The notes beneath the pieces are model-generated. The model did not search any database, had not been told where the DNA came from, and worked only from the letters and a program-made list of their open reading frames with translations. DNA of 64,000 nucleotides from Alphaproteobacteria bacterium (lineage in GTDB: Bacteria > Pseudomonadota > Alphaproteobacteria > UBA7985 > JAUIBT01): contig JAUIBT010000021.1 in NCBI GenBank assembly GCA_030428255.1, positions 1 through 64,000 on the forward strand. The letters are read 5' to 3'. The position numbers were made by a program, and so were the translations under genes. Below, in pieces: positions 1 through 64,000 of this stretch (position 1 is the first letter of the stretch; each line of letters opens with the position of its first letter).

Positions 1-112
1 CATCGCTCAGCAACCTCACGCCTCGTGAGTTTGCAGCGAACATGACATTGAAAAGCCTGGCTGCATAGGGCTAAATCTCAACAACAGATTCTGCCGAAGA
101 ATGGAGGGAACA
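1..112 (+). mobile_element. Right end of an IS3-family insertion sequence (3' end of transposase orfB plus terminal repeat)
   Basis: Plus frame 3 from base 3 encodes a short peptide ending with a TAG at 66-68. It contains Ser-Leu-x-Asn-Leu-Thr-Pro-Arg-Glu-Phe-Ala, the C-terminal signature of IS3-family OrfB integrases (usually 'SLGxxTPxEFA'). About 44 bp of non-coding sequence follow. They end at ...GGAGGGAACA near base 112, which fits the 5'-TG...CA-3' ends of IS3 elements (reversed: TGTTCCCTCC). Beyond it the sensor-kinase reading frame begins on the minus strand. The rest of the element lies outside the window, so the left repeat and target duplication cannot be checked. The exact boundary is inferred. 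Confidence 0.72.
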
Positions 113-524
113 TGGGGCTCAGGTCACCGCTGGGGGTGTTTTCCACCCGAATGACCTCTTTCCCCACAGGGTTCAGATAGCGTACCTGGGAATAGTGGGG
201 ATTGCCTTGCAGAAGCAGTGCGAATTCGCGCTCTATGTTCAGCGTGTTTTCGCTGCTTGGCTCGTTGAGATAGTCGCGCATGTTGGCGGACAACGACAGC
301 CGTGCAATATCCTTCGTGGCGAGCTGCAACGCGTTGATTATCCAGGCTTTGTCGTTTGACAAGTGGATTTGCTCGCGCTCTATAATGCGTTCAACCCGCT
401 GCGTTTCAATCACATGAAAGGCAGTGTAGCCAAGGATGGTGATACAGGTGACCAGCAAGCCGAAGGTCGCAAGAAAGACGCCTAGGTGCGCCTGGTGCCA
501 GGATGAGCGAGCGGTCAAGGGCAT
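78..524 (-). pseudogene. N-terminal fragment of a membrane sensor protein (Cache-like sensor of a kinase or cyclase), cut by an IS
   Basis: A 148-residue open frame with one clear transmembrane helix (about residues 14-36) followed by an extracytoplasmic helical region. The motif Y-x-Q-V-R-Y-L-x-x-x-G-x-E-V-I-R-V at about 111-127 is typical of dCache-type sensors in histidine kinases and diguanylate cyclases. The native frame appears to end at about base 113. The last dozen codons are read from the IS end and stop there, so no output domain remains. It starts 4 bp after the stop of the REC-GGDEF gene, so it was probably the cognate sensor in a coupled operon. The output half may persist beyond the element outside the window. 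Confidence 0.7.
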
Positions 525-528
525 ATCT

Positions 529-1476
529 CTAAGCGGCGCTTGTGCGCACGCCTTCCATTAGGCCAAGCGGAAACGAAAAGGAAGCCTGACAGGATACGCG
601 ATTGCGGCCTTTGGCCTTCGCTTGATAAAGCGCGCGATCGGCGCGCTCCAGCAATCGCTCGACGTTGCTTTCTCCGCTTGGGATCATGCTTGAAACGCCA
701 AGGCTGACTGTAACAACCTGGTCTGTACTGGACGCCATATGCGGCAGGGCCAGCCGCTCGACCGCGGCACGCATGCGCTCGGCCACAACTTCAGCGTTGG
801 CAAGGCTGGTGTTGGGCAGCAAGCAAGCGAATTCTTCGCCACCCAAACGGGCCACCATGTCACCTGCGCGGTGGACGGTATACCTCAGGGCGTGCGCGAC
901 AGCCCTAAGGCAGGCGTCACCCTGCTGGTGACCATAGGTGTCGTTGTAGGCCTTGAAATGGTCAACATCAACCATGACCAAGGACAAAGGCTGCTTATCG
1001 CGCCGACAAATGCGCCATGCCATGTCCGCGCTTTCCAGAAAGACACGTCGATTTACGAGCCCGGTCAGGTGGTCCAAACGTGCCAGCCGATGCAATTCTT
1101 CAGACTGTTGTTTCATCCTTATTTGGGTGGTCACGCGAGCGCGTAGCACGCAGGGATTGAAGGGCTTGCCCACAAAATCGCGCGCGCCTGCGCCCAGGCA
1201 TTTCGCTTCGTCCTCTTGCCCGTGAAGCGCCGTGAGAAAGATAACTGGTATGTCGCTCAGGGCGCTGTGAGCCTGCAAGCGCCGAAGCGTTTCATAGCCA
1301 TCGACCTCAGGCATCATGATGTCGAGCAATATCAAATCGGGCTTGATTTCCAGTGCCAGCGCGAGGCCATCTTTGGCGTTGGTTGCGACGCGCAGATCGA
1401 ATTCTGAGCCGAGGGCGCGTCCGAGCGCTTGGAGAATTTCGGGGCTGTCGTCAATGGCTAGAACAACTGGCGGCAT
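529..1476 (-). CDS. Response regulator with diguanylate cyclase output (REC-GGDEF)
   Basis: 315 residues. The receiver domain spans about 4-120, with the acidic pair D9-D10, phospho-acceptor D52 in LLDIMMP, T82 and K104. The GGDEF domain spans about 130-300 with active site GGEEF at 212-216 and an RxxD inhibitory site at 203-206, exactly five residues upstream. The cyclase therefore looks catalytically intact and product-inhibited. By family it would make cyclic di-GMP from two GTP when phosphorylated. It is the third gene of a minus-strand set after a BcsA-like synthase and an HD-GYP protein, and its presumed sensor directly follows but is disrupted. A perfect inverted repeat lies upstream. 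Confidence 0.93.
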   Translation of the reverse strand: MPPVVLAIDDSPEILQALGRALGSEFDLRVATNAKDGLALALEIKPDLILLDIMMPEVDGYETLRRLQAHSALSDIPVIFLTALHGQEDEAKCLGAGARDFVGKPFNPCVLRARVTTQIRMKQQSEELHRLARLDHLTGLVNRRVFLESADMAWRICRRDKQPLSLVMVDVDHFKAYNDTYGHQQGDACLRAVAHALRYTVHRAGDMVARLGGEEFACLLPNTSLANAEVVAERMRAAVERLALPHMASSTDQVVTVSLGVSSMIPSGESNVERLLERADRALYQAKAKGRNRVSCQASFSFPLGLMEGVRTSAA

Positions 1477-1507
1477 AGCAAAAGCTTCTTTTCTTGTTGT
1501 TGCCTAG

Positions 1508-1535
1508 GCTTGGTTATCCATATAAGTAACCAAGC
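1508..1535. promoter_or_regulatory. Perfect 9-bp inverted repeat upstream of the REC-GGDEF gene
   Basis: GCTTGGTTA at 1508-1516 and its exact complement TAACCAAGC at 1527-1535 flank an AT-rich 10-bp spacer containing TATAAG. No T-run follows on either strand, so it does not look like an intrinsic terminator. It sits about 30 bp ahead of the start codon at 1476, between the HD-GYP gene and the cyclase gene. It could be an operator or an mRNA hairpin controlling the cyclase separately from the genes upstream. No binding protein can be assigned. Confidence 0.5.
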
Positions 1536-1574
1536 GGTGGTGATTGCCAGTTGTGTGTTTATTGTCTGGTCAAT

Positions 1575-2270
1575 CTATTTGAACAGTCTAGCAAATTTGT
1601 TGTGACTGGCTTGGATGCTATGGGATATGCCGGTAAATATTTCGTATAGCTCGGGATCAAAAGTTGTAGGCGCCATTTCGCTCATAGTCTCAAGCGCTTG
1701 TTCGTGGGAAAACGGGAGCTTGTAGACCCGCGCAGAGCAGAGTGAATCATACACGTCGATGAGAGTGGCAATGCGCCCGATCACTGGAATGGCATTACCC
1801 TTAACGCCATGAGGGTAGCCCTGGCCACGCCAGCGTTCATGGTGGTACAGGGCGACATCAATCGCCAAGCTCAAGACCGGATCACTGTCTAGCTGATTGT
1901 CGATTTGTATGTTTCGCAAAGTCCGAGCCCCTGCCACGCAATGGGTTTGCATGATCTTTGTTTCTTCAGAGCTAAGCGGGCCGGGCTTGCGCAAAATGGC
2001 GTCCGGTATGGCGATCTTGCCCAAATCATGCAAACGAATGGCTTGGCAGACATGCCCGGGCTCGTAGAGCTTGGCTGCCGGGTGGCTTTCGCGTTCAAGC
2101 GCCTCCATCAATATCCAAACGTGCTGGGCGCAGCGGTTTGAGTGCTCGGCCAACCCCGGATCTTTTAGGGAAAGCGTCGCGACCAGGGCGTTGTAGAGCG
2201 CCGGGTTGGGGCCGGGACAAATCTGCGCTTGCTTGGTCGTCGGTTGCGGGGGATTGACGAACTTGACCAT
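1575..2270 (-). CDS. HD-GYP-type phosphodiesterase
   Basis: 231 residues from the ATG at 2270, which has GGAG 8 nt upstream; an in-frame GTG at 2300 is also possible. The HD-GYP core has H-D-L-G-K-I at about 81-86, a conserved downstream His at about 110, H-H-E at 143-145 and G-Q-G-Y-P at 149-153, with D-x-Y-D further on. Family knowledge: HD-GYP proteins hydrolyse cyclic di-GMP to pGpG or GMP using a bimetal centre. The GQGYP form keeps the Gly-Tyr-Pro but has Gln where Thr is common. No receiver or other sensory domain is attached. It overlaps the bcsA-like 3' end out of frame by about 176 bp and lies upstream of the cyclase gene. Confidence 0.85.
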   Translation of the reverse strand: MVKFVNPPQPTTKQAQICPGPNPALYNALVATLSLKDPGLAEHSNRCAQHVWILMEALERESHPAAKLYEPGHVCQAIRLHDLGKIAIPDAILRKPGPLSSEETKIMQTHCVAGARTLRNIQIDNQLDSDPVLSLAIDVALYHHERWRGQGYPHGVKGNAIPVIGRIATLIDVYDSLCSARVYKLPFSHEQALETMSEMAPTTFDPELYEIFTGISHSIQASHNKFARLFK

Positions 2271-4305
2271 CACTAGGTCTCCAAAGTTTCTTGCGAACAC
2301 TAGTATTTTTTAGCACCTCGGGAATGAAACGCCCGGAGTAGAGTAGCCGTACCAGGTCATCGGACTCATTCTGCGAGTGGCCTTTAAACCTGAGGCGGGT
2401 TTGGCAAGCGTGCCCTTGCACCATATTGCCAACGTCAAGGACACGCGCCTTTAAACGCAAATCAGCCAAGACAAGCACAAGGCTTTCGACCTCTTGCAAG
2501 CAAAAGGGAAGGGCGATGCGCGCTCCTCCCTCCGACAGATCAGTGACTTGCCCTTTGATTGTCGATTGCCCGGGTAGACCTTCAAGCCAGCACTCCATAG
2601 GGTCTGCGGGCACCAGACGATCTTTTTTTCGCAAGGGCGCGCGGTCAAAAAACATCACTGCCGCCGTTAGCGTCAGAGTGAGATTCCAGATAAGCCACAG
2701 GGCTGATACAAGATGGTAGTCACTCCAGTTAGCCCCCAAGGCGTAGCGAAACGCCGCGTTTGCTAGGGCAAGGGTCAAGAAGGCGTTGATCGCGATTAGG
2801 ATGGCAAAGGCAACGCTGGTTGCAGCTTTGTCGCGTGTCTTAGGAGTTACTTTGAAAACCGGCCGCCCTTGGCTCAACAGCTTGGCGAGGATCATGCTGC
2901 CTAGCACGATGGCGACGCCCGCATCGCGTGCCATCTTTACAAAAATCGATGCAACACCAGCGCGCGCGGTACGGATTTCCTTTTCAGAGATGACCAAAAT
3001 GAAGGGGGCAACGTAGACCAGGTATTCTAGAACAGAAGACACCTTGAGCGGCCAGACATTGAACAAAAAGACAAAGGCGGGAGCCAGCAGCGTAATCATG
3101 CGCGCGGGCAGGCTGATGACGCGCCACTCGACAAGCAAGACGCGGCTGGCAAAGGATAGGCGCCCGCGCCGCTTGAGCGACAAGCGCCAGGCCTTGATGT
3201 TGCCCAGAGCCCAACGGACGCGTTGAGCAAAGAATCCTTGGGTGGAATCGGCAGCCAGACCGACAGCCACGCCTTCGAACAGATAGCGAGTGATGTAGCC
3301 CTTTTCCAAGAACCGCAGCGACATGTCGAAATCTTCAGTGATGGTGTCGGCTGGAAACGTGCCGCCGATCTCGTTCAAAGCGCTGCGGCGAACCACGGAA
3401 CAACTGCCGCAGGAGGTGGCAAGGTCCAAGCTGTCGCGATAGGGCAGGACCTCAGAGTACCAGAACCACTGTTCATCCTCGATTTTACCATAGGTCTTGC
3501 TGTTAATCTGAGAGGCGTCGGGGTTGTAGAAGACCTGGGGGAACTGCACGCAGCCGACTTTCGGGTCTGCGAAGGCAGGCATGGCCGAGACCAGGAAGTT
3601 GTCGAGCGCCAAGAAGTCAGCATCTAAAATGGCGACGAACTCGCCGGTCAAAAACGGCAGGGCGGCGTTCATATTGCCAGCTTTTGCCCCTTCATTGTCG
3701 TCACGCCGGAAATAGCGGGCACCCAGCTCTTGGCAAAGGTCACGCAGCCAGGCCCGATCACCGTCGTCTAAGACATTAACAGTCTTGTTATCATAAACGA
3801 CCTCGAGTGCTCGCAGGATGGTTTTGCGCAACAGCTCGCCGTCTTCATTGTAGGTGGGAATCAAGATATCGACTTGAGGAACGCGTGCGGTAGGTGCAGT
3901 CGAGACGCTGGGATGCTCCCAGTTGGGTGCCATCGTTGCCCAGGATAAGCGGCGTTTGCGTCGGGTCTTGATCAGCTCAAAAGCGTCGTTTTGCACGATG
4001 TCCATGATGCTGATGATCTCGGCGACCAAGTAACACCACATAAGAACAGCGATGATCGAGCTTTCATGGACAAACGGCAGTATTGTATGGTTTACTCGCC
4101 AAATGAAATAGGAAATAATGACCGCAGTAATCGCAATAATTTTCGGCTTGGATACATTGCTGATAATAAAAATCAACGCGATAGCGAAAATAACCACATG
4201 GACTTGTTGGGCAAGTGTAAGCTGGTCCGAAAGGGACAAGAGCTTGTTTGCAAGAATTTCCCAATTGGCAGGGATCCAATTTTCCATTGACGGTGGCGTT
4301 TTCAA
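2095..4305 (-). CDS. bcsA: BcsA-like processive family-2 glycosyltransferase with PilZ domain
   Basis: 736 residues. Transmembrane helices cluster near the N terminus (about 35-105). The GT2 domain follows with D-D-G at 180-182, D-A-D at 228-230, T-E-D at 323-325 and Q-R-V-R-W at 361-365, the set of a processive beta-glycan synthase. More membrane helices and an F-K-V-T-P-K gating-loop motif at 484-489 come next. A PilZ domain is marked by R-A-P-L-R at 555-559 and D-L-S-E-G-G at 589-594, the cyclic-di-GMP-binding residues. No bcsB, bcsC or bcsZ is nearby, so the product may be cellulose or another beta-glucan. The last ~58 residues are out-of-frame with the HD-GYP gene and are probably a non-conserved tail. 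Confidence 0.9.
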   Translation of the reverse strand: MKTPPSMENWIPANWEILANKLLSLSDQLTLAQQVHVVIFAIALIFIISNVSKPKIIAITAVIISYFIWRVNHTILPFVHESSIIAVLMWCYLVAEIISIMDIVQNDAFELIKTRRKRRLSWATMAPNWEHPSVSTAPTARVPQVDILIPTYNEDGELLRKTILRALEVVYDNKTVNVLDDGDRAWLRDLCQELGARYFRRDDNEGAKAGNMNAALPFLTGEFVAILDADFLALDNFLVSAMPAFADPKVGCVQFPQVFYNPDASQINSKTYGKIEDEQWFWYSEVLPYRDSLDLATSCGSCSVVRRSALNEIGGTFPADTITEDFDMSLRFLEKGYITRYLFEGVAVGLAADSTQGFFAQRVRWALGNIKAWRLSLKRRGRLSFASRVLLVEWRVISLPARMITLLAPAFVFLFNVWPLKVSSVLEYLVYVAPFILVISEKEIRTARAGVASIFVKMARDAGVAIVLGSMILAKLLSQGRPVFKVTPKTRDKAATSVAFAILIAINAFLTLALANAAFRYALGANWSDYHLVSALWLIWNLTLTLTAAVMFFDRAPLRKKDRLVPADPMECWLEGLPGQSTIKGQVTDLSEGGARIALPFCLQEVESLVLVLADLRLKARVLDVGNMVQGHACQTRLRFKGHSQNESDDLVRLLYSGRFIPEVLKNTSVRKKLWRPSDGQVRQSPATDDQASADLSRPQPGALQRPGRDAFPKRSGVGRALKPLRPARLDIDGGA

Positions 4306-4508
4306 GGTATGCCGCCGGGCTGAAGTGACGAGTGGTTTGTGGCCTGGCGTCGGTCATGTTAGGTGCAGCTAGGGCTGCCGATTTGCTCTAGTCTAGGTGT
4401 AAATCTATCGGTTTTCTATGATGCAGAGGGATAAAGACCTCTCCAAAGGGATGGGTGGAGATCCCAAGGTACACGACTGGTTACTCCAAGGGCGGCCCCA
4501 AGATCGCT

Positions 4509-5324
4509 TTATTTAAGGCGGCGCAACTGATCTATGACGGGCTCTAAGCCAGCGCGAAAGCTCTTGTATGCAGACTGCGCAGGCTCCAAGGCCTCAAGCT
4601 GAGCGATCACGGCTTGGCAGACGGCGGGCTGCTCCTGCAAGACCGATAGGGGATCAAGGGCAATGTGGATGGTGAAGACCACTGCGCGACTGCCCGCCAA
4701 CTTGGTCAAGGTCTGCCGCTCAACCCGGATCAATCGCGGAGCCTCGCTGTCGGGCCCCGACAAGGGCGCGCCGCTGGGGCGGTACAACACCGCCTGGCTG
4801 TCTAGCGACCAGTTATAGCGGACCATTGGCCGGTCGGGCTGCATCTTGTCGAACATGCGCGCCATGAGTCGCGCGTTGCGTGCGCCGGGACCGAAGCCGG
4901 GGACGGGGGCATGAATGGCGTCCAAACGCTTGCCTGACTTCTCGCGCAGCCGCCACTTAGACGGAAAGCTTAAGGAGCCCGCCGTCAGGTGCCAAGCGCC
5001 CGGCGCTTGCTGCTGCATGATCAGCAGGTCTTCTTGTAGTTGCCTTGCGGCGCGCCAAAGCGGATGCGCTGGCTCCTCGTCGCTTGCGGGCTGAATATAC
5101 CCCCGAGCGATCAACAGGGCCTCGAGCTCCAGGCAGGCTGGCAGGCTTTCAGGGTAAGCGAAAAACACGTCCTCGGGCTGAGCGGCGAACAGGCGGCGCT
5201 TTTCGGCGATCTGCGCGTCGTAGGTCTCGTCGCGCAACACCCAAGCGCTGGGGTCCAAAGGCTCTAAGGCAAAGCTGAAGGGTTTTGCCTTGCCGCCGTA
5301 GGCGGGCGAGGGCGCGTCCTTCAT
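4509..5324 (-). CDS. DUF3445 family protein (heme-dependent oxidative N-demethylase-like)
   Basis: 271 residues from the ATG at 5324; a GTG at 5342 would overlap the upstream gene. The centre carries the family pattern L-Q-E-D-L at about 96-100, A-G-S-L-S-F-P-S-K-W-R and I-H-A-P-V-P. Further on come a R-x-N-W-S-L block and an R-V-E-R-Q-T-L-x-K-L block. These match the DUF3445 family, known from work on a heme-dependent oxidative N-demethylase subunit. No signal peptide is seen, so it is probably cytoplasmic. It is the last gene of a four-gene minus-strand run with a nucleosidase, apt and an EamA exporter. The substrate in this organism is unknown. Confidence 0.75.
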   Translation of the reverse strand: MKDAPSPAYGGKAKPFSFALEPLDPSAWVLRDETYDAQIAEKRRLFAAQPEDVFFAYPESLPACLELEALLIARGYIQPASDEEPAHPLWRAARQLQEDLLIMQQQAPGAWHLTAGSLSFPSKWRLREKSGKRLDAIHAPVPGFGPGARNARLMARMFDKMQPDRPMVRYNWSLDSQAVLYRPSGAPLSGPDSEAPRLIRVERQTLTKLAGSRAVVFTIHIALDPLSVLQEQPAVCQAVIAQLEALEPAQSAYKSFRAGLEPVIDQLRRLK

Positions 5325-5325
5325 G

Positions 5326-6288
5326 TTACTTCGCTTGCTCACGGGCTTGAGCGCGCTGAACCATCAGTATGCCCGCTGCTGCAATGAGCGCGGCGCCGGT
5401 GTAGGCGGCCAAACTGGGCCACTCGCCCAATATCACGATGCCGAAAAAGATTCCCGCGCCCAGTGCTGCGAATTCGAACGGGGCCATGGCGGAAGCCTCC
5501 ACGTTGCGATAGGCGTTGGGGCCGGCCAAGGACAAAGCCAGCATGGCCAAGGTACAGATCGCAAGGATGCCGACTTGCTGCCAAGTCAGCCAAGTCCAGC
5601 CCCGGACCAGAAAGTCCAGCATGCCCTCACCCGTTGGGAAAAGATCCGGGCGTAAGCTGGTGATCGCAAGCCAGCCTCCCGCCAAAACGACGTAGGCCAA
5701 GGTTTGAATGGTGGACATAGCCAAGGTTGTGCCGCGGCTGCGGATGCCGCGGGTAAGTAACTGAAAGCTGGCATAACACAGGGCGGAGGCCAAACCGAGC
5801 AAGGTGCCCCCAAGGCTCAAGGCCAGCTCAAAGCTGGGCAAGATCAACCAGGTGCCAACCAGCCCCATAACCAGCGCGATTAGGCGGAAGGCGGTCAGAC
5901 GCTCGCCAAACAGCAGCACTGAGCCTAGAGTAATAAAAATGGGCGCGGTGAAGAACAGGGCCATAGCGTTAGCCATGGGCATGATGATCAGCGAGGTGAA
6001 ATAGAGGCTCATGGCTGTGGTCAGCGCAAAGCCGCGTAAACTCAAAAAGAGCCAGCCTTGGCGGTCCAGTGCGGCCAGGTCGCGGCGCGTCTGAGGTAGG
6101 CTCAAGAAGACCGCAGAGGCCACCACCGAGCGCAACAGCATGAATTGCGCCAAGCCCACAGACGGGGAAATCAGCTTGATGAGAGCGTCATTGAGGGCAA
6201 TGGCCATCATGGCTACAGCAAAGAGCGTAACCGCAGTCGTTTGATGTTCGTACCAGCGCATGGAAGCCCCCAGAGCAAGCCCTTTCAT
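5326..6288 (-). CDS. EamA/DMT-family transporter
   Basis: 320 residues, almost entirely hydrophobic, with about ten transmembrane helices arranged as two EamA repeats of five. The first repeat contains F-F-T-A-P-I-F-I-T-L-G and the second E-F-A-A-L-G-A-G-I-F-F-G, which are typical of RhaT/YdcZ-like drug/metabolite exporters. An alternative start (Met 10, at 6261) would give a more usual short N terminus. It sits 27 bp after apt and abuts the DUF3445 gene. It is therefore likely co-transcribed and may export a metabolite of that operon, but the substrate cannot be read from sequence. Confidence 0.88.
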   Translation of the reverse strand: MKGLALGASMRWYEHQTTAVTLFAVAMMAIALNDALIKLISPSVGLAQFMLLRSVVASAVFLSLPQTRRDLAALDRQGWLFLSLRGFALTTAMSLYFTSLIIMPMANAMALFFTAPIFITLGSVLLFGERLTAFRLIALVMGLVGTWLILPSFELALSLGGTLLGLASALCYASFQLLTRGIRSRGTTLAMSTIQTLAYVVLAGGWLAITSLRPDLFPTGEGMLDFLVRGWTWLTWQQVGILAICTLAMLALSLAGPNAYRNVEASAMAPFEFAALGAGIFFGIVILGEWPSLAAYTGAALIAAAGILMVQRAQAREQAK

Positions 6289-6315
6289 GCCACCGTCACT
6301 CGCGATGGCTCGCGT

Positions 6316-6816
6316 TTAGAGATCCAAAATCCAATCGTGGGCAGCCCCGTCGGGCAGGACTGGATTTAGGAAACTTAGGCGCAGGGCAGAAATTGAGGAC
6401 ATGGGCTCATAGCCCGCTTTGCGAGTCAAGTCGAATGCAGCGCACATGGTGCCACCGGTGGCCAGTACATCATCAACAATCAGCAAACGCCCCGTGCCAG
6501 CCTTGGCCTCAAGCGTGGCCTCGCCGTATTCCAGCTTGTAGGAGGCGCGCACGGTTGGCGGCGGCAGCTTACCAACCTTGCGCAGCATCACGAATCCCTT
6601 GGAGTGCTTATAGGCTAGGGCCGATGCAAAGGGGAAGCCGCGGGCCTCGATCCCCGCTACCGCGTCGATCTGGGACCAGTCGCCCACCATGTCCGACATG
6701 GCGTCGATGAACTGGGGGAAGGCTTGCAACAGCAGGGGCGAGATATCCTTGAAGGTCACGCCCGGCTGAGGAAAATCGGGGATCGAGGTCAAAAGGTCGG
6801 AGAAATCGTGGCTCAT
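6316..6816 (-). CDS. apt: Adenine phosphoribosyltransferase
   Basis: 166 residues, near the usual length of about 170-180. The N terminus has I-P-D-F-P-x-P-G-V-x-F-K-D-I-x-P-L and the middle has G-I-E-A-R-G-F, both signature blocks of bacterial Apt. The PRPP-binding loop is L-L-I-V-D-D-V-L-A-T-G-G-T at about 111-123. The enzyme makes AMP from adenine and PRPP in the cytoplasm. Its start overlaps the stop of the upstream nucleosidase by 4 bp (ATGA). The two steps of adenine release and salvage are thus translationally coupled. Confidence 0.95.
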   Translation of the reverse strand: MSHDFSDLLTSIPDFPQPGVTFKDISPLLLQAFPQFIDAMSDMVGDWSQIDAVAGIEARGFPFASALAYKHSKGFVMLRKVGKLPPPTVRASYKLEYGEATLEAKAGTGRLLIVDDVLATGGTMCAAFDLTRKAGYEPMSSISALRLSFLNPVLPDGAAHDWILDL

Positions 6817-7406
6817 GTGTCCAGGTCCTTGAGCAGTTGGGTCAGGCCAGCCTTGCAGGCGGCCACGTTGGTTTGCCAGGTGTCGGCGGCCTCGCCGTCG
6901 GCGTTGTCGGTCACGTACTTCAATGCTGCAAAGGGCAAATTATAGGCGCGACACACATGGGCCAGCGCATAAGCCTCCATGTCGAACAGGCAAGGGGTGT
7001 CTATCGGTGGCTTGGTGACGAAGTGATCGGCTGTGCGGCAGGCCAGCGGCGCAGGTAAGCGGTCAGCAATCGTCGTTCGGGCCAGGTCAAAGCTGGGCAG
7101 CAGCGGGCTGGGCTCGTCTTCAAAGGGCGTTTGGCCGATAGCAAAACCCAGCGCGCTGACGTCCATGTCGGCTTGCAAGAAGCTGGCCACCGGCAGAATT
7201 TGGTGCAGCGGGACTTGGTGGCCACCGCAGGAGCCAACATTGAGCACGTAGGGCGGCATAGCGTCTTGCGCACGGCATTGCTCCAGCTTGGCGGTCAGGG
7301 CGCGGGTCGCGTTGACCTTGCCAACGCCGGTGATCAGGGTTTGGAACTTCGGATTGATCACATCCGCTTCGTCTTCCAGCGCGATAACAATCAAAGGGCG
7401 GGGCAT
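6813..7406 (-). CDS. Nucleosidase of the MTA/SAH (PNP_UDP_1) superfamily
   Basis: 197 residues, a little short for the family (about 230). T-G-V-G-K-V-N-A at 26-33 and N-V-G-S-C-G-G at 56-62 form the purine-nucleoside phosphorylase-like fold signature. F-D-M-E-A-Y-A near residue 141 carries the ribose-binding Met-Glu pair, and V-T-D-N-A-D supplies the catalytic Asp region. Family members cleave the glycosidic bond of methylthioadenosine, S-adenosylhomocysteine or related nucleosides. Coupling to apt by a 4-bp overlap favours an adenine-releasing substrate. I cannot separate MTA/SAH from futalosine-type or other substrates by eye. Confidence 0.82.
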   Translation of the reverse strand: MPRPLIVIALEDEADVINPKFQTLITGVGKVNATRALTAKLEQCRAQDAMPPYVLNVGSCGGHQVPLHQILPVASFLQADMDVSALGFAIGQTPFEDEPSPLLPSFDLARTTIADRLPAPLACRTADHFVTKPPIDTPCLFDMEAYALAHVCRAYNLPFAALKYVTDNADGEAADTWQTNVAACKAGLTQLLKDLDT

Positions 7407-7523
7407 AGGCTCATGTCTGTGTGGCTGGGAGTTGAGCCTCAGTTATAGGCCATGTACCGCGCTTGCCAAGCGGGTTGAACGTGCGTTGGGAAAACAACAG
7501 CGCCGGATTGGCCGTTGGCCAAG

Positions 7524-7558
7524 AAAAAAGGCCGCTCCGATTTAGGGATGCGGCCTTT
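7524..7558 (-). terminator. Intrinsic terminator downstream of the flavoprotein gene
   Basis: A perfect 9-bp stem (7527-7535 with 7550-7558, AAAGGCCGC/GCGGCCTTT) has a 14-nt loop. Read on the minus strand it ends in a run of six T. It lies 5 bp past the stop of the gene at 7563. Confidence 0.85.
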
Positions 7559-7562
7559 GCGG

Positions 7563-9443
7563 CTATAGGTCTTTTTCGACTTTTCGATCTTCGGTTTGAA
7601 GCGCGCTTGGCTCCGAAGAGCTTTTGCGGCTAAGTTGCGACGGGGCGTGCTTTTCAGCATAACTGCGAATCCTCTTCCAAATGCTGGGTTTGTCGTCCTC
7701 GGGCTCATCGACCAGAGGAACGACCGAGATCTTCGGAGTATCGCCGACAAAATCGGGCACATTAAGGCCGTAAGCACGGCAGAATAGCTCGATTAAGGCA
7801 AAAGACTGAGCGGGGCTGAACAGCGCCGCGCAGTAGCGCTCGGGCGTCACCAGCACCATGGAGTAATCCTGCCTGTTTTGCGGCTGGCCAAAGCGAATCC
7901 ATTCTGCCAGGCGGCCATCGGCGTCACAGACCGATTTGGGGCGGGCGCCAATCGACTGAGGGTTGATGCGCAACATGGTGACATCCAGCGCGCGCCAGAA
8001 TTCCACCGCCTCTTGGGGCAGAATTTGTTCTGGGTCATAGCCCAAGGTCATAATCACATAGCCGGGCGGCAACACCTTGTCTAAACGCCCGGACTGAATC
8101 GGGTAGGCGTTAAAGCTTTCCATGTCCGGCACGATCTGGCCGTTGGCGTCCAGGGCGGCGATGATCCGCGCGGTTGGAATGGGCATGCCGGTGTTGCCTG
8201 CGTTGAACAGCAAGGGGCCAGCACGCAGGAAGTTGGGCTCGGTCACCAGGCGGCGCAGGTCGGCTTGGCTGGGGCCAACGATCCCGGTGCGCTTGCGGCC
8301 TTTGATTGGCAAGAACTTGCTGACGCGATTGGTGGCCTCGGCCATTTTGCTTAGGGCAGCGCTTTTGCCCTGTTTGAACAGCATATCAGAGGCCTTGCGG
8401 TGGCGCTCGGCGCGCGTTGTGCGGTGAGAAAGGCGCTTTTGCTCCCAGACCTTGAGCGCGTTGATGGTGAGGCCACGGGTAAAGATGCCGGTTAGTGGCC
8501 AAATCAGCGCCGCCGCATCGCCCAAGCCCGTATCCAGGGCAGAATCGCCAAGCCAGGCTTGATCGTCACTGAAATGAATCGAAGGCTCGCCAATCAGCGC
8601 GGTGCGATGCTCCCACAGCTTTTCGCGGATCGTCATGGGGTAGTCTTGCAAGGAGACGCCGCGTATGGCCGAGGGCTTGACGCCTGCGACCTCGTCAAGG
8701 AAGCGAACGATGAACTCCTTGGACGACAGCAATTCTCGTTGGTCGCTGCCGATGGCGCCCAAGGTCCAGCGCTGATAGCTGGAACCCAGCGGCACGCGAA
8801 TCAGCGGACGGTTTTGATAATAGCTAACCGAGCACCGCATGGAGGGATTGGGCGTCTCGAGCAGCACCGACAGCCAGGTGCGCGGGCGGCGCAAGGCTTT
8901 GACCGGCGCATTGATGACCTGGTTGACCAACGAAAGCTCGTTGTCGCAATCTATGACGAACAGGCTGCGCACGTAGAATTGGCGTTGATCATAGGTCTCG
9001 CCAATGACAAAGACCCACTCCTCGTCCAATTGCAGTTCATGGGCGGCATGCCCTGCGCGCAAGGTAATGCGGGCATTGCCTTTTATGCGCTCGCTCATGG
9101 CCTCGCGCAGCTCGTGGCTTGAGATCATGACCTGCTGATGGGCTTCAAGCTGGTGATCGCTGAGTGGCAGGTCCAACAGCACCTCGCCGTTGCGATCTTT
9201 GAACAGATAGGACTTGATGCGCTCGCTGGTAGACAGGGAATAGTCGAGGCCAAGGCTGGCCAAAAAGCGGATCGCGATGTCGCTGATCGGCTCGGGCGGG
9301 CGCTGGGGGTGGGGCTGGCCTGGCCCGTGGCGATCCAGAACGCAGACCCGCAAACCTGCACGCGCCAAGGCGTAGGCAGTGGTCAGGCCCACCGCCGAAC
9401 CGCCAATGACGGTAATGTCTGCCTCGTAGTCCAAAGAGTACAT
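7563..9443 (-). CDS. FAD-dependent hydroxylase-like protein with long C-terminal extension
   Basis: About 626 residues from the ATG at 9443; a TTG at 9557 in the same frame would add 38 residues. The N terminus has the FAD dinucleotide fold I-T-V-I-G-G-S-A-V-G-L followed by V-C-V-L-D-R, like PheA/UbiH-type monooxygenases. In the usual second FAD motif (GDAAHxxxPxxGQGxN) this protein has G-D-S-A-L-D-T-G-L-G-D-A-A, so the His and the GQG stretch are missing. The C-terminal 250 residues are not obviously a phenol-hydroxylase thioredoxin domain. It is monocistronic with a strong terminator. Substrate unknown; it may be a divergent or non-hydroxylating flavoprotein. Confidence 0.7.
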   Translation of the reverse strand: MYSLDYEADITVIGGSAVGLTTAYALARAGLRVCVLDRHGPGQPHPQRPPEPISDIAIRFLASLGLDYSLSTSERIKSYLFKDRNGEVLLDLPLSDHQLEAHQQVMISSHELREAMSERIKGNARITLRAGHAAHELQLDEEWVFVIGETYDQRQFYVRSLFVIDCDNELSLVNQVINAPVKALRRPRTWLSVLLETPNPSMRCSVSYYQNRPLIRVPLGSSYQRWTLGAIGSDQRELLSSKEFIVRFLDEVAGVKPSAIRGVSLQDYPMTIREKLWEHRTALIGEPSIHFSDDQAWLGDSALDTGLGDAAALIWPLTGIFTRGLTINALKVWEQKRLSHRTTRAERHRKASDMLFKQGKSAALSKMAEATNRVSKFLPIKGRKRTGIVGPSQADLRRLVTEPNFLRAGPLLFNAGNTGMPIPTARIIAALDANGQIVPDMESFNAYPIQSGRLDKVLPPGYVIMTLGYDPEQILPQEAVEFWRALDVTMLRINPQSIGARPKSVCDADGRLAEWIRFGQPQNRQDYSMVLVTPERYCAALFSPAQSFALIELFCRAYGLNVPDFVGDTPKISVVPLVDEPEDDKPSIWKRIRSYAEKHAPSQLSRKSSSEPSALQTEDRKVEKDL

Positions 9444-9688
9444 AATGTGCTGTGCGTACCGGGTTTCTAGTTCTTGCGGGGGCGAAAATTGGTCAAGTTT
9501 CGATGCTTGTTTAAGGCCAGATCCACGCAAAATGCAACTTAAAGTTTTAATTTGCAAGCGCGGAGGCAGCCGCGACTCTCGCCTAACCTTTGCTGAACTG
9601 CCTGCCGAAATACACTTTGTCCGTCAAGCTATCAACATGGGCGAATAGTGATCTTGTTTCGGGGCCAGCGCCTGCCTAGGCTTGGGCC

Positions 9689-10429
9689 ATGACAAATGAT
9701 TTCAGCTTCTCCCCCGCTGGTGACCAAGCAGCCCTGCTCACCTTTGGAGCCGCAGGCGATATGGCCTTGGACGCCCATGCCAATGCGCGGGTTATGGCGC
9801 TCTATGAGGTGCTGCAAAGCGATGCACAGACCTGGTTGCGCGATTTGGTCCCCAGCCTAAGGGCGCTGCTGATCTTCTATGATCCACAGCAGATCGGCTT
9901 TGAGGCTTTGCAAGACCGGGTTTCGCGTTGCTTGGGTGGCTTGGATGCGGTCGGTCAAAGCGACATCGGGCGTCAGCTCCGCTTGCCGGTGTGCTACGAT
10001 GCGGACTTTGCCTTGGACCTGGAGAACGTGGCCGCAGCGACCGGTCTCAGTACTGACCAAGTTTTGGCCAAGCACCAGGCTTCCGTGTTCAAGGTCTACA
10101 TGCTGGGCTTTATGCCGGGCGCACCCTATCTAGGCGGCTTGGACGAGGCGTTGACCTTGCCGCGGCGCGCGAGCCCGCGCGCACAGGTGCCAGCGGGTTC
10201 GGTGGCCATCGCCGGGGCCATGAGCGTCATTTATCCCAAGCAATCTCCGGGGGGCTGGCACGTGTTGGGCCGCTGCCCGCTGCCGCTGTTTGACGCCAAA
10301 CAAGATGCTGCGCCTTGCCTCTTGGCGCCGGGGGACACCATCCATTTCCAAGCCATTTCGCGCGCGGATTACGACGCGCTGCTGGCCGATCCTCGCGGCT
10401 TCGATCCTTTGCAAGGAGGCGCGGTATGA
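9689..10429 (+). CDS. pxpB: 5-oxoprolinase subunit B (KipI family)
   Basis: 246 residues, the usual length. The conserved core M-L-G-F-M-P-G-A-P-Y-L-G-G-L at about 137-150 and P-R-x-x-V-P-A-G-S-V-A-I-A-G lie before P-G-G-W-H-V-L-G-R, the allophanate-hydrolase subunit 1/KipI signature. Family knowledge: PxpB with PxpC and PxpA forms the ATP-dependent bacterial 5-oxoprolinase that recycles pyroglutamate to glutamate. pxpC follows with an ATGA overlap. pxpA (LamB/YcsF family) is not in this window. Confidence 0.92.
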   Translation: MTNDFSFSPAGDQAALLTFGAAGDMALDAHANARVMALYEVLQSDAQTWLRDLVPSLRALLIFYDPQQIGFEALQDRVSRCLGGLDAVGQSDIGRQLRLPVCYDADFALDLENVAAATGLSTDQVLAKHQASVFKVYMLGFMPGAPYLGGLDEALTLPRRASPRAQVPAGSVAIAGAMSVIYPKQSPGGWHVLGRCPLPLFDAKQDAAPCLLAPGDTIHFQAISRADYDALLADPRGFDPLQGGAV

Positions 10430-11421
10430 TCGAGTTTATCGAGGTTGGTCCATTGACCAGCGTGCAAGATCAGGGGCGCTGGGGGTACCAAGCACAAGGC
10501 ATTGGCCCCTCAGGCGTCATGGATCGGCGCTTGGCGCGGATTGCAAATGCCTTGGTCGGCGCGCCGGCCGATCAAGCCGTCATCGAGTTTTGGGGCCTGG
10601 GACCGAGCATCAAGACGGTCGATCGGCCAGTGACCTTAGCGGTAGCTGGCCAGGCACAGCCCGCATCGGGGCATTCGGCTTGGCAAACCCTAAGGCTGGA
10701 GCCCGGCGAACTGCTGCGGGTTGGCCCTTTGCGCGGCCACGCCGTCGGCTATCTCGCCTTGGCCGATCCGCTGGATGTGCCGGTTTGGTTGGGATCGCAA
10801 GCGACCCACATTCGCGCCGCACTGGGCGGCATTGAGGGGCGCTGTTTGCGTGCAGGTGATCGGCTAGCGCTGCGCCCACGCACAGGTCCAAGCGCTACCC
10901 CGCGCTTGATTGCGCCCGAACTGGCCTTGCCCAGCACCAATGGCCCAATCCGCTTGATCGCCGGGCCGCAGGACGCCAGCTTCAAGCCCGAAGCACTGGC
11001 GGTACTGGTTAGCCAGCCCTATCGTCTCACCAGCCTGTGCGACCGCATGGGCTACCGGCTGGAGGGCCCCGCGCTGGCGCACAAAGTTAGCGCCGACATT
11101 GCCTCTGACGGTATTGCCTTTGGCAGCGTTCAGGTGCCTGCGGACGGCCAACCGATCATCTTGATGGCCGAGCGCCAAACCACAGGCGGCTATACCAAGA
11201 TCGCTACCGTGGCGAGCTGTGACCTGCCGCGCTTGGTGCAGAGCCTCCCCGGTCAGGCGCTGGACTTCACCTGGGTCAGTGTGGCCGAGGCACAGGCGGC
11301 CTTGGCCGATTCCGAGCGCGCGCTTGAGCGGCTTTGCGCGGACTTGCCAGCGCCGCTGGACTTATCAACAGCCAGCCTGCTGCGCGCCAACCTCATATCT
11401 GGCGTGGTGCGGGGCGAATGA
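10426..11421 (+). CDS. pxpC: 5-oxoprolinase subunit C (KipA family)
   Basis: 331 residues from the ATG at 10426, which overlaps the pxpB stop as ATGA and has AAGGAGG just upstream. The N terminus has L-T-S-V-Q-D-Q-G-R-x-G-Y-Q and G-V-M-D-R, the hallmark of biotin-dependent-carboxylase-like KipA/PxpC proteins. Later D-R-M-G-Y-R-L-E-G and D-G-I-A-F-G-S-V-Q-V-P-A-D-G-Q-P-I are also family blocks. The frame extends upstream to 10315, but that part overlaps pxpB and is not conserved. It couples to the downstream nuclease gene by another ATGA overlap. Confidence 0.92.
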   Translation: MIEFIEVGPLTSVQDQGRWGYQAQGIGPSGVMDRRLARIANALVGAPADQAVIEFWGLGPSIKTVDRPVTLAVAGQAQPASGHSAWQTLRLEPGELLRVGPLRGHAVGYLALADPLDVPVWLGSQATHIRAALGGIEGRCLRAGDRLALRPRTGPSATPRLIAPELALPSTNGPIRLIAGPQDASFKPEALAVLVSQPYRLTSLCDRMGYRLEGPALAHKVSADIASDGIAFGSVQVPADGQPIILMAERQTTGGYTKIATVASCDLPRLVQSLPGQALDFTWVSVAEAQAALADSERALERLCADLPAPLDLSTASLLRANLISGVVRGE

Positions 11422-12686
11422 GCCAGAACGCCGCCTTTGCAAGCCGCCCGCCCTTGCGCTTCGTGCACTGTGCGGACCTACACTTGGACAGCCCGCCGCC
11501 AGGCATTGCGGGTCACAGCGTACCGTTCCGCCAAGCCTCGCGCCTGGCGTTGGAGCGCATTGTTGATACCTGCTTGGGCGAAGAGGTCGATTTCCTGCTG
11601 ATCGCTGGGGATCTGTATGATCGCGACCTGCAAGACAACGCGCCGCTGATCTTTTTTAACCAGCAAATGCACCGCCTGGCCGAGCAGCGCATTCCCGTTT
11701 TTATGATTCGTGGCAATCATGACGCTGCCAATAAGTCGATTGGCGGACTCCTCGCGCCCAACGTCCACCTGTTCTTACCCGGCGACCCGCAGACCGAGCG
11801 GCGCGATTTTGGCGGCCAGGCGGTTGCCTTCCACGGCTGGTCTTATGCGCAAGAAGCAGAGCCAAACTTCCAAATCTCCACGTATCCAGAGCCCGTTGCA
11901 GGTGCGATCAATATCGGGCTGTTGCACACGGCGCTGGAGCCTCAGGGGCCTTACGCGCCGTGCAGCCCGGCTCAGTTGTTCGCCAAAGGCTATGATTATT
12001 GGGCCCTGGGCCACGCACACATCGAGAAGCGCTTTGCCGAAGGCCGGTGCTTGATCGTCAACCCCGGCATGCCGCAAGGCCGCGCGATCGACGAGGAGGG
12101 TAGCAAGGGCGCATATTTGGTTACGATTTCGACAGGCCAACCGCCAGAGGGCTGCAGCTTTAAGACCTCGAGCCTTGATTGGCGGCGGCTGGTGATCGAC
12201 GCGCGCGGGCTCAGCTCTGAAAACGATTTGGAACGGCTGATCCGTCGCGCACTGAACGATCTCTTGAACCAAGGCGATGCCGAGCGCTGGGCCTGCCGCC
12301 TGCAAATCGAAGGCGCTGGCCCCGAGCTTTATGGTCAGCGCTATAGCATCGTTGATGCCATGGCGCGGCTGTTCGATGGCAGCTTTGATGCGCGGGTGTT
12401 TATCGAACGCGTGGTCATGAAGCCCGCCGACCATCAGCCCCTGGTCGAGCCCTCGGCAAGCCTGGCGGCACTGGCTCCTTTTGTTCAGGCCAGCGATGTC
12501 GCGCAGGGATTGGAGGAGCTGAGCGAAGCGCTGGCCAAGACCCTGGGCGCGCTGGGTCGTGAGCTTGATCTGCCAGGGCTGGAAGCGGAAGTGCGGGAGG
12601 CCGACCCCACCGCACTTTTGGATCAAGCCTTGCGCGACGGGCGCGACGGGCGCGATGACCGCCCGCCGGGCGAAGGGAAGCGCTGA
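11418..12686 (+). CDS. SbcD/YhaO-like DNA repair metallophosphoesterase
   Basis: 422 residues from the ATG at 11418, overlapping the pxpC stop (ATGA). Calcineurin-like phosphoesterase motifs occur in order: D-L-H at 20-22, G-D-L-Y-D near 63-67, G-N-H-D near 98-101 and G-H-A-H near 197-200. These supply the dinuclear metal site of SbcD/Mre11-type nucleases. The C-terminal half is the less conserved capping/ATPase-contact region and ends in three GRD-type 9-bp repeats (12632-12658). The large SMC-like ATPase gene starts 3 bp downstream, so the pair probably forms an SbcCD/YhaON-like nuclease that acts on DNA ends. Its residence behind pxpBC is unexplained. Confidence 0.88.
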   Translation: MSQNAAFASRPPLRFVHCADLHLDSPPPGIAGHSVPFRQASRLALERIVDTCLGEEVDFLLIAGDLYDRDLQDNAPLIFFNQQMHRLAEQRIPVFMIRGNHDAANKSIGGLLAPNVHLFLPGDPQTERRDFGGQAVAFHGWSYAQEAEPNFQISTYPEPVAGAINIGLLHTALEPQGPYAPCSPAQLFAKGYDYWALGHAHIEKRFAEGRCLIVNPGMPQGRAIDEEGSKGAYLVTISTGQPPEGCSFKTSSLDWRRLVIDARGLSSENDLERLIRRALNDLLNQGDAERWACRLQIEGAGPELYGQRYSIVDAMARLFDGSFDARVFIERVVMKPADHQPLVEPSASLAALAPFVQASDVAQGLEELSEALAKTLGALGRELDLPGLEAEVREADPTALLDQALRDGRDGRDDRPPGEGKR

Positions 12687-12689
12687 GCC

Positions 12690-15600
12690 ATGCATATCCA
12701 TCGCCTGCGCCTACATGCCTACGGGCACTTTGAAGACAAGCTGCTGAGCTTCGCCGAGCCCGGCAAGCTGAGCCTGGTCTATGGCCCCAACGAGGCGGGC
12801 AAATCAACCGCGCTCTATGCGCTTGAGGCCTTCTTGTTTGGTCTCATGGATCGCCGGGTGGCGGTGAGTTATGAGCAAGCCTGGACCAAGTCGAAGCTGA
12901 AAGTCACCGGATGGCTGAGCGCCAATGCTGATCCGCAAACGCTGGTCGAGCTTCAGCGCAGCAATGCAGGGGTGCAAGATCGCCTCAAGACCGGTGCGCA
13001 GGATTGGTTGCCGGTCAAGGGTCAGCGGGGCTTGTTCAAGGACTTGTTTGCCCTGGATGGCGAGCGTTTGCGCGCGGAAGCCAGCCGGGTTTTAGCCGCT
13101 GGCGGCTCGGCTGGCGAGGCGCTTGGCGTCGCGCTGCTGGGTGAGCAAGCCGAGAGCCAGTGCAAGCGCCTAGAAGAGCAGGTCGAAGCGCTCTTTAAGC
13201 CGCGCGGGCGCAACCAGACCATCAACGCCTTGCGTGCAGAGCTTGAGGCGCTCGACAAGGCCATCGCTGAGCAGAGCTTGAGCGCGCAAGATTGGCTTGG
13301 TCAGGATCGTGCCGCCAAGGAGGCGCAAAGCCAGGCTGATGCGCTGGAGCATCAACGCAAGGTTCTGCGTGACCACCAAGCCATGCTGGAGCGTGACGCA
13401 AAACGTCTGCTGGCAGACCAAGCTCTGGCCGAGGTCAAGGCGCAATGGCAGACTATGCAAGAACAGCATCCTGGCCTGCCGGCTTTGGGCCGCGATGACC
13501 TCGCGCGCCTTGAAGCATTGGAGCGGGAGCGCTCTGCGCTGGCAGGCGCCATGAACCAGCGACTAACCGAGCTGGAGGCGCTGAAGCAGCAGATCCAGGC
13601 GCTGCATCTGGACGACAGCTTGTGGCAAGCGCACGAAGCGGCGGTTTCGGATTTGGGGCAAGGCTATGATCAGGCGGAGCGGCTGTTTGACGCTTGGACC
13701 GCGCTGCAAGCCAACAGGCCGCAGGATTTACTGGCCAGCGACGATCTCGCCGAAGTCGACGTGCAGGCGGACGGACGCCCGCCCGCCGAGCACCTGGACC
13801 GCCTTGGCGCTTTGTCGGATCGGGCCGCCGTACTGCCCCCGATACCGCCTGTACCTCAGGCCCCGGATCTGCCAGCGCAGATCTCAGCTAAGGGCTTGGC
13901 TTGGGCGGAGGTTGAAGCTTTGTTGGCCCCTGAACGTGGCTTGGCGCAAAGCTGCAAAGGTTGGCGCGCAGAACAGCAGCGCTTGCAGCGCGAGGCGCAA
14001 GAAATCGCCATGGAAACGCGCACGGGGGAGCGGGCGCTCGCCGAGGCCGCTATCGCCTGCCAACACTTGCAAGATCAAGGTGCGGGCCTGGACAATGGCC
14101 CCATGCTGGAAGCGCGTCGCCATCGCGATCAGCTCTGGAATAAGTTGAAACGCGATCTGGGGCAAGCCAGCCTGCAAGAAGCTTATGAGGTCGCCGTTTT
14201 AGACGCTGACCGCGCAGCCGAGGCCTTTGCACGCTCTGAGCGGCAGGCCGGTGCCTGGCAGCATGCCCAACGCCAGCAGGCCGAGGCGAACTTAAAGGTC
14301 AGCGCCGCCCAGGCTCGAGCCGCCGCGTTGGCAAAGCAGGAATCGGCTCTTGTTCAGCAGCTTGTCGAGGCGCTTGGGCTCGATGATACCGCCTTGGAGC
14401 CCTTGTTGGCCCTGGCCGAGCAGGTCTTAAGCTGTCAGGCTGCCTTGCAGAGCTGGTACGCGCGCAAAGCGAGCCGGCAGGCCGCGCAAAACGAGTGGCA
14501 GGCGCTGGCCGACCAAGCTGCACAGCAGGGGTTTCAACCGCAGGCCAAGGGGCAGCTGGACAAAGAGCTGCGCGATTGGCTCAATGCAGCGCTACAAGAT
14601 GCGCGCGCTGCCCAAGCCAGACTTGACAAGTACAAGCTCTGGCAAGGGTTTCGCGACCAGGAAACAGCGCTGCACGTGCGTATTGCTGCGGTGGTTCAGC
14701 ACGCCGAATCCCAGGGACTGAGCGGCCTGATGGGGCAGGGGTTGGAGCCAGCCGATCGCACCTCTTTGCTGGCCCAGGCCTTCGCCCAAGAACGCAAACA
14801 ACGCCAAGACCATGCTCGGCTGAACCGCGAGTATACCCGGCAAAACCAGGCCCAGCAGGCGGACCAGGCGCGCCTCAGCACATTGAATGAGCAGCGCGGC
14901 GCTCTGGTTCCCGCAGAGCAAAGCGATTTGGCCCTATTGCATGCGGCGAGTGCGTTGCAGATCGATATAAGCGCGCAAAGCCAAGCGCGGGCCGCCTTGG
15001 GGGACTGCGAGGCATGGCATGACCTGGCCGTGTTGGCCGACGAGCGCGCGGCCTTGGAGGCCCGCGACCAAGCCCTGAACGCAGAGCTGAGCGCGGCGCA
15101 TCAAGCTGCGGGCGAGCAGCGTCAAGCTCTGCGCGCGCTCCAGCAGCGCGACGGGGCACGGGACCTGCGCTTTGAGCGGTCGGCCAAGTTGGAGCGCTTG
15201 CGCCAGGCAACCCGCCAATATTTGGATGTGGGTTTGCAAGCGCGGCTGCTGCGCGCGGCACTCAATCGCTTCTTGGAGCAGCAGCAAGACGCTCTGTTGG
15301 CGCAAGCCTCGCAAGCCTTTGAGCACTTGACTGGCGGTGCCTACCGGCAGCTTGAACAGCGCCGCGACCAAGACGGGGTGGCGCAGTTTTGGATCAGCGA
15401 TGCCCTGGGCGACGACAAGGGCTTGGAGCAGCTCAGCGAGGGCACCAAGGACCAGCTCTATCTCAGCCTGCGCCTGGCGGCGCTGGATCAGTATGGGCTA
15501 AGCCAGCTCGCCACCCAGGCCGGGGCCCTGCCGCTGATCTGCGACGACCTGTTGGTACAATTCGATGATGACCGCGCCGCGCGGGCTCTGGCCTTGCTTG

Positions 15601-15719
15601 CCGAGCGCCGCGAGCGCCAGCAGGTGATCTATTTCACCCACCACAAACACCTGCTGGAGCTGGCCCGCCAGCACTTGCCGTCGGACAGCTTTGAAGCTTT
15701 GGACCTGAGCCAGGATTAG
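12690..15719 (+). CDS. SbcC/YhaN-like coiled-coil ATPase
   Basis: 1009 residues. The N terminus has a Walker A G-P-N-E-A-G-K-S-T at 32-40 after a short beta hairpin, as in YhaN-type AAA proteins. From about 200 to 860 the sequence is rich in Ala, Gln, Glu and Leu heptads, consistent with long coiled coils. I see no clear CxxC zinc hook of classic SbcC. The C terminus carries the ABC signature L-S-E-G-T-K-D-Q-L near 914, Walker B P-L-I-C-D-D near 946 and the switch region F-T-H-H-K near 981. It is the partner of the preceding metallophosphoesterase. It ends 23 bp before the convergent aldolase gene. Confidence 0.88.
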   Translation: MHIHRLRLHAYGHFEDKLLSFAEPGKLSLVYGPNEAGKSTALYALEAFLFGLMDRRVAVSYEQAWTKSKLKVTGWLSANADPQTLVELQRSNAGVQDRLKTGAQDWLPVKGQRGLFKDLFALDGERLRAEASRVLAAGGSAGEALGVALLGEQAESQCKRLEEQVEALFKPRGRNQTINALRAELEALDKAIAEQSLSAQDWLGQDRAAKEAQSQADALEHQRKVLRDHQAMLERDAKRLLADQALAEVKAQWQTMQEQHPGLPALGRDDLARLEALERERSALAGAMNQRLTELEALKQQIQALHLDDSLWQAHEAAVSDLGQGYDQAERLFDAWTALQANRPQDLLASDDLAEVDVQADGRPPAEHLDRLGALSDRAAVLPPIPPVPQAPDLPAQISAKGLAWAEVEALLAPERGLAQSCKGWRAEQQRLQREAQEIAMETRTGERALAEAAIACQHLQDQGAGLDNGPMLEARRHRDQLWNKLKRDLGQASLQEAYEVAVLDADRAAEAFARSERQAGAWQHAQRQQAEANLKVSAAQARAAALAKQESALVQQLVEALGLDDTALEPLLALAEQVLSCQAALQSWYARKASRQAAQNEWQALADQAAQQGFQPQAKGQLDKELRDWLNAALQDARAAQARLDKYKLWQGFRDQETALHVRIAAVVQHAESQGLSGLMGQGLEPADRTSLLAQAFAQERKQRQDHARLNREYTRQNQAQQADQARLSTLNEQRGALVPAEQSDLALLHAASALQIDISAQSQARAALGDCEAWHDLAVLADERAALEARDQALNAELSAAHQAAGEQRQALRALQQRDGARDLRFERSAKLERLRQATRQYLDVGLQARLLRAALNRFLEQQQDALLAQASQAFEHLTGGAYRQLEQRRDQDGVAQFWISDALGDDKGLEQLSEGTKDQLYLSLRLAALDQYGLSQLATQAGALPLICDDLLVQFDDDRAARALALLAERRERQQVIYFTHHKHLLELARQHLPSDSFEALDLSQD

Positions 15720-15742
15720 CCCCAACCCTCGCCGGAACCCGT

Positions 15743-16528
15743 TTAATAGGCGGAGGCGGCAGCACCTTGTGTATTGCGGAAGCTAGCAACCGACGCGCTG
15801 GCCGTGTTCTTCAACGCAACTGCGTCAGCCCAACCGGTCACAAAATCATAGCCAATGTCACGCATCTGCTGCGCGTAGTCGATTGTCCCGCAGTGTATGC
15901 CAGCTTTTTTGCCCAGCCGGTGCGCCAGATCCTTGAGCGATACGATGATATCATAAAGCTCGCCGTCTTGGTGGTCGAGCTTGGCGGGATAGCCATAGGA
16001 GCGGGCCAGGTCGGACGGGCCCAAGTAGTAGGCGTCTATACCGGGCGTCGACAAGATAGCCTCAGCGTTGGCAACGGCCTCGCGGGTTTCGATCATGGCA
16101 AAGCGGGTGATCATGGCGTTGGCGTTGTTGCCATAGCTGGCGTCGCAAACCAAAGAGGCGCGGATCGGCCCGTTGGAGCGCACGCCTTCGGGCGGGTATA
16201 GCGCGTAGGAGGCGAATTCGGCGGCTTGCTCTGGGGTGTTGATCATGGGGCAAATGACCCCCAAGGCGCCCAGATCCAGGCAGCGCATGATATCGCCAGC
16301 ATCCAGCCAAGGCACGCGCACCACCGGAGTGACGCCCTGCGCTTTAACGCCCGCCAGCAAGGTCGGCAATTGGCCGATGTCAGCCAAGCCGTGTTGCAGA
16401 TCGATAGTGACCGCATCAAAGCCAGTGTGGGTCGCAATCTCAGCCGAGAATTCGCTGGTCAGAGAAATCCAAGCGTTGAGTGCGCTCCGGCCCGATTGCC
16501 AAAGGCTTTGAAGAGAGTTTTCGACCAC
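15743..16528 (-). CDS. HpcH/HpaI family aldolase
   Basis: 261 residues, starting at a GTG at 16528 with GGAGGAC ahead of it. T-I-D-L-Q-H-G at about 41-47 (the catalytic His loop), V-V-R-V-P near 69-73 and Y-Y-L-G-P-S-D-L-A near 167-175 match class II HpcH/HpaI aldolases, which cleave 2-keto-3-deoxy or 4-hydroxy-2-oxo acids. The metal ligands are normally Glu and Asp; E148 in M-I-E-T-R and D174 in the GPSDL block are candidates. The gene stands alone, divergent from the AEC transporter. The physiological substrate is not evident. Confidence 0.85.
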   Translation of the reverse strand: MVENSLQSLWQSGRSALNAWISLTSEFSAEIATHTGFDAVTIDLQHGLADIGQLPTLLAGVKAQGVTPVVRVPWLDAGDIMRCLDLGALGVICPMINTPEQAAEFASYALYPPEGVRSNGPIRASLVCDASYGNNANAMITRFAMIETREAVANAEAILSTPGIDAYYLGPSDLARSYGYPAKLDHQDGELYDIIVSLKDLAHRLGKKAGIHCGTIDYAQQMRDIGYDFVTGWADAVALKNTASASVASFRNTQGAAASAY

Positions 16529-16727
16529 GGAGTCCTCCAGAGGTTGGGCGCGTTCTATTGCGCCGGATCATAACTGGCGGCGACCTTAGGCCAAGCGCCC
16601 TGGGCAGGCAAGCCGGTGGTGATCCCAGATGGCAGAATGGCAGAGCGGCAGGTCAGGCGGCCGCTTGACCTGCATCGCACAGGGGGCAAGAAAGGCCGCC
16701 TACTCGTGCTCTTTATTTGGCGGTTTC

Positions 16728-17630
16728 ATGGTTTTGGGATTTGTGCTGGCGGTGGCGAACGTGCTTTCCCCAGTGGTTGCGACCGCTGGGATTGGCTTTG
16801 CCTGGCAAAAGCTGCGCGGCGACTTTGACCGTGTGTTTGTGGGGCAACTGGCGCTGAACGTGGCCGCCCCTTGCCTCATCCTCTCGGCCTTTTCGCGCCC
16901 AGAGCTTCAGCTCGCGACGGTGGGGCAGGTGGTGTTGGCGGCTAGCTTGATGGTGGCGGCGTTTGCGCTGGTTTTGGTGCCGCTGCTGCCCCGCTTGGGA
17001 CTGGCCTATCGCGATTTCCTACAACCCTTGCTATTTCCCAACACGGGCAACTTGGGCTTGCCACTGGTGTTTTTCGCGCTGGGCGATGCCGGCTTGGCCT
17101 TCGGCTTGATCTTTTCCAACGCCATCATGGCTTTTCACGCGCTCCTGGGCGTGCCCGTGACTTCCGGTCAGTTCTCGATCAAGCAGTTGGCGCGCAATTC
17201 CATGTTCGTCGCCTTCCTCGCGGCGGTGCTGCTTAAGACCATAGACTGGCAGTTGCCCGTCGCGGTGCTGAACTTCTGTCAGATGATCGGCGCGATTGTG
17301 GTGCCGCTGATGCTGATGGCGCTGGGCTCCAGCTTGGCCAGCTTCAAGCCATCGGGCGGTGGGCTGATTTTGGGGCTGTCAGCTCTGCGGGTCGGGTTGG
17401 GCAGCCTGGTGGGGTTTGCCATTGCTGAGGCGCTGGCGCTGCCAGACCCGCTGTATGGTGCCTTCGTCATTCAGTCGGGCATGCCGGTGGCCGTCTTGTC
17501 CTACATGATGTCGGCTCAGCACAAGCGCCGTCCGGTCGAGGTGGCGGCCATGGTCCTGGCCTCAACGATCATGGCGATCGCGCTGTTTCCGTTGATTTTC
17601 GCTGTGCTGCGCTGGGGTGGCCATCTTTAA
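16728..17630 (+). CDS. AEC (auxin efflux carrier) family transporter
   Basis: 300 residues from the ATG at 16728. The open frame runs upstream to 16629, but the N-terminal addition is hydrophilic and unlike the family. About ten transmembrane helices are visible. P-N-T-G-N-L-G-L-P at about 104-112 is the highly conserved AEC block with its Asn and Pro kinks in helix 4, and Q-S-G-M-P-V-A-V near 247 is the matching block in the second half. Bacterial members export organic acids such as malate or related anions. It is divergent from an aldolase gene that makes keto acids, a suggestive but unproven link. Confidence 0.88.
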   Translation: MVLGFVLAVANVLSPVVATAGIGFAWQKLRGDFDRVFVGQLALNVAAPCLILSAFSRPELQLATVGQVVLAASLMVAAFALVLVPLLPRLGLAYRDFLQPLLFPNTGNLGLPLVFFALGDAGLAFGLIFSNAIMAFHALLGVPVTSGQFSIKQLARNSMFVAFLAAVLLKTIDWQLPVAVLNFCQMIGAIVVPLMLMALGSSLASFKPSGGGLILGLSALRVGLGSLVGFAIAEALALPDPLYGAFVIQSGMPVAVLSYMMSAQHKRRPVEVAAMVLASTIMAIALFPLIFAVLRWGGHL

Positions 17631-17681
17631 GTTCGCCCATGGCCTAGCGGCCTCGAGTTCACCCTCGCGCGCGGCCCCGCC

Positions 17682-18710
17682 TCAGTCCTTGTGATGGGTC
17701 GAGGGCATGATCGAGCGGCGTTTGCGCGGCTTGACCTCGGGCTCCGGCTCCGTCGCCTGGCCTTCAGGCGCGCTGCCCCAAGGCTGAGCCTTGTGAGCCA
17801 TGGGCTTTCGGTGCAAAAGCGAGCCATCGCCCCACTTGGTCTCAAACTCTTGCTTGCTCATGGCCGAGTCGAGGTAGGCGCGATAATCCGCTTTGAACTC
17901 GGCCTCCTGCGGGCTGAGCGGTCTGCGGTGGGGAACCGGCAGAGTCCTGACGTTGTTGTCGGTTCTCTGCGGGGGCTTGGCCCGGCCGCGGCGATAGCTG
18001 GCCCAGCGCTTTTGGGTCGGCGTTCGATGGATGAAATCCATCCAAGCAAACAAGGGGTCCAGCGCCACGTTGCGGTACTTGAAAATTGGAATGAGCAACG
18101 CGCCACAGGCAAAGCCGCCCAAATGCGCCCACCAGGCCACGTTTGAGGCGTTGGGCGCAAAGACCCCAAACACCTGCTGAGCAAACCACACGGCGAAAAA
18201 GGCAATGGCTGGCATGGGCACCGGGAAAAAGAAAATCAGTAAGATGAAGCGCGCAAAGGGGTGCATCATCAGGTAGGCCGCGAACAGGGCCGCGATAGAG
18301 CCTGACGCGCCGATCATGGGCGTAAAGGGATCGCCCGCAAAATAGATCTGTGCCAGGGCTGCAACCACGCCGCCCAGCAGGTAAAACAGCAGGTAACGCA
18401 GGTGGCCCATTGCGTCCTCGACGTTATCGCCCACCACCCAAAGGGCCAGCATATTGCCCAAAAGGTGCATGAGATCGCCGTGCAAGAATTGGTAGGAGAC
18501 CAGACGCAGCGCGGGCAGCAGCTCGCCCGCTGGGGCCGAGGCCTGATTGGTGAACAGGGCGGGATAGACCGCGAAATTATAAACGTTGCTGCGGCCAAAG
18601 CCCCCGATCATCTCGAGCAGAAAGATGCCAACGCAGGCCGCCATCAAAGCGTAGGTCACATAGGGCTTGGAGATATGGCGGGTCGGGTTGTGGTCGCCGA
18701 TTGGCAGCAT
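17682..18710 (-). CDS. Rhomboid-family intramembrane serine protease
   Basis: 342 residues. Six or seven transmembrane helices span about 20-210. H-G-D-L-M-H-L-L-G-N-M at 77-87 supplies the oxyanion-hole His and Asn, and G-A-S-G at 134-137 gives catalytic S136. A-H-L-G-G-F at 195-200 gives the catalytic His 196. The rhomboid dyad is therefore complete. A C-terminal cytoplasmic tail of about 130 residues is rich in Arg, Pro and Lys and includes a short E-A-E-F-K-A-D-Y-R-A-Y-L-D segment. It begins 3 bp after the xthA stop, so it is probably translated from the same mRNA. Targets are unknown. Confidence 0.92.
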   Translation of the reverse strand: MLPIGDHNPTRHISKPYVTYALMAACVGIFLLEMIGGFGRSNVYNFAVYPALFTNQASAPAGELLPALRLVSYQFLHGDLMHLLGNMLALWVVGDNVEDAMGHLRYLLFYLLGGVVAALAQIYFAGDPFTPMIGASGSIAALFAAYLMMHPFARFILLIFFFPVPMPAIAFFAVWFAQQVFGVFAPNASNVAWWAHLGGFACGALLIPIFKYRNVALDPLFAWMDFIHRTPTQKRWASYRRGRAKPPQRTDNNVRTLPVPHRRPLSPQEAEFKADYRAYLDSAMSKQEFETKWGDGSLLHRKPMAHKAQPWGSAPEGQATEPEPEVKPRKRRSIMPSTHHKD

Positions 18711-18713
18711 GGG

Positions 18714-19514
18714 TCAGCGCTCCAATCGCGCGATGATAGGGGTGTGGTCAGAGGCTTTCTCTCGCCCGCGCGGCTCGCGATCAATCTGGCAGTCCAGCAG
18801 GCGGTCGGTGGCCTGCGGCGATAGCAGCAAATGATCAATGCGGATGCCATTGTCTTTGGCGTAAGCGCCGCCAGTGTAATCCCAATAGGTGTAGAGGTGC
18901 GCCTGATGGGTCAAGCTGCGCAGCGCGTCGTAGTAGCCAAGATTGAGCAGCGCCTGAAACTCCTGGCGGCTGGCGAGCGAGAACAAAGCGTCGTCGCGCC
19001 AGGCTTGCGGATCATAGCAGTCGTGCGGCTCGGGGATGATGTTGAAATCGCCCGCAAAGACCGCCGGGCGCTCTTCGGCCAGAACGGCGGCCATGCGCGC
19101 GCCCAGGCGGCGCATCCAGGCGTGCTTATAGCTGTATTTCTCGCTGCCCATAGGGTTGCCGTTGGGCAGGTAGAGGCAGGCAATGATGAAGTCGCCCAGC
19201 TCGGCCTCGATATAGCGCGCTTGCGGGTCTTCGGGGTCGCCCGGCAGGGCGGTCAGGCGGATATCAAGCGGCTCCTTAGAGAGCAGAGCGACGCCGTTGT
19301 AAGACTTTTGTCCGACGATATGGGCTTGGTAGCCCGCCTGCTCGATCGCCTCGTAGGGGAAGGTTTCTTCGGTGGCTTTGATTTCTTGCAGGCAGACAAC
19401 ATCGGGCGCTGCGCTGGTCAACCAGTCAGTGACATTGGCCAAGCGCGCACGAACGGAGTTCACATTCCAAGATGCAATGCTGAGGGGGGGCGGCGCATCG
19501 GCGCTTTGTGTCAT
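18714..19514 (-). CDS. xthA: Exodeoxyribonuclease III
   Basis: 266 residues, the normal length. Endonuclease/exonuclease/phosphatase motifs are present: S-W-N-V-N-S near 13-18, L-Q-E-I-K-A near 42-47, Y-L-P-N-G near 115-119, G-D-F-N-I near 153-157 and S-D-H-T-P-I near the C terminus. It cleaves 5' of abasic sites and removes 3' blocks in base-excision repair. It lies 6 bp downstream of erpA and 3 bp upstream of the rhomboid gene. This forms a small operon divergent from dgt. Confidence 0.95.
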   Translation of the reverse strand: MTQSADAPPPLSIASWNVNSVRARLANVTDWLTSAAPDVVCLQEIKATEETFPYEAIEQAGYQAHIVGQKSYNGVALLSKEPLDIRLTALPGDPEDPQARYIEAELGDFIIACLYLPNGNPMGSEKYSYKHAWMRRLGARMAAVLAEERPAVFAGDFNIIPEPHDCYDPQAWRDDALFSLASRQEFQALLNLGYYDALRSLTHQAHLYTYWDYTGGAYAKDNGIRIDHLLLSPQATDRLLDCQIDREPRGREKASDHTPIIARLER

Positions 19515-19520
19515 ACCGCT

Positions 19521-19889
19521 CTAGCCAATCGAAAACGAGGTGCCGCAGCCGCAAGACGAGACCGCATTGGGGTTGGTGATCTGAAACGAAGCTCCGACAA
19601 GGCTGATCACATAGTCCACGGTCGAGCCGCCCAGCAATGGCAAAGACACCGGGTCCACCGCCAGGCGCACGCCGTCGGTCTCAAAAATCAGGTCCTCATC
19701 GTTGGGCTGGTCGATCAGCTCGAACTTGTACTGAAAGCCCGAACAACCGCCGCCTTCTACCTCAACCCGCAAAACCTCGTTGGCCCGCGCTTCTTGCTTG
19801 CAGAGCTTGCGCACTTGTGCCGCGGCGGCCGGGCTCAAGTGGACCTCGAGGCCCGCCAGATCTAAGTCGAGTGTTAAATCATCCATCAT
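19521..19889 (-). CDS. erpA: Iron-sulfur cluster insertion protein (A-type carrier)
   Basis: 122 residues from the ATG at 19889; a GTG at 19910 would add seven residues. Three cluster-binding cysteines are visible: one in G-G-G-C-S-G-F-Q and two in the C-terminal C-G-C-G-x-S-F. L-S-P-A-A-A-A-Q-V marks the N-terminal helix. A-type carriers deliver Fe-S clusters to apoproteins. The position next to dgt-argS is typical of alphaproteobacterial erpA. It is the first gene of the erpA-xthA-rhomboid run and is divergent from dgt. Confidence 0.92.
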   Translation of the reverse strand: MMDDLTLDLDLAGLEVHLSPAAAAQVRKLCKQEARANEVLRVEVEGGGCSGFQYKFELIDQPNDEDLIFETDGVRLAVDPVSLPLLGGSTVDYVISLVGASFQITNPNAVSSCGCGTSFSIG

Positions 19890-20044
19890 CGGCACCCAGT
19901 CATTATGCACAGGCGCGCAAATTTATCGCCGCTGTGCTAGGTCTAGGGGTAGGGCAGGCACCAAGCCTTGGCAAGCCCTGATCGCGCGGAGTTGCGCAGC
20001 CAAGATCAAGCCTCACGGGTCTGCGCTGTGGAAGTATAGGTTTT

Positions 20045-21307
20045 ATGAACGGTACGAAATTTCAAGACCCTAGCCGCGACTGTCACTCACAAACTGCTGT
20101 GAGCGATCTGGCGAGGCTGCAACATCCCAGTGGCCAGCGCTTGGGCCTGGCCCCTTACGCTTGTTTGCCAAGTCAAGATCCGCTGCGCCGTTTTGAGACC
20201 AACAGCGAGAGCGTGCGCTCGCCGTACCAACGCGACCGCGACCGGATTATTCACTCCTCGGCCTTTCGAAAGTTGCAGCACAAGACTCAGGTCTTCGTGG
20301 CCCACGAGGGGGATAATTATCGTACCCGCCTGACGCACTCGATTGAGGTGGCACAGATCGCGCGCTCGATATCAGTTGCTCTGCGCCTGGATGAAGACCT
20401 GGCCGAAGCGGTGGCCCTGGCTCACGACTTAGGCCACACGCCCTTTGGCCATGCCGGGGAAGACGCACTGTCGGCCTGCCTGCAAGCGCGTGGTCTGTCG
20501 GCCTTTAACCACAACGACCAAGCGATCCGCGTTGTGACCCAGCTTGAACATCACTACGCGGCTTTCCCAGGGCTCAATCTAACCTGGGACGCGCTGGAGG
20601 GTATCGCCAAGCACAACGGACCGTTGGAAGGCGCGCTGCCCGAGGCCATTGCAGCAGAGCAAGCCGCTTGGGATTTGCAGCCGCGCGGCTATGCCAGCGC
20701 CGAGGCTCAGGTTGCGGCCTTGTCGGACGATATCGCCTACAACAACCACGACATCGATGATGGCGTGCGGGTCGGCTTGCTGGCGCTGGAAGATTTTCGC
20801 CACCTGCCGTTGCTGGGCGACACCATCACCCAGGTTGAGCGCTTGCACCCGCATGCCAGCTTAGAGCAGCGCCGCCACGAGGTGTTGCGGCGTACCATCG
20901 ACGCCATGGTTAAAGACGTTTTGGCCACCAGCCAAGCACGCCTGACCGCGCTGCCTGGCGCGAGCGTGGCCGAAGTGCGCGCGGCAAACGGCCCGGTGAT
21001 CGGCTTTTCGACAGACATGGAGGAGGCGATTCGCCAATTGCGGCGCTTCTTGTTCGACAATCTTTACCGCCATTTTCAGGTCAACCGCATGCGGGTCAAA
21101 GCCATGCGCGTCGTCCAGCAGTTGTTCGACTATTATCACCAGCACCCTGAAAGTCTGCCGACCCCTTGGCGGGCGGGGGCTTTGGCCTGCCAACGCGAGG
21201 CAGAGCTGACCCGCTTGGTGGTCGACTACATCGCTGGCATGACCGATTCGCTGGCGGTCAAAGAGCACTCGGCTCTGTTCGATACCTACAGCATGTTCAG
21301 CGTCTAA
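20045..21307 (+). CDS. dgt: Deoxyguanosinetriphosphate triphosphohydrolase-like protein
   Basis: 420 residues. The N terminus has Y-Q-R-D-R-D-R-I-I-H-S-S-A-F-R-K-L near 60-76, the family block of dNTPases. The HD domain follows with R-L-T-H-S-I-E-V near 98-105, the H-D pair in A-H-D-L-G-H-T-P-F-G-H-A-G-E near 128-141, and a later D-D-I-A-Y-N-N-H-D block that completes the metal site. The length fits the shorter type-2 dGTPase-like proteins. It is divergent from erpA and followed by argS after 161 bp. Confidence 0.93.
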   Translation: MNGTKFQDPSRDCHSQTAVSDLARLQHPSGQRLGLAPYACLPSQDPLRRFETNSESVRSPYQRDRDRIIHSSAFRKLQHKTQVFVAHEGDNYRTRLTHSIEVAQIARSISVALRLDEDLAEAVALAHDLGHTPFGHAGEDALSACLQARGLSAFNHNDQAIRVVTQLEHHYAAFPGLNLTWDALEGIAKHNGPLEGALPEAIAAEQAAWDLQPRGYASAEAQVAALSDDIAYNNHDIDDGVRVGLLALEDFRHLPLLGDTITQVERLHPHASLEQRRHEVLRRTIDAMVKDVLATSQARLTALPGASVAEVRAANGPVIGFSTDMEEAIRQLRRFLFDNLYRHFQVNRMRVKAMRVVQQLFDYYHQHPESLPTPWRAGALACQREAELTRLVVDYIAGMTDSLAVKEHSALFDTYSMFSV

Positions 21308-21468
21308 AACGACGCTGGCTGAGGCGGGCAAATCAGCTTGCGCCCAGAGGTAAAGCGCCTAGTATGGGCGGCCCGACGCTGGCCTGCGCCAGCCTAGACA
21401 GCGCCGACGCCCTGATCGCTTCGCGCTGCCGACCGCCAAATAACCCTCATTCAGACCGCCCGATTGCC

Positions 21469-23202
21469 ATGAACCACTTTCGCCATTTCCGCGCTCAGAT
21501 CCTGGAGCGGCTCAGCCATATCGACGCCTTGCAAGACAGCGCCTTTGAGCGCGTGGTGGTCGAGCTGCCCCGCGATGCCAAGCACGGCGATCTTGCGTGT
21601 AACGCCGCGATGGTGCTGGCCAAGGCTGCTGGCCTCAAACCGCGCGATTTGGCTGAGACCATCAAGACCCACATTGCGACCATCCCCGGCATTGCAGCGG
21701 TTGAGATCGCGGGTCCCGGATTCTTAAACCTGCGCTTGGGCAGCGATTTTTGGCTCAGCCAAATCCAGCGCATTTTGGAACAAGGCACCGACTTTGGCAG
21801 CAGCGATTTGGCGGGCGGCGAGAAGCTGAACGTTGAGTACGTCTCTGCCAACCCCACCGGCCCGTTGCACCTGGCACACGCACGCGGCGCGGTGATTGGC
21901 GATGTCATGGCGCGGCTGAGCGAGAAGGTCGGCTATGATGTGACGCGCGAATACTATATCAATGACGCAGGCGGCCAGGTGGATATCTTGGCGCGTTCGG
22001 CCTACCTGCGCTACCGCGAGGCCTTTGGTGAAACCATCACCATTCCCGAAGGGCTCTATCCTGGCGACTATTTGGTCGCGGTGGGCCAAGGGCTAAAGCA
22101 GCGCGATGGCGACAAGTGGCTGACCGCAGACGAAGCTGATTGGCTGCCAGCGGTGCGCGACTATGCGCTGGCTCGCATGCTGGAGTTGATCAAGGCCGAC
22201 CTGAAGGTCATGGGCATTGAGCAGCACTTCACCTCAGAGGCGGCCTTGGTTGCGGCCAACAAAGTCGGCCAAGCCATCGACGCCCTGAGTGCGCTGGGGC
22301 TCATGTATCGCGGCGTCCTGGAGCCGCCCAAAGGCCAGAAGCCTGAGGACTGGGAACCGCGCGAGCAGCTCTTGTTCCGCTCATCAGATTTTGGCGATGA
22401 TGTGGATCGCCCTATTCAGAAGTCCGACGGCTCTTGGACCTATTTTGCCAACGACATCGCCTATCACTACGATAAGTATCAGCGCGGCTTTGCTAAGATG
22501 ATCAACGTATTTGGCGTCGATCATGCGGGCTACATCAAGCGGCTGCGGGCGTCGGTCAAAGCCATGACTGAGGGCACGGGTGATCTGACGGTCTTGACCT
22601 GTAATCTGGTCAAGCTTTACCGCGACGGTGAGTTGGTAAAGATGTCCAAACGCTCGGGAAATTTTATCACGTTGGGCGATGTGCTGGAGGAAATCGGCTC
22701 CAACGTTTTGCGCTTTGTGATTTTGACGCGCCGCTCTGACATGCCCTTAGATATTGATTATGCTCGGGTTTTAGAGGCTAGCAAGGACAACCCCGTTTGG
22801 GCGATCAACTATGCATACGCGCGGATCAACTCAGTGTTTCGCAAGGCTGAGGAGATGTTCCCAGGCCAAGACCTGGGCGCCGCTGGCCTGATGAACACCG
22901 CGATTGAGCGCCTGACCAGCGAGGAAGAACTAGCGGTTATGAACCTGCTCAGCCAGTGGCCGCAGACGCTGGAGACGGCGGCCTTCAATGCTGAGCCGCA
23001 CCGCGTCGCTTTCTATCTTCAGGAGTTGGCGTCCGCCTTCAACGCGCTGTGGTCGGCAGGGCATGGTGATGTCACTTTGCGCTTCTTGCAGGACAGCGAT
23101 CTGGAGCTTTCCGTCGCGAGATTGGCGCTTTTGCGCGCCACCTCCAACATCATTTTGTCGGGTTTCGATGTCATGGGAGTAGTGCCGCAAGAGGTGATGT
23201 AA
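21469..23202 (+). CDS. argS: Arginyl-tRNA synthetase
   Basis: 577 residues from the ATG at 21469. The frame is open further upstream, but that stretch overlaps dgt and lacks homology. S-A-N-P-T-G-P-L-H-L-A-H-A-R-G-A near 127-142 is the class I HIGH region; here it reads H-L-A-H rather than the common H-V/I-G-H. K-M-S-K-R-S-G near 391 is the KMSKS loop. The N-terminal Add1 domain and the C-terminal DALR anticodon-binding domain are recognisable. It charges tRNA-Arg. The stop shares one base with the next start (TAATG). Confidence 0.95.
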   Translation: MNHFRHFRAQILERLSHIDALQDSAFERVVVELPRDAKHGDLACNAAMVLAKAAGLKPRDLAETIKTHIATIPGIAAVEIAGPGFLNLRLGSDFWLSQIQRILEQGTDFGSSDLAGGEKLNVEYVSANPTGPLHLAHARGAVIGDVMARLSEKVGYDVTREYYINDAGGQVDILARSAYLRYREAFGETITIPEGLYPGDYLVAVGQGLKQRDGDKWLTADEADWLPAVRDYALARMLELIKADLKVMGIEQHFTSEAALVAANKVGQAIDALSALGLMYRGVLEPPKGQKPEDWEPREQLLFRSSDFGDDVDRPIQKSDGSWTYFANDIAYHYDKYQRGFAKMINVFGVDHAGYIKRLRASVKAMTEGTGDLTVLTCNLVKLYRDGELVKMSKRSGNFITLGDVLEEIGSNVLRFVILTRRSDMPLDIDYARVLEASKDNPVWAINYAYARINSVFRKAEEMFPGQDLGAAGLMNTAIERLTSEEELAVMNLLSQWPQTLETAAFNAEPHRVAFYLQELASAFNALWSAGHGDVTLRFLQDSDLELSVARLALLRATSNIILSGFDVMGVVPQEVM

Positions 23203-25559
23203 TGACCGAATTTGACGACACGACATTGAACAAAGACATTTCAGACCAGCCACTTACCAGCCTGACCGACCTGGCCAAACGCATGCGCGGACCGCAGTAT
23301 CGCTCGTCGCTTGCCAGCCAGGATCGACGTATCAGCCAAGATCGACGTATCAGTCAGGATCGCCAAGCGAGCTTGGAGGCCGCTGCTGAGCAGCGCACGC
23401 CCCCACCGGCTCCTCGGCGCGACCCCTTCGCGCAAGCCGCCGAGGCTTGGGAGGCAGACAGCATTCGGGCCGCAGCAGCAGCCCAGGGCGCTAACCAGGC
23501 TTTGGGCGCGGACCAGGCAGCACACATAGAGCCCGACCAGGACGGTGATCATCAAAGCTGGGATGACCCTCAGTACGGTGAATCAACAAAAGACGCCTCG
23601 TTGGCCTATCAGGACCCTCTAGGCGAACCCCTGGGCGAACCCCTGGGCGAACCCTGGCAAGCCGCGTTGGACCCACTGCACAACCCCGGGTTTGAACCGC
23701 AAATGGCCGGGCATCAGCACCAAGCCGAGGCGCAACACTTTGGGCCTGCGCACCAGGCATCGCAAGGGGCCTCAGGGTTAGACGCTCAAGCCATCGACGC
23801 GGCGCTCGGCGATCTTTCGCCTGAGGCGCGGGATTGGCAAGCCGTGGCTTGGCACCAAGAAGGCCCCGTGTCCGGCCATCTGGTCAACGGCAATCTGCGC
23901 AGCACTCGACGCGCGGATCTGAAAGCTGCACTCAGCTTTGACTACGCCGCAGAGGACCACGATGAGCAAGCCTACGCGCCTGCCTATCGGCCCGCAGCGC
24001 GCGTGCCTGGCTTTGCCCGCGGCGAACACGAGACCCAGCACTTCGCTGCAAACGAGCACGATCAAGCCTTGGGCCACGATCTGCGCGCGGCGGGCGAAGC
24101 CATGGCCGCCGAGCGCCATTCGGTGACACAGGCACAGATCCGCTATCGCCTGGGCCGCAGCAGTGCTGCAATCTGGAAGGTGTGCCGCGCCGCCTCCATG
24201 CCGCAAATAGCGATGGTCGCGGGTGGCGTGGCCTCAAGCGTGGTTATGGGATTGGTGATCTGGAGCTTGGTCAGTGAACCCAGTCTGCGCGAGCCGCTCT
24301 ACCTTGCCGCACAAGAAGGCCCTGAAAAGCACGTTCCGGACGACCCCGGTGGCATGTACATTGCAAACCTGGGCATGAGCGTCTTGGGTCAGGACGATGA
24401 GTCCGCTACAGTGCAAATTGCTGAAGGCGATCATGGGTCCGTCATGGACCTGACGCTCGCGGGCCCGCAATCTCCATCGTCCGCAGCAAATCTTGACTCC
24501 ATCGATGATCTAATCTTGGCCGAACTGCCATCTCAGACCGCTGGGTCGCAGGCTGCAAGTCCTGCCAGCATTGATCAGCTGATCGCCTTAGCAGCCGTGG
24601 GCAGCGACGATGAAAGCGCGACCGCTAGACCCGTGTTGGCGAGTTCGAACCAAGACGTTGAGACAAGCAACGTTTGGCCGCCTTTACCTCGACGTAAAGA
24701 AGCTGCGCACGGCCAGGCCAAAAGCACGTCATCGGTGGCTCAGCCTTCTGAGGTGCCAGCCAATCCTGGCAGCAATCTGAGCAGCGATCTTGGCACCGTG
24801 TCAGCCGCCGCACCTTTGTCAAAGCAGGACGATTTGGGCGCTTTGGTCGAGGAGGTCGAAGCTGATCCCATTTGGCAGCTTCTGATGAACGACGGCCAGC
24901 TATCTGGCGACAAGCAAGCCGACGGCCACAGCCCAGATTTGGGTGAGGGGGCCATGCCGAATGGGCGATCACGACAGCAAAACCCGGCAGCGCTGATCTT
25001 CAACACTCAGTCGGTGGATGGGTTGCACGAGGCCAAGGTTGGCGCAGATATGGTGCCTCTTTTCATTCTTGACCAAGGCCTGCACAGTCAGGCGGGTCTG
25101 TTGGGCAACTTTGCCAACTGGGTCGTTCCCAGCGCGAAGGCGGTGGGCGAGCAGTTGGCACAGTTGCGCGCAGATGGGCAAGGTGGTTTGGTGGCCGCGC
25201 CAGAAGCGCCCACACCGCAGCCGGTCGCAAATGCAGACGATGAATCGGTCGTCGTGCCCGATGGTCCCTGGTCGCCGCCTTTGCTGCCCTCCGAGGCAAT
25301 CCAGCCCTATGGTCTGCAGCTCGCCTCATACCGGTCGCTGAATTCGGCGCGTCGCTCTTGGGAAAAATTTAAGGCCAAGCACCCCAGCTTGCTCAAGGAT
25401 TTGGTGTTGCGGGTCCAAACCGCGCAAATTGCTGGTCGTGGCACTTTCTATCGCTTGCAAGTTGGCCCCTTTCCCAATGAGCTAACGGCGCTGGACCTCT
25501 GCCAACAACTCCGCCAGCAGGGGCATCGCTCCTGCATCGTGGTTAAAAAGCGCAGGTAG
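23202..25559 (+). CDS. SPOR-domain membrane protein, unusually long
   Basis: 785 residues, where SPOR proteins at this locus are usually about 250-450. Residues 1-330 are cytoplasmic, hydrophilic and low-complexity, with short repeats Q-D-R-R-I-S (x2) and G-E-P-L (x3). One transmembrane helix spans about 335-356 (M-V-A-G-G-V-A-S-S-V-V). A long disordered periplasmic linker leads to a C-terminal SPOR domain at about 700-785, with Y-G-L-Q-L-A-S-Y-R-S and Y-R-L-Q-V-G-P-F. SPOR domains bind denuded septal peptidoglycan, so a cell-division role is likely. It overlaps argS by one base; nagZ, often next, is absent. Confidence 0.88.
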   Translation: MTEFDDTTLNKDISDQPLTSLTDLAKRMRGPQYRSSLASQDRRISQDRRISQDRQASLEAAAEQRTPPPAPRRDPFAQAAEAWEADSIRAAAAAQGANQALGADQAAHIEPDQDGDHQSWDDPQYGESTKDASLAYQDPLGEPLGEPLGEPWQAALDPLHNPGFEPQMAGHQHQAEAQHFGPAHQASQGASGLDAQAIDAALGDLSPEARDWQAVAWHQEGPVSGHLVNGNLRSTRRADLKAALSFDYAAEDHDEQAYAPAYRPAARVPGFARGEHETQHFAANEHDQALGHDLRAAGEAMAAERHSVTQAQIRYRLGRSSAAIWKVCRAASMPQIAMVAGGVASSVVMGLVIWSLVSEPSLREPLYLAAQEGPEKHVPDDPGGMYIANLGMSVLGQDDESATVQIAEGDHGSVMDLTLAGPQSPSSAANLDSIDDLILAELPSQTAGSQAASPASIDQLIALAAVGSDDESATARPVLASSNQDVETSNVWPPLPRRKEAAHGQAKSTSSVAQPSEVPANPGSNLSSDLGTVSAAAPLSKQDDLGALVEEVEADPIWQLLMNDGQLSGDKQADGHSPDLGEGAMPNGRSRQQNPAALIFNTQSVDGLHEAKVGADMVPLFILDQGLHSQAGLLGNFANWVVPSAKAVGEQLAQLRADGQGGLVAAPEAPTPQPVANADDESVVVPDGPWSPPLLPSEAIQPYGLQLASYRSLNSARRSWEKFKAKHPSLLKDLVLRVQTAQIAGRGTFYRLQVGPFPNELTALDLCQQLRQQGHRSCIVVKKRR
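23322..23357 (+). repeat. 18-bp tandem repeat (two copies, third partial) inside the SPOR gene
   Basis: GATCGACGTATCAGCCAA is followed directly by a copy with three changes at its end, then by a shortened third copy. It encodes repeated Q-D-R-R-I-S and keeps frame, so it marks slippage-prone low-complexity coding sequence. Confidence 0.85.
23622..23657 (+). repeat. 12-bp tandem repeat (three copies) inside the SPOR gene
   Basis: The unit GGCGAACCCCTG occurs three times in a row, the last with small changes, encoding G-E-P-L repeats in the cytoplasmic segment. The unit length preserves frame. Confidence 0.85.
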
Positions 25560-25665
25560 AGCGCGCTGCTGTTACGCCAAACTTCTGCGTGTAAGAGGTG
25601 CCGAAGTTGTGGGAGATTGTAGCCTTGGGCTTGCCTCTTGACCAGCAAAGCGGCATGCCTAAGCC

Positions 25666-26457
25666 ATGTCTGAAGACTTGCTGCACTTAGATCCAGATCG
25701 CGACCCAGCCGATGTGCTGGTGCTAAATCTAGACGCCTGGGAAGGCCCGCTGGATGTCTTGTTGCATCTTGCGCGCGAGCAAAAGGTCGATCTGGCGAAC
25801 ATTTCGATCTTGGCCCTGGTGGACCAATACATCGCCTTTGTGAAGGCCGCTAAGCGGCTGAGGATTGAGCTGGCTGCTGACTATCTGGTGATGGCGGCCT
25901 GGCTGGCCTACCTGAAATCCAAGGTCTTGCTGCCCAAGCCCAAAAACGACGACGATAGCGATGGCCAGCAGGTCGTTCGCGACCTGACTTTTCATTTGCG
26001 CCGCTTAGCTGCGGTGCGCGATGCGGGCGAGGCTCTGATGGAGCGCCCGCGCTTGGGCCAGTGGCGCTTTGTGCGCGGATTTGAGGAACCCCAAGCCGTG
26101 GTGGAAAACATCCGCTGGACGGCATCCTTGCACGACCTTCTGTCGGCCTACGGACGCATTAAGATCGCACAGACCAAGCCGCAGTTCGATTTTCGCCGTC
26201 CGCATATCGTCAGTATTGAAGAATCTTTGGCGCGCCTGCGCGGTATCATCTCCAAGCCCATCCCGCTGTGGACCGAGTTGGCGACTTTTCTGCCTCCTGG
26301 TTTGCTCGAACCTGAAGAACGGCGCTCTGGCCTAGCCTCGACCCTGGTTGCGGCGCTGGAATTGGCACGCGCCGGGCGCTTGGATTTGAACCAGGACGAG
26401 CCCTTTGGTCCCATCATGCTGAAGTCGCCCGATGAGGCGCGAGGAGATTTATTGTGA
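25666..26457 (+). CDS. scpA: Segregation and condensation protein A
   Basis: 263 residues. The N terminus has W-E-G-P-L-D-V-L-L-H-L-A-R-E-Q-K-V-D-L near 25-43, the kleisin N-domain signature of ScpA, then A-A-W-L-A-Y-L-K-S-K-V-L-L-P. The C-terminal winged-helix region is weaker but present. ScpA bridges the SMC heads in the bacterial condensin with ScpB. The stop overlaps the scpB GTG start (GTGA). In many relatives nagZ directly precedes scpA; here only a 106-bp non-coding gap separates it from the SPOR gene. Confidence 0.93.
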   Translation: MSEDLLHLDPDRDPADVLVLNLDAWEGPLDVLLHLAREQKVDLANISILALVDQYIAFVKAAKRLRIELAADYLVMAAWLAYLKSKVLLPKPKNDDDSDGQQVVRDLTFHLRRLAAVRDAGEALMERPRLGQWRFVRGFEEPQAVVENIRWTASLHDLLSAYGRIKIAQTKPQFDFRRPHIVSIEESLARLRGIISKPIPLWTELATFLPPGLLEPEERRSGLASTLVAALELARAGRLDLNQDEPFGPIMLKSPDEARGDLL

Positions 26458-27191
26458 GCGATTCGGTCATTCACGCTCAATTCGGCGATGCGCGGACCAA
26501 AGACCCACACGACAAGGGCGAGGGCGCGGAAGGCGCGCTGGTGCGCGCCTTGGAGGCGGTGCTCTTCAACGCTCGGGCGCCGCTGGGTGAGGGCGAACTG
26601 GCTCACCGGCTGCAGGTGACGGAACTGGAGTTGGCAGGGCTGTTGACCGACCTCCAGCGGCACTACCAAGCCCGCGGTGTGGTGCTGGAGCGCCAGGAGG
26701 ATCGCTGGGCCTTTCGTACCGCCAGCGACGTGGCCGACTACTTGGCCCAAGAGCGCGAGGTCGAGCGAAAGCTGTCGCGCGCGGCCATTGAAACCTTGTC
26801 GATCATCGCCTACCACCAGCCGGTTACGCGTGCGGAGATTGAGGAAATCAGGGGCGTGGCAGTCTCAAAAGGAACGCTCGACCTTTTGCTTGAGCTGGAG
26901 TGGGTGCAGCCCGCAGGCCGTCGTGAGACCTTGGGGCGACCCTTGCAATGGGCGACTTCGGCCGCGTTCTTGGACCACTTCAACCTTGGTTCAACCAGCG
27001 ACCTGCCGGGGCTCGAGGAGTTGCGCGCTGCTGGCCTTTTGTCCAAGCGGGCGACCTTGGGCTCTGACACGCTAGGCAAAATGGGTGAAGATGTTGCCGA
27101 AGAGGGCGTACTGGATAGCGAGGAGAGTGACGGTGCGGAGCTGCTCGCGTCTGTGGCCGAAGACGAGCCAAACCAGCCGCAACAGACTTAG
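26454..27191 (+). CDS. scpB: Segregation and condensation protein B
   Basis: 245 residues from a GTG that overlaps the scpA stop. The core L-E-A-V-L-F-N-A-R-x-P-L near 37-48 and L-S-I-I-A-Y-H-Q-P-V-T-R-A-E-I-E-E-I-R-G-V near 117-137 are diagnostic for the tandem winged-helix ScpB. The motif T-L-G-R-P-L-Q-W-A-T-S follows (about 158-169). The last 60 residues are acidic and low-complexity. ScpB dimers bind ScpA and complete the SMC complex. Confidence 0.93.
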   Translation: MSDSVIHAQFGDARTKDPHDKGEGAEGALVRALEAVLFNARAPLGEGELAHRLQVTELELAGLLTDLQRHYQARGVVLERQEDRWAFRTASDVADYLAQEREVERKLSRAAIETLSIIAYHQPVTRAEIEEIRGVAVSKGTLDLLLELEWVQPAGRRETLGRPLQWATSAAFLDHFNLGSTSDLPGLEELRAAGLLSKRATLGSDTLGKMGEDVAEEGVLDSEESDGAELLASVAEDEPNQPQQT

Positions 27192-27295
27192 AACCTGGCG
27201 TCAGAAACCCCGCCAGGCCGAACAACCGCGAAAATACCTGGAAATTGGACCCGCATGGTCTTACATCAGGGCATGGCCATGCGCAGGAGTTTGCC

Positions 27296-28408
27296 TTGCT
27301 CGACAGCGATTTCTTTTTAAACAATCCAGCCCACTGCACGACCGATGTCGAAGGCGAGTGCCTGTTGCGCGTGTCTGGCCTGAGCCACGCTTGGGGCTCA
27401 GAAACGGTGTTGGAAGGCCTGTCCTTTAATGTGGCAGCGGGGCAAATCGCCTGCCTGTTGGGTGCGTCTGGCAGCGGCAAATCGACCACCTTACGCTTGA
27501 TTGCAGGCCTTGAACGCCTGCAACAGGGGCGGGTTGAGATTGACGATCAGCTCGTGGCGTCCCCCGACTTTCAGGTGCCTGCGCAAGATCGCTCGGTCGG
27601 GCTGATGTTCCAGGACTATGCCCTGTTTCCGCATATGCGCGCCTGGCAGAACGTTGCCTATGGACTGCACAAATTGCCGCGCTCCCGGCGCAAAGCCCGC
27701 GCCCTAGAGCTGCTGGATGAGGTGTCTATGGCCGATCAAGCCGAGGCATTTCCGCACCAAATGTCGGGCGGTCAGCAGCAGCGCGTTGCACTGGCGCGCG
27801 CGCTGGGCCCTGAGCCCAAGGTCTTGTTGCTCGATGAGCCCTTTTCTGGCCTGGACGGCAGCCTGCGTTCGCGTTTGCGTGACATGACTTTGCATGTGGT
27901 TAAGGAGCGCAACATAGCCGCCATTGTCGTCACCCATGACGCCGATGAGGCCTTGTTTATGGCCGACTGGATCGTGCTGATCGAAAAGGGCCGGCTGTTG
28001 CAACAAGGCGTGCCGAGCCAGATTTATTACGAACCGCGCTCGCCCGAAGTGGTGAAATTCTTTGGCGATGTCAATCGCTTAGATGGTTGGGTCGAGGCTG
28101 GGCGCATCCAGACCCTGGTGGGGCCGGTGCGCGAAACCTCTTTGCCAGCAGGCACGCAGGTGGATGTCTACGCGCGCCCCGAAGCCATTCGCGTGTGTCC
28201 TGTTGCCATGCAGTCCGGCGAGACGCTGGTAGAGATCCGCGCGGCGCGCGCGTTGGGGCGTCAATCGGTTTTGCATATGGACGTGGTGGGTGTGCCGCAG
28301 CAACACATTCACGCCCGGATCGCAGGCCAATTCCTGCCGAAGGAAGGCAGTCAATTTGGCGTTGGCTTGGATGCCAGCATGACGTATGTATTCCCGCGCG
28401 ATGCTTGA
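27296..28408 (+). CDS. ABC transporter ATP-binding protein of the Fe3+/polyamine (FbpC/PotA) type, no partner genes nearby
   Basis: About 370 residues from a TTG at 27296 with AGGAG 6 nt upstream; the frame is open to a TTG at 27245. Walker A is G-A-S-G-S-G-K-S-T, the Q-loop F-Q-D-Y-A-L-F-P, the signature M-S-G-G-Q-Q-Q-R-V-A-L-A-R, Walker B V-L-L-L-D-E-P-F and the switch His V-T-H-D-A-D-E-A. The C-terminal 120 residues form a TOBE-like region, the usual layout of FbpC/PotA importer ATPases. No permease or binding-protein gene is in the window. It interrupts the scpB-tatA adjacency seen in relatives, so it may be a later insertion serving distant permeases. Confidence 0.87.
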   Translation: MLDSDFFLNNPAHCTTDVEGECLLRVSGLSHAWGSETVLEGLSFNVAAGQIACLLGASGSGKSTTLRLIAGLERLQQGRVEIDDQLVASPDFQVPAQDRSVGLMFQDYALFPHMRAWQNVAYGLHKLPRSRRKARALELLDEVSMADQAEAFPHQMSGGQQQRVALARALGPEPKVLLLDEPFSGLDGSLRSRLRDMTLHVVKERNIAAIVVTHDADEALFMADWIVLIEKGRLLQQGVPSQIYYEPRSPEVVKFFGDVNRLDGWVEAGRIQTLVGPVRETSLPAGTQVDVYARPEAIRVCPVAMQSGETLVEIRAARALGRQSVLHMDVVGVPQQHIHARIAGQFLPKEGSQFGVGLDASMTYVFPRDA

Positions 28409-28512
28409 TGTCGCTGTTTGGCCCTTTTTTTGAGCCAGAGATTGATTATCTTCGCGCAATCTGCAATCAGAGTTCCGCACTGAACTCCTAACTATACCGA
28501 GGCGGTACGACT

Positions 28513-28755
28513 ATGTTCTCCATGGGTCCCTGGCAGCTACTAATTATCCTCGCCATCATCCTGCTGCTGTTTGGCGGCCGTGGGCGCATCCCCCAGTTGA
28601 TGAAAGACATGGGCACCGGCATCAACGCCTTCCGCAAAGGGCTGAAGGACGAGGACAAAGGCAAAGACGACGAGGCGAAAACCGAGACGTTGGAAGCCAA
28701 AGATGAGGCTCCTGCTGCGCGCAGCAGCGAAAGCGATACCGACAAGACTGCCTAA
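28513..28755 (+). CDS. tatA: Sec-independent translocase subunit TatA
   Basis: 80 residues. A short N-terminal helix (W-Q-L-L-I-I-L-A-I-I-L-L-L-F-G) is followed by F-G-G-R-G-R-I-P-Q-L and an amphipathic helix with F-R-K-G-L-K, then a charged tail, all as in TatA. It forms the protein-conducting assembly of the twin-arginine pathway. First gene of tatABC, 104 bp after the ABC ATPase gene. Confidence 0.95.
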   Translation: MFSMGPWQLLIILAIILLLFGGRGRIPQLMKDMGTGINAFRKGLKDEDKGKDDEAKTETLEAKDEAPAARSSESDTDKTA

Positions 28756-28808
28756 GGGCAGCTTGAACGGTCGCATAACAGTTACGTGGTAACGGACGGC
28801 AGGCAAGC

Positions 28809-29315
28809 ATGTTGAACATGGGCACCACCGAGATCATGGTGGTGGTCCTGGTGATTGTCATATTCATCGGACCAAAAGGTATTCCCAAGCTTGTCAAAGA
28901 CATTCGCGGTTGGATCAAGTCCCTGCGCGGAGTGGTGGGCGATTTAACAGCAACCTTTGACGATATGGTCAAAGATACGGAATTCAAAGAGACCGCTGAC
29001 TTGATCAAAGAAGCGCGCCGCTTCAATCCGCGCAGCTTGATTGATCCCGACGGCGAGACCGAGAAATCCCTGCGCTCGCTGGGCAAGGATGTTGAATCAG
29101 CGACCTCGGCCTCTTCCGAGTTGTCGTCGTCCAGTTTTAGCGCCGGCCAATCGGCGCACACAGCAGCCGACCCCAAAGCGGCGAGCAGCCCAGCCAGCCC
29201 ATCCGTGGCAGCACCTGCGCCAGAGGTCTCGAAGCCAGTCAAGCGTTCAAACGCGCTGCTGGAAGAGGCCAGCAGCCACCTCGATTCCCTCAATGACAAA
29301 GATACCCAGGCATGA
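28809..29315 (+). CDS. tatB: Sec-independent translocase subunit TatB
   Basis: 168 residues. The N-terminal membrane helix (E-I-M-V-V-V-L-V-I-V-I-F-I-G-P-K-G-I-P-K-L) has the Glu and Gly-Pro typical of TatB, followed by a long amphipathic helix and a Ser/Ala/Pro-rich disordered tail. TatB with TatC forms the receptor for twin-arginine signal peptides. It overlaps tatC by 4 bp. Confidence 0.93.
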   Translation: MLNMGTTEIMVVVLVIVIFIGPKGIPKLVKDIRGWIKSLRGVVGDLTATFDDMVKDTEFKETADLIKEARRFNPRSLIDPDGETEKSLRSLGKDVESATSASSELSSSSFSAGQSAHTAADPKAASSPASPSVAAPAPEVSKPVKRSNALLEEASSHLDSLNDKDTQA

Positions 29316-30208
29316 GCGAGATCACCGATCAATCGAGCCTGAATGAAGCCCGCATGGGGCTGATGGAACATCTGGTCGAGCTGCGAAACCGCTTGATGTG
29401 GGTCATGGCGGTTTTGATCGGCGTATCCATTGTCGCCTTTATCTTCAGTGATGAAATTTTCGGCTTCATGTCTGCGCCCTTGATGGACAAGATGCAGGCC
29501 AAGGGTTTGGAGCTGTTTGGGCCGGATTTTGAAGCCCAGATGATCGCCACCAATCCGACCGAGATCTTTTGGAACTATATCAAAGTTTCGGTCTATACCG
29601 GACTGTTGGTCACCATGCCCTGGACCTTGTTTCAGATCTGGCGATTTGTTGCTCCTGGGCTCTACGCCAACGAGAAAGCCGTGGTTTGGCCCTTCCTGGT
29701 CGCGACGCCGGTGCTGTTTTGGACCGGTTGCATGCTGGTCTATTTCGTCATGGCACCCTTGGCTTTTGATTTCCTGCTGGGCTTCCAAAACGAAACGACA
29801 CGCTTGATGCCAACGGTCGGGCAATACGTGCCCTTGTTGATGTGGCTCATGTTGGCGACTGGGGTTGGTTTTCAGCTACCGGTCCTGCTGAACCTTTTAG
29901 CGCGCGCGGGGCTGGTCACCGCTAAGCAGCTCATGGGCTTTTGGAAGTATTCGCTGGTCGGCATTGCCATTATGGCCGCCATTTTCACGCCACCCGATCC
30001 GGTCAGCCAGATCAGCCTGGGCTTGCCCATGATTGGGCTATATTTCGGTTCGATCTGGACCATCTGGCTGATGGAAAAGGCGCAAGGTCGCAACTCCTTC
30101 ACTGAAGAAGAGTTCGACTATTCGCAGTACGAAGATGAGCTCGCCGATGAGTTTGATCGCGACGCTGAGAACGAGGGCGACGACGATGAGGCTGGCTCAA
30201 AACCCTGA
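29312..30208 (+). CDS. tatC: Sec-independent translocase subunit TatC
   Basis: 298 residues with six transmembrane helices. M-E-H-L-V-E-L-R-N-R-L near 17-27 is the cytoplasmic signal-peptide-binding segment, and F-Y-A-N-E-K-A-type and I-F-T-P-P-D-P-V-S-Q loops are family hallmarks. The last 35 residues are strongly acidic. It starts inside the tatB stop (ATGA) and is followed by a strong terminator. Confidence 0.95.
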   Translation: MSEITDQSSLNEARMGLMEHLVELRNRLMWVMAVLIGVSIVAFIFSDEIFGFMSAPLMDKMQAKGLELFGPDFEAQMIATNPTEIFWNYIKVSVYTGLLVTMPWTLFQIWRFVAPGLYANEKAVVWPFLVATPVLFWTGCMLVYFVMAPLAFDFLLGFQNETTRLMPTVGQYVPLLMWLMLATGVGFQLPVLLNLLARAGLVTAKQLMGFWKYSLVGIAIMAAIFTPPDPVSQISLGLPMIGLYFGSIWTIWLMEKAQGRNSFTEEEFDYSQYEDELADEFDRDAENEGDDDEAGSKP

Positions 30209-30235
30209 GTTTTGAACGTCGCTGACTAGAATAAG

Positions 30236-30268
30236 ACGCGCCTCAAGCGATTTGGGGCGCGTTTTTTT
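30236..30268 (+). terminator. Intrinsic terminator after tatC
   Basis: ACGCGCCTCAA (30236-30246) pairs with its near-perfect complement (30252-30262, one G-T pair) around a 5-nt loop, followed by a run of seven T. It separates the tat genes from serS. Confidence 0.9.
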
Positions 30269-30422
30269 CGTGGCTGCCGCGCGGCCCTAGGTCAGCCGAG
30301 CATCGAAGCTAGAAAATAATGCGAGCCAGGGCTCGGCAGGCACACTCCTAGCTTGAGCCTGCCCGCGCTCCGCGTTAGACAGGCTGATCCCAATAACCAT
30401 TTGCGCTCACGGGAGTAGAGCT

Positions 30423-31700
30423 ATGCATGACTTGCGCGCCATTCGCGAAAATCCGGCCGCCTTTGACGAAGGCCTAAAGCGACGTTTCCTGGAGCCGCAA
30501 TCATCGTCCATTCTGGCCCTTGATGAAGCGCACAGAGCCTTGTTGACCCAGGCTCAGGAGCTGCAAAACCGCCGCAACGAAGCCTCAAAAGAGGTCGGGC
30601 AGGTCAAGCGCACCGGCGGCGATGCTTCTGCTTTGATGGCTGAGGTCAGCGCTCTCAAGGATCGCCTGGCTGAACTGGAGCAGGCCGCTGGCGCCAAAGA
30701 GGGCGAGCTTCGCGGTATCCTTGAGGGGCTGCCGAACCTGCCTATGGACGACGTGCCGGTCGGGCCTGATGAAGATGCAAACCTGGAAGTGCGCCGCTGG
30801 GGTACCCCCGTTGAGCTGGGCTTTGAAGCCAAGCAGCATTTTGAACTGGGCGAAGCGCTGGGGCTCATGGATTTCGAAACAGCGGCCTACTTGTCTGGCG
30901 CGCGATTTGTGGTGCTCAAGGGGGCCATCGCGCGCCTGGAGCGGGCACTCGCGCAGTTCATGCTCAACACCCACATCAGCGAGCACGGCTATACCGAGAC
31001 TGCGCCGCCGTTCTTGGTGCGCGACGTGGCGCTCTATGGCACTGGCCAACTGCCCAAGTTTGAGGAAGATCTGTTTAAGACCGACAGCGGTCACTACCTG
31101 ATCCCCACCTCTGAAGTGCCCATGACCAACTACGCTGCCGATCAGATCATTGAGCGCGAGAGCCTGCCGCATCGCTATACGGCTTGCACCCCCTGTTTCC
31201 GCTCTGAAGCGGGCTCGGCGGGCCGCGATACCCGTGGCCTGATTCGCATGCACCAGTTCCAGAAAGTCGAGATGGTTGCCATTACCGCGCCAGATCAGTC
31301 GGACGCCGAGCTGGAGCGCATGACCGGCTGTGCGGAAGCCATCATGCAGGCCTTGGAGCTGCCCTATCGGGTGCTGAAGCTGTCGAGCGGGGACATGGGT
31401 TTTGGCGCCCGCAAGACCTATGACCTTGAGGTGTGGCTGCCCGGTCAAGGCCAGTATCGCGAGATCTCAAGCTGTTCAAATTGCGGGGATTTCCAGGCCC
31501 GTCGCATGAAGGCCCGCTGTCGAGCCAAGGGCGATAAAAAGACCGAATTCGTTCACACACTGAACGGCTCGGGTGTGGCCACGGGCCGTGCGCTGGTTGC
31601 GGTGCTGGAGAATTACCAGCAGGCTGACGGTTCGATCCGCGTGCCCGAGGTGCTGCGCCCCTATATGGGCGGCATCGAGGTGATCGCGCACGGAGCCTAG
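30423..31700 (+). CDS. serS: Seryl-tRNA synthetase
   Basis: 425 residues, standard length. The N-terminal long coiled-coil arm (about 30-100) precedes the class II catalytic core. Motif 2 is [15 protein letters not shown] near 259-273, and motif 3 is the [10 protein letters not shown] segment near 383-392 with R-V-P-E-V-L-R-P-Y after it. GGGAG lies 8 nt upstream of the ATG. It charges tRNA-Ser and opens the serS-surE-pcm run. Confidence 0.95.
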
Positions 31701-31703
31701 AGC

Positions 31704-32489
31704 ATGACTCTGGACCTTAGCCACCTGCGCGTCATGCTGGTCAATGACGACGGCATCGACGCGCCGGGCCTGGCCTTGCTTGAGGAGTCATTGCGGCCTT
31801 TGATCCCCGATCTGTGGATCGTGGCCCCCAGTGCTGAGCGCTCTGGCGCTTCGCGGCAGATCTCGTTACGGCGAGAAGTTGCTGTCGAGGAGCGCGGCGG
31901 GCAGCGATTTGCGGTGGATGGCACGCCCACCGACTGCGTGCTGATCGGCTTGCGACATTTGATGCAGGAGCGCAAACCCGACCTGGTGCTCAGCGGCATC
32001 AATGCGGGCGGGAATCTGGGCGAAGACATCGGCTATTCGGGAACCTGCGGTGCGGCCTTTGAGGCGCGCCAGTCAGGCGTTCCGGCCATAGCCTTCAGCC
32101 AGGTGCGCTCGACGATTGCAGCAGACGGTATTTGGTCGGCCTCGCGGGCATGGCTGCCGACCCTGCTGCCCGACTTGACGGCTTTCGCGTTAAAGGGCTG
32201 CGCTATGCTGAACGTCAACTTTCCGGCCTGTGAGGGCGGGGCGGTTAAGGGCGTGCGGGTGGCCCACCAAGGCGAACGCGAGGAGTCCTCGCAGACAGAA
32301 GAGCATGGAGCGGGCGACAAAAAGCGCAGCTTTTACTTCTCGTTTTTGCGCTCCGACGTTCCCAAGGACGAGGGCTCGGATATCGATGCAGTGCGCAACG
32401 GCTATGTTTCCGTGACCCCGATTACCCCGGATGTGACCGACTATCGCGCGCTCAGCCGCCTGACGGTTGCCTTGAATTTGCACCGCTAA
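31704..32489 (+). CDS. surE: 5'/3'-nucleotidase SurE
   Basis: 261 residues. V-N-D-D-G-I-D-A-P-G near 14-23 gives the metal-binding Asp pair, A-P-S-A-E-R-S-G-A-S near 43-52 and S-G-I-N-A-G-G-N-L-G-E-D near 98-109 complete the SurE site, and Y-S-G-T-C-G-A-A follows. SurE dephosphorylates nucleoside monophosphates and sits next to pcm in many proteobacteria. The gene starts 3 bp after serS and ends in a TAATG overlap with pcm. Confidence 0.95.
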   Translation: MTLDLSHLRVMLVNDDGIDAPGLALLEESLRPLIPDLWIVAPSAERSGASRQISLRREVAVEERGGQRFAVDGTPTDCVLIGLRHLMQERKPDLVLSGINAGGNLGEDIGYSGTCGAAFEARQSGVPAIAFSQVRSTIAADGIWSASRAWLPTLLPDLTAFALKGCAMLNVNFPACEGGAVKGVRVAHQGEREESSQTEEHGAGDKKRSFYFSFLRSDVPKDEGSDIDAVRNGYVSVTPITPDVTDYRALSRLTVALNLHR

Positions 32490-33196
32490 TGCGTCCGGGC
32501 AGCCCATATCTTTATTCTGGACGCGCGGGCAGCGGCAACGGGGGCCACAGTGCGAGTGATGCAGCCCAAAGGGCGCAATTCACCTTGGCTTTGCGTCGGG
32601 CGGGGGTGATGGACACGCGCGTTCTGGCCGCGCTTGAGCGGGTGCCGCGCCCGGCTTTTGTGCCGGAATCGTTGCGCTCTCACGCCTACGAAGACTGCGC
32701 GCTGGCGATTGGCCTGGGGCAGACTATATCCGCGCCTTCGGTGGTCGGGATGATGACCCAAACCTTGGCGCTGCAACCCGAAGATAATGTGCTGGAGATC
32801 GGCACAGGATGCGGATATCAGGCGGCGGTCTTGGCCTGTTTGACCCGGCGGGTCACCAGTATCGAGCGCCACGGCCCACTGGCTGCCACGGCGCAACAGC
32901 GCCTGGCCAAGTTGGGCTTTCTCAACATTTCTGTACGCCACGGCGACGGCTTCTTGGGCGCGCCTGATCAAGCACCCTTCGACGCGATCATGGTGACAGC
33001 CGCCGCGCCGCACGTGCCCCCAGCCTTGACCCAGCAACTGGCCGAAGGCGGGCGGCTGATGATCCCGCTGCAAGTCGAAGGCCAAGCGGGCGAGCAGAGA
33101 GCCAAACTGCTTCTTTTGCGGCGCGACGGGGCGAATTGGCACCAACAAGTCATTGATCAAGCGAGCTTTGTTCCCATGCTGACGGGCCTAGACTGA
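32489..33196 (+). CDS. pcm: Protein-L-isoaspartate O-methyltransferase
   Basis: 235 residues. V-P-R-P-A-F-V-P near 52-59, I-G-L-G-Q-T-I-S-A-P near 74-83 and the SAM-binding V-L-E-I-G-T-G-C-G-Y-Q-A-A near 102-114 are diagnostic. It methylates isoaspartyl residues in aged proteins for repair. The start shares a base with the surE stop. Confidence 0.93.
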   Translation: MRPGSPYLYSGRAGSGNGGHSASDAAQRAQFTLALRRAGVMDTRVLAALERVPRPAFVPESLRSHAYEDCALAIGLGQTISAPSVVGMMTQTLALQPEDNVLEIGTGCGYQAAVLACLTRRVTSIERHGPLAATAQQRLAKLGFLNISVRHGDGFLGAPDQAPFDAIMVTAAAPHVPPALTQQLAEGGRLMIPLQVEGQAGEQRAKLLLLRRDGANWHQQVIDQASFVPMLTGLD

Positions 33197-33350
33197 GCGG
33201 CTCATCGGTCAGCGACTGCCACATCTAGGCCCAAATCGTCCCTAAATGGCCCCGCTTGACCTTGGCTTGCCACTGGCAAAAATGCTGGGATTCGCTACAC
33301 TAGCGGTATTTTAGACCAGTATAGATTTGACATATTTGAAAGGGTTGACC

Positions 33351-34553
33351 ATGGCGACCTGGAGTTTTTCGGTCCTTGGACGCGGCGTGCGCAAAACCTG
33401 CCTTTTCGGGCTAACTGCCCTCGCGCTCCAGTCTGCGCCCTTTGCTTTGAGCAGTGCTCAAGCTGGGGTGAACGATCTCTTTCCGACCAATCGAACCGCA
33501 GGCGGCTTCATCACTGACGGCGGCGTCTATGACGTTGTGCAGGGCGACACGCTCTATGGCATCTCCAAGCGATTTGGCGTGAGTATTGCCAATATCAAGG
33601 CGGCCAACGACCTGACGAGTGACCTTATTGGCCCCAACACGCTGCTTAAGATTCCGGGCGTGGGTGCGGGCGGTGGCTTGCTAGCTCCAGCGTCGTTTGA
33701 CGCAGGGGCGGTCAATGGAGCCTTTGCCTCCAGCCGCAGCTACACGGTCAAGTCAGGCGATACGCTGTACAAGATTTCTGTCGCCAACAAGGTCTCCGTT
33801 CGCGACTTGACTGCCATCAATCAGCTGAGAAGCGGCGACCGCATCCGCGTTGGTCAGGTGTTGATGTTGCCTGCCAAACCGGGTGGCCTAAACCAGTTAA
33901 CCGCCAAGAAAAAGCTTGAGCCGCAGGGCAACACAGGCTTTGGCAGCGGCCTGGGAGCCAGCCAGGGCGCAACGCAAGTGGCCAGCTTGGGCCGCAGCCT
34001 GTCGGTCCCCAAGCCGGTGCGCAAGCCCGCCGCGGTCGCAGCCCAGCAAGTCGCCGCGACGACCAGCGCCCAGGTCCAGCGTCCCGCGGCCGCGAGCACG
34101 CCAACACCAACGCCAGCAGCACAGCAGGTCGCCAAGAAAGACAGCGCCGCACCCGCTCCGACTGCCAAGTCAAAGGCTGCGAGCCTCATGTGGCCCGTGC
34201 GCGGTCAATTGCTCGAGAGCTTCGGTCTCAAGTCAGGTGGCGTCAAAGTCGATGGCATCACGATTGCTGTCAACGAAGGCGAGCCCATTAAGGCTGCTGG
34301 TGACGGCATGGTGATGTATTCCGGCAGCGTGCTGGCAGACTTCGGCCAACTGCTGTTGATCAAGCACGACAATGGTCTGATCACCGCCTATGCGCACAAC
34401 AAGAGCATTTCGGTGAAGAAAGGCCAGCGCGTGACCTCAGGGCAGGTGGTGGCTTTGGCCGGTCAAAGTGGCAAAGCCGAGCGCCCTCAGCTCCACTTCC
34501 AAGTGCGCGAGAACGGCAAGCCGGTCAATCCGCTGCCCTTCTTGACGCGTTGA
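33351..34553 (+). CDS. LysM/LytM (NlpD-like) protein with incomplete M23 metal site
   Basis: 400 residues from the ATG at 33351; a TTG at 33327 is less likely. A signal peptide runs to about residue 38 (A-Q-A). Two LysM domains lie at 60-103 and 130-175 (Y-D-V-V-Q-G-D-T-L and Y-T-V-K-S-G-D-T-L), then an Ala/Pro/Gln-rich linker, then an M23 fold at about 284-398. The first metal His of the HxxxD motif is replaced (G-G-V-K-V-D) and the HLH motif reads Q-L-H-F, so it is probably non-catalytic. By analogy with NlpD/EnvC it would activate amidases for daughter-cell separation. It follows pcm as in relatives. Confidence 0.9.
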   Translation: MATWSFSVLGRGVRKTCLFGLTALALQSAPFALSSAQAGVNDLFPTNRTAGGFITDGGVYDVVQGDTLYGISKRFGVSIANIKAANDLTSDLIGPNTLLKIPGVGAGGGLLAPASFDAGAVNGAFASSRSYTVKSGDTLYKISVANKVSVRDLTAINQLRSGDRIRVGQVLMLPAKPGGLNQLTAKKKLEPQGNTGFGSGLGASQGATQVASLGRSLSVPKPVRKPAAVAAQQVAATTSAQVQRPAAASTPTPTPAAQQVAKKDSAAPAPTAKSKAASLMWPVRGQLLESFGLKSGGVKVDGITIAVNEGEPIKAAGDGMVMYSGSVLADFGQLLLIKHDNGLITAYAHNKSISVKKGQRVTSGQVVALAGQSGKAERPQLHFQVRENGKPVNPLPFLTR

Positions 34554-34618
34554 ATAAATACAATTCAGCAAGACGCGATCCAAGAACTGCGGCGTCTGCA
34601 TGACACCGCAGAGCGCGG

Positions 34619-36214
34619 TCAGTTCGACTTACGCAAGAAGACCGTGCCGCGTTTTTTGGGTTTGGGCTTTTTTTCTTCTTTGGGCTCGACGATGGCCAAC
34701 CGCCCTTTGGCCTTGGGCAGGGGCGCGTCAATTGCCGCTTGCTCCAAGGCGGCGTTGGCATCTTGCTCGGTTGCACCAGGCTCGTCTGGCTCACCTTCGT
34801 CTCCCAGTCCCAAACCGCCGTCTATCGCGCCTTCTTGCTCGGCTGCAGCCTGCTCATTGTCCTGATCCTGGACATCCAGATCTGCGCTCTGCGAGGTGCT
34901 GGTGGCTTTTGGATCGGCGGGCTTGGGTTGCCAGGCTGCGACCTCAGCCAAACTGACACGCGTCAAGCCAGCCTCACTGTTTTTACCCCAAACGCCGTCG
35001 GGCTCGCCAGACAGGTGACCCAGAGCAATCAGTTCGCTCTGAACGGCTTTGACCAAACGCGTTGGGCGTTGATCGCCGTTTTCCAACCAGAGCTGCTGGG
35101 CGGAAGGCAGGCCTTGCGCCACAGCCAGAATGTGCGCACGCGCGGCAAGCTTGCGGTTGCGCGACGACCCCAGGTTCGCCTCCCAAGCCTTGAGCTGTTG
35201 GCTTTGTGCTTGCTGGTCCCCTTGCTGAATCGCGAGTTGCAGATAAGCGACCTTGAGCGGCGCAGAGGGCTCGAGCGCCGCCGCCAAACGCAAGGCCCAA
35301 GGGTGATCGGCCTCCAGGGCCGGTGCGAGCAAATCGTTGATTACGCGCAGCGACGCCCCATCGCGCCGCTCGAGCAAGGCCAGGATCACCAGGCCGTTCA
35401 GATCGCCAGCATCTGCGGCGCGCTGGGCCAAACTGCGCGCGGGCAAGTGCTTCGCCAGGCGTTGCCAGGCTGCAGCGGCCAAGGCTGGTGGCACCGCATG
35501 GTCGACGGCATAGGACAAGAGCCCTGCTTTTTTCTCATCCGGGCTCTGGCTTCGCCACAGCAAGTAAGCTGCCCAGGGATCGCCGGGCGCTGCCGCAAAG
35601 GCCGCCAGGCAAAGCGACTGGGCCTGCTCGCTGTCCAGATACCAGCTGTGTTGCCCGCCGTATTGTCTAGGCGCAGCAGCGCTCTGGCACGCGCTGCGTT
35701 GCTGCTGCCAGGTTGCTGTTTTCTGTTGCATGTCTTGCGCGCGGGATTGCAGGGCGTCTTGGGATCGGCAAATCAAGCAGCGGCTCTTATAGCGCTCCAA
35801 GCCGGCCGGGCTAATGCTGGCGGCTTGCCACAACTCGCTGTCGTAGCGCCGCTTTTGTTCGGCGATGCTGGACTTTAAGGCGGCCACGTCCAGCGGGCCC
35901 AAAGGATCTTGCGGCAGGGGTGCTGCACTGGCTTTGGGATCGGGGCGCGTTTCCAAGCAGTTGGGGCACAGGGCTTGGAAGGCTTGCCATGAGGCTTGAT
36001 CGAAGGCCAGCGCTGCAAAACGCCGCGTCAGATCGCTTTGAGCCTGCTCATAGGCGTCTAGCTGGTCAGCGGCCGTGTCATCGCTGGCGAGTGGCTGTGC
36101 AAAGGCGGTCGCTGTGAGCAGAGCAAGGCCGACCAGCAGCGCCACGCTAAGACTAGGACTCGCGCGCGAAACCAGCGCCAAAGCAGACTTGCAGAAATCC
36201 CGGTCTGCGGTCAT
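34619..36214 (-). CDS. Exported CxxC-repeat protein with peptidoglycan-binding-like domain, smallest of three relatives
   Basis: 531 residues. A signal peptide ends near residue 40 (T-A-F-A-Q). Two CxxC motifs follow at C83/C86 and C146/C149, then a paired-cysteine module (C176...C202) with Q-Y-G-G between. A helical TPR/Sel1-like region comes next. A PG_binding_1-like domain at about 383-417 has V-Q-S-E-L and G-E-P-D-G-V-W-G. The last 110 residues are acidic, then basic and low-complexity. The ATG overlaps the stop of the M23 peptidase gene (ATGA). Domain order matches the two larger proteins of this operon with fewer repeats. I do not recognise the function. Confidence 0.8.
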   Translation of the reverse strand: MTADRDFCKSALALVSRASPSLSVALLVGLALLTATAFAQPLASDDTAADQLDAYEQAQSDLTRRFAALAFDQASWQAFQALCPNCLETRPDPKASAAPLPQDPLGPLDVAALKSSIAEQKRRYDSELWQAASISPAGLERYKSRCLICRSQDALQSRAQDMQQKTATWQQQRSACQSAAAPRQYGGQHSWYLDSEQAQSLCLAAFAAAPGDPWAAYLLWRSQSPDEKKAGLLSYAVDHAVPPALAAAAWQRLAKHLPARSLAQRAADAGDLNGLVILALLERRDGASLRVINDLLAPALEADHPWALRLAAALEPSAPLKVAYLQLAIQQGDQQAQSQQLKAWEANLGSSRNRKLAARAHILAVAQGLPSAQQLWLENGDQRPTRLVKAVQSELIALGHLSGEPDGVWGKNSEAGLTRVSLAEVAAWQPKPADPKATSTSQSADLDVQDQDNEQAAAEQEGAIDGGLGLGDEGEPDEPGATEQDANAALEQAAIDAPLPKAKGRLAIVEPKEEKKPKPKKRGTVFLRKSN

Positions 36215-37356
36215 GGCAGGTCACTCCCCCAAGCCTCGGGCAGCGACACCAGCGCCTGGCTGTTTTCGGTCCGAGACTCGCTGGTCTCAAGCTGCTGGGC
36301 AAAGGGCAATTGCTGGCTCCATCGCCAGGTTTGCGCCAGTTTGGGTGCCTTTGCATCTTGCTCTAACCGATCCAAAACATACTCGGGGTCAATCGCGTTC
36401 TTGTCGTCGCGCTTGGCATCGGTACCAGTCGGGCCAACAACAAAAATCGCATAGTGCAGGTGGGTCTGATAGCCCCAAGGCGCCAGCTTGCCGATCATTT
36501 GTCCCGCTTCGATCCTTTGGCCTTTGGCGTACTTGCGCAGGGGCGTCATGTGCCAGAAGAGGTGCTGTACATCGTCGGTTTGCAAAATGATGCCAACGTT
36601 GGTGCCGCGACCATGGAAAATCTTGATGATCTCACCCGAGACATGGCTGTACACAGGGGTGCGCACCGGCGCCTTCACATCCAAGCCGCCGTGAAAGTCC
36701 AGCCCATTGAGATTGCGCCAACCAAAGTCGGAGGTGACCACCCCTAGGCCTGGATCCTTGAAAAAGGGCAAGCGATTGTTCCAGGGGCGCTGCGGGTAGG
36801 AGGGCAGTTCGCTTCGCTTGCGCTTATAGGGGTTTCGGTAGGGATTGTTGGCGTAGGACTGCTTGTGCCACTGCTGCATGGTCGCGTGGTCGGGCAAGAC
36901 GATGATGTCGTTGGGCCCGGACTTGGCCAAATCGCTAAACTCCCAGGAAGGCTCGGGTGGCGCGACCGGCTCGCTGTTTTCCGGCTTAGCGGTTTTCGAG
37001 GAGTCGGACTTGGGCTTGGACGTTTTCTTTTTCTTTGTCTCGCTTTTGCTTCCGCCGCTAGAGGGCGCGGGCTCGCCGATCTTGCATTTTCCCTTCAAGA
37101 ACTGGTGCAGCATGCACTTGGGTTCTGCGGCTAGGGTTGAAGCCGTTGGCAGGGCGAGCGCGACCACGGTCACCAACGCGATCGAAGCGAGCCCGAGCTC
37201 GGCCAGGGCGCTTCGGGCAGCCTTGGATTTGGCCAGATGAGAAACCTTCGGCGCGCGGCCTGGCACGCCGCCCGGCCCGCTGCCTTGTAGGCCACCGGCC
37301 TGCCTGCCTTTATGATTTGCACTTTGGGGTGGGAGGTGGCGGTCTGATTTGGCCAT
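36211..37356 (-). CDS. Exported M23 metallopeptidase with intact zinc site
   Basis: 381 residues. A basic 50-residue N-terminal segment precedes a signal/anchor helix (about 53-77, ending L-A-A). Right after it is a cysteine pair C81...C91 (C-x9-C), then a Lys/Ser-rich linker. The LytM/M23 domain at about 205-335 has H222-x3-D226, H269 and H299-x-H301, all the zinc ligands. It should cleave peptidoglycan cross-links, unlike the degenerate LysM/M23 protein at 33351. It lies 6 bp after one CxxC-repeat gene and overlaps the next by 4 bp, so it is made together with them. Confidence 0.9.
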   Translation of the reverse strand: MAKSDRHLPPQSANHKGRQAGGLQGSGPGGVPGRAPKVSHLAKSKAARSALAELGLASIALVTVVALALPTASTLAAEPKCMLHQFLKGKCKIGEPAPSSGGSKSETKKKKTSKPKSDSSKTAKPENSEPVAPPEPSWEFSDLAKSGPNDIIVLPDHATMQQWHKQSYANNPYRNPYKRKRSELPSYPQRPWNNRLPFFKDPGLGVVTSDFGWRNLNGLDFHGGLDVKAPVRTPVYSHVSGEIIKIFHGRGTNVGIILQTDDVQHLFWHMTPLRKYAKGQRIEAGQMIGKLAPWGYQTHLHYAIFVVGPTGTDAKRDDKNAIDPEYVLDRLEQDAKAPKLAQTWRWSQQLPFAQQLETSESRTENSQALVSLPEAWGSDLP

Positions 37357-37362
37357 GCCGTT

Positions 37363-39618
37363 CTAGCCTCGCTCACGCGCGCGGTTCAGCGCCTTAGTGG
37401 TGGTTCCGCCGGCCACCCCGTCGATGGGCCCGCGATATAACCCTTCGTCTCGTAAGAAACGCTGTATGTGTTTCATAACCTCCAGAGGACGCGATCGGCC
37501 TTGGTCGATCAGGCGGGTTTCGGCCCACTTGGATTGCCCCTTAAGGGCCTGATAATACAGCTCGGCCGCCAGCTTATAGTCAGCAGCAACGCCTAGACCG
37601 CGCTCGACGTGGTCCGCATAGTATGCGCTGGCCTCGACGTGCCCGAGGGCAGCGGCCGTTTGGAAGGCCCGTGCGGCTTTGCCAAGATCGCGTTCGGTGA
37701 GCTGGCCAAAGGAGTAGAGCAGGCCCAGCGTATAAGCGGCTTCCGCTTCTTGCCCTTCTGCTGCAGTCTCCAGCAGGCTAACGATCTCAGGCTGGGGCAG
37801 CAGGCGTTCGGCATTGCCAAGCTGCTCGATCTCAATCAGCGCTTCCACCAAGGCGGCACGAGGTGTCAGTGCGGCCAGGGCAGGGCGGTTCGCCATGATG
37901 TCCGCAAGCCGCCTGCGGCCTTGTGAGCCTGCCTTTGAAAACTGGAACAGGCTTAGTGCAAGCCCGTCGAGCCCATCGGCCTCACCGGCTTGGTAGGCCT
38001 GATCGAAGGCTGCAACCGCCCGTTCGGCTTTGCCTTGCAGGCGATAAGACTCGGCTAGCACCAAGCGCAGCGCGCCGCTGTCGGCTTGCTCAAGCGCGGT
38101 TAAGCAGGCTTCCTCGGCTTGGGCCGCTTCGCGCGGTTGCAGGCCATCGCCGCCCGAACGCGGGCTCCGGGCCAAATCCAAGCATCGCGCCTGAGCCGTG
38201 TCGCGGGCGAAGGCGGCATCATAACGTGCCTGTATGTCGTCGCGCTGTTCGCAAAGCTGGCAGCCCTCAAGGTAGGCCTGCATCTGGGGCAGGCTTGGCT
38301 CTGACCCCATGGCGGCCAAAAGACGGCGATCATTAAGCGCTTCGGGGTCAGGGCCAGCTTTCTGTTGCAAGCGCAAGGCCTCGGGCGAAAAGAGGCACAA
38401 GCTGCAATCTTCCAGGTAGCTGCCATAGGAATCGGCGCTGTTTTCTTGGCGCGCCTGCTGCCAAAGCGCGGTTTCAGCTTCCAGCTCAGGGTTCGCGGTC
38501 GTGAGTGCTTCGGGCTCCAGTGCCTCGGCAAAGCTGCAATCCATGCAGGCTAGGATCAGGCCGCGCATCACATTCGGATCAGCCAGGCTTGAGGCGTCGG
38601 CCCACAGCCTGGCCTCCACAGCTGCGAGCTGGTCAGGCCAAGTCGCGGCCACGTCTTGAATGATGGTCGGGGCAATCGCCGCGTTGGGGTAGGCTGCGAT
38701 ATATCCGAACACGCCTTGCGGTGCGGCACCGGCCACTACGGCTTGCCACTGGCGCAATTGTGTTTCGCGATTGGTATCGGCCGCCAACAAAGTCAGCAGC
38801 TGCTGGTTCAGCGCTTGGCGCTCTTCGCAGTACTGGCACGTTTGAAGGTGCTCTTGCAGGGCTTCCGCATCGCTCGACTGTAGCAGGCTGAGCGCTTTCA
38901 AGCGCTCGATTGCGGCCTGCTGTAGGTCCTGCGGGGCGGGAGAAAAGAGCGTCAAATCGAGCTGGTATTGGGCAGCGATTGCTGTCGGACGCCGCAAGGG
39001 CGCGCGCAACTGGCGCGAAAGGTAGCTCACCAGATCAACAAGCGATAGTTGGGCCTCAGGAGACGATCCTGTCTGCTTCGCGCTTTGGGGAGCAAAACCG
39101 CCCAGCGCGCGGCGCAGGGCTTCGGCGAGCTGCTTTGGGCTGGCCTCGCGGGCAAATATAAGCGCGTAAGGACCATCGGCTTCAACGCAGGTCAGCGCGG
39201 AGCAGGCTTGCAGGGCAACCAAGGTTTGGCCGCCGTTGTGGGGGTCTGTGATGTGAACCACAAAGCCACGATCTTTGGCGGCCTTGCGGGTCTGGAGAAT
39301 CAGTGTTTGCTCGCCACCGCCCAGTGCTGCCAGACCTTCGGCAAAGGCCTGAGCCTGGCTGGGCTCGCCCTGGACTTGGAGTACCAAGCTGCGCGCCGCG
39401 GGCGGTGCCTGGACCTGTTGTGCCTGGATCTGTTGTGCCTGGACCTGTTGTGCCTGGACCTGTTGTGATGCGATCAGGCCGCTGAGCAATGCCATGGCGG
39501 CACCGGCGATCACAGCGAGCCCCGAGGTGCGGCGACGCCAGCACGCACGCTGGCCCCTTTGATTGGCACTGGGTGAACGCCCCTGTGCAGGGGTGATGCT
39601 CGGTTGAGGCTTAAACAT
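37363..39618 (-). CDS. Exported CxxC-repeat, Sel1 and peptidoglycan-binding-like protein (second of three relatives)
   Basis: 751 residues from the ATG at 39618, which has GGAGG 5 nt upstream; the frame is open to a TTG at 39636. A membrane helix at about 33-50 is followed by a V-Q-A-Q-Q repeat. An alpha/beta region (about 75-175) follows. CxxC repeats have first Cys at 261, 358, 405 and 453; the slot between 261 and 358 holds Y-I-A-A-Y-P-N-A without Cys. A paired-Cys module (C479...C505), Sel1 repeats (A-A-Y-T-L-G-L-L-Y) and a PG_binding_1-like end (Q-R-F-L-R-D-E-G-L-Y-x-G-x-I-D-G) complete it. Function unknown; probably periplasmic and wall-associated. Confidence 0.8.
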   Translation of the reverse strand: MFKPQPSITPAQGRSPSANQRGQRACWRRRTSGLAVIAGAAMALLSGLIASQQVQAQQVQAQQIQAQQVQAPPAARSLVLQVQGEPSQAQAFAEGLAALGGGEQTLILQTRKAAKDRGFVVHITDPHNGGQTLVALQACSALTCVEADGPYALIFAREASPKQLAEALRRALGGFAPQSAKQTGSSPEAQLSLVDLVSYLSRQLRAPLRRPTAIAAQYQLDLTLFSPAPQDLQQAAIERLKALSLLQSSDAEALQEHLQTCQYCEERQALNQQLLTLLAADTNRETQLRQWQAVVAGAAPQGVFGYIAAYPNAAIAPTIIQDVAATWPDQLAAVEARLWADASSLADPNVMRGLILACMDCSFAEALEPEALTTANPELEAETALWQQARQENSADSYGSYLEDCSLCLFSPEALRLQQKAGPDPEALNDRRLLAAMGSEPSLPQMQAYLEGCQLCEQRDDIQARYDAAFARDTAQARCLDLARSPRSGGDGLQPREAAQAEEACLTALEQADSGALRLVLAESYRLQGKAERAVAAFDQAYQAGEADGLDGLALSLFQFSKAGSQGRRRLADIMANRPALAALTPRAALVEALIEIEQLGNAERLLPQPEIVSLLETAAEGQEAEAAYTLGLLYSFGQLTERDLGKAARAFQTAAALGHVEASAYYADHVERGLGVAADYKLAAELYYQALKGQSKWAETRLIDQGRSRPLEVMKHIQRFLRDEGLYRGPIDGVAGGTTTKALNRARERG
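39406..39465 (-). repeat. Four tandem 15-bp repeats encoding a VQAQQ-type motif
   Basis: The plus-strand unit TGCCTGGACCTGTTG occurs four times without gaps, one copy with a single change. It lies just after the membrane helix of the encoded protein and keeps frame, so copy number could vary by slippage and change linker length. Confidence 0.9.
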
Positions 39619-39632
39619 AGGGGCCTCCACAA

Positions 39633-41960
39633 TCAACGCTCAGTGAAGAGGCGGTCTTGCAGCGCCTTTTCCAAACCACGCTGGGTGTTGAGGCCGTATT
39701 TTCCGTCAAGGGCCTTGTCGTAGTAGCCCTGGCGGGAAAGGTCGCGTTGCACGAAGCGCATCACCTCGATGCTGCGCTCGCGACCTTCATCGACAAGCGC
39801 AATTCGGGCCTCGGTGCCGCCAGCAAGGTAGGCGTCCAGATAGAGACGCGCGGCGCGCCTAGACTGCACTCCAGCCGGGCTGTTGCCGGACTCCAAGCTC
39901 CGTGCGAGCAGGGCTTGGGCGTCCAGTTGCCCTTGCTCAGCGGCCTCGGTCAGCAGCTCGATGATGCGCTCTTGGTCCGCCACATCACCGCTTGACGCTT
40001 GGGCCTGCAGGCGGCGGGCGAGTAGGTATTGCCCCATAGCTGAGCCCTCGGCGGCAATGGCTTCCAGCGCAGAATTAACCTGATCGTCTTCGGCCTGGAT
40101 GAGGTCCTGCTCGACCAAAAAGCTCCAGATTAGCGTTGCGGTGTGGTCGCCCGCGGCCTGGCCTTGCTCGGCATAGCGCTTGGCTGCGGCGAGGTCGGGT
40201 TCAAGATCAGGCAAGTCGAAATAGTTGACGTAGGCGGCCATACCCGCAGCTGCGGCAGCGCCTTGGCCTTCGCTTGTTGCGGCGGTCTCAAACAGGGCTT
40301 TGGCTTCGCTGTATGCCGCGTTGAGCATCAAGGCGCGCCCCAAGGCGGCTGCCAAATCAGCGCGATCGGCGAAGCGCTCGACCGCTTTGCGGCAAGCTGG
40401 GATGGCATCAGCGCGAGAGATCTTGCCGAGCGGTAGGCCGCCGTATTGGCTGCTGGCCGCCAGCGACAGGCAGGGGCGGGCAATGCTCGCCTCATCTTGG
40501 GCGTCACGAATGGAGCGCTCAAGTTGTTGGGCTTCTTGGCTGAATTGGCACACGCTGCATCCTTCCAGATAGGCGCGCGCTAACGTTAGATCTTGCTGCA
40601 CCTTGGCATTGAGCCAGGAATCACGCTCGGCCAAGGCGCTGGGCGAGGTCAAAAGCGCCTCGCTCATGGTCTTCGCTTCGGCTTCGAATTCGCACACCTG
40701 ACAGGTCTTTAGGTAAGCATCTAAGGCCGACAAGGTGTTGGTCTTGCGGGCTTGGAAGAAGGCCAAACGCTCGTCGGCTTGCTGACTCAAGTCACCAATC
40801 TGGTCCAGCGCCTCTTGTTTGTACGCACACACTTGGCAGGTCTTTAGGTAGCGGTCGAGCGCGTCCAAAGTCTTAGCGCTTTGGAAGGCCTGGCTGTCGG
40901 CTTGACGCGCTTCTTCGGTTTCCAACTCGTTGAGCAGGGCCACGGCTTCTTGTTGGAAAGCGCAGGTTCGGCAGGCGGCCAACAAGGTACGCAATCCGGC
41001 TGCGTTGCGGCTCTGCTTGAGCTGCGCAAAATAGACTTGCTCGGCTTGGGATTGCGCTTCGCTTTCGATCAATTTGCGTTGCGCGCTCGCAAGTTCACCC
41101 GCCATGGGGCAAAAAACGCAGCGTTCAAAATAGCCTTGGAGGGAGGAGAGATCAGCGTCGCCTTGCAGCAAGCCTTGTGCCTCGAGCTGTTCAGATTGCA
41201 GCGCGACTTCATCACTGACATGCGCGCTGGCCAGACCGGCAAGGCCAAACAACGACAGAGCCCGCCCAGAGTTCATATCTTGCGCGGCAAGCTGTTCTCC
41301 AAGACGGCGCGCCATGCTGCGGTACAAGAAGGCCAGCAATTCGGTGTTGGCCAAGATCTTGTCATCGTTGCCGAAGGGCAGGCGGTCGGCGTAGCCAAAC
41401 AGGCCCCGGCGGAGTTGTTCAAACAAGGCCGCACGGCTAGCCTCATCATCTTGGCTGCGGGCGATGGCGTAGAGATCAAGTTGCGCGTTTTGCGCGGCTT
41501 CTTGGTAGATCCAACCTGTGACGCTGCCATCGACCAGCACAATTAAGTGCTCGGTTTGCATGGCTTGGGTCAGACCGGCGATGCGCGCCATAAGCTGAGG
41601 CCCGCTCTGATCTGGCGCATGCAATACCACCAGCGCCAAGCCATCGCCGAGCGCCGAAGCGTTCAAATCAGCAAGTGCCACATCGCTCAGCGAACGGCTT
41701 AGGCCCAGCCCGCCTGCCTGCGCCAAGGGTGCCAAGAGCGTTTTGGCCTGAGCGCGATAAGCGTCGTCGTCAGAGGCCACAACGACCCTTTGCTGGGTCC
41801 ATTGCAAGGCAGCGAGACTTGATGCGGCACCGTTGCTAGTGTCTTGGGCTGCGGCTCCAAGCGGCGCAAACAGGTATGCCAGCAAGCTGAGAGCCAGCCA
41901 CGGACGCTGAACGCGCAGCCTGTTCACAAGGTGGGCGATGGCGGTGCGAAACTCTGGCAT
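39633..41960 (-). CDS. Exported CxxC-repeat, TPR/Sel1 and peptidoglycan-binding-like protein (first of three relatives)
   Basis: 775 residues. A signal peptide ends near 38 (G-A-A-A). An alpha/beta domain at about 57-225 contains L-A-L-V-V-L-H and L-I-V-L-V-D-G-S and might be a decayed caspase-like fold (speculative). Five CxxC repeats follow with first Cys at 281, 330, 375, 420 and 468, each in a Y-L-x-x-C-x-x-C-x-x-x-x-E-A context. A paired-Cys module (C497...C523), TPR/Sel1-like repeats and a PG_binding_1-like end (V-Q-R-D-L-x-x-Q-G-Y-Y, L-D-G-K-Y-G) finish it. GGGAGG precedes the ATG. It is the first gene of the four-gene operon. Function unknown. Confidence 0.82.
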   Translation of the reverse strand: MPEFRTAIAHLVNRLRVQRPWLALSLLAYLFAPLGAAAQDTSNGAASSLAALQWTQQRVVVASDDDAYRAQAKTLLAPLAQAGGLGLSRSLSDVALADLNASALGDGLALVVLHAPDQSGPQLMARIAGLTQAMQTEHLIVLVDGSVTGWIYQEAAQNAQLDLYAIARSQDDEASRAALFEQLRRGLFGYADRLPFGNDDKILANTELLAFLYRSMARRLGEQLAAQDMNSGRALSLFGLAGLASAHVSDEVALQSEQLEAQGLLQGDADLSSLQGYFERCVFCPMAGELASAQRKLIESEAQSQAEQVYFAQLKQSRNAAGLRTLLAACRTCAFQQEAVALLNELETEEARQADSQAFQSAKTLDALDRYLKTCQVCAYKQEALDQIGDLSQQADERLAFFQARKTNTLSALDAYLKTCQVCEFEAEAKTMSEALLTSPSALAERDSWLNAKVQQDLTLARAYLEGCSVCQFSQEAQQLERSIRDAQDEASIARPCLSLAASSQYGGLPLGKISRADAIPACRKAVERFADRADLAAALGRALMLNAAYSEAKALFETAATSEGQGAAAAAGMAAYVNYFDLPDLEPDLAAAKRYAEQGQAAGDHTATLIWSFLVEQDLIQAEDDQVNSALEAIAAEGSAMGQYLLARRLQAQASSGDVADQERIIELLTEAAEQGQLDAQALLARSLESGNSPAGVQSRRAARLYLDAYLAGGTEARIALVDEGRERSIEVMRFVQRDLSRQGYYDKALDGKYGLNTQRGLEKALQDRLFTER

Positions 41961-42228
41961 GGGGCCTCCCTAAAGCCGAATGAGGCTGCAGCGGCGCAGC
42001 CCGGTCTTATTACAAACTGCGGGCACAATACGAACGCGCGCAGCCTCATAGATAATCTTGCAAAGGTTCTAGCAGGTCTGTCGATCTTACCCGACATGCC
42101 TTTAGGCCGACGCCAGCGCCGGCGGCAAAATGCCGTCCGGTATCTTAGCCTTGGCCCGCCCAAACCGGGGCGAACGATGCCTGACTGAGACCAGATAATC
42201 AACCTAAAGTTTAGTTAACGAGAGACCG

Positions 42229-43122
42229 CTAATTTGCGCTCGCAACCAAGTTTTCACTTTCCTCAATAATGACCAGGGCTTTTAGACCGGTTATCATGAT
42301 TGGCAAGCCGCGCTCGTCGTAGGCCATGCGGCCTTCACGGGTCCATTTTCCATCTGCCGCCATCTCCATAACGGGAATACGTCCGCGATAGTCGGCGCGC
42401 AGGGTTTCGAACAAGGTACGGGCATTGTTATAGCGCAGGCGAATACAGCCCCCCGAGGCACGGCGTCCCAGGTTTCCGACGGCACCGGTGGCGTGAAAGG
42501 CGATGCCATAGCCTTTGCTGCGCAGGGTGCGGTAATCTAAAAAGACCGAGTAAGGCATCTTTGCACCCTTGTAGAGACGTGAGCGGTAGTCCTTGATTTG
42601 CCGCGTTGGGTGCAAGTTAAAGATACCCGGTGGCGTGGTGGTGAAGGCCTCTTTTTCCTTACGTTCACGGCCCGTGGAGACTTTCCAAATCTTGGTGGCT
42701 TCCCAAGGCTTGGCGTGATCGTCAGGGTCGCTGGGTTTGAGCCAGATTAGACGCTGAGCAAAGGGCCCAGAATTGGATTTGTTGACGAACAAGATCAACT
42801 CATAGTGCTGCAGCAACTCGGGCGTAATCTTGGCCAAGTAGGCGTTCGGGCTGGCGGGCTCAATCAGCTTGCCGTCAGCGCGGAAACTCAGGCCCGGGTA
42901 GTAGGCATCGATCGGGCTTTGGTCTTTCGATGCCAATTGCGAAAACAACGCCTGCATGCTGTCCCCGCCCAGGCTCAACCCCGCGACCTGGGTTTCAACG
43001 CTGTTCGTTGCCGGGGCCTGTTGTGCGCTCGCTATACCCGCAAGAGCAGCTAGGACGAGGCCTGCTGTCGCCGACAGAAGTGAACCCAAAGGCAGAAGTG
43101 GCTGTTTGAATTGGCGTCGCAT
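42229..43122 (-). CDS. L,D-transpeptidase (YkuD) family protein
   Basis: 297 residues from the ATG at 43122; a TTG at 43173 is open in frame. A signal peptide ends near 34 (A-S-A-Q). The YkuD catalytic motif H-A-T-G-x8-R-A-S-G-G-C-I-R-L spans 210-229, with H210, catalytic C226 and R228. Family members form 3-3 peptidoglycan cross-links or attach proteins to the wall. It lies 268 bp upstream of the CxxC-repeat operon in the same direction and may share its regulation. It is divergent from phzF. Confidence 0.88.
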   Translation of the reverse strand: MRRQFKQPLLPLGSLLSATAGLVLAALAGIASAQQAPATNSVETQVAGLSLGGDSMQALFSQLASKDQSPIDAYYPGLSFRADGKLIEPASPNAYLAKITPELLQHYELILFVNKSNSGPFAQRLIWLKPSDPDDHAKPWEATKIWKVSTGRERKEKEAFTTTPPGIFNLHPTRQIKDYRSRLYKGAKMPYSVFLDYRTLRSKGYGIAFHATGAVGNLGRRASGGCIRLRYNNARTLFETLRADYRGRIPVMEMAADGKWTREGRMAYDERGLPIMITGLKALVIIEESENLVASAN

Positions 43123-43275
43123 CGCGCGAAGATCCTGTTCTTGTGTTGAGCAATCGCAAAGGGCGCTAGCCAATCGCGAAGAAAGCGTTAGGGTCGCAAG
43201 ACTACAGCGTCTTGGTTGCGCTGTTTGCTCACATCCTCGTAATCGCCGCGCCGAGGCGTCGGCCAGGGTCAGACC

Positions 43276-44190
43276 ATGAAGCGTGATTTTTACACAACCG
43301 ATGTCTTTACCTCAACGCCTTTCGCGGGCAACCCCTTGGCGGTGGTCGGCGATGCCGGTGATCTGAGCGACGCCAGCATGGCAACTTTAGCGCGAGAATT
43401 CAACCTGTCAGAGACGGTCTTTCTTTGCCCGCCCAAGAGCGAAGACGCACTGGCCAGCTTGCGCATCTTCACCGTGCAGCGCGAATTGCCCTTCGCCGGG
43501 CACCCAACAGTTGGTGCGGCACTTTTGATCGCTGAGCTGGCAGACATGGAGCCGACTGCAGGTCAACCTGTTGATTTTGCTTTGGATTTAGAAGTAGGAC
43601 GCACGCTCATTCGCATCGAGCGCGCCAGCGATGGCGGCTTGTCCGCGACCTTTACCGCCCCACGGCTGCCGGTCTGGCAGGCCCCCGCGCCCGAGGCGGC
43701 GGCGCTTGCCAGCCTGCTGGGCCTGGACGTTGAACAGCTCGATATGGAGCAAGCGGGGCTCTATTCGGCCGGGACGCCCTTCTTTGTCGTTGGTTTAAAA
43801 GACCGTGCCGCCCTGGGAGCTTGTCGCTTTGATGCAACCATGGCCGAGCGTTTGCAGGTCATGGATCTTTACGCGGTCGCGCCCGATCCTAGCGGCAACA
43901 CCGACCGGCTTCACACGCGCATGTTTGCGCCACTGATGGGCATTGCCGAGGACCCGGCGACCGGCTCTGCGGCGGCCTGCGTGCCCGCATTCCTGGCCCG
44001 GCGCGAGCCCCAGCGCTCGGGCTGGCGCAGCCTGGAGCTGTGCCAAGGCGAAGACATGGGCCGCCCATCGTCGATCCAACTGGGCTTTGAGCAGCGCGGG
44101 GCGGAGGTCAGCAAAGTCACCATTGGCGGCCAGGCCCGGCGCATCAGCCAGGGCCAGGTCTTGGTGCCTGCAGGAACGGCGCAACCGTGA
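43276..44190 (+). CDS. PhzF-family isomerase
   Basis: 304 residues. The N terminus has Y-T-T-D-V-F-T-x-x-x-F-A-G-N-P-L-A-V-V, then E-F-N-L-S-E-T-V-F with the conserved catalytic Glu, and F-A-G-H-P-T-V-G-A-A. A second-half block E-D-P-A-T-G-S-A-A is also diagnostic. PhzF-like proteins share the diaminopimelate-epimerase fold and isomerise varied small molecules. No phenazine genes are present, so the substrate is unknown. The stop overlaps the pdeM GTG start. Confidence 0.9.
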   Translation: MKRDFYTTDVFTSTPFAGNPLAVVGDAGDLSDASMATLAREFNLSETVFLCPPKSEDALASLRIFTVQRELPFAGHPTVGAALLIAELADMEPTAGQPVDFALDLEVGRTLIRIERASDGGLSATFTAPRLPVWQAPAPEAAALASLLGLDVEQLDMEQAGLYSAGTPFFVVGLKDRAALGACRFDATMAERLQVMDLYAVAPDPSGNTDRLHTRMFAPLMGIAEDPATGSAAACVPAFLARREPQRSGWRSLELCQGEDMGRPSSIQLGFEQRGAEVSKVTIGGQARRISQGQVLVPAGTAQP

Positions 44191-44954
44191 GCGGTTTGAG
44201 CCATTTTGAGCCGAGCCAGCAAACGGCGGGGCAGGGCGCGCAGCTCGTGCCCTTAAGCTTCGCAGGGCAGAGCTTTTTGGCGCACGCCAGCGGCGCCTTG
44301 ATTTGGCCTGCTCACAATTGCGTTATTGTAGCCGATATGCACCTGGAGAAGGGCTCGGCGCTGGCCCAAGGAGGGCAATTTTTGCCGCCCTACGATTCGC
44401 AGCGCACCTTGGACAAGCTGGAGTGGCTGGTTGCAAGCACCCAGGGTAATCAGCAAATCAAAAGCCTGGTTTTCTTGGGCGACAGCTTCCAAGACACGGG
44501 CGGCGTTGCCCGCCTGCCGAACGAATTGCGTGCGCGGCTGGACGGCCTGGCCGAGCGCTTCGCCCTGATTTGGATCACGGGGAACCACGACCCCATGCAA
44601 GACGGTGGCGCGCCCTTGCCGGGCCGTATGTGCGCCTCGCTCACCTGGTCCGATTTGGCTTTGCGCCACGAGCCGCGTTGCGGCGCGGAGTTGGCTGGCG
44701 AGGCTGAGGTGATCGGCCACTTTCACCCAAAAGTGCGGGTGTCTGGTCGTGGGCGCGATTTTTCTCGGCCCTGCTTCCTGGTTGGCCAGCGGCGCATGAT
44801 CCTGCCCGCCTTTGGCATTTACGTGGGCGGCTTGCATCATAATTCACCAGCCATTCGGGGGCTTTTCGACGGCCCCTATGCGACCTATGTGCTTAGGCGA
44901 GACCGCGTACAGCGGTTGGGGTCGCTCAAACCAAGCGGCCGCCACGCACACTAA
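44187..44954 (+). CDS. pdeM: PdeM-type metallophosphoesterase (ligase-associated DNA damage response family)
   Basis: 255 residues from a GTG overlapping the phzF stop. V-A-D-M-H-L-E-K-G near 48-56, F-L-G-D-S-F-Q-D near 92-99, T-G-N-H-D near 131-135 and V-I-G-H-F-H-P near 173-179 form the metallophosphoesterase site in the PdeM arrangement. Homologues often neighbour an ATP-dependent DNA ligase, an exonuclease and an Lhr-like helicase. None of these is here, so it acts apart from its usual cluster or the cluster is elsewhere. A photolyase gene follows after 63 bp. Confidence 0.85.
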   Translation: MSGLSHFEPSQQTAGQGAQLVPLSFAGQSFLAHASGALIWPAHNCVIVADMHLEKGSALAQGGQFLPPYDSQRTLDKLEWLVASTQGNQQIKSLVFLGDSFQDTGGVARLPNELRARLDGLAERFALIWITGNHDPMQDGGAPLPGRMCASLTWSDLALRHEPRCGAELAGEAEVIGHFHPKVRVSGRGRDFSRPCFLVGQRRMILPAFGIYVGGLHHNSPAIRGLFDGPYATYVLRRDRVQRLGSLKPSGRHAH

Positions 44955-45017
44955 GCCCAAGCCTTGCTGGTATGTTGATCACAACGCCGCGCAGGGCCTT
45001 CAGACTAAGAGCACCCC

Positions 45018-46460
45018 ATGCCTGCAACGCTATTCTGGTTCCGCAACGATTTGCGCTTGGCTGACAATCCTGGCTTGCTCGCGGCCAGCCAGGATGCCGA
45101 ACAGGGTGGAGGGTTGCTTGCGCTCTATATTCTGGACCCGCAGGAAATGGGTGCGAACTGGCCGCTGGGCGCTGCCGCGCGCTGGTGGCTGGGCCAGGCA
45201 TTGCGCGATATGGATGCACAGCTCAAGGCGCTGGGCGGTCGCTTGCTGATTGCCAAGGGCGCCGCTGACCAGGTGCTGGCGAGTCTGGTGAGTCAAACCA
45301 GTGTCGCGTCCCTTCACTTTAATCGCAGCTATGTCCCGGCGACGCACCAGCGCGACCTAGCTCTTGCGCAAGCTTTGACCCGCAAGGGTTTGAACGTGTG
45401 CGAGCATGCTGGCAATTTGCTGCTTGAGCCTGGCCAACTGCGGACGCGCTCGGGCGGTGGCTTCAAGGTCTTCACGCCCTATTGGAAAGCGGCACTGGCT
45501 GAGGGTGCGTTTCGCGCGCCCTGTGCCGCGCCCGGTCGTTTGCGGTTCGCCGAGCACAGGCCGAACTTTCAAGGACAGTGCGAGATCGACGATTTGGGCC
45601 TTGAAGGCGCCGAGGCCGCTTGGACCCGCAGTCTGGCCCAGCATTGGCAGGTCGGTGAGGCCGGGGGGCAGGCGCGCTTGACCTCATTCCTGGACCATGG
45701 TCTTGCTGGTTATAGCAGCCTGCGAGATCGCCCGGATCTGGAGCATGTCTCGCGCTTGTCGCCCTATTTGCGTTGGGGGCACATCTCGGCCAGCCAGGTC
45801 GTGCAGGCTGTTCAGGAGCTGCCAGCCCAGGCAGGCGAACAGCCCAAAGATCGCAGTCATTTTCTGTCTGAGCTTGGCTGGCGTGAGTTCTCCTATGAGA
45901 TTTTGAACCAAAGCCCCGACTTGCCAGAGCGCAATTGGCACAAGGCCTTTGATGCCTACCCTTGGCAAGACGATCCGCAAGCACGTGTTGCTTGGCAGCA
46001 GGGGCGCACGGGGTATCCTCTGGTCGATGCGGGCATGCGGCAGTTGTGGCAAGAAGGCTGGATGCACAACCGTCTGCGCATGGTGACAGCCTCGTTTTTG
46101 ACCAAACACCTGCAGATCGATTGGCGTGCAGGCCAAGCATGGTTTTGGGATACGCTGGTTGACGCAGATTTGGCGTCGAATGCAGCGTCGTGGCAGTGGG
46201 TGGCTGGCAGTGGCGCGGATGCTGCGCCTTATTTTCGGATATTCAATCCCACCACCCAGGCCAAGAAGTTTGACCCAGAAGGGCGCTTTATTCGTCGCCA
46301 GCTCCCGGCATTGCGCGAGGTAGCGAGCCCGCAAATCTTTGAGCCTGGAGCGCAAGGTTTGGGCCAAGGCTACCCTGCCCCGCTTGTCGATCATGTTATG
46401 GCGCGCCACCGGGCGCTTGATGGTTATGCCCGGCTCAAGGAGAGAGACACGCAAGAGTGA
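45018..46460 (+). CDS. phrB: Deoxyribodipyrimidine photo-lyase
   Basis: 480 residues, standard length. The N terminus has W-F-R-N-D-L-R-L-A-D-N near 7-17. The FAD domain has R-W-G-H-I-S, E-L-G-W-R-E-F, P-L-V-D-A-G-M-R-Q-L, G-W-M-H-N-R-L-R-M and W-Q-W-V-A-G-S-G-x-D-A-A-P-Y-F-R-I-F. These fit a class I CPD photolyase that uses blue light to split pyrimidine dimers. Some family members are (6-4) photolyases or cryptochromes, but the W-x-W-V-x-G-S-G pattern favours CPD repair. Confidence 0.93.
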   Translation: MPATLFWFRNDLRLADNPGLLAASQDAEQGGGLLALYILDPQEMGANWPLGAAARWWLGQALRDMDAQLKALGGRLLIAKGAADQVLASLVSQTSVASLHFNRSYVPATHQRDLALAQALTRKGLNVCEHAGNLLLEPGQLRTRSGGGFKVFTPYWKAALAEGAFRAPCAAPGRLRFAEHRPNFQGQCEIDDLGLEGAEAAWTRSLAQHWQVGEAGGQARLTSFLDHGLAGYSSLRDRPDLEHVSRLSPYLRWGHISASQVVQAVQELPAQAGEQPKDRSHFLSELGWREFSYEILNQSPDLPERNWHKAFDAYPWQDDPQARVAWQQGRTGYPLVDAGMRQLWQEGWMHNRLRMVTASFLTKHLQIDWRAGQAWFWDTLVDADLASNAASWQWVAGSGADAAPYFRIFNPTTQAKKFDPEGRFIRRQLPALREVASPQIFEPGAQGLGQGYPAPLVDHVMARHRALDGYARLKERDTQE

Positions 46461-46559
46461 TTGCCCCGCCCTGGGCGCGGTCGGTTTTGCACTCGGCCTT
46501 CCAAGTTTGACCAGAATCACGCGCTAGCGCTAATGCGAGGCTTGAGCAAAGGAGCGCTT

Positions 46560-47624
46560 GTGGCGGAAATTTCAAGGAAAAATGCGAGGCGCTGGGCGCT
46601 GGCGTGGGCCAGGGTGCGCTTGGCTGGTCTGAAGGCGCTCTGCTTGCTAGTGCTGCTAGTGCTGCTGGTGCCGCGAACTGCGAACAGCCAGAGCCAAGGC
46701 GAAGAAATTGTTATTGTCCCCTTCCAGTATGATGGGCTCGACGCTCAACTGTTTGAGCCGGTCTATCGGTTGATGAGCGATCTTTCGCGGCTGAAGCCTG
46801 AGGGGCAATTTTGCGCTGACTATGAGGCTGCCTGTCAGCTCGATCCGCAGACCGATACGCGCATTCGCCAAAAAATCCCAGGAACTCCTAGCATTACCGA
46901 GCGTCCGGACCTGCGCCGCTTGTCGGACTTGCTGTTTTATCCTTTGGTCGCCTCCCACGATAAGTCCTTGCTGAACTACGCTGCGCGCCAAGGCTACTTG
47001 CGCACTTATGGCCAGGTGGCGCGCTCGGCTTGCGTGCCAAAGCAGGAGATGGACGCCTATATGATGTTTTTGGGCGCGCTGGCCTGGCGCGCACGGGGGG
47101 GCGGGCTCTACACAAAACCCAACAGGAAATCGACGCTCTATCGGCTCATGTTTGGCGATCACGCTTGGCGCGCCATGGCGCGGGTCTACGGCTTGGGTCG
47201 TTCGCGGGCCGATGCGGTCGGCCAGGCCATGTTTGAAGGCCTAAAAGAGCCTTGGGGTGAATGGATCGACATGGGCCGGGCCAAACGGCCGATCAATAAG
47301 AACCGCCACACCGGCAACACGGCCTCTGATTTTCACAACTTGACCCTGCGCGGATATCGCCAGGTCGCGGGCATGTCAGACTTCCTTAAGTCTCAAGGTG
47401 CCGACGTCAAACCGCTCAACACGGCCGGGCTTCATATGGGCGCTTGTTACCTTATGGCTTGGAATGCCTTTGGTCATAAGCCCGCCATTGGCAGCAACCT
47501 GGGCGGTCGCTTGCATCCAATCGTGAACGATCCTTTGGGGTGGGGGGAGCTTTGTACGGGCGCGACCTTGGCCTTTGGACTGACCCGAACGCTGTCGGCC
47601 AATTATCGCTGCGGGCGGCGATAG
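46560..47624 (+). CDS. Secreted protein of unknown function
   Basis: About 354 residues from a GTG at 46560 with AAAGGAG five bases upstream; the frame is open back to 46461, which would overlap phrB. A signal peptide with a long Leu/Val core (L-C-L-L-V-L-L-V-L-L) ends near P-R-T-A-N-S. The mature part is mixed alpha/beta with several cysteines and an aromatic-rich middle (D-A-Y-M-M-F-L-G-A-L-A-W). The second half has H-T-G-N-T-A-S-D-F-H-N and G-L-H-M-G-A-C-Y-L-M. No family recognised. An EF-hand gene converges on it from 47732. Confidence 0.72.
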   Translation: MAEISRKNARRWALAWARVRLAGLKALCLLVLLVLLVPRTANSQSQGEEIVIVPFQYDGLDAQLFEPVYRLMSDLSRLKPEGQFCADYEAACQLDPQTDTRIRQKIPGTPSITERPDLRRLSDLLFYPLVASHDKSLLNYAARQGYLRTYGQVARSACVPKQEMDAYMMFLGALAWRARGGGLYTKPNRKSTLYRLMFGDHAWRAMARVYGLGRSRADAVGQAMFEGLKEPWGEWIDMGRAKRPINKNRHTGNTASDFHNLTLRGYRQVAGMSDFLKSQGADVKPLNTAGLHMGACYLMAWNAFGHKPAIGSNLGGRLHPIVNDPLGWGELCTGATLAFGLTRTLSANYRCGRR

Positions 47625-47640
47625 TTAGGACGCGGTGCCA

Positions 47641-47687
47641 AGCGGTCCTTGACGCCAGCGGTCCTTGACGCCAGCGGTTCTTGTCGC
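47641..47687. repeat. 16-bp tandem repeat between convergent genes
   Basis: AGCGGTCCTTGACGCC occurs twice back to back (47641-47656, 47657-47672), followed by a third copy with two changes. It lies between the stop of the secreted-protein gene and the convergent EF-hand gene. No stem with a T-run is formed. Confidence 0.88.
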
Positions 47688-47731
47688 ATGCGAATCAACC
47701 CGCATGCCCACGCGTGCTACCCTTTCGCGGT

Positions 47732-48253
47732 TCAGCGCTTTTGCAGCGCCACCATCCACTGCTTTTCGTAGGCGGCAAATTCTTCAACGAAGCTGTGGTT
47801 TTCAAACTCGGTCAGGCTCAATCCGCCACTCTGGTCCGCGTCCGCCTTGGCGAAGCTCGCGGCATAGCGCGCAACAAATTCGTCCTTGGCAATGCTGCCG
47901 TTCTTATCAGCGTCATAGGCCATGAACTCGGCCTCTAGCAGGGCCTCGCCGTCCTCCAGTTCTTCGATGGGAACCGGCACAACGGGCGAGAAATTCAGAG
48001 CAAATTCGTCGTCGCTCAGGCTGCCGTCGTCGTCATTGTCCATGGTCAAGAAAACATAGGTGAAATAAAATTCGATTTCAGCCTTGGTTAGCAGACCCGA
48101 AAAATTGACGTCCATCGACGCAAAAATCAACTCGCTGATCGCTGCCTCGTCGGCCTCTTCGAATTTGGCGCCCGACTGGGCATAGCTCGCGGTCGTGCTG
48201 ACAGCCAGAAGCGTGAGCGATGTGACAGCGGCCGACAGTAAAGTGCGGATCAT
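47732..48253 (-). CDS. Exported EF-hand calcium-binding protein
   Basis: 173 residues with a signal peptide ending near S-Y-A-Q (about 26). Four EF-hand-like loops can be seen: D-V-N-F-S-G-L-L-x-x-x-E, D-N-D-D-D-G-S-L-x-x-D-E, D-A-D-K-N-G-S-I-x-x-D-E and D-A-D-Q-S-G-G-L-x-x-x-E. The last three have good Ca2+ ligand spacing; the first is weaker. It is probably a periplasmic calcium sensor or buffer. It stands alone. Confidence 0.88.
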   Translation of the reverse strand: MIRTLLSAAVTSLTLLAVSTTASYAQSGAKFEEADEAAISELIFASMDVNFSGLLTKAEIEFYFTYVFLTMDNDDDGSLSDDEFALNFSPVVPVPIEELEDGEALLEAEFMAYDADKNGSIAKDEFVARYAASFAKADADQSGGLSLTEFENHSFVEEFAAYEKQWMVALQKR

Positions 48254-48375
48254 GGAAGTAGTCCAATATGAGAAGCGGGGTTTAATGCCCGGCAGTCTTG
48301 CGCATATTCGCGGCGAGTACCAGCCTGAGCTTCGCGGTTGACGCGCTTGTGAGGCACGTCGCCCCTGAGCGCTGA

Positions 48376-49182
48376 TTAGGCCTGCCGCGGTTGCAGGTGG
48401 ATCACGCCCATCATTCGCCCAAAGTCGGGCAAGCCGTTCTGGCGCGCGTGGCGATAGGAGAAAAAGCGCTCCGCCTGGCTCAAGGTGTCTTGGTTCAGAT
48501 TGTCAACTTTTCCCAGGCCCAGGCTTTCAAGCTCGGCCTGGATAAATCCTGGCAGATTGAACATGTGATGGCCATTGCCCGCTGGTGAGGGCTTGAAAAA
48601 GCGCTGATTGCGCGCGTCCAGCGCAAGCAAGGGATCGGGAAACTCTGGGCTCACTTCATAAGAGTCCCAGGCAATCGTCGGCCCCAAGGCAGCAACCAGA
48701 TCTTGTGGCTGACTGCCCGCAGCGACCATCGCGGCAACCAGATGGCGCAAGACGCCACCGACCGCCCCTTTCCAACCAGCATGGGCCGCCCCAATGCGGG
48801 CACACCGCCGGTCTGCGATCAAAACCGGGCAGCAGTCAGCCGCCATAACGCCCAGGCAATGGCCCGGCTCTTGGCTCCACAGACCGTCAGCTTGCGGCAA
48901 GGCGTTCATGTCGTGGGGCTGCTGCCAGGCTTGGGCGGGCAGCGTCTTGGCTTCCAGTATGCGGTTGCTGTGGACCTGGTGGACGCTCAAGATGGTGTCG
49001 GCCCCAAGGGCCTGAGCAACCCGCCGACGGTTCTCAGCGACGTTTGCGGGTGTATCGTCCCCGCGATAGGACAAGTTCAAGGCCTGCTGACCAAAAGAGA
49101 CCCCACCTTGGCGCGTGGTGAAGCCGTGGGTGATGCCCTCGATTTGCTCGAGCGCGGCAGAGGTCAGGAGTGGTGGATGCAC
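48376..49182 (-). CDS. pgeF: Peptidoglycan editing factor / multicopper-like purine nucleoside phosphorylase PgeF
   Basis: 268 residues. G-F-T-T-R-Q-G-G-V-S near 20-29, H-Q-V-H-S near 67-71, A-D-C-C-P-V-L near 114-120, A-A-H-A-G-W-K-G near 133-140 and G-P-T-I-x-x-x-S-Y-E-V are the YfiH/DUF152 signature, with the zinc-binding His and Cys in place. Homologues are reported as purine nucleoside phosphorylases and as factors that keep L-Ala at position 1 of peptidoglycan stem peptides. It follows midA after 33 bp. Confidence 0.92.
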   Translation of the reverse strand: MHPPLLTSAALEQIEGITHGFTTRQGGVSFGQQALNLSYRGDDTPANVAENRRRVAQALGADTILSVHQVHSNRILEAKTLPAQAWQQPHDMNALPQADGLWSQEPGHCLGVMAADCCPVLIADRRCARIGAAHAGWKGAVGGVLRHLVAAMVAAGSQPQDLVAALGPTIAWDSYEVSPEFPDPLLALDARNQRFFKPSPAGNGHHMFNLPGFIQAELESLGLGKVDNLNQDTLSQAERFFSYRHARQNGLPDFGRMMGVIHLQPRQA

Positions 49183-49215
49183 GCAGCAGGGCCTTTGATG
49201 TCAACTAAGCTGTCG

Positions 49216-50346
49216 TTACAGCAGGGCTGGGCAGGATTTACCGCGAATGGCGATGACTTGGAAGAGGCTTCCCATCCCCTGTGGGTCAGTCAAGCGATGC
49301 CAGGCCGCGCGGGCGGTCGGATCGCTGGCCGAGGGTTCCTGACCACAACACCGTAAGAATTCGGCTTGTGAAATGGGACCGTCGATCGGTGCTGGGCCTT
49401 CGGCCAACTCCTGGCAGAAGGCCAGCAGCCAAGCAAAGTTGACCTGCGTGGTCAAATCGGCTTGCCCGATGGTTTGCAACACCGGCGCTTTGGCGTGGCT
49501 GATGACAGCTTGCAAGGTATCGCCCGGCTCGAGCTGCGGCGCGCCATAGTCGATAAACAGCGCTGCACTTGGCTCTTCGCGAAAGTCGCGGCTGAGGAAA
49601 TCGATCAAGCTGGCCGCTTCACAAGGCACCTCGACCAGCGCGCCGTCTGGCAAGGCATCCAGAGCCGCCTGCATCGCGCGCGGCCAGAACACTGGGCGAA
49701 GCTGGGCGGCCAAGGGCATGTGCGCGGCTTCCTTGCTGTTGAGCTCAGGCCCCAGAATGTAGGCAAAGCCATCGCCGAGGCGATCCACACAGCGCAGGTG
49801 CCAGCGGCCCTGGTGCTTGATGATCTGCTCAATAGCCAGAGTGTCCAAGAACTCGTTGCCGACCAGGATCTTTGCGCCCTCGGGGATCTCGGACCAGTGC
49901 TCAAACCACTGGGGATCCGCCGGGCTCAAGAACTCAGCCTGCTGGCGGCGCAAGCTGGGCGAGACATCGCAGAGCGCCAACTTGGCTGCTGCCGCACAGT
50001 CGGGCGAAAGGGCAGCGATTAGATCGCGCATCATGACCCCGCGACCTGGCCCCAGCTCAATCAGCCAAAACGGGGAGGGGCGTCCCAGCGCCTGCCAGGA
50101 TTGCTCCACCCAGCGCCCCACCGCCTCACCGAAGCGATTGGACAGCTCGGGTGAGGTGACAAAATCGGCTTGGCGACCGATGGCGGGCTTGTGGCGGTAA
50201 TAGCCGTGGTCCGGGTCCTGCAAAGCAAACCGCAACAGTTGGCTGATCGGCATGGGACCATACTTGTTGAGTTGCTGGTCCATTGCGTCTGCAATTTTTT
50301 TGCTTTGCTCAGGATCCAACCAACTGGGATCGAAGGTTTGGCTCAT
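49216..50346 (-). CDS. midA: SAM-dependent methyltransferase of the MidA/NDUFAF7 family
   Basis: 376 residues. G-P-M-P-I-S-Q-L-L-R-F-A-L near 30-42, G-Y-Y-x-x-K-P-A-I-G-x-x-x-D-F-V-T-S-P-E near 50-69 and I-E-L-G-P-G-R-G near 94-101 are the family blocks; the last is the SAM-binding loop. The mitochondrial member methylates an Arg of NDUFS2 during complex I assembly. A similar role in bacteria is inferred, not shown. It overlaps lgt by 4 bp. Confidence 0.9.
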   Translation of the reverse strand: MSQTFDPSWLDPEQSKKIADAMDQQLNKYGPMPISQLLRFALQDPDHGYYRHKPAIGRQADFVTSPELSNRFGEAVGRWVEQSWQALGRPSPFWLIELGPGRGVMMRDLIAALSPDCAAAAKLALCDVSPSLRRQQAEFLSPADPQWFEHWSEIPEGAKILVGNEFLDTLAIEQIIKHQGRWHLRCVDRLGDGFAYILGPELNSKEAAHMPLAAQLRPVFWPRAMQAALDALPDGALVEVPCEAASLIDFLSRDFREEPSAALFIDYGAPQLEPGDTLQAVISHAKAPVLQTIGQADLTTQVNFAWLLAFCQELAEGPAPIDGPISQAEFLRCCGQEPSASDPTARAAWHRLTDPQGMGSLFQVIAIRGKSCPALL

Positions 50347-51254
50347 GCTGCGCCACCTGCCTTGGGAGGCTTGGGAGACGCTGGCGGCGTCTGAGGAGCG
50401 CCGCGCATCCGGCTCACGATCAGGCCAACGCCCAGGACAATCAGCGGCACAGAATAGAGCTGGCCGTAGGTCATCCAGCCGAACAAGAACTGCAGGTGAG
50501 CATCGGGTTCGCGCACGAATTCAACCAAGAACCGCGCCACGCCGTAGCCTGCCAGAAAGACGCCCACCAGCGTGCCAGGGCGATTGCGCAGCACGGACAT
50601 GCGATAGAGGCTCAAGGTCAGCACGAACAGCACCAAGCCCTCAAGCCCGGCCTCATAGAGCTGCGAGGGATGGCGCGCGATCTCTGGGTAGCGATCTTGC
50701 AGATAGGGCGGTATGGGAAAGACCACGCCCCAGGGCAGATCGGTCGGTCGGCCCCAAAGCTCAGCATTGATAAAGTTTGCGATGCGCCCGAAGAACAGCC
50801 CGATGGGCGCGGCGACGCTCAGCATATCGGCAAAGCGCAACACAGGCAGCCCATTGGCACGGCAATAGAGCCATGTCGCAACCACCACTCCGACCAAGCC
50901 GCCATGAAAGGACATGCCGCCTTCGGTCAGATTGAGGATGCTGAGCGGATTTTGCAGATAGAGCTCAAAATTATAGAGCAGCACGTAGCCCAATCGGCCG
51001 CCCAAAATGATACCGATGGCGGCATAACCAATGAAGTCGGAGAAGTGGCTGGCCTCTTTATCTGCACGGATGTTGCTCTCCTGCGCATAGGCCTTGGCAA
51101 GCCGCAAGCAAAGCTGCCAGCCAAGCAAAATGCCCGCCAGATAGGCCAAGGCGTACCAGCGGATGCCAAAATCGCCCCACAGATGGATGGCGATGGGGTC
51201 GATGTTCGGAAAGGGGAGTCCTGACTGCATGGGCTCTTTCGGGCTGTGGGTCAA
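50343..51254 (-). CDS. lgt: Phosphatidylglycerol-prolipoprotein diacylglyceryl transferase
   Basis: 303 residues with about seven transmembrane helices. I-R-W-Y-A-L-A-Y-L-A-G near 31-41, G-G-R-L-G-Y near 82-87, G-G-M-S-F-H-G-G near 112-119, G-R-I-A-N-F-I-N-A-E near 146-155 and H-P-S-Q-L-Y-E-A near 186-193 are the Lgt blocks with the catalytic His and Arg. It adds diacylglycerol to lipobox Cys, the first step of lipoprotein maturation. An internal Met 9 is a possible start. Confidence 0.95.
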   Translation of the reverse strand: MTHSPKEPMQSGLPFPNIDPIAIHLWGDFGIRWYALAYLAGILLGWQLCLRLAKAYAQESNIRADKEASHFSDFIGYAAIGIILGGRLGYVLLYNFELYLQNPLSILNLTEGGMSFHGGLVGVVVATWLYCRANGLPVLRFADMLSVAAPIGLFFGRIANFINAELWGRPTDLPWGVVFPIPPYLQDRYPEIARHPSQLYEAGLEGLVLFVLTLSLYRMSVLRNRPGTLVGVFLAGYGVARFLVEFVREPDAHLQFLFGWMTYGQLYSVPLIVLGVGLIVSRMRGAPQTPPASPKPPKAGGAA

Positions 51255-51458
51255 AGGGAGAGGCTCTAGCGCGGCGCGTATCCGCCTGGCTTATCAGACA
51301 TAACACGGGCCAGGCCACCTGCGCAGCATCAAGCTTTGCTGCGTCCAAATGCGGCGGCATCGCGGGAGCAATACCGTATCTCTCCTTCTTGCATTCACGG
51401 TAAGGGCGGGCCATGTCTGACAGCAGCAGCCCCTACGGATGTTTGCAAGAGGTAGTAT

Positions 51459-51707
51459 ATGCAAGGCCCCAGAATTTTTGATGATGTTGCTCGCGTCGCG
51501 CAAGGTGCGGTTGGAGCGGCAAGCGGTTTGCGAACCGAAGTTGAGGCCTTGGTGCGTCAGCGCATGGAACGCCACATCGACAAGATGAACCTTGTGACCC
51601 GCGAAGAGTTCGAGGTGGTCAAAGCCATGGCTGAACGTGCGCGCGAGGAAAACGAAATCTTGAAGCAACGCTTGGCGGAGTTGGAGCAAAACGTGCAAAA
51701 CTCGTGA
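51459..51707 (+). CDS. ubiK: Ubiquinone biosynthesis accessory factor UbiK (BMFP family)
   Basis: 82 residues. An N-terminal amphipathic helix (I-F-D-D-V-A-R-V-A) precedes a coiled coil with M-N-L-V-T-R-E-E-F-E-V-V near 43-54, the BMFP/YqiC signature. UbiK assists the soluble ubiquinone-synthesis complex. AGAGGT precedes the ATG. It is divergent from lgt; the 204 bp between them probably hold both promoters. Confidence 0.9.
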   Translation: MQGPRIFDDVARVAQGAVGAASGLRTEVEALVRQRMERHIDKMNLVTREEFEVVKAMAERAREENEILKQRLAELEQNVQNS

Positions 51708-51849
51708 TGGCGCAACCTGAGTCTGTGCGAGCTTGTGATTTTTCTCGTTTTGAATCAAAGCGTTGCAAAATGAGGGCAAAATCGCAAATTTGGACGGATT
51801 AAGGCGCAGACGGCAAATTTGAGGCGCGAAACCGCGTGATTGGCGAGCT

Positions 51850-51983
51850 GGCTATAACTTCTAGCTGTCGTTCATCCCCGCTTATTCACATATTTCCACC
51901 GGGTTTTCCCAAGGCAAAAGGCCTTGAGGCAGAAGAGAAGGTGCGGCTCTACTCTCACAAGTAGTCAGGCCGCATTTTTTTTT
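51850..51983 (+). ncRNA. Candidate structured small RNA ending in an intrinsic terminator
   Basis: The 363 bp between ubiK and the YbjN gene hold no protein-like frame. They contain a small hairpin (AAGGC/GCCTT, 51911-51925) and then a long branched hairpin with a nine-T run (51942-51983). This could be the 3' end of a small RNA or just the distant terminator of ubiK. The 5' end given here is a guess; a TATAAC box at about 51852 is the only -10-like element, with no good -35. Confidence 0.35.
51942..51983 (+). terminator. Strong intrinsic terminator upstream of the YbjN gene
   Basis: TGCGGC (51942-51947) pairs with GCCGCA (51969-51974), enclosing a second stem CTACT/AGTAG (51949-51953 with 51960-51964), followed by nine T (51975-51983). 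It isolates the YbjN-proC genes from upstream transcription. Confidence 0.85.
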
Positions 51984-52070
51984 GACAGCGAGTCCCTCAG
52001 CACGGACCTTGGCATAAGTCGCTGAACGCGGCCCATACATTTATGCCCTCTTTGAACGAAAGCCCAGAAC

Positions 52071-52586
52071 GTGCAATCACCCGTGCTTAAAGATGCAGAC
52101 GAGTTCCGAATTGCCCACGCGCCGTCTGTCATTGACCAAGTTGTCGAGGCGATGGTCCTGGCCAATTATCCGGTTCAGCGGCAAGGCGATTGCGAGCTGC
52201 TGATCGACATTCCTGGCGAAATTTCGCGCTACACTTTCTATGTTTGTTGGTGGCCAGAGCAGAATTGCTTCATGCAAACTGCGATGATCGACCTGGTGAT
52301 GGACGAGGAAAACGCCCAGTTTTATAAGCTGTTGTCGTTGGTCAATTCTCAACTTCTTTACGGACACTTCGATTTGGACCCCGATCACGGAACCCTGATG
52401 TTCCGCCAAACCCAAGTGGTGCCGCATGATACCAGCCTGGCCAAAGAGCTGGTGGACCTGTTTATCCAAGAAGCCATCGACTACTGCGAGCAGTACTTCG
52501 CTTCGTTCCTGTTGGTGCTTCGCGATGGTCGCGACGCCGAACAAGCGCTGATTGACGGCTCCAAGGCTGTAGACGGTCTGGCCTAA
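52071..52586 (+). CDS. YbjN domain protein
   Basis: 171 residues from a GTG at 52071; no ATG is available near the start. The core I-D-I-P-G-E-I-S-R-Y-T-F-Y-V-C-W-W-P-E-Q-N near 44-64, the helix E-N-A-Q-F-Y-K-L-L-S-L-V-N and G-H-F-D-L-D match YbjN-type proteins of alphaproteobacteria, which resemble type III secretion chaperones in fold. Function is poorly known. The stop shares a base with the proC start (TAATG), an arrangement seen in relatives. Confidence 0.82.
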   Translation: MQSPVLKDADEFRIAHAPSVIDQVVEAMVLANYPVQRQGDCELLIDIPGEISRYTFYVCWWPEQNCFMQTAMIDLVMDEENAQFYKLLSLVNSQLLYGHFDLDPDHGTLMFRQTQVVPHDTSLAKELVDLFIQEAIDYCEQYFASFLLVLRDGRDAEQALIDGSKAVDGLA

Positions 52587-53458
52587 TGAGCGGCCAAGCG
52601 GGCACGTTGGAGGCCTTGATCGCTGACTCGCGCGGCGATTTGGTGCTGGTCGGCTGTGGCAAGATGGGCTCAGCTTTGTTGACTGGCTGGCTTGACGCGG
52701 GCCTGCCCGCTGAGCGGGTGTTGCTGATCGACCCCTTTCAAGATCCTCTTCAGGGCTTTATTGACCGCGGTTGCCGCTATGCGCCCGCGCTGGAGCAGGC
52801 CGACTTGGCGTGGCCTCCCCTGATGATGATGCTGGCGGTCAAGCCTCAGATGATGGCGGATGTTCTGAGTGCCGCAGCCAACTTGGCCGACAAAGCTACG
52901 CTGATCTTGTCGATCGCAGCCGGCATTGGCATGCAGTCCTACCAGGACGCATTTGGCGCTGACGCCAGCATTGTGCGGATGATGCCCAACACGCCCTCAG
53001 CCATAGGCCACGGCATTACCGGTGCCTACCCCAGCGCTCAAGTTTCAAAGAGCCAGCGCGCTTTGACCGAGGCGCTGCTGTCGGCCTCGGGCCCTTTGAT
53101 CTGGCTCGATGACGAAACGCTGATGCACGCGGTGACTGCGATTTCGGGGTCTGGCCCTGCTTATGTTTTTCACATGATCGAGGCCATGACCCAGGCCGCA
53201 CAAGATTTGGGCCTGGCGCCCGATTTGGCGCTGCAATTGGCTAAGGCCACGGTTGCAGGCGCGGGTCAACTGGCCATGCGGTCAGATGACAGCCCGGCAC
53301 AACTGCGCGTCAACGTCACCAGCCCCAAGGGCACAACCGAAGCCGGGCTTGGCGTCTTGATGGGCAGCGATGCCAGGGGTACAAACGGCTTGGGCGAGCT
53401 AATCGCTAAAACCGCGAAGGCGGCCTATGACCGCTCGGTCGAGCTGGCGAAGAGCTAA
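52586..53458 (+). CDS. proC: Pyrroline-5-carboxylate reductase
   Basis: 290 residues. L-V-G-C-G-K-M-G-S-A-L near 21-31 is the NAD(P)-binding fold, L-A-V-K-P-Q near 84-89 and M-M-P-N-T-P-S-A-I-G near 132-141 are ProC blocks, and the C-terminal L-R-V-N-V-T-S-P-K-G-T-T-E-A-G-L near 250-265 is diagnostic. It performs the last step of proline synthesis. Confidence 0.95.
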   Translation: MSGQAGTLEALIADSRGDLVLVGCGKMGSALLTGWLDAGLPAERVLLIDPFQDPLQGFIDRGCRYAPALEQADLAWPPLMMMLAVKPQMMADVLSAAANLADKATLILSIAAGIGMQSYQDAFGADASIVRMMPNTPSAIGHGITGAYPSAQVSKSQRALTEALLSASGPLIWLDDETLMHAVTAISGSGPAYVFHMIEAMTQAAQDLGLAPDLALQLAKATVAGAGQLAMRSDDSPAQLRVNVTSPKGTTEAGLGVLMGSDARGTNGLGELIAKTAKAAYDRSVELAKS

Positions 53459-53629
53459 AGCGGTCTCGCAGCAGCCAGAAGGCATTGCATTTTTCATCCC
53501 ATTGGCCATGTTTAATACCACGAGCTCCGACCAGTGACGGCGCAAGATCTGGGCCGGTGGCAAACGAAACATTGAACAGGGCGGCGTAGGCTTTGCTGTG
53601 CCGTCAGTTCAAAAGGCGAGGCCAAGCGC

Positions 53630-54274
53630 ATGAACGACACCGCGACCATGGACAAGCTGATCGACAGCGCGATGGCGCTGGTCGCTGAGCGTGGGTGGCA
53701 AGCCACGAGCTACACCGACATCTTGCAAGCTGCGGGTCTGGTTTATCGCGACGCCTATAAAGTCGCACGCGACAAGCAGGATGTGATGCGCGGGTTTGCC
53801 GACCGCATGGATGCCAGCATGTTGCAGGATGCCGAAGCCTATAACCCGCAAACACCTGTGCGCGAGTTGCTGTTCGATCTAATTATGGCCCGCTTTGACG
53901 CTTTGACGGACTACAAGTCCGCGATGGCGCGCCTGGTCGACGAACAACAGCGTGCGCCGTTGGATGCGATCGGCACGCTGCTGCGCCTTGATCGCTCGAT
54001 GGCCTTGGTGCTGGAGGCGGCGGGCGAGACCAGCACGGGTTTTGCCGGGCAATTGCGCGTCAAGGCGCTAATGGCGCTCTATGTCCGCTGCTTGCGGGCG
54101 TGGCTGAAGGACGAGAGCGAAGACCTTGGCCCGACCATGAAAACCCTGGACGAAAGCTTAGCGCAGGCCGAGCGCGCTGCTGACTTTCTAGCCAAGGGGC
54201 CTAGGGCCTTTCGTTGGCCAAGCCGAGACGCAGAGGCCGAGACAGCACCCTCCGATCAGGACGAGGCCGCCTAA
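53630..54274 (+). CDS. TetR-like regulator
   Basis: 214 residues. The N-terminal 60 residues form a helix-turn-helix of TetR type (A-M-A-L-V-A-E-R-G-W-Q-A-T-S-Y-T-D-I-L-Q-A-A-G-L), though the recognition helix region (V-Y-R-D-A-Y-K-V-A) is atypical. The helical C terminus includes W-L-K-D-E-S-E-D-L-G-P-T-M-K-T-L-D, reminiscent of COQ9-like proteins, which share the TetR fold but bind lipids. It could be a regulator or a COQ9-type factor. The csaA-like gene starts immediately after its stop. Confidence 0.65.
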   Translation: MNDTATMDKLIDSAMALVAERGWQATSYTDILQAAGLVYRDAYKVARDKQDVMRGFADRMDASMLQDAEAYNPQTPVRELLFDLIMARFDALTDYKSAMARLVDEQQRAPLDAIGTLLRLDRSMALVLEAAGETSTGFAGQLRVKALMALYVRCLRAWLKDESEDLGPTMKTLDESLAQAERAADFLAKGPRAFRWPSRDAEAETAPSDQDEAA

Positions 54275-54616
54275 GTGTCAGACATCATTGATTTTGCCGA
54301 CTTTCTGAAGATTGATCTGCGCGCCGGAACCGTCGTGGATGCTCAGCCCTATCCCGAGGCGCGCAAGCCTGCGATCAAGATGTGGGTCGATTTCGGGCCG
54401 GAGATCGGCGTCAAGCAAACCTCTGCCCAGGTGACCGACCACTATAGCCCTGCAAGCCTAGTCGGCCTGCGGGTTGCTGGCGTCGTCAACTTCGCGCCCA
54501 AGCAGATCGGCAAGTTTATGTCTGAGGTTCTGGTCGTTGGCTTCAGCGACCCCGAGGGCGGGATCGTGTTGATCCACCCAGGCGACGAAGTGCCCAATGG
54601 GGCACGGCTTCACTGA
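54275..54616 (+). CDS. csaA: CsaA-like tRNA-binding protein
   Basis: 113 residues from a GTG. F-L-K-I-D-L-R-A-G-T-V near 10-20, A-R-K-P-A-I-K-M-W-V-D-F-G near 29-41 and V-V-N-F-A-P-K-Q-I-G-x-F-M-S-E-V-L-V-V-G-F near 71-91 are the EMAP/Trbp111-type OB-fold signature of CsaA. CsaA binds tRNA and was reported to have chaperone activity linked to export. It directly follows the TetR-like gene. Confidence 0.9.
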   Translation: MSDIIDFADFLKIDLRAGTVVDAQPYPEARKPAIKMWVDFGPEIGVKQTSAQVTDHYSPASLVGLRVAGVVNFAPKQIGKFMSEVLVVGFSDPEGGIVLIHPGDEVPNGARLH

Positions 54617-54717
54617 GCGCCCAGCCACCTCGTTTCATCTGACTCCAGGCTGTGTGTCCTGTTGGACGTCACATCGTCAGCCAATCGGCAGCGTCTTGCT
54701 GTGTGGCAAGGCCCGTA

Positions 54718-55803
54718 CTAGACCTGCGCCTGCAGGGCATGGGCATGGGCCTCACGGCGCCAAAATCCCCGCGTCTGGCGGCAGCGGAAATAGGTCCCGG
54801 CTTGCGCACGACTGCGGCTCAAAAAATATCCCAACGCGGGCTCCAGTTCGCTGACCAAGCGCGCTTGCTCTGGGTCTTGGTTTGCGGTCTGGGGCAGCTC
54901 GGCCGCAATGGTTGGAATGCGCTCAAGGTACTCCACCAAGGTCAGGTTGTTCGTGCCCGCAAAAAACAGATCAGCAAAGCCCTCGTCCTGGCTCTCAAAC
55001 CAACTCCAGTCAAAGCGCAAGGTCTGCAAAAGGCCCAAGTGCTGCTGGCTCGGCAGAAAGCGGAACTGGGGGTGGTCGATGCCGTCGATCAGTGGCACAA
55101 GGCTAGTAAAACGTGTTTGCGGGTCTTGTGCTAAGGCCAAGGCGATGTCGGTCGCCTCTGGGCTGAGGCGCGGAAGGTTATCGCTGTGGCTTTGCGCACT
55201 GTGGCCATAGCCCAGCAGCATGGCCAGCGACCCTTTGGCCACCAAGCGTTGTGGGGCCTTTGGACATGCGGAATGCTGCAAAATGAGAGACAGCGCGCAG
55301 GGCAAAGATTGGTAGAAGTCCAGCACCTTAAGGCGTGTCGCGCGGTCGAAGGGCGGCTTAAGGCCCAGCCACGACGCCAAGAGCGCACCCGGGCTGTGTC
55401 CGCCAAAGCTGGCCAAAGGATCACTGAGTAGGCATGCGCTCAAGCCGGCGTCGTTCTCCGCAGGGGAATGCACGAAAACCAGGCGGCGCAGGGCCCGAAG
55501 GTGGGCGGTGGTCAGCGTAAATCGTTGGTCCATAGCTAAGAGCCATTCGGGTTTGAAGTTGGTGCCAGCAATACGCGGGTGAGAAGACTCATAGTTACAA
55601 ACCATTTGGTGGCGGTCTAGTTTGCCCGACCTCATTCCCTCGATCAGGCACAAATCATGGCTGTATTGAGCGGCATGTGCGTTGTTCTTGGATGGCGCTA
55701 GCAGACGGCCAACCAGCCATGCTTGTGGAATCTTGCAGATCCAAGCGGTAAAATTGAAACTCCTTTGGCAAAGCAGCGCTGCCCGCGTCCGATTTGTAGG
55801 CAA
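54718..55803 (-). CDS. Protein of unknown function
   Basis: 361 residues from an ATG at 55803; Met 57 (55635) is another possible start. No signal peptide or membrane helix. A segment R-L-V-F-V-H-S-P-A-E-N-D-A-G near 107-120 looks like a beta strand plus loop and might be a very divergent nucleotide- or sulfate-binding loop, but this is a guess. The rest is mixed helix with D-P-Q-T-R-F-T-S-L-V-P-L-I-D-G-I-D near 240 and a basic C terminus. It is transcribed away from the formate dehydrogenase gene, with a 157-bp gap. I do not recognise a family. Confidence 0.68.
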   Translation of the reverse strand: MPTNRTRAALLCQRSFNFTAWICKIPQAWLVGRLLAPSKNNAHAAQYSHDLCLIEGMRSGKLDRHQMVCNYESSHPRIAGTNFKPEWLLAMDQRFTLTTAHLRALRRLVFVHSPAENDAGLSACLLSDPLASFGGHSPGALLASWLGLKPPFDRATRLKVLDFYQSLPCALSLILQHSACPKAPQRLVAKGSLAMLLGYGHSAQSHSDNLPRLSPEATDIALALAQDPQTRFTSLVPLIDGIDHPQFRFLPSQQHLGLLQTLRFDWSWFESQDEGFADLFFAGTNNLTLVEYLERIPTIAAELPQTANQDPEQARLVSELEPALGYFLSRSRAQAGTYFRCRQTRGFWRREAHAHALQAQV

Positions 55804-55907
55804 ACATGGCGCGTCAAGGACATGGCAATTGTCGCAGACTGTCTATAAAATGCAACCAATCAGCAGGGGCGCGCCCGCCAGTACAGCACCAGTGCAGCGC
55901 ACCCAAT

Positions 55908-55935
55908 CCGCGACCAGACACCCGCGACCAGACAC
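55908..55935 (+). repeat. 14-bp tandem repeat just upstream of the formate dehydrogenase start
   Basis: CCGCGACCAGACAC occurs twice in direct succession and is followed by CCGCG of a third copy. It ends 25 bp before the ATG at 55961, in the 5' untranslated region or promoter-proximal DNA. Confidence 0.85.
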
Positions 55936-55960
55936 CCGCGGCGAGACTAAGGACCGAGGC

Positions 55961-58756
55961 ATGAGCGAAAGCAACACCATCACCTTTACCCTGGATGGCC
56001 AGGAGGTGACGGCCAAGCCAGGCGAAACGATTTGGCAGGTCGCGCAGCGCCAAGGCACTGAGATTCCGCACCTTTGTTATTCGCCCGAGCCTGGATATCG
56101 CTCCGATGGCAACTGCCGCGCCTGTATGGTCGAGATCGAGGGCGAACGCGTTCTGGCGCCGTCTTGTACGCGCAAGCCCAACGCGGGCATGGTGGTGAAG
56201 TCCGCCTCTGAGCGCGCTAAGAAATCGCGCGACTTGGTGTTCGAATTGCTGATGGCTGACCAGCCTGCCAAGCCTGTTGCGCACGATGATCGCTCGAAGT
56301 TCTGGGCCTGGGCGGACCAGATGGGGATCGCCCAGAGCCGGTTTCCCGCCAAAGCAGATCTGGGTGTAAGCACACCAGAGCCAGACAATTCCCACGCGGC
56401 GATTGCTGTCAACCTTGACGCCTGCATCAACTGCGGCCTGTGCGTGCGCGCCTGCCGCGAGGTTCAGGTTAACGATGTCATTGGTATGGCCTTCCGCGGC
56501 TCTGGGGCCAAGATTGTCTTTGATTTCGACGATGCCATGGGTCAATCGACCTGCGTGGGCTGCGGCGAGTGCGTGCAAGCCTGCCCGACCGGCGCGCTGA
56601 TGGAGGCTCGCTTGCTGGACGAGCAGGGCGTGCGCGTCGCTTACGAGGACAAGACCGTCCAATCGGGCTGCCCTTATTGCGGAGTTGGCTGCCAGGTGGA
56701 TTACAAAGTCCAGGGCGATGAAATTTTGTATGCCGATGGCCACGATGGCCCGGCGAACGAAAACCGGCTCTGCGTTAAGGGTCGCTTCGGCTTTGATTAT
56801 ATCAAGCATCCATCGCGCCTGACCAAACCGCTGATCCGTCGCGCCGATGCGCCCAAGTCCAGCTCGATGGAGATCGACCCCACCAACCCCTATACTCACT
56901 TCCGCGAAGCCACGTGGGACGAGGCTTTAGCGGTGGCGGGCCAGGGGCTGCGCAGCATCAAAGAGCAGCACGGTCCCAAGGCTCTAGCGGGTTTCGGCTC
57001 GGCCAAAGGTTCGAACGAGGAAGCCTATTTGTTCCAGAAGTTGGTGCGCATGGGCTTTGGCTCCAACTACGTCGATCACTGTACGCGCTTGTGCCACGCC
57101 TCGTCGGTCGCAGCGCTGATCGAGGGCATTGGCACCGGGGCCGTGACCGCGCCCTTTACCGCAGCGCGTGATGCGGATTGCATCATCGTGATTGGCTCGA
57201 ACCCCACGGTAAACCACCCGGTGGCCGCGACTTATATCAAGCAAGCCACCAAGCGCGGCGCAAAGCTGGTGGTCATGGACCCGCGCAAACAGGGCCTCAC
57301 CCGGCACGCCTGGAAGCACCTGCAGTTCAAATCGGGCCAAGACGTGCCCATGCTGAACGCCATGATCCACACCATTTTGGCTGAGGATCTGATCGACCAC
57401 GACTACGTGGCCCGCATGACCGATGGCATCGAGGATATTCGTACTGCGGTTAAGGACTTCACGCCCGAGGCCATGGCTCCGCTGTGTGGCATCGACGCAG
57501 GCACCTTGCGCGAGGTTGCGCGGGTTTATGCCAAATCCAAGGCCTCGATCATCTTCTGGGGTATGGGCGTGTCGCAACACGTCCATGGCACCGACAACGC
57601 CCGCTGCTTGATCCATCTGGCGCTGCTCACCGGTCAGACCGGCCGTCCGGGTTCGGGCCTGCACCCTTTGCGTGGCCAGAACAACGTGCAAGGGGCCTCG
57701 GACGCGGGGCTGATCCCCATGTTCTACCCTGACTACCAGTCGGTGATGAACGAGGATATCCAGAATCGCTTTGAAGACTTCTGGGGTACAGATTTAGATC
57801 CTGTTAAGGGCCTGACAGTGGTCGAAATCGTAGACAAAGCCTTTGAGGGCGAGGTTAAGGGCATGTACGTCATGGGCGAAAACCCGGCCATGTCGGACCC
57901 TGACCAGCGCCACGCTCGCGCAGGCCTGGCAAATCTGGACATGCTTGTGGTGCAAGACATCTTCATGACCGAGACGGCCTATTTTGCCGACGTGATCTTG
58001 CCCGCCTCGGCCTATCACGAGAAATGGGGCTCTTTCACCAACACCAACCGTCAGGTGCAAATCGCGCGCCCCGTCGTGCCCATGCCCGGCGAGGCCAAGC
58101 AAGACCTGGAGATCATCCAACTGATTGCGCGCGAGCTGGGCTTGAACTGGCACTATGCTGGCGCTGGCGAGGTGTTTGGCGAAATGGCCGAGGTCATGAA
58201 GTCGCTCAACAACATCTCCTGGGCGCGTCTGGAGCGCGAGTCTGCTGTCACCTATCCCTGTGCCGCGCCCGATCAGCCCGGCCAAGACATCATCTTCTCG
58301 GATGCTTTCCCGACTGCCAGCGGCAAGGGCAAGTTGGTGCCGACCGGCATCGTGCCGCCCGATGAGCTGCCCGACGAGACCTACCCTATGGTGCTGTCAA
58401 CTGGCCGCGTGCTGGAGCATTGGCACACCGGCTCTATGACCCGCCGAGCCAGCGTGCTGGACAGCATTGAGCCTGAAGCGGTGGCCTTCATGCACCCGCG
58501 CTATCTGCGAGAGCAGGGCATTGAGGCCGGTGAGATGGTGCAGGTTGCGACCCGGCGAGGTGCGGTTGAAATCCGCGCACGCGCTGACCGCGATGTGCCA
58601 CAAGGCATGGTCTTTATTCCCTTCTGCTTTGCTGAGGCGTCGGCCAATTTGCTGACCAATCCCGTGTTGGACCCCTTTGGCAAGATCCCAGAGTTCAAGT
58701 TCTGCGCCGCCCGGGTGGCCAAACTGGACGGGGATAGCGCGATCGCGGCGGAGTAG
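55961..58756 (+). CDS. Formate dehydrogenase, molybdopterin-containing alpha subunit with N-terminal Fe-S domains
   Basis: 931 residues from the ATG at 55961; the frame is open back to 55682 without homology. A 2Fe-2S domain has C39, C52, C55 and C69. A pair of 4Fe-4S motifs follows (C-I-N-C-G-L-C-V-R-A-C and C-V-G-C-G-E-C-V-Q-A-C-P). The catalytic domain begins C-P-Y-C-G-V-G-C with R-L-C-V-K-G-R-F-G. At the metal-ligand position D-H-C-T-R-L-C-H there is Cys rather than selenocysteine. The layout is that of FdsA/FdhF-like NAD-linked enzymes. No fdsB, fdsG or fdhD is in the window. folD follows 6 bp later, linking it to C1 metabolism. Confidence 0.93.
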   Translation: MSESNTITFTLDGQEVTAKPGETIWQVAQRQGTEIPHLCYSPEPGYRSDGNCRACMVEIEGERVLAPSCTRKPNAGMVVKSASERAKKSRDLVFELLMADQPAKPVAHDDRSKFWAWADQMGIAQSRFPAKADLGVSTPEPDNSHAAIAVNLDACINCGLCVRACREVQVNDVIGMAFRGSGAKIVFDFDDAMGQSTCVGCGECVQACPTGALMEARLLDEQGVRVAYEDKTVQSGCPYCGVGCQVDYKVQGDEILYADGHDGPANENRLCVKGRFGFDYIKHPSRLTKPLIRRADAPKSSSMEIDPTNPYTHFREATWDEALAVAGQGLRSIKEQHGPKALAGFGSAKGSNEEAYLFQKLVRMGFGSNYVDHCTRLCHASSVAALIEGIGTGAVTAPFTAARDADCIIVIGSNPTVNHPVAATYIKQATKRGAKLVVMDPRKQGLTRHAWKHLQFKSGQDVPMLNAMIHTILAEDLIDHDYVARMTDGIEDIRTAVKDFTPEAMAPLCGIDAGTLREVARVYAKSKASIIFWGMGVSQHVHGTDNARCLIHLALLTGQTGRPGSGLHPLRGQNNVQGASDAGLIPMFYPDYQSVMNEDIQNRFEDFWGTDLDPVKGLTVVEIVDKAFEGEVKGMYVMGENPAMSDPDQRHARAGLANLDMLVVQDIFMTETAYFADVILPASAYHEKWGSFTNTNRQVQIARPVVPMPGEAKQDLEIIQLIARELGLNWHYAGAGEVFGEMAEVMKSLNNISWARLERESAVTYPCAAPDQPGQDIIFSDAFPTASGKGKLVPTGIVPPDELPDETYPMVLSTGRVLEHWHTGSMTRRASVLDSIEPEAVAFMHPRYLREQGIEAGEMVQVATRRGAVEIRARADRDVPQGMVFIPFCFAEASANLLTNPVLDPFGKIPEFKFCAARVAKLDGDSAIAAE

Positions 58757-58762
58757 GGCGGC

Positions 58763-59647
58763 ATGGACAAGTCCGACCCTCGCTTGCTGCGCGGCAAGCC
58801 CGTACAGCAGGCGATCTTGGCTCAGGTGCGCGGTGAGCTGGCAGAGCTGACCGCTGCCCGGCCAGCGGGGCGGCTGGTGTCGATTTCCATCGGCGATAAT
58901 CCCGAGGTCGCGGTGTATATCCGCAACCAAAAGCGCGTCGCCGAAAGCGTCGGCCTGCCATTCGACGATCAGTTCTGGCCCGCCGATATCAGCCAAGACC
59001 AGGCCAAAGCACGGCTGGTTGCCATGAATGATGATCCGCAGGTGTTGGGCGTCATCATGCAAAGGCCGGTGCCCAGCCACTTGAATGTTCGCTCGCTGCA
59101 AGGCGCGATCCACCCGCTGAAGGACGTTGAGGGCATGAACCCGGCGTCGATTGGCAACCTGGTCTATAACGATACCGCTTTGGCACCTTGTACGGCGGCA
59201 GCTTCGGTCGAGCTGCTGAAGGCGACGGGGCTGGATATGAACGGGCTTGAGGTGGTGATGATCGGCCATTCGGCGATTGTCGGCAAGCCAGCCGCCTTTA
59301 TGCTGATGGCCGAGGGCGCGACCGTGACGGTCTGCCACCACTTGACCCGCTCGGTGGCAGCGCACTCGCGGCGCGCGGATGCGGTGATCGTCGCCGTGGG
59401 CATTCCAGGTTTCTTGAAGGCCGATATGGTCAAGCCCGGCGCGGCGGTCATCGACATCGGCATCAATCAGGTCGATGATGGCCAAGGCGGCAGTCGGATC
59501 GTCGGCGACGCGGACACCGAAGGCCTGCTTGACGTGGCGTCTTGGGTGACGCCGGTGCCGGGTGGCGTTGGCCTTGTGACCTCTGCTATTTTGATGCGCA
59601 ATGCCTTGGAAGCCCTAAAGCGCCAACGCGCGCTGGGCTGGAGCTAG
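58763..59647 (+). CDS. folD: Methylene-tetrahydrofolate dehydrogenase / methenyl-tetrahydrofolate cyclohydrolase
   Basis: 294 residues. The catalytic Y-I-R-N-Q-K-R segment near 52-58, with Tyr and Lys, and D-V-E-G-M-N-P near 114-120 are signature blocks. The C-terminal NADP site has I-G-H-S-A-I-V-G-K-P near 169-178 and P-V-P-G-G-V-G near 264-270. It interconverts methylene-, methenyl- and formyl-THF. Proximity to formate dehydrogenase (6 bp) suggests joint handling of formyl/formate units. Confidence 0.94.
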   Translation: MDKSDPRLLRGKPVQQAILAQVRGELAELTAARPAGRLVSISIGDNPEVAVYIRNQKRVAESVGLPFDDQFWPADISQDQAKARLVAMNDDPQVLGVIMQRPVPSHLNVRSLQGAIHPLKDVEGMNPASIGNLVYNDTALAPCTAAASVELLKATGLDMNGLEVVMIGHSAIVGKPAAFMLMAEGATVTVCHHLTRSVAAHSRRADAVIVAVGIPGFLKADMVKPGAAVIDIGINQVDDGQGGSRIVGDADTEGLLDVASWVTPVPGGVGLVTSAILMRNALEALKRQRALGWS

Positions 59648-59651
59648 GGCC

Positions 59652-59885
59652 ATGCTGCGCGTCGCTGTCTTTTTGTCCCAACCTCAAGCGCAAACAGCGC
59701 TGATGTACTTGCAGTCCCACGGTCTGCATGGGCACTTGGACGCAAGCTCGGATTCTTTGCTGACAGCGGCCAGTTTGGCCATGGGCGGGATTGGACTTTG
59801 GGTGCCTGACAGCATGGCCGACGAGGCGCAAGCGCTGCTGGCAGAGCTGGACCCCTCGATTGAGTTGCTGGCTTTGGGCGATTGA
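59652..59885 (+). CDS. DUF2007-like small protein
   Basis: 77 residues, starting 4 bp after folD. A beta-strand (L-R-V-A-V-F-L-S) followed by a helix, a Gly/Ile strand (G-G-I-G-L-W-V-P) and a terminal helix (E-A-Q-A-L-L-A-E-L) matches the ferredoxin-like DUF2007 family, annotated as putative signal-transducing proteins. Role unknown; probably co-transcribed with folD. Confidence 0.72.
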   Translation: MLRVAVFLSQPQAQTALMYLQSHGLHGHLDASSDSLLTAASLAMGGIGLWVPDSMADEAQALLAELDPSIELLALGD

Positions 59886-60038
59886 CTCCAAAGCCGCGTT
59901 ACTCCGGACTGCGCAAACCATTATTTGACCTGAATTACAAAGGCCCACCAGGCAGCAGAGCGGTCAATGCAAAGCTTTGTTCGTTTGACCCTGTCGGCTC
60001 CGGCCGGTCTATCGGACTCGCAGCAGTCTCGCACATAC

Positions 60039-60072
60039 AAAAGCCCGCGCCGAGGGCTAGCTCGACGCGGGC
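60039..60072 (-). terminator. Intrinsic terminator after the 5'-nucleotidase-like gene
   Basis: Read on the minus strand, GCCCGCG (60072-60066) pairs with CGCGGGC (60049-60043), extended by four inner pairs after one mismatch, followed by TTTT. It lies 27 bp past the stop at 60099, between convergent genes. Confidence 0.82.
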
Positions 60073-60098
60073 CTTGATTATGGCAGTCTTGCGGTGGG

Positions 60099-61559
60099 TT
60101 ACTTCATGCTCACACGGCCATCAACCTTGGGGTTAACGGTGCCTTTTGCGGCAATGTAGTCCACCAACTGCGAGGCCATAAGCACGGCTTGATTGGCGTC
60201 CAGCAGTTGCTTAGCACCTTTGAAGGTCGAATAGCCGTCACCGCCGCGACCCAAAAAGTCGTTGGTGGCCAAGCTATAGGTTTTGCCAGCGTCAACTGGC
60301 GCGCCGCCGATCATAACGTTCGACACGCGCGAGCCGGGCTCGGCGGAGAGATCCACGGTCATGGACATGCCAGAAATGTGCGGCCAGCGACCATTGACGT
60401 CTTCGTGGCGTGAGACACCATTTTCCAGAGCTTCGACGATTTGCGCGCCGGTTTGCTCGATAACGATGGTCTTGTTGCCGAACGGCAGCTCGGCCAGGAT
60501 GTCGCCCGAGGTGATCTCAGTGCCCGGTGCGTAGACCTTCTTAGCACGGATGCCGCCACCGTTGGTCAGGGCAACGTCTGCACCAGTTGCTTCACGCATG
60601 GCGTCGGCCAGCATGTTGCCGAAGGTGGTTTCTTGCTGGCGGATGAAGGGGCGTGTGGTGTTCAGCTCAACACCGGTCTTGCCGATCACGGTGCCCAGCT
60701 TCGAGTCCAACTCGCCGTCCAGCTCCTCGATCTTGGCAGCCACATCGGCCGGAACCTCAAAATCGGCAGGATTGTGGATGCTGATGGCATGATTCCAGCG
60801 CACGCGGCCGCGATCGTCTTTCTTGGCATTTACGCTGATTTCCATGATAACTTCGCCGTCCTCGCCAGACTCAAGCAAGGCTGTGTTACCGTCCCAAAAG
60901 GTCATTTGGTTGTGATCGTCACCGGACAAGATGATGTCCGCAATGCCCATGCGCAGCAGCGCAAAGTCATCAGTGATGTCTGTGTGTGCGATGGCAATGA
61001 TCATGTCCGCGCCTTCTTCTTTTAAGGCGGCGGCTTGCATCTCGGCGGCGGCTAAAGCGTCGGTGAACTTAAGATCGCCAACGCTCGACTTTACGGCGGC
61101 GTCCTCTGAAGTCACGCCGAAAAAGCCCAGCTTGATTTCACCCAGATCGACGATAGAGCGCGCGCCGATGCCTGGAATTGGGTTGCCGTTGGCATCGGTC
61201 ATGTTAGCGGTCAGGTGGGTGGTGTTCATGTTGGCGAAGTGCTTAAAGGCGACTTCTGTGCCGAAATCAAACTCGTGGTTGCCCAAGGTGAAGAACTCGG
61301 GCTTGACCATATTGATCAAATCAACGATGTGCTGACCCTTGTCGAGGCCTGCCAATAGTGAGGGCGAGAAGGTGTCGCCTGCGTGGATCAAAAATACGTT
61401 TTCCGAGTTCGCGCGTGCCGCAGCAGTTACGGCTGCAACGCCGCCATAGCCCTCGTACTCATAGATATCGTTGGTCAGCAGCAACTTAAACGACACATCT
61501 GCGAAGGACGCAGTGGACAGTGCCAGTACGCTCGCGGTCAGAGCCAGTAGTTTCCTCAT
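60099..61559 (-). CDS. Exported 5'-nucleotidase-like metallophosphatase with altered metal ligands
   Basis: 486 residues from the ATG at 61559; the frame is open to 61640. A signal peptide ends near A-S-F-A-D (20-21). The metallophosphatase core has N-D-I-Y (D31, with Tyr 33 where His is usual), G-D-T-F at 61-64, G-N-H-E-F at 93-97, H192 in A-H-T-D and G-D-D-H-N at 213-217 (Asp 214 where His is common). The C-terminal UshA-type domain has N-G-G-G-I-R and G-G-D-G-Y-S. Two changed ligands suggest shifted metal or substrate use. Probably periplasmic. Divergent from efp. Confidence 0.88.
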
Positions 61560-61787
61560 AGTTTTATCTCGTCTCTTTGTGGTTGGAAGACCGATGGGAT
61601 CGGCCTTCATTGGTTTTTGACGCGCGCATGTTACGCTCATGTTTCAGACCTGGCAATTGCTAGCTTGGGTAGTGGCCGGTATTGCGGGCGTTGCGCCGCT
61701 TCTCGGGCTTCATTGGCTCGCGCGCATTGCAATTACCGCCAGGCCTTGGTAAAGGCCAGCCATCAGACTTTTTCGAGACATGAGACC

Positions 61788-62354
61788 ATGAAAATCAACG
61801 GCAATGCCATCCGGATTGGCAACGTGATTGAACACAAAGGCCAACTGTGGCGTGCGATGAAACTGGAGCAGGTCAAACCTGGCAAAGGCGGCGCGTTTGC
61901 GCAAATCGAGTTGCGCGACATTCGCAATGGCACCAAACTGAACGAACGCTTCCGCGCTGACGAGAAGGTCGAGCGCGTGACCTTGGAGCAGAAGCCCTAC
62001 GCCTACCTCTATGATGAGGGTGACTATTTCGTCTTTATGGACAACGAGACCTACGAGCAAATCCAGGTCGAGAAGGACGCCGTTGGCGAGCCCGCGCGTT
62101 TCTTGCAAGAAGGCATGGTGTGCGAAATCGAGTTGTTCGAAGAAGAAGTGATTGGCGCCAGCTTGCCCGAGCACGTGGTAATGGAACTGGTTGAGGCCGA
62201 TGCTGTGGTTAAAGGCCAGACCGCATCAAGCTCCTACAAGCCGGGGATCTTGGAAAACGGCGTGCGCATTTTGGTGCCGCCGCATTTGGCGGCTGGAACT
62301 CGGGTTAAGGTCAACACCCAAGACGGCAGCTACGTCGAGCGTGCCAAAGACTAA
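61788..62354 (+). CDS. efp: Translation elongation factor P
   Basis: 188 residues from the ATG at 61788; the frame is open upstream to 61617 without homology. K-P-G-K-G-G-A-F near 31-38 contains the Lys that is modified in many species. The KOW-like N domain and two OB domains follow, with Y-L-Y[10 protein letters not shown] and the C-terminal P[13 protein letters not shown] signature. EF-P relieves ribosome stalling at polyproline. No epmA/earP-type modifier is in the window. Confidence 0.95.
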
Positions 62355-62412
62355 GGCGGCCTTCCCCCGACCACGTTTGGTCATGCTGGGCCCGCTTGCA
62401 GCCACTGCAAAG

Positions 62413-62445
62413 AGCCGGTCTCCTGTTGACGGAGGTCGGCTTTTT
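62413..62445 (+). terminator. Intrinsic terminator after efp
   Basis: AGCCGGTCTCC (62413-62423) pairs with GGAGGTCGGCT (62431-62441) with two G-T pairs around a 7-nt loop and runs into TTTTT. It separates efp from the inositol-phosphatase-family gene. Confidence 0.82.
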
Positions 62446-62542
62446 GGCCTCTAAGGTGTGGCGCGCGTGATGGATGCGCCCTGCAAACACCTCGTCTCAT
62501 TTCATGTCAGCCAGACCCAAGGCTTAGGATAGGATTCCTCTC

Positions 62543-63328
62543 ATGGCGGTAAAATCAGCACTCATGACAGTCATGCAAAGGGCCGCGCAAAAAGCCGCTC
62601 GTTCTTTGCGCCGCGACTTTAACGACGTGGAATACTTGCAGGTGTCGCGCAAAGGCCCAGCGGATTTCGTGTCCCAGGCAGACAAGAACGCCGAAAAGAT
62701 TTTGAAAGAAGACCTGACCTACGCGCGCCCAGACTTTGGCTGGCTGGGCGAAGAGACCGGCGGCGCGCTGGTGTCCGAAGGCTCTCAATGGATCGTGGAC
62801 CCGCTGGATGGCACCACAAACTTCCTGCACGGTCAGCCGCACTTTGCGATCTCGATTGCTGCGCAGACCGACGGTGTGCTGCAAGCGGCTGTGGTCTATG
62901 ATCCGGTCAAGGACGAGATGTTCTGCGCCGAGCGCGGGCAGGGTGCGACCATGAACAACCGCCCCATTCGCAGCTCTGGCCGCGATTTCTTGCCCGATTG
63001 CTTGATCGCAGTCGGGGCACCTTACAAAGGGCACGGCGATTGGGACAGCTTTGCACGACGCAGCCAGCGCGTTGTGAGCGAGACCTCTGGCCTGCGCCGC
63101 AACGGCGCGGCCTCCCTGGACTTGGCTTATGTGGCCTGCGGGCGCGTGGATGCTTTCTTCGAAGACCACCTAAAGCCTTGGGACATCGCTGCGGGTGCAC
63201 TGTTGGTTACTGAGGCGCGCGGTTTGGTCTCCTCTATCGCGGGTAAGGCCTTCGATCTGGGCAGCGGAGAAATTCTGGCGACCAATCAGGTCTTGCAGCC
63301 TAGCCTTGTAAAACTGCTGAACTCCTAA
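62543..63328 (+). CDS. Inositol monophosphatase family protein
   Basis: 261 residues. G-E-E-T near 69-72, W-I-V-D-P-L-D-G-T-T-N-F near 82-93 (metal and catalytic residues) and K-P-W-D-I-A-A-G near 211-218 are the IMPase signature. Members act on inositol phosphate, fructose-1,6-bisphosphate, PAP or histidinol phosphate. The SuhB-like size and place after efp suggest an inositol-1-phosphatase/SuhB-type role, but the substrate is uncertain. Confidence 0.9.
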   Translation: MAVKSALMTVMQRAAQKAARSLRRDFNDVEYLQVSRKGPADFVSQADKNAEKILKEDLTYARPDFGWLGEETGGALVSEGSQWIVDPLDGTTNFLHGQPHFAISIAAQTDGVLQAAVVYDPVKDEMFCAERGQGATMNNRPIRSSGRDFLPDCLIAVGAPYKGHGDWDSFARRSQRVVSETSGLRRNGAASLDLAYVACGRVDAFFEDHLKPWDIAAGALLVTEARGLVSSIAGKAFDLGSGEILATNQVLQPSLVKLLNS

Positions 63329-63537
63329 CCTATAAGCGGTCGTTTTTTTGCTGCTGCAATCGAGTCCTTGCGGGCATTTGTGCAGGAATTGAGGATAAGT
63401 GTTCATTATTCCTGCCACACAAACACCCAAGTGCTGAACTAGGTCACAAGAGCCCCAGTGTTAAAATTGGGGCGAGCTTCAGCACGGCGCTAAAGGCCGC
63501 TTCTTTAGGGTGCTGCCCAGTCGGCAGCGGAGGATCT

Positions 63538-64000
63538 ATGCGACCCAAGCATTGGAATGTGACCAAGTTATCAACTGTTGTGCCGCCGAAGGCCACGTCA
63601 GCAGGCCTGTGCGCTTTCAGCGACACGCCTTGGCGCGTGGCGGCGAGCCTGGCGATTGTCCTGTCGCTGGGCAGCTTTCAGGCCAGCGCCCAGTCTACGC
63701 GTGGTTCAGCAGGCAGCTTGACACCGCCACCCACACAACTTGGCGTCCAGGGGCAAACTTTCGGTGCATCCGGCGGGACACGCGGCAGCGCTGGCGGCGC
63801 GGCGTTTCCCACTCAACCCGCCAATCTGGCGCGCCCTGTACAAGGCTTGTCGCCTACACCCGACCAAATCTCCACCACCCCGCAGTTTGGCGTCGCCGCA
63901 GGCGGTAGCTCGCCCTTCCTGGCGGGCCAAGCCTCGAACGCTGGCCTGCCTTTGGTCTCCGAAGACTATGAACAGCTTGGTGGCTTCGACGCGACGCCGC
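63538..64000 (+). CDS. Secreted Gly/Ala/Pro-rich protein, 5' part only
   Basis: An uninterrupted frame of 154 codons from the ATG at 63538 runs off the right edge. GCGGAGG lies 6 bp upstream of the ATG. A signal peptide (W-R-V-A-A-S-L-A-I-V-L-S-L-G-S-F-Q-A-S-A-Q) ends near residue 51. The mature start is low-complexity with Thr, Pro, Gly and Gln. In relatives an outer-membrane beta-barrel protein often follows the inositol-phosphatase gene, so this may be its N terminus, but the barrel itself is out of view. Confidence 0.72.
   Translation, partial: MRPKHWNVTKLSTVVPPKATSAGLCAFSDTPWRVAASLAIVLSLGSFQASAQSTRGSAGSLTPPPTQLGVQGQTFGASGGTRGSAGGAAFPTQPANLARPVQGLSPTPDQISTTPQFGVAAGGSSPFLAGQASNAGLPLVSEDYEQLGGFDATP

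Follow-up and report, generated by a model that had tools for sequence, protein, structure and literature searches.

An operon of CxxC-hairpin proteins and an M23 peptidase as a candidate periplasmic scaffold for cell-wall enzymes in an alphaproteobacterial genus

In E. coli, the TPR lipoprotein NlpI is a scaffold for peptidoglycan endopeptidases (PMC7049810), and in Sinorhizobium two Rgs proteins, RgsM, a putative peptidoglycan metallopeptidase of the M23 family, and RgsF, a TPR/Sel1 protein, are growth factors of one network (PMC7327166). Secreted Sel1-like solenoids that are stabilized by disulfides are known from Helicobacter (HcpB and HcpC; PMC3851747). Bacterial caspase homologues (orthocaspases/metacaspases) are known to have Sel1/TPR and peptidoglycan-binding partner domains, and the conserved His-Cys pair is missing in a quarter of those from alphaproteobacteria (PMC3501461). 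A limited literature search for cysteine-rich or disulfide-containing Sel1 proteins at peptidoglycan yielded nothing useful.

Here, we describe a locus in a window of 64,000 nucleotides from an Alphaproteobacteria bacterium (assembly GCA_030428255.1, contig JAUIBT010000021.1, positions 1 to 64,000). An open reading frame check places four nearly abutting minus-strand genes, encoding proteins A, B, an M23 peptidase and D, over positions 34619-41960, with a fifth gene upstream on the same strand:

42229..43173, minus strand: YkuD L,D-transpeptidase (LDT), intact H...SGGCIR motif; upstream same-strand neighbour in all three species
39633..41960, minus strand: protein A (775 aa), with a signal peptide, an alpha/beta domain at the N-terminus, five CxxC hairpins, a paired-Cys cap, Sel1/TPR-like repeats and a C-terminus resembling PG_binding_1
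37363..39618, minus strand: protein B (751 aa), with four CxxC hairpins, a further hairpin with YPNA, a paired-Cys cap, a Sel1 part and a part resembling PG_binding_1
36211..37356, minus strand: M23 metallopeptidase (381 aa), with a signal peptide or signal anchor and the motifs HxxxD, FWHM and HLH
34619..36214, minus strand: protein D (531 aa), with a signal peptide, two CxxC units, the paired-Cys module, helical repeats, a segment resembling PG_binding_1 and a tail that is first acidic and then basic

Protein B may start at an ATG behind a GGAGG (751 aa) or at an upstream TTG at 39636 (757 aa). The spacing of 4-14 bp between or across gene ends given in a preliminary description of this DNA is confirmed: the M23 and D genes share an ATGA overlap, and 6 bp separate B from M23 and 14 bp separate A from B. 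The gap between LDT and A, at about 190-270 bp, contains a conserved segment, possibly a promoter of its own. That description had included neither the YkuD L,D-transpeptidase (42229-43173) nor the alpha/beta N-terminal domain of A. We propose that the operon specifies a periplasmic assembly for peptidoglycan remodelling, in which an NlpI/Rgs-like scaffold would organize an endopeptidase and a transpeptidase, a reading to which our analysis gives roughly even weight.

The gene order extends beyond a single strain: LDT-A-B-M23 is kept in three species of the genus and LDT-A-B-M23-D in two, the contig of the third species stopping inside M23. From A onward, gene ends overlap or nearly abut in the conserved loci, and the linkage of the M23 gene to the CxxC genes first noticed here holds across species. 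Among 385 genomes of the class, the N-terminal/CxxC profile (A3) found no full match outside the genus; distribution was judged by this profile and a unit profile (A4) because a full-length profile (A2) was swamped by Sel1 matches over the class and useless for this purpose. Other families of the order have the M23 subfamily but no CxxC genes, and one CxxC paralogue, C, does not adjoin an M23 gene, so that neither the CxxC proteins nor the peptidase strictly need each other. Such separate occurrence is what would be expected if a duplicated cysteine-rich repeat family simply lay beside wall enzymes with no shared function, but the tight, apparently translationally coupled order has been kept across species at 47-69% protein identity (relative to the second species), and we regard this explanation as improbable.

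Both enzymes retain their active-site motifs. The peptidase scores 47.6 bits against Peptidase_M23 (cut-off 28.7), and its HxxxD, FWHM and HLH motifs at aa 222, 268 and 299 supply all metal and catalytic residues, which agrees with its initial designation as a zinc-competent endopeptidase. The transpeptidase scores 47.9 bits against YkuD (cut-off 23.4), with its catalytic motif, HATGAVGNLGRRASGGCIR, at aa 227.

Proteins A, B, D and paralogue C are homologous (A0-C0, E 2e-32; A0-B0, 4e-12; A0-D2, 3e-10), with C homologous over about 600 residues; the common architecture proposed for the three exported proteins of 531, 751 and 775 aa is supported. Their C-terminal PG_binding_1-like domains lie below the Pfam cut-off of 23 in all three (14.6-16.6 bits); paralogue C passes it at 25.5 bits. 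Likewise, B scores 22.6 bits against Sel1, below the cut-off of 30.7, and C scores 46.4 bits, above it; the profile also matches Sel1 structures in the PDB. The CxxC and Sel1 regions were modelled as a helical solenoid, for which the Foldseek matches in the PDB were Sel1/TPR solenoids, the LbcA-CtpA complex included. The tail of D contains a long acidic stretch, and its CxxC units number only two. Two further segments of A flank the solenoid:

41391..41798, minus strand: alpha/beta domain near the N-terminus of A (roughly aa 55-190), possibly an inactive caspase-like domain; low-confidence alternating strand/helix model, weak signal in profile comparison
39675..39758, minus strand: PG_binding_1-like segment of A, below cut-off

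The cysteines of these proteins are arranged in CxxC units, in a paired module and, in the peptidase, in a pair directly behind the signal segment:

41109..41120, minus strand: CxxC unit 1 of A (aa 281-284)
40962..40973, minus strand: CxxC unit 2 of A (aa 330-333)
40827..40838, minus strand: CxxC unit 3 of A (aa 375-378)
40692..40703, minus strand: CxxC unit 4 of A (aa 420-423)
40548..40559, minus strand: CxxC unit 5 of A (aa 468-471)
40392..40472, minus strand: paired-Cys module of A (aa 497 and 523, spacing 26)
38827..38838, minus strand: CxxC unit 1 of B
38677..38748, minus strand: hairpin of B with YPNA replacing CxxC (aa 297-320 of the 757-aa form)
38536..38547, minus strand: CxxC unit 2 of B
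38395..38406, minus strand: CxxC unit 3 of B
38251..38262, minus strand: CxxC unit 4 of B
38104..38184, minus strand: paired-Cys module of B (spacing 26)
37084..37116, minus strand: Cys pair of the M23 peptidase (aa 81 and 91), directly behind its signal segment and also conserved in the second species

Counts of CxxC (5 in A, 4 in B, 2 in D) compare with shuffle means of 0.05-0.2, and the two cysteines of the paired module are spaced by 26 in A, B and D alike. Mature proteins contain even numbers of cysteines throughout (12, 12, 6 and 2 in A, B, D and M23); every cysteine has a partner, and all are retained in the second species; the pair claimed behind the M23 signal segment is among them. 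All mature cysteines of A and C fall within CxxC units or the paired module, and in B the N-terminal region holds one extra pair but no GHG motif. Four DsbA-family matches occur in the genome. CxxC often serves in redox chemistry or metal binding, and in the model these motifs sit in inter-helix turns; the preliminary description accordingly suggested a redox-controlled or metal-dependent scaffold, with CxxC pairs that bind metal or act as redox switches. The pattern of cysteines argues otherwise: each operon protein has an even total, active caspases of the genus have an even number plus one catalytic cysteine, the CxxC units are odd in number (5) in both A and C, no thioredoxin fold is predicted at them, and CxxC merely stands in for [YF]PxG in a structural turn. 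CxxCH is absent from all members (0 occurrences), and a heme or c-type cytochrome reading was dropped on this ground; a metal site was ranked low given the odd unit number and even cysteine counts. We consider metal- or redox-based control quite improbable, and structural disulfides appear to fit better than metal or heme because of the strictly even counts, the lack of CxxCH and the odd unit numbers.

To judge from profile comparisons, the CxxC units are a version, with cysteines, of the [YF]PxG helical-hairpin repeat found alongside bacterial caspases. CxxC occupies the turn that holds [YF]PxG in other lineages, and the 25 caspase-associated units that form our reference set have the same length and a common YL...A pattern, with [YF]PxG aligned to CxxC; unlike the operon proteins, however, the proteins supplying these units have no mature cysteine at all. 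A profile of the [YF]PxG hairpin detects units in register in B (B2, E 2e-6; B1, 6e-5), in C (C2, 2e-4; C1, 5e-4) and in a caspase (L138, 2e-9), with A and D weak and the best of 280 shuffles at 0.035, and the reverse search gives E-values of 1e-7 to 1e-12. Exported caspases of the same genus also bear cysteine-rich units. One [YF]PxG-hairpin protein scores just below the cut-off to YfiO.

This kinship raises the question of whether the N-terminal domains could be caspase domains that have lost their activity. Pfam C14 matches none of A, B, D or C, none of the four has a His-Cys catalytic dyad, and single-sequence hmmsearch scores against genus and wider caspase profiles resemble those of shuffles. 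In hhalign comparisons with genus caspases, by contrast, the N-terminus of the C family scores above all 150 column shuffles (A above 148 of them, B above 147). The model for the domain of A alternates strands with helices at pLDDT 56, a low confidence that reflects structure prediction from a limited set of sequences, and it retrieves generic Rossmann/CheY-like folds, with no caspase among the best 50 Foldseek matches. Caspase membership of A, B and C is treated as a lead and not claimed, as the hmmsearch scores are shuffle-like and hhalign rises above shuffles mainly for C. The same evidence bears on an exported caspase (orthocaspase) network, in which A, B and C would be inactive paralogues that bind or regulate active exported caspases, with the M23 link secondary. 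Active caspases of this genome carry CxxC units (C21 and C28), one such caspase has FGE-sulfatase and PG_binding_1 (below cut-off) domains, and the strand/helix model and the column shuffles point the same way; the missing C14 matches, the single-sequence scores and the Foldseek results do not, and we find such a network unlikely, if with an appreciable chance. A more elaborate, genus-specific system, in which disulfide-stapled inactive-caspase paralogues serve as scaffolds or redox-sensitive regulators that couple the M23 peptidase with the L,D-transpeptidase on peptidoglycan and connect the remodelling of the wall to active exported caspases with the same cysteine-rich repeats, strikes us as a rather doubtful proposition.

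Our favored reading remains a scaffold for wall enzymes. The homology among A, B, C and D, the cysteine pairing, the intact active-site motifs of both enzymes and the linkage kept in the genus are shown by sequence; that the proteins are exported, form disulfides, bind partners and the wall and act as a scaffold is our inference. A, B and D would be exported, disulfide-stapled helical solenoids, in which CxxC pairs in hairpin turns and the Cys pair in the cap would stiffen the rod, the Sel1/TPR half would bind partner proteins, and the C-terminal PG_binding_1-like domain would touch the cell wall. It is plausible that such a scaffold positions the M23 peptidase: the three proteins would hold the co-encoded endopeptidase where the wall grows, in the way NlpI serves E. 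coli endopeptidases, and probably the neighbouring L,D-transpeptidase as well. If true, this would add another type of periplasmic wall-enzyme scaffold, encoded together with its enzymes, show that a [YF]PxG turn motif can be swapped for CxxC to give disulfide-stapled solenoids, and tie bacterial caspase-type exported proteins to the cell wall. As a compact set of few genes, the operon is amenable to deletion and pull-down.

The preliminary description knew of no system with this make-up, a view we have to revise, given that the repeats vary a known caspase-associated hairpin and that TPR/Sel1 scaffolds working with M23 endopeptidases have precedents in NlpI and the Sinorhizobium Rgs proteins. 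Like NlpI and LbcA-CtpA, the locus would partner a periplasmic helical-repeat protein with M23-type or other endopeptidases; unlike them, A, B and D are non-lipoproteins with CxxC hairpins and a PG_binding_1-like end that share one operon with the enzyme. Like the Rgs proteins, compared here by description, it pairs a putative peptidoglycan metallopeptidase with a Sel1-like protein in what would be alphaproteobacterial growth machinery, although neither CxxC repeats nor such an operon appear in the part of the Rgs account considered here (PMC7327166). The Hcp disulfide links one Sel1 repeat to the next, whereas CxxC in the operon proteins forms the turn of a [YF]PxG-derived hairpin ahead of the Sel1 part. 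With the caspases examined the operon proteins have the hairpin repeat in common, but A, B, C and D differ from caspase homologues in having neither a Pfam-detectable caspase domain nor a catalytic dyad. The operon is probably a genus-limited version of known scaffolds that organize wall enzymes.

The preliminary description had proposed an operon of three exported CxxC-repeat proteins, here A, B and D, encoded with an M23 peptidase. The four open reading frames are present, and we extend this observation both by adding a transpeptidase gene upstream of A and by finding the arrangement conserved in related species:

34619-36214, minus strand, D, 531 aa
36211-37356, minus strand, M23 peptidase, 381 aa
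start most likely at ATG 39618, preceded by GGAGG, minus strand, B, 751 aa
39633-41960, minus strand, A, 775 aa
42229-43173, minus strand, YkuD L,D-transpeptidase, 47.9 bits against a cut-off of 23.4

M23 and D overlap by ATGA, B and M23 are 6 bp apart, and 14 bp separate A from the ATG start of B. The transpeptidase motif HATGAVGNLGRRASGGCIR is intact. At 47.6 bits the M23 domain lies above its cut-off of 28.7, and HGGLD, FWHM and HLH are all in place; judged by its family, the enzyme would be expected to bind metal and be active, in line with the zinc-competent enzyme originally described. Within 41960-42228, the stretch directly 3' of the transpeptidase stop (AAACTTTAAGTTGATT onward) is kept in three species, making it a possible promoter or regulatory site for A. 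A short tandem repeat, QQVQAQQVQAQQIQAQ, lies at the mature start of B (about 39420-39470); the other two species show no such repeat. Convergent to D, a plus-strand gene at 33327-34553 encodes LysM and a LytM/M23 domain without HxxxD, NlpD-like and probably inactive; genes resembling surE and pcm (31704-33196) precede it. AT skew at 16001-18000 (-0.216) is unusually strong against the remainder of the window.

The order transpeptidase-A-B-M23-D recurs in L005, a related species (a MAG labelled Alphaproteobacteria), and transpeptidase-A-B-M23 in another, G001, whose contig stops within M23; the gene order is thus shared beyond the single strain to which, it had been cautioned, it might be confined. 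Between species, A, B and M23 are 60-69% identical and D 47%, and all cysteines of these mature proteins are retained in the species compared. C, an 817-aa paralogue with five CxxC units, occurs in all three genomes away from the operon, and in the window's own genome adjoins a GDSL-like gene, not M23. Among 385 genomes of the class, a profile covering the N-terminus and the CxxC region (A3) gives full matches in this genus alone, as does a repeat-unit profile (A4). The wider M23 subfamily is present in nearly all same-order genomes searched; copies inspected outside the genus are mostly lipoprotein-like and lack the Cys pair, and no CxxC genes lie beside those inspected in other genomes of the order. 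On these searches the CxxC-M23 association is therefore genus-limited, and a single genus among those searched has this type of operon. The M23-subfamily lipoproteins (L047, L051, L048, L058) often adjoin genes that, on reading their sequences, resemble TAXI-type substrate-binding proteins, and L005:2279-3148 is a phosphoesterase-like gene with tandem SSPNSG repeats at its N-terminus.

A, B, C and D, whose signal peptides were called by eye (n-region, h-region, AxA), are mutually homologous. C exceeds Pfam cut-offs for Sel1 (46.4), TPR_19 (28.6) and PG_binding_1 (25.5); A, B and D fall below them. An AlphaFold2 model of A (four sequences, pLDDT 60.6) has helical hairpins across the CxxC and Sel1 regions, with CxxC in the loop joining a short helix to a long one (helix 328-337, C338-C341, helix 344-370, mature numbering), and PDB matches by Foldseek and by sequence profile are Sel1/TPR solenoids. 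L057:8311-9738, beside a CapA-like-looking gene, represents a family that lacks CxxC and consists just of the paired-Cys, Sel1-like and PG_binding_1 part; L059, a relative from a different family of the order, is flanked by a similar gene.

Outside the genus, A3 finds weak matches in three genomes (E 1e-7 to 1e-12), and [YF]PxG hairpins are present in both of the proteins that were read out. A further A3 match is an exported caspase encoded by the genome from which the window comes. A reference profile of 25 [YF]PxG units from caspase-type proteins finds the caspase L138 at 2e-9, B2 and B1 at 2e-6 and 6e-5, and C2 and C1 at 2e-4 and 5e-4, against a best of 0.035 among 280 shuffled sequences. 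The units share a register (YL ahead, [FY]PxG opposite CxxC, then A), and B retains one YPNA hairpin amid its CxxC hairpins. Together these features identify the CxxC unit, by sequence, as a cysteine-bearing form of the hairpin repeat that accompanies caspases. Taken by themselves, A and D score close to shuffled sequences and are included through their homology to B and C.

The preliminary description proposed metal or redox control, which the cysteines argue against. Each of the mature proteins A, B and C contains exactly 12 in the three species, and the counts in the two species examined are 6 for D and 2 for M23; these even counts, the lack of CxxCH in the operon proteins and C, and the five CxxC units of A and C, an odd number that fits four-Cys metal sites awkwardly, are better explained if the CxxC pairs and the paired cysteines form structural disulfides. 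Seven genus caspases with GHG, a recognized catalytic Cys and a placeable signal cut have 23 or 27 cysteines, which leaves an even number once the catalytic one is set aside; an eighth, L139_2257, has 30, a count not comparable because its cut cannot be placed. The [YF]PxG-type proteins behind the reference profile have none. The window's own genome has four DsbA-family matches. It also encodes a caspase (L137:2244-4865, contig 6) in whose repeats paired cysteines are spaced by 26 residues, as in the paired-Cys module of A, B and D.

Caspase homology of the N-terminal domains is suggestive only. In profile comparison with genus caspases, C scores above 150 of 150 column shuffles, and A and B are matched or beaten by 2 and 3 of 150, respectively; against a wider caspase set, A is beaten by 28. 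A model of A's N-terminus (two sequences, pLDDT 56) has five alternating strands and helices. Single-sequence searches score at shuffle level, and Foldseek's 50 best matches for A's N-terminus include no caspase; we do not file A, B or C as caspases. L138:4881-7952 (own genome, contig 21) is exported, with GHG and DTCFSG caspase motifs, CxxC-type hairpins, a strong FGE-sulfatase domain, PG_binding_1 below cut-off and no Pfam C14 match at E 0.01. Caspase-like exported proteins with [YF]PxG hairpins and no mature cysteine (L136:1860-4808, which has SH3 domains, L146 and L150-L152) accompany or replace the Cys-rich ones within the order. In prokaryotic caspase homologues, Sel1, TPR, FGE-sulfatase or peptidoglycan-binding domains are frequent, and the cysteine-histidine pair is retained in 75% of those from Alphaproteobacteria (PMC3501461).

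We propose that A, B and D would form a periplasmic scaffold that organizes wall enzymes, a plausible role to which we give about an even chance. The model is NlpI, which organizes endopeptidases in E. coli (PMC7049810). A parallel is the Rgs growth network of Sinorhizobium, which includes RgsM, a putative peptidoglycan metallopeptidase, and RgsF, with TPR and six Sel1 repeats (PMC7327166). Helicobacter Hcp proteins provide a precedent for Sel1 solenoids stabilized by disulfides, their bonds tying one repeat to the next (PMC3851747).
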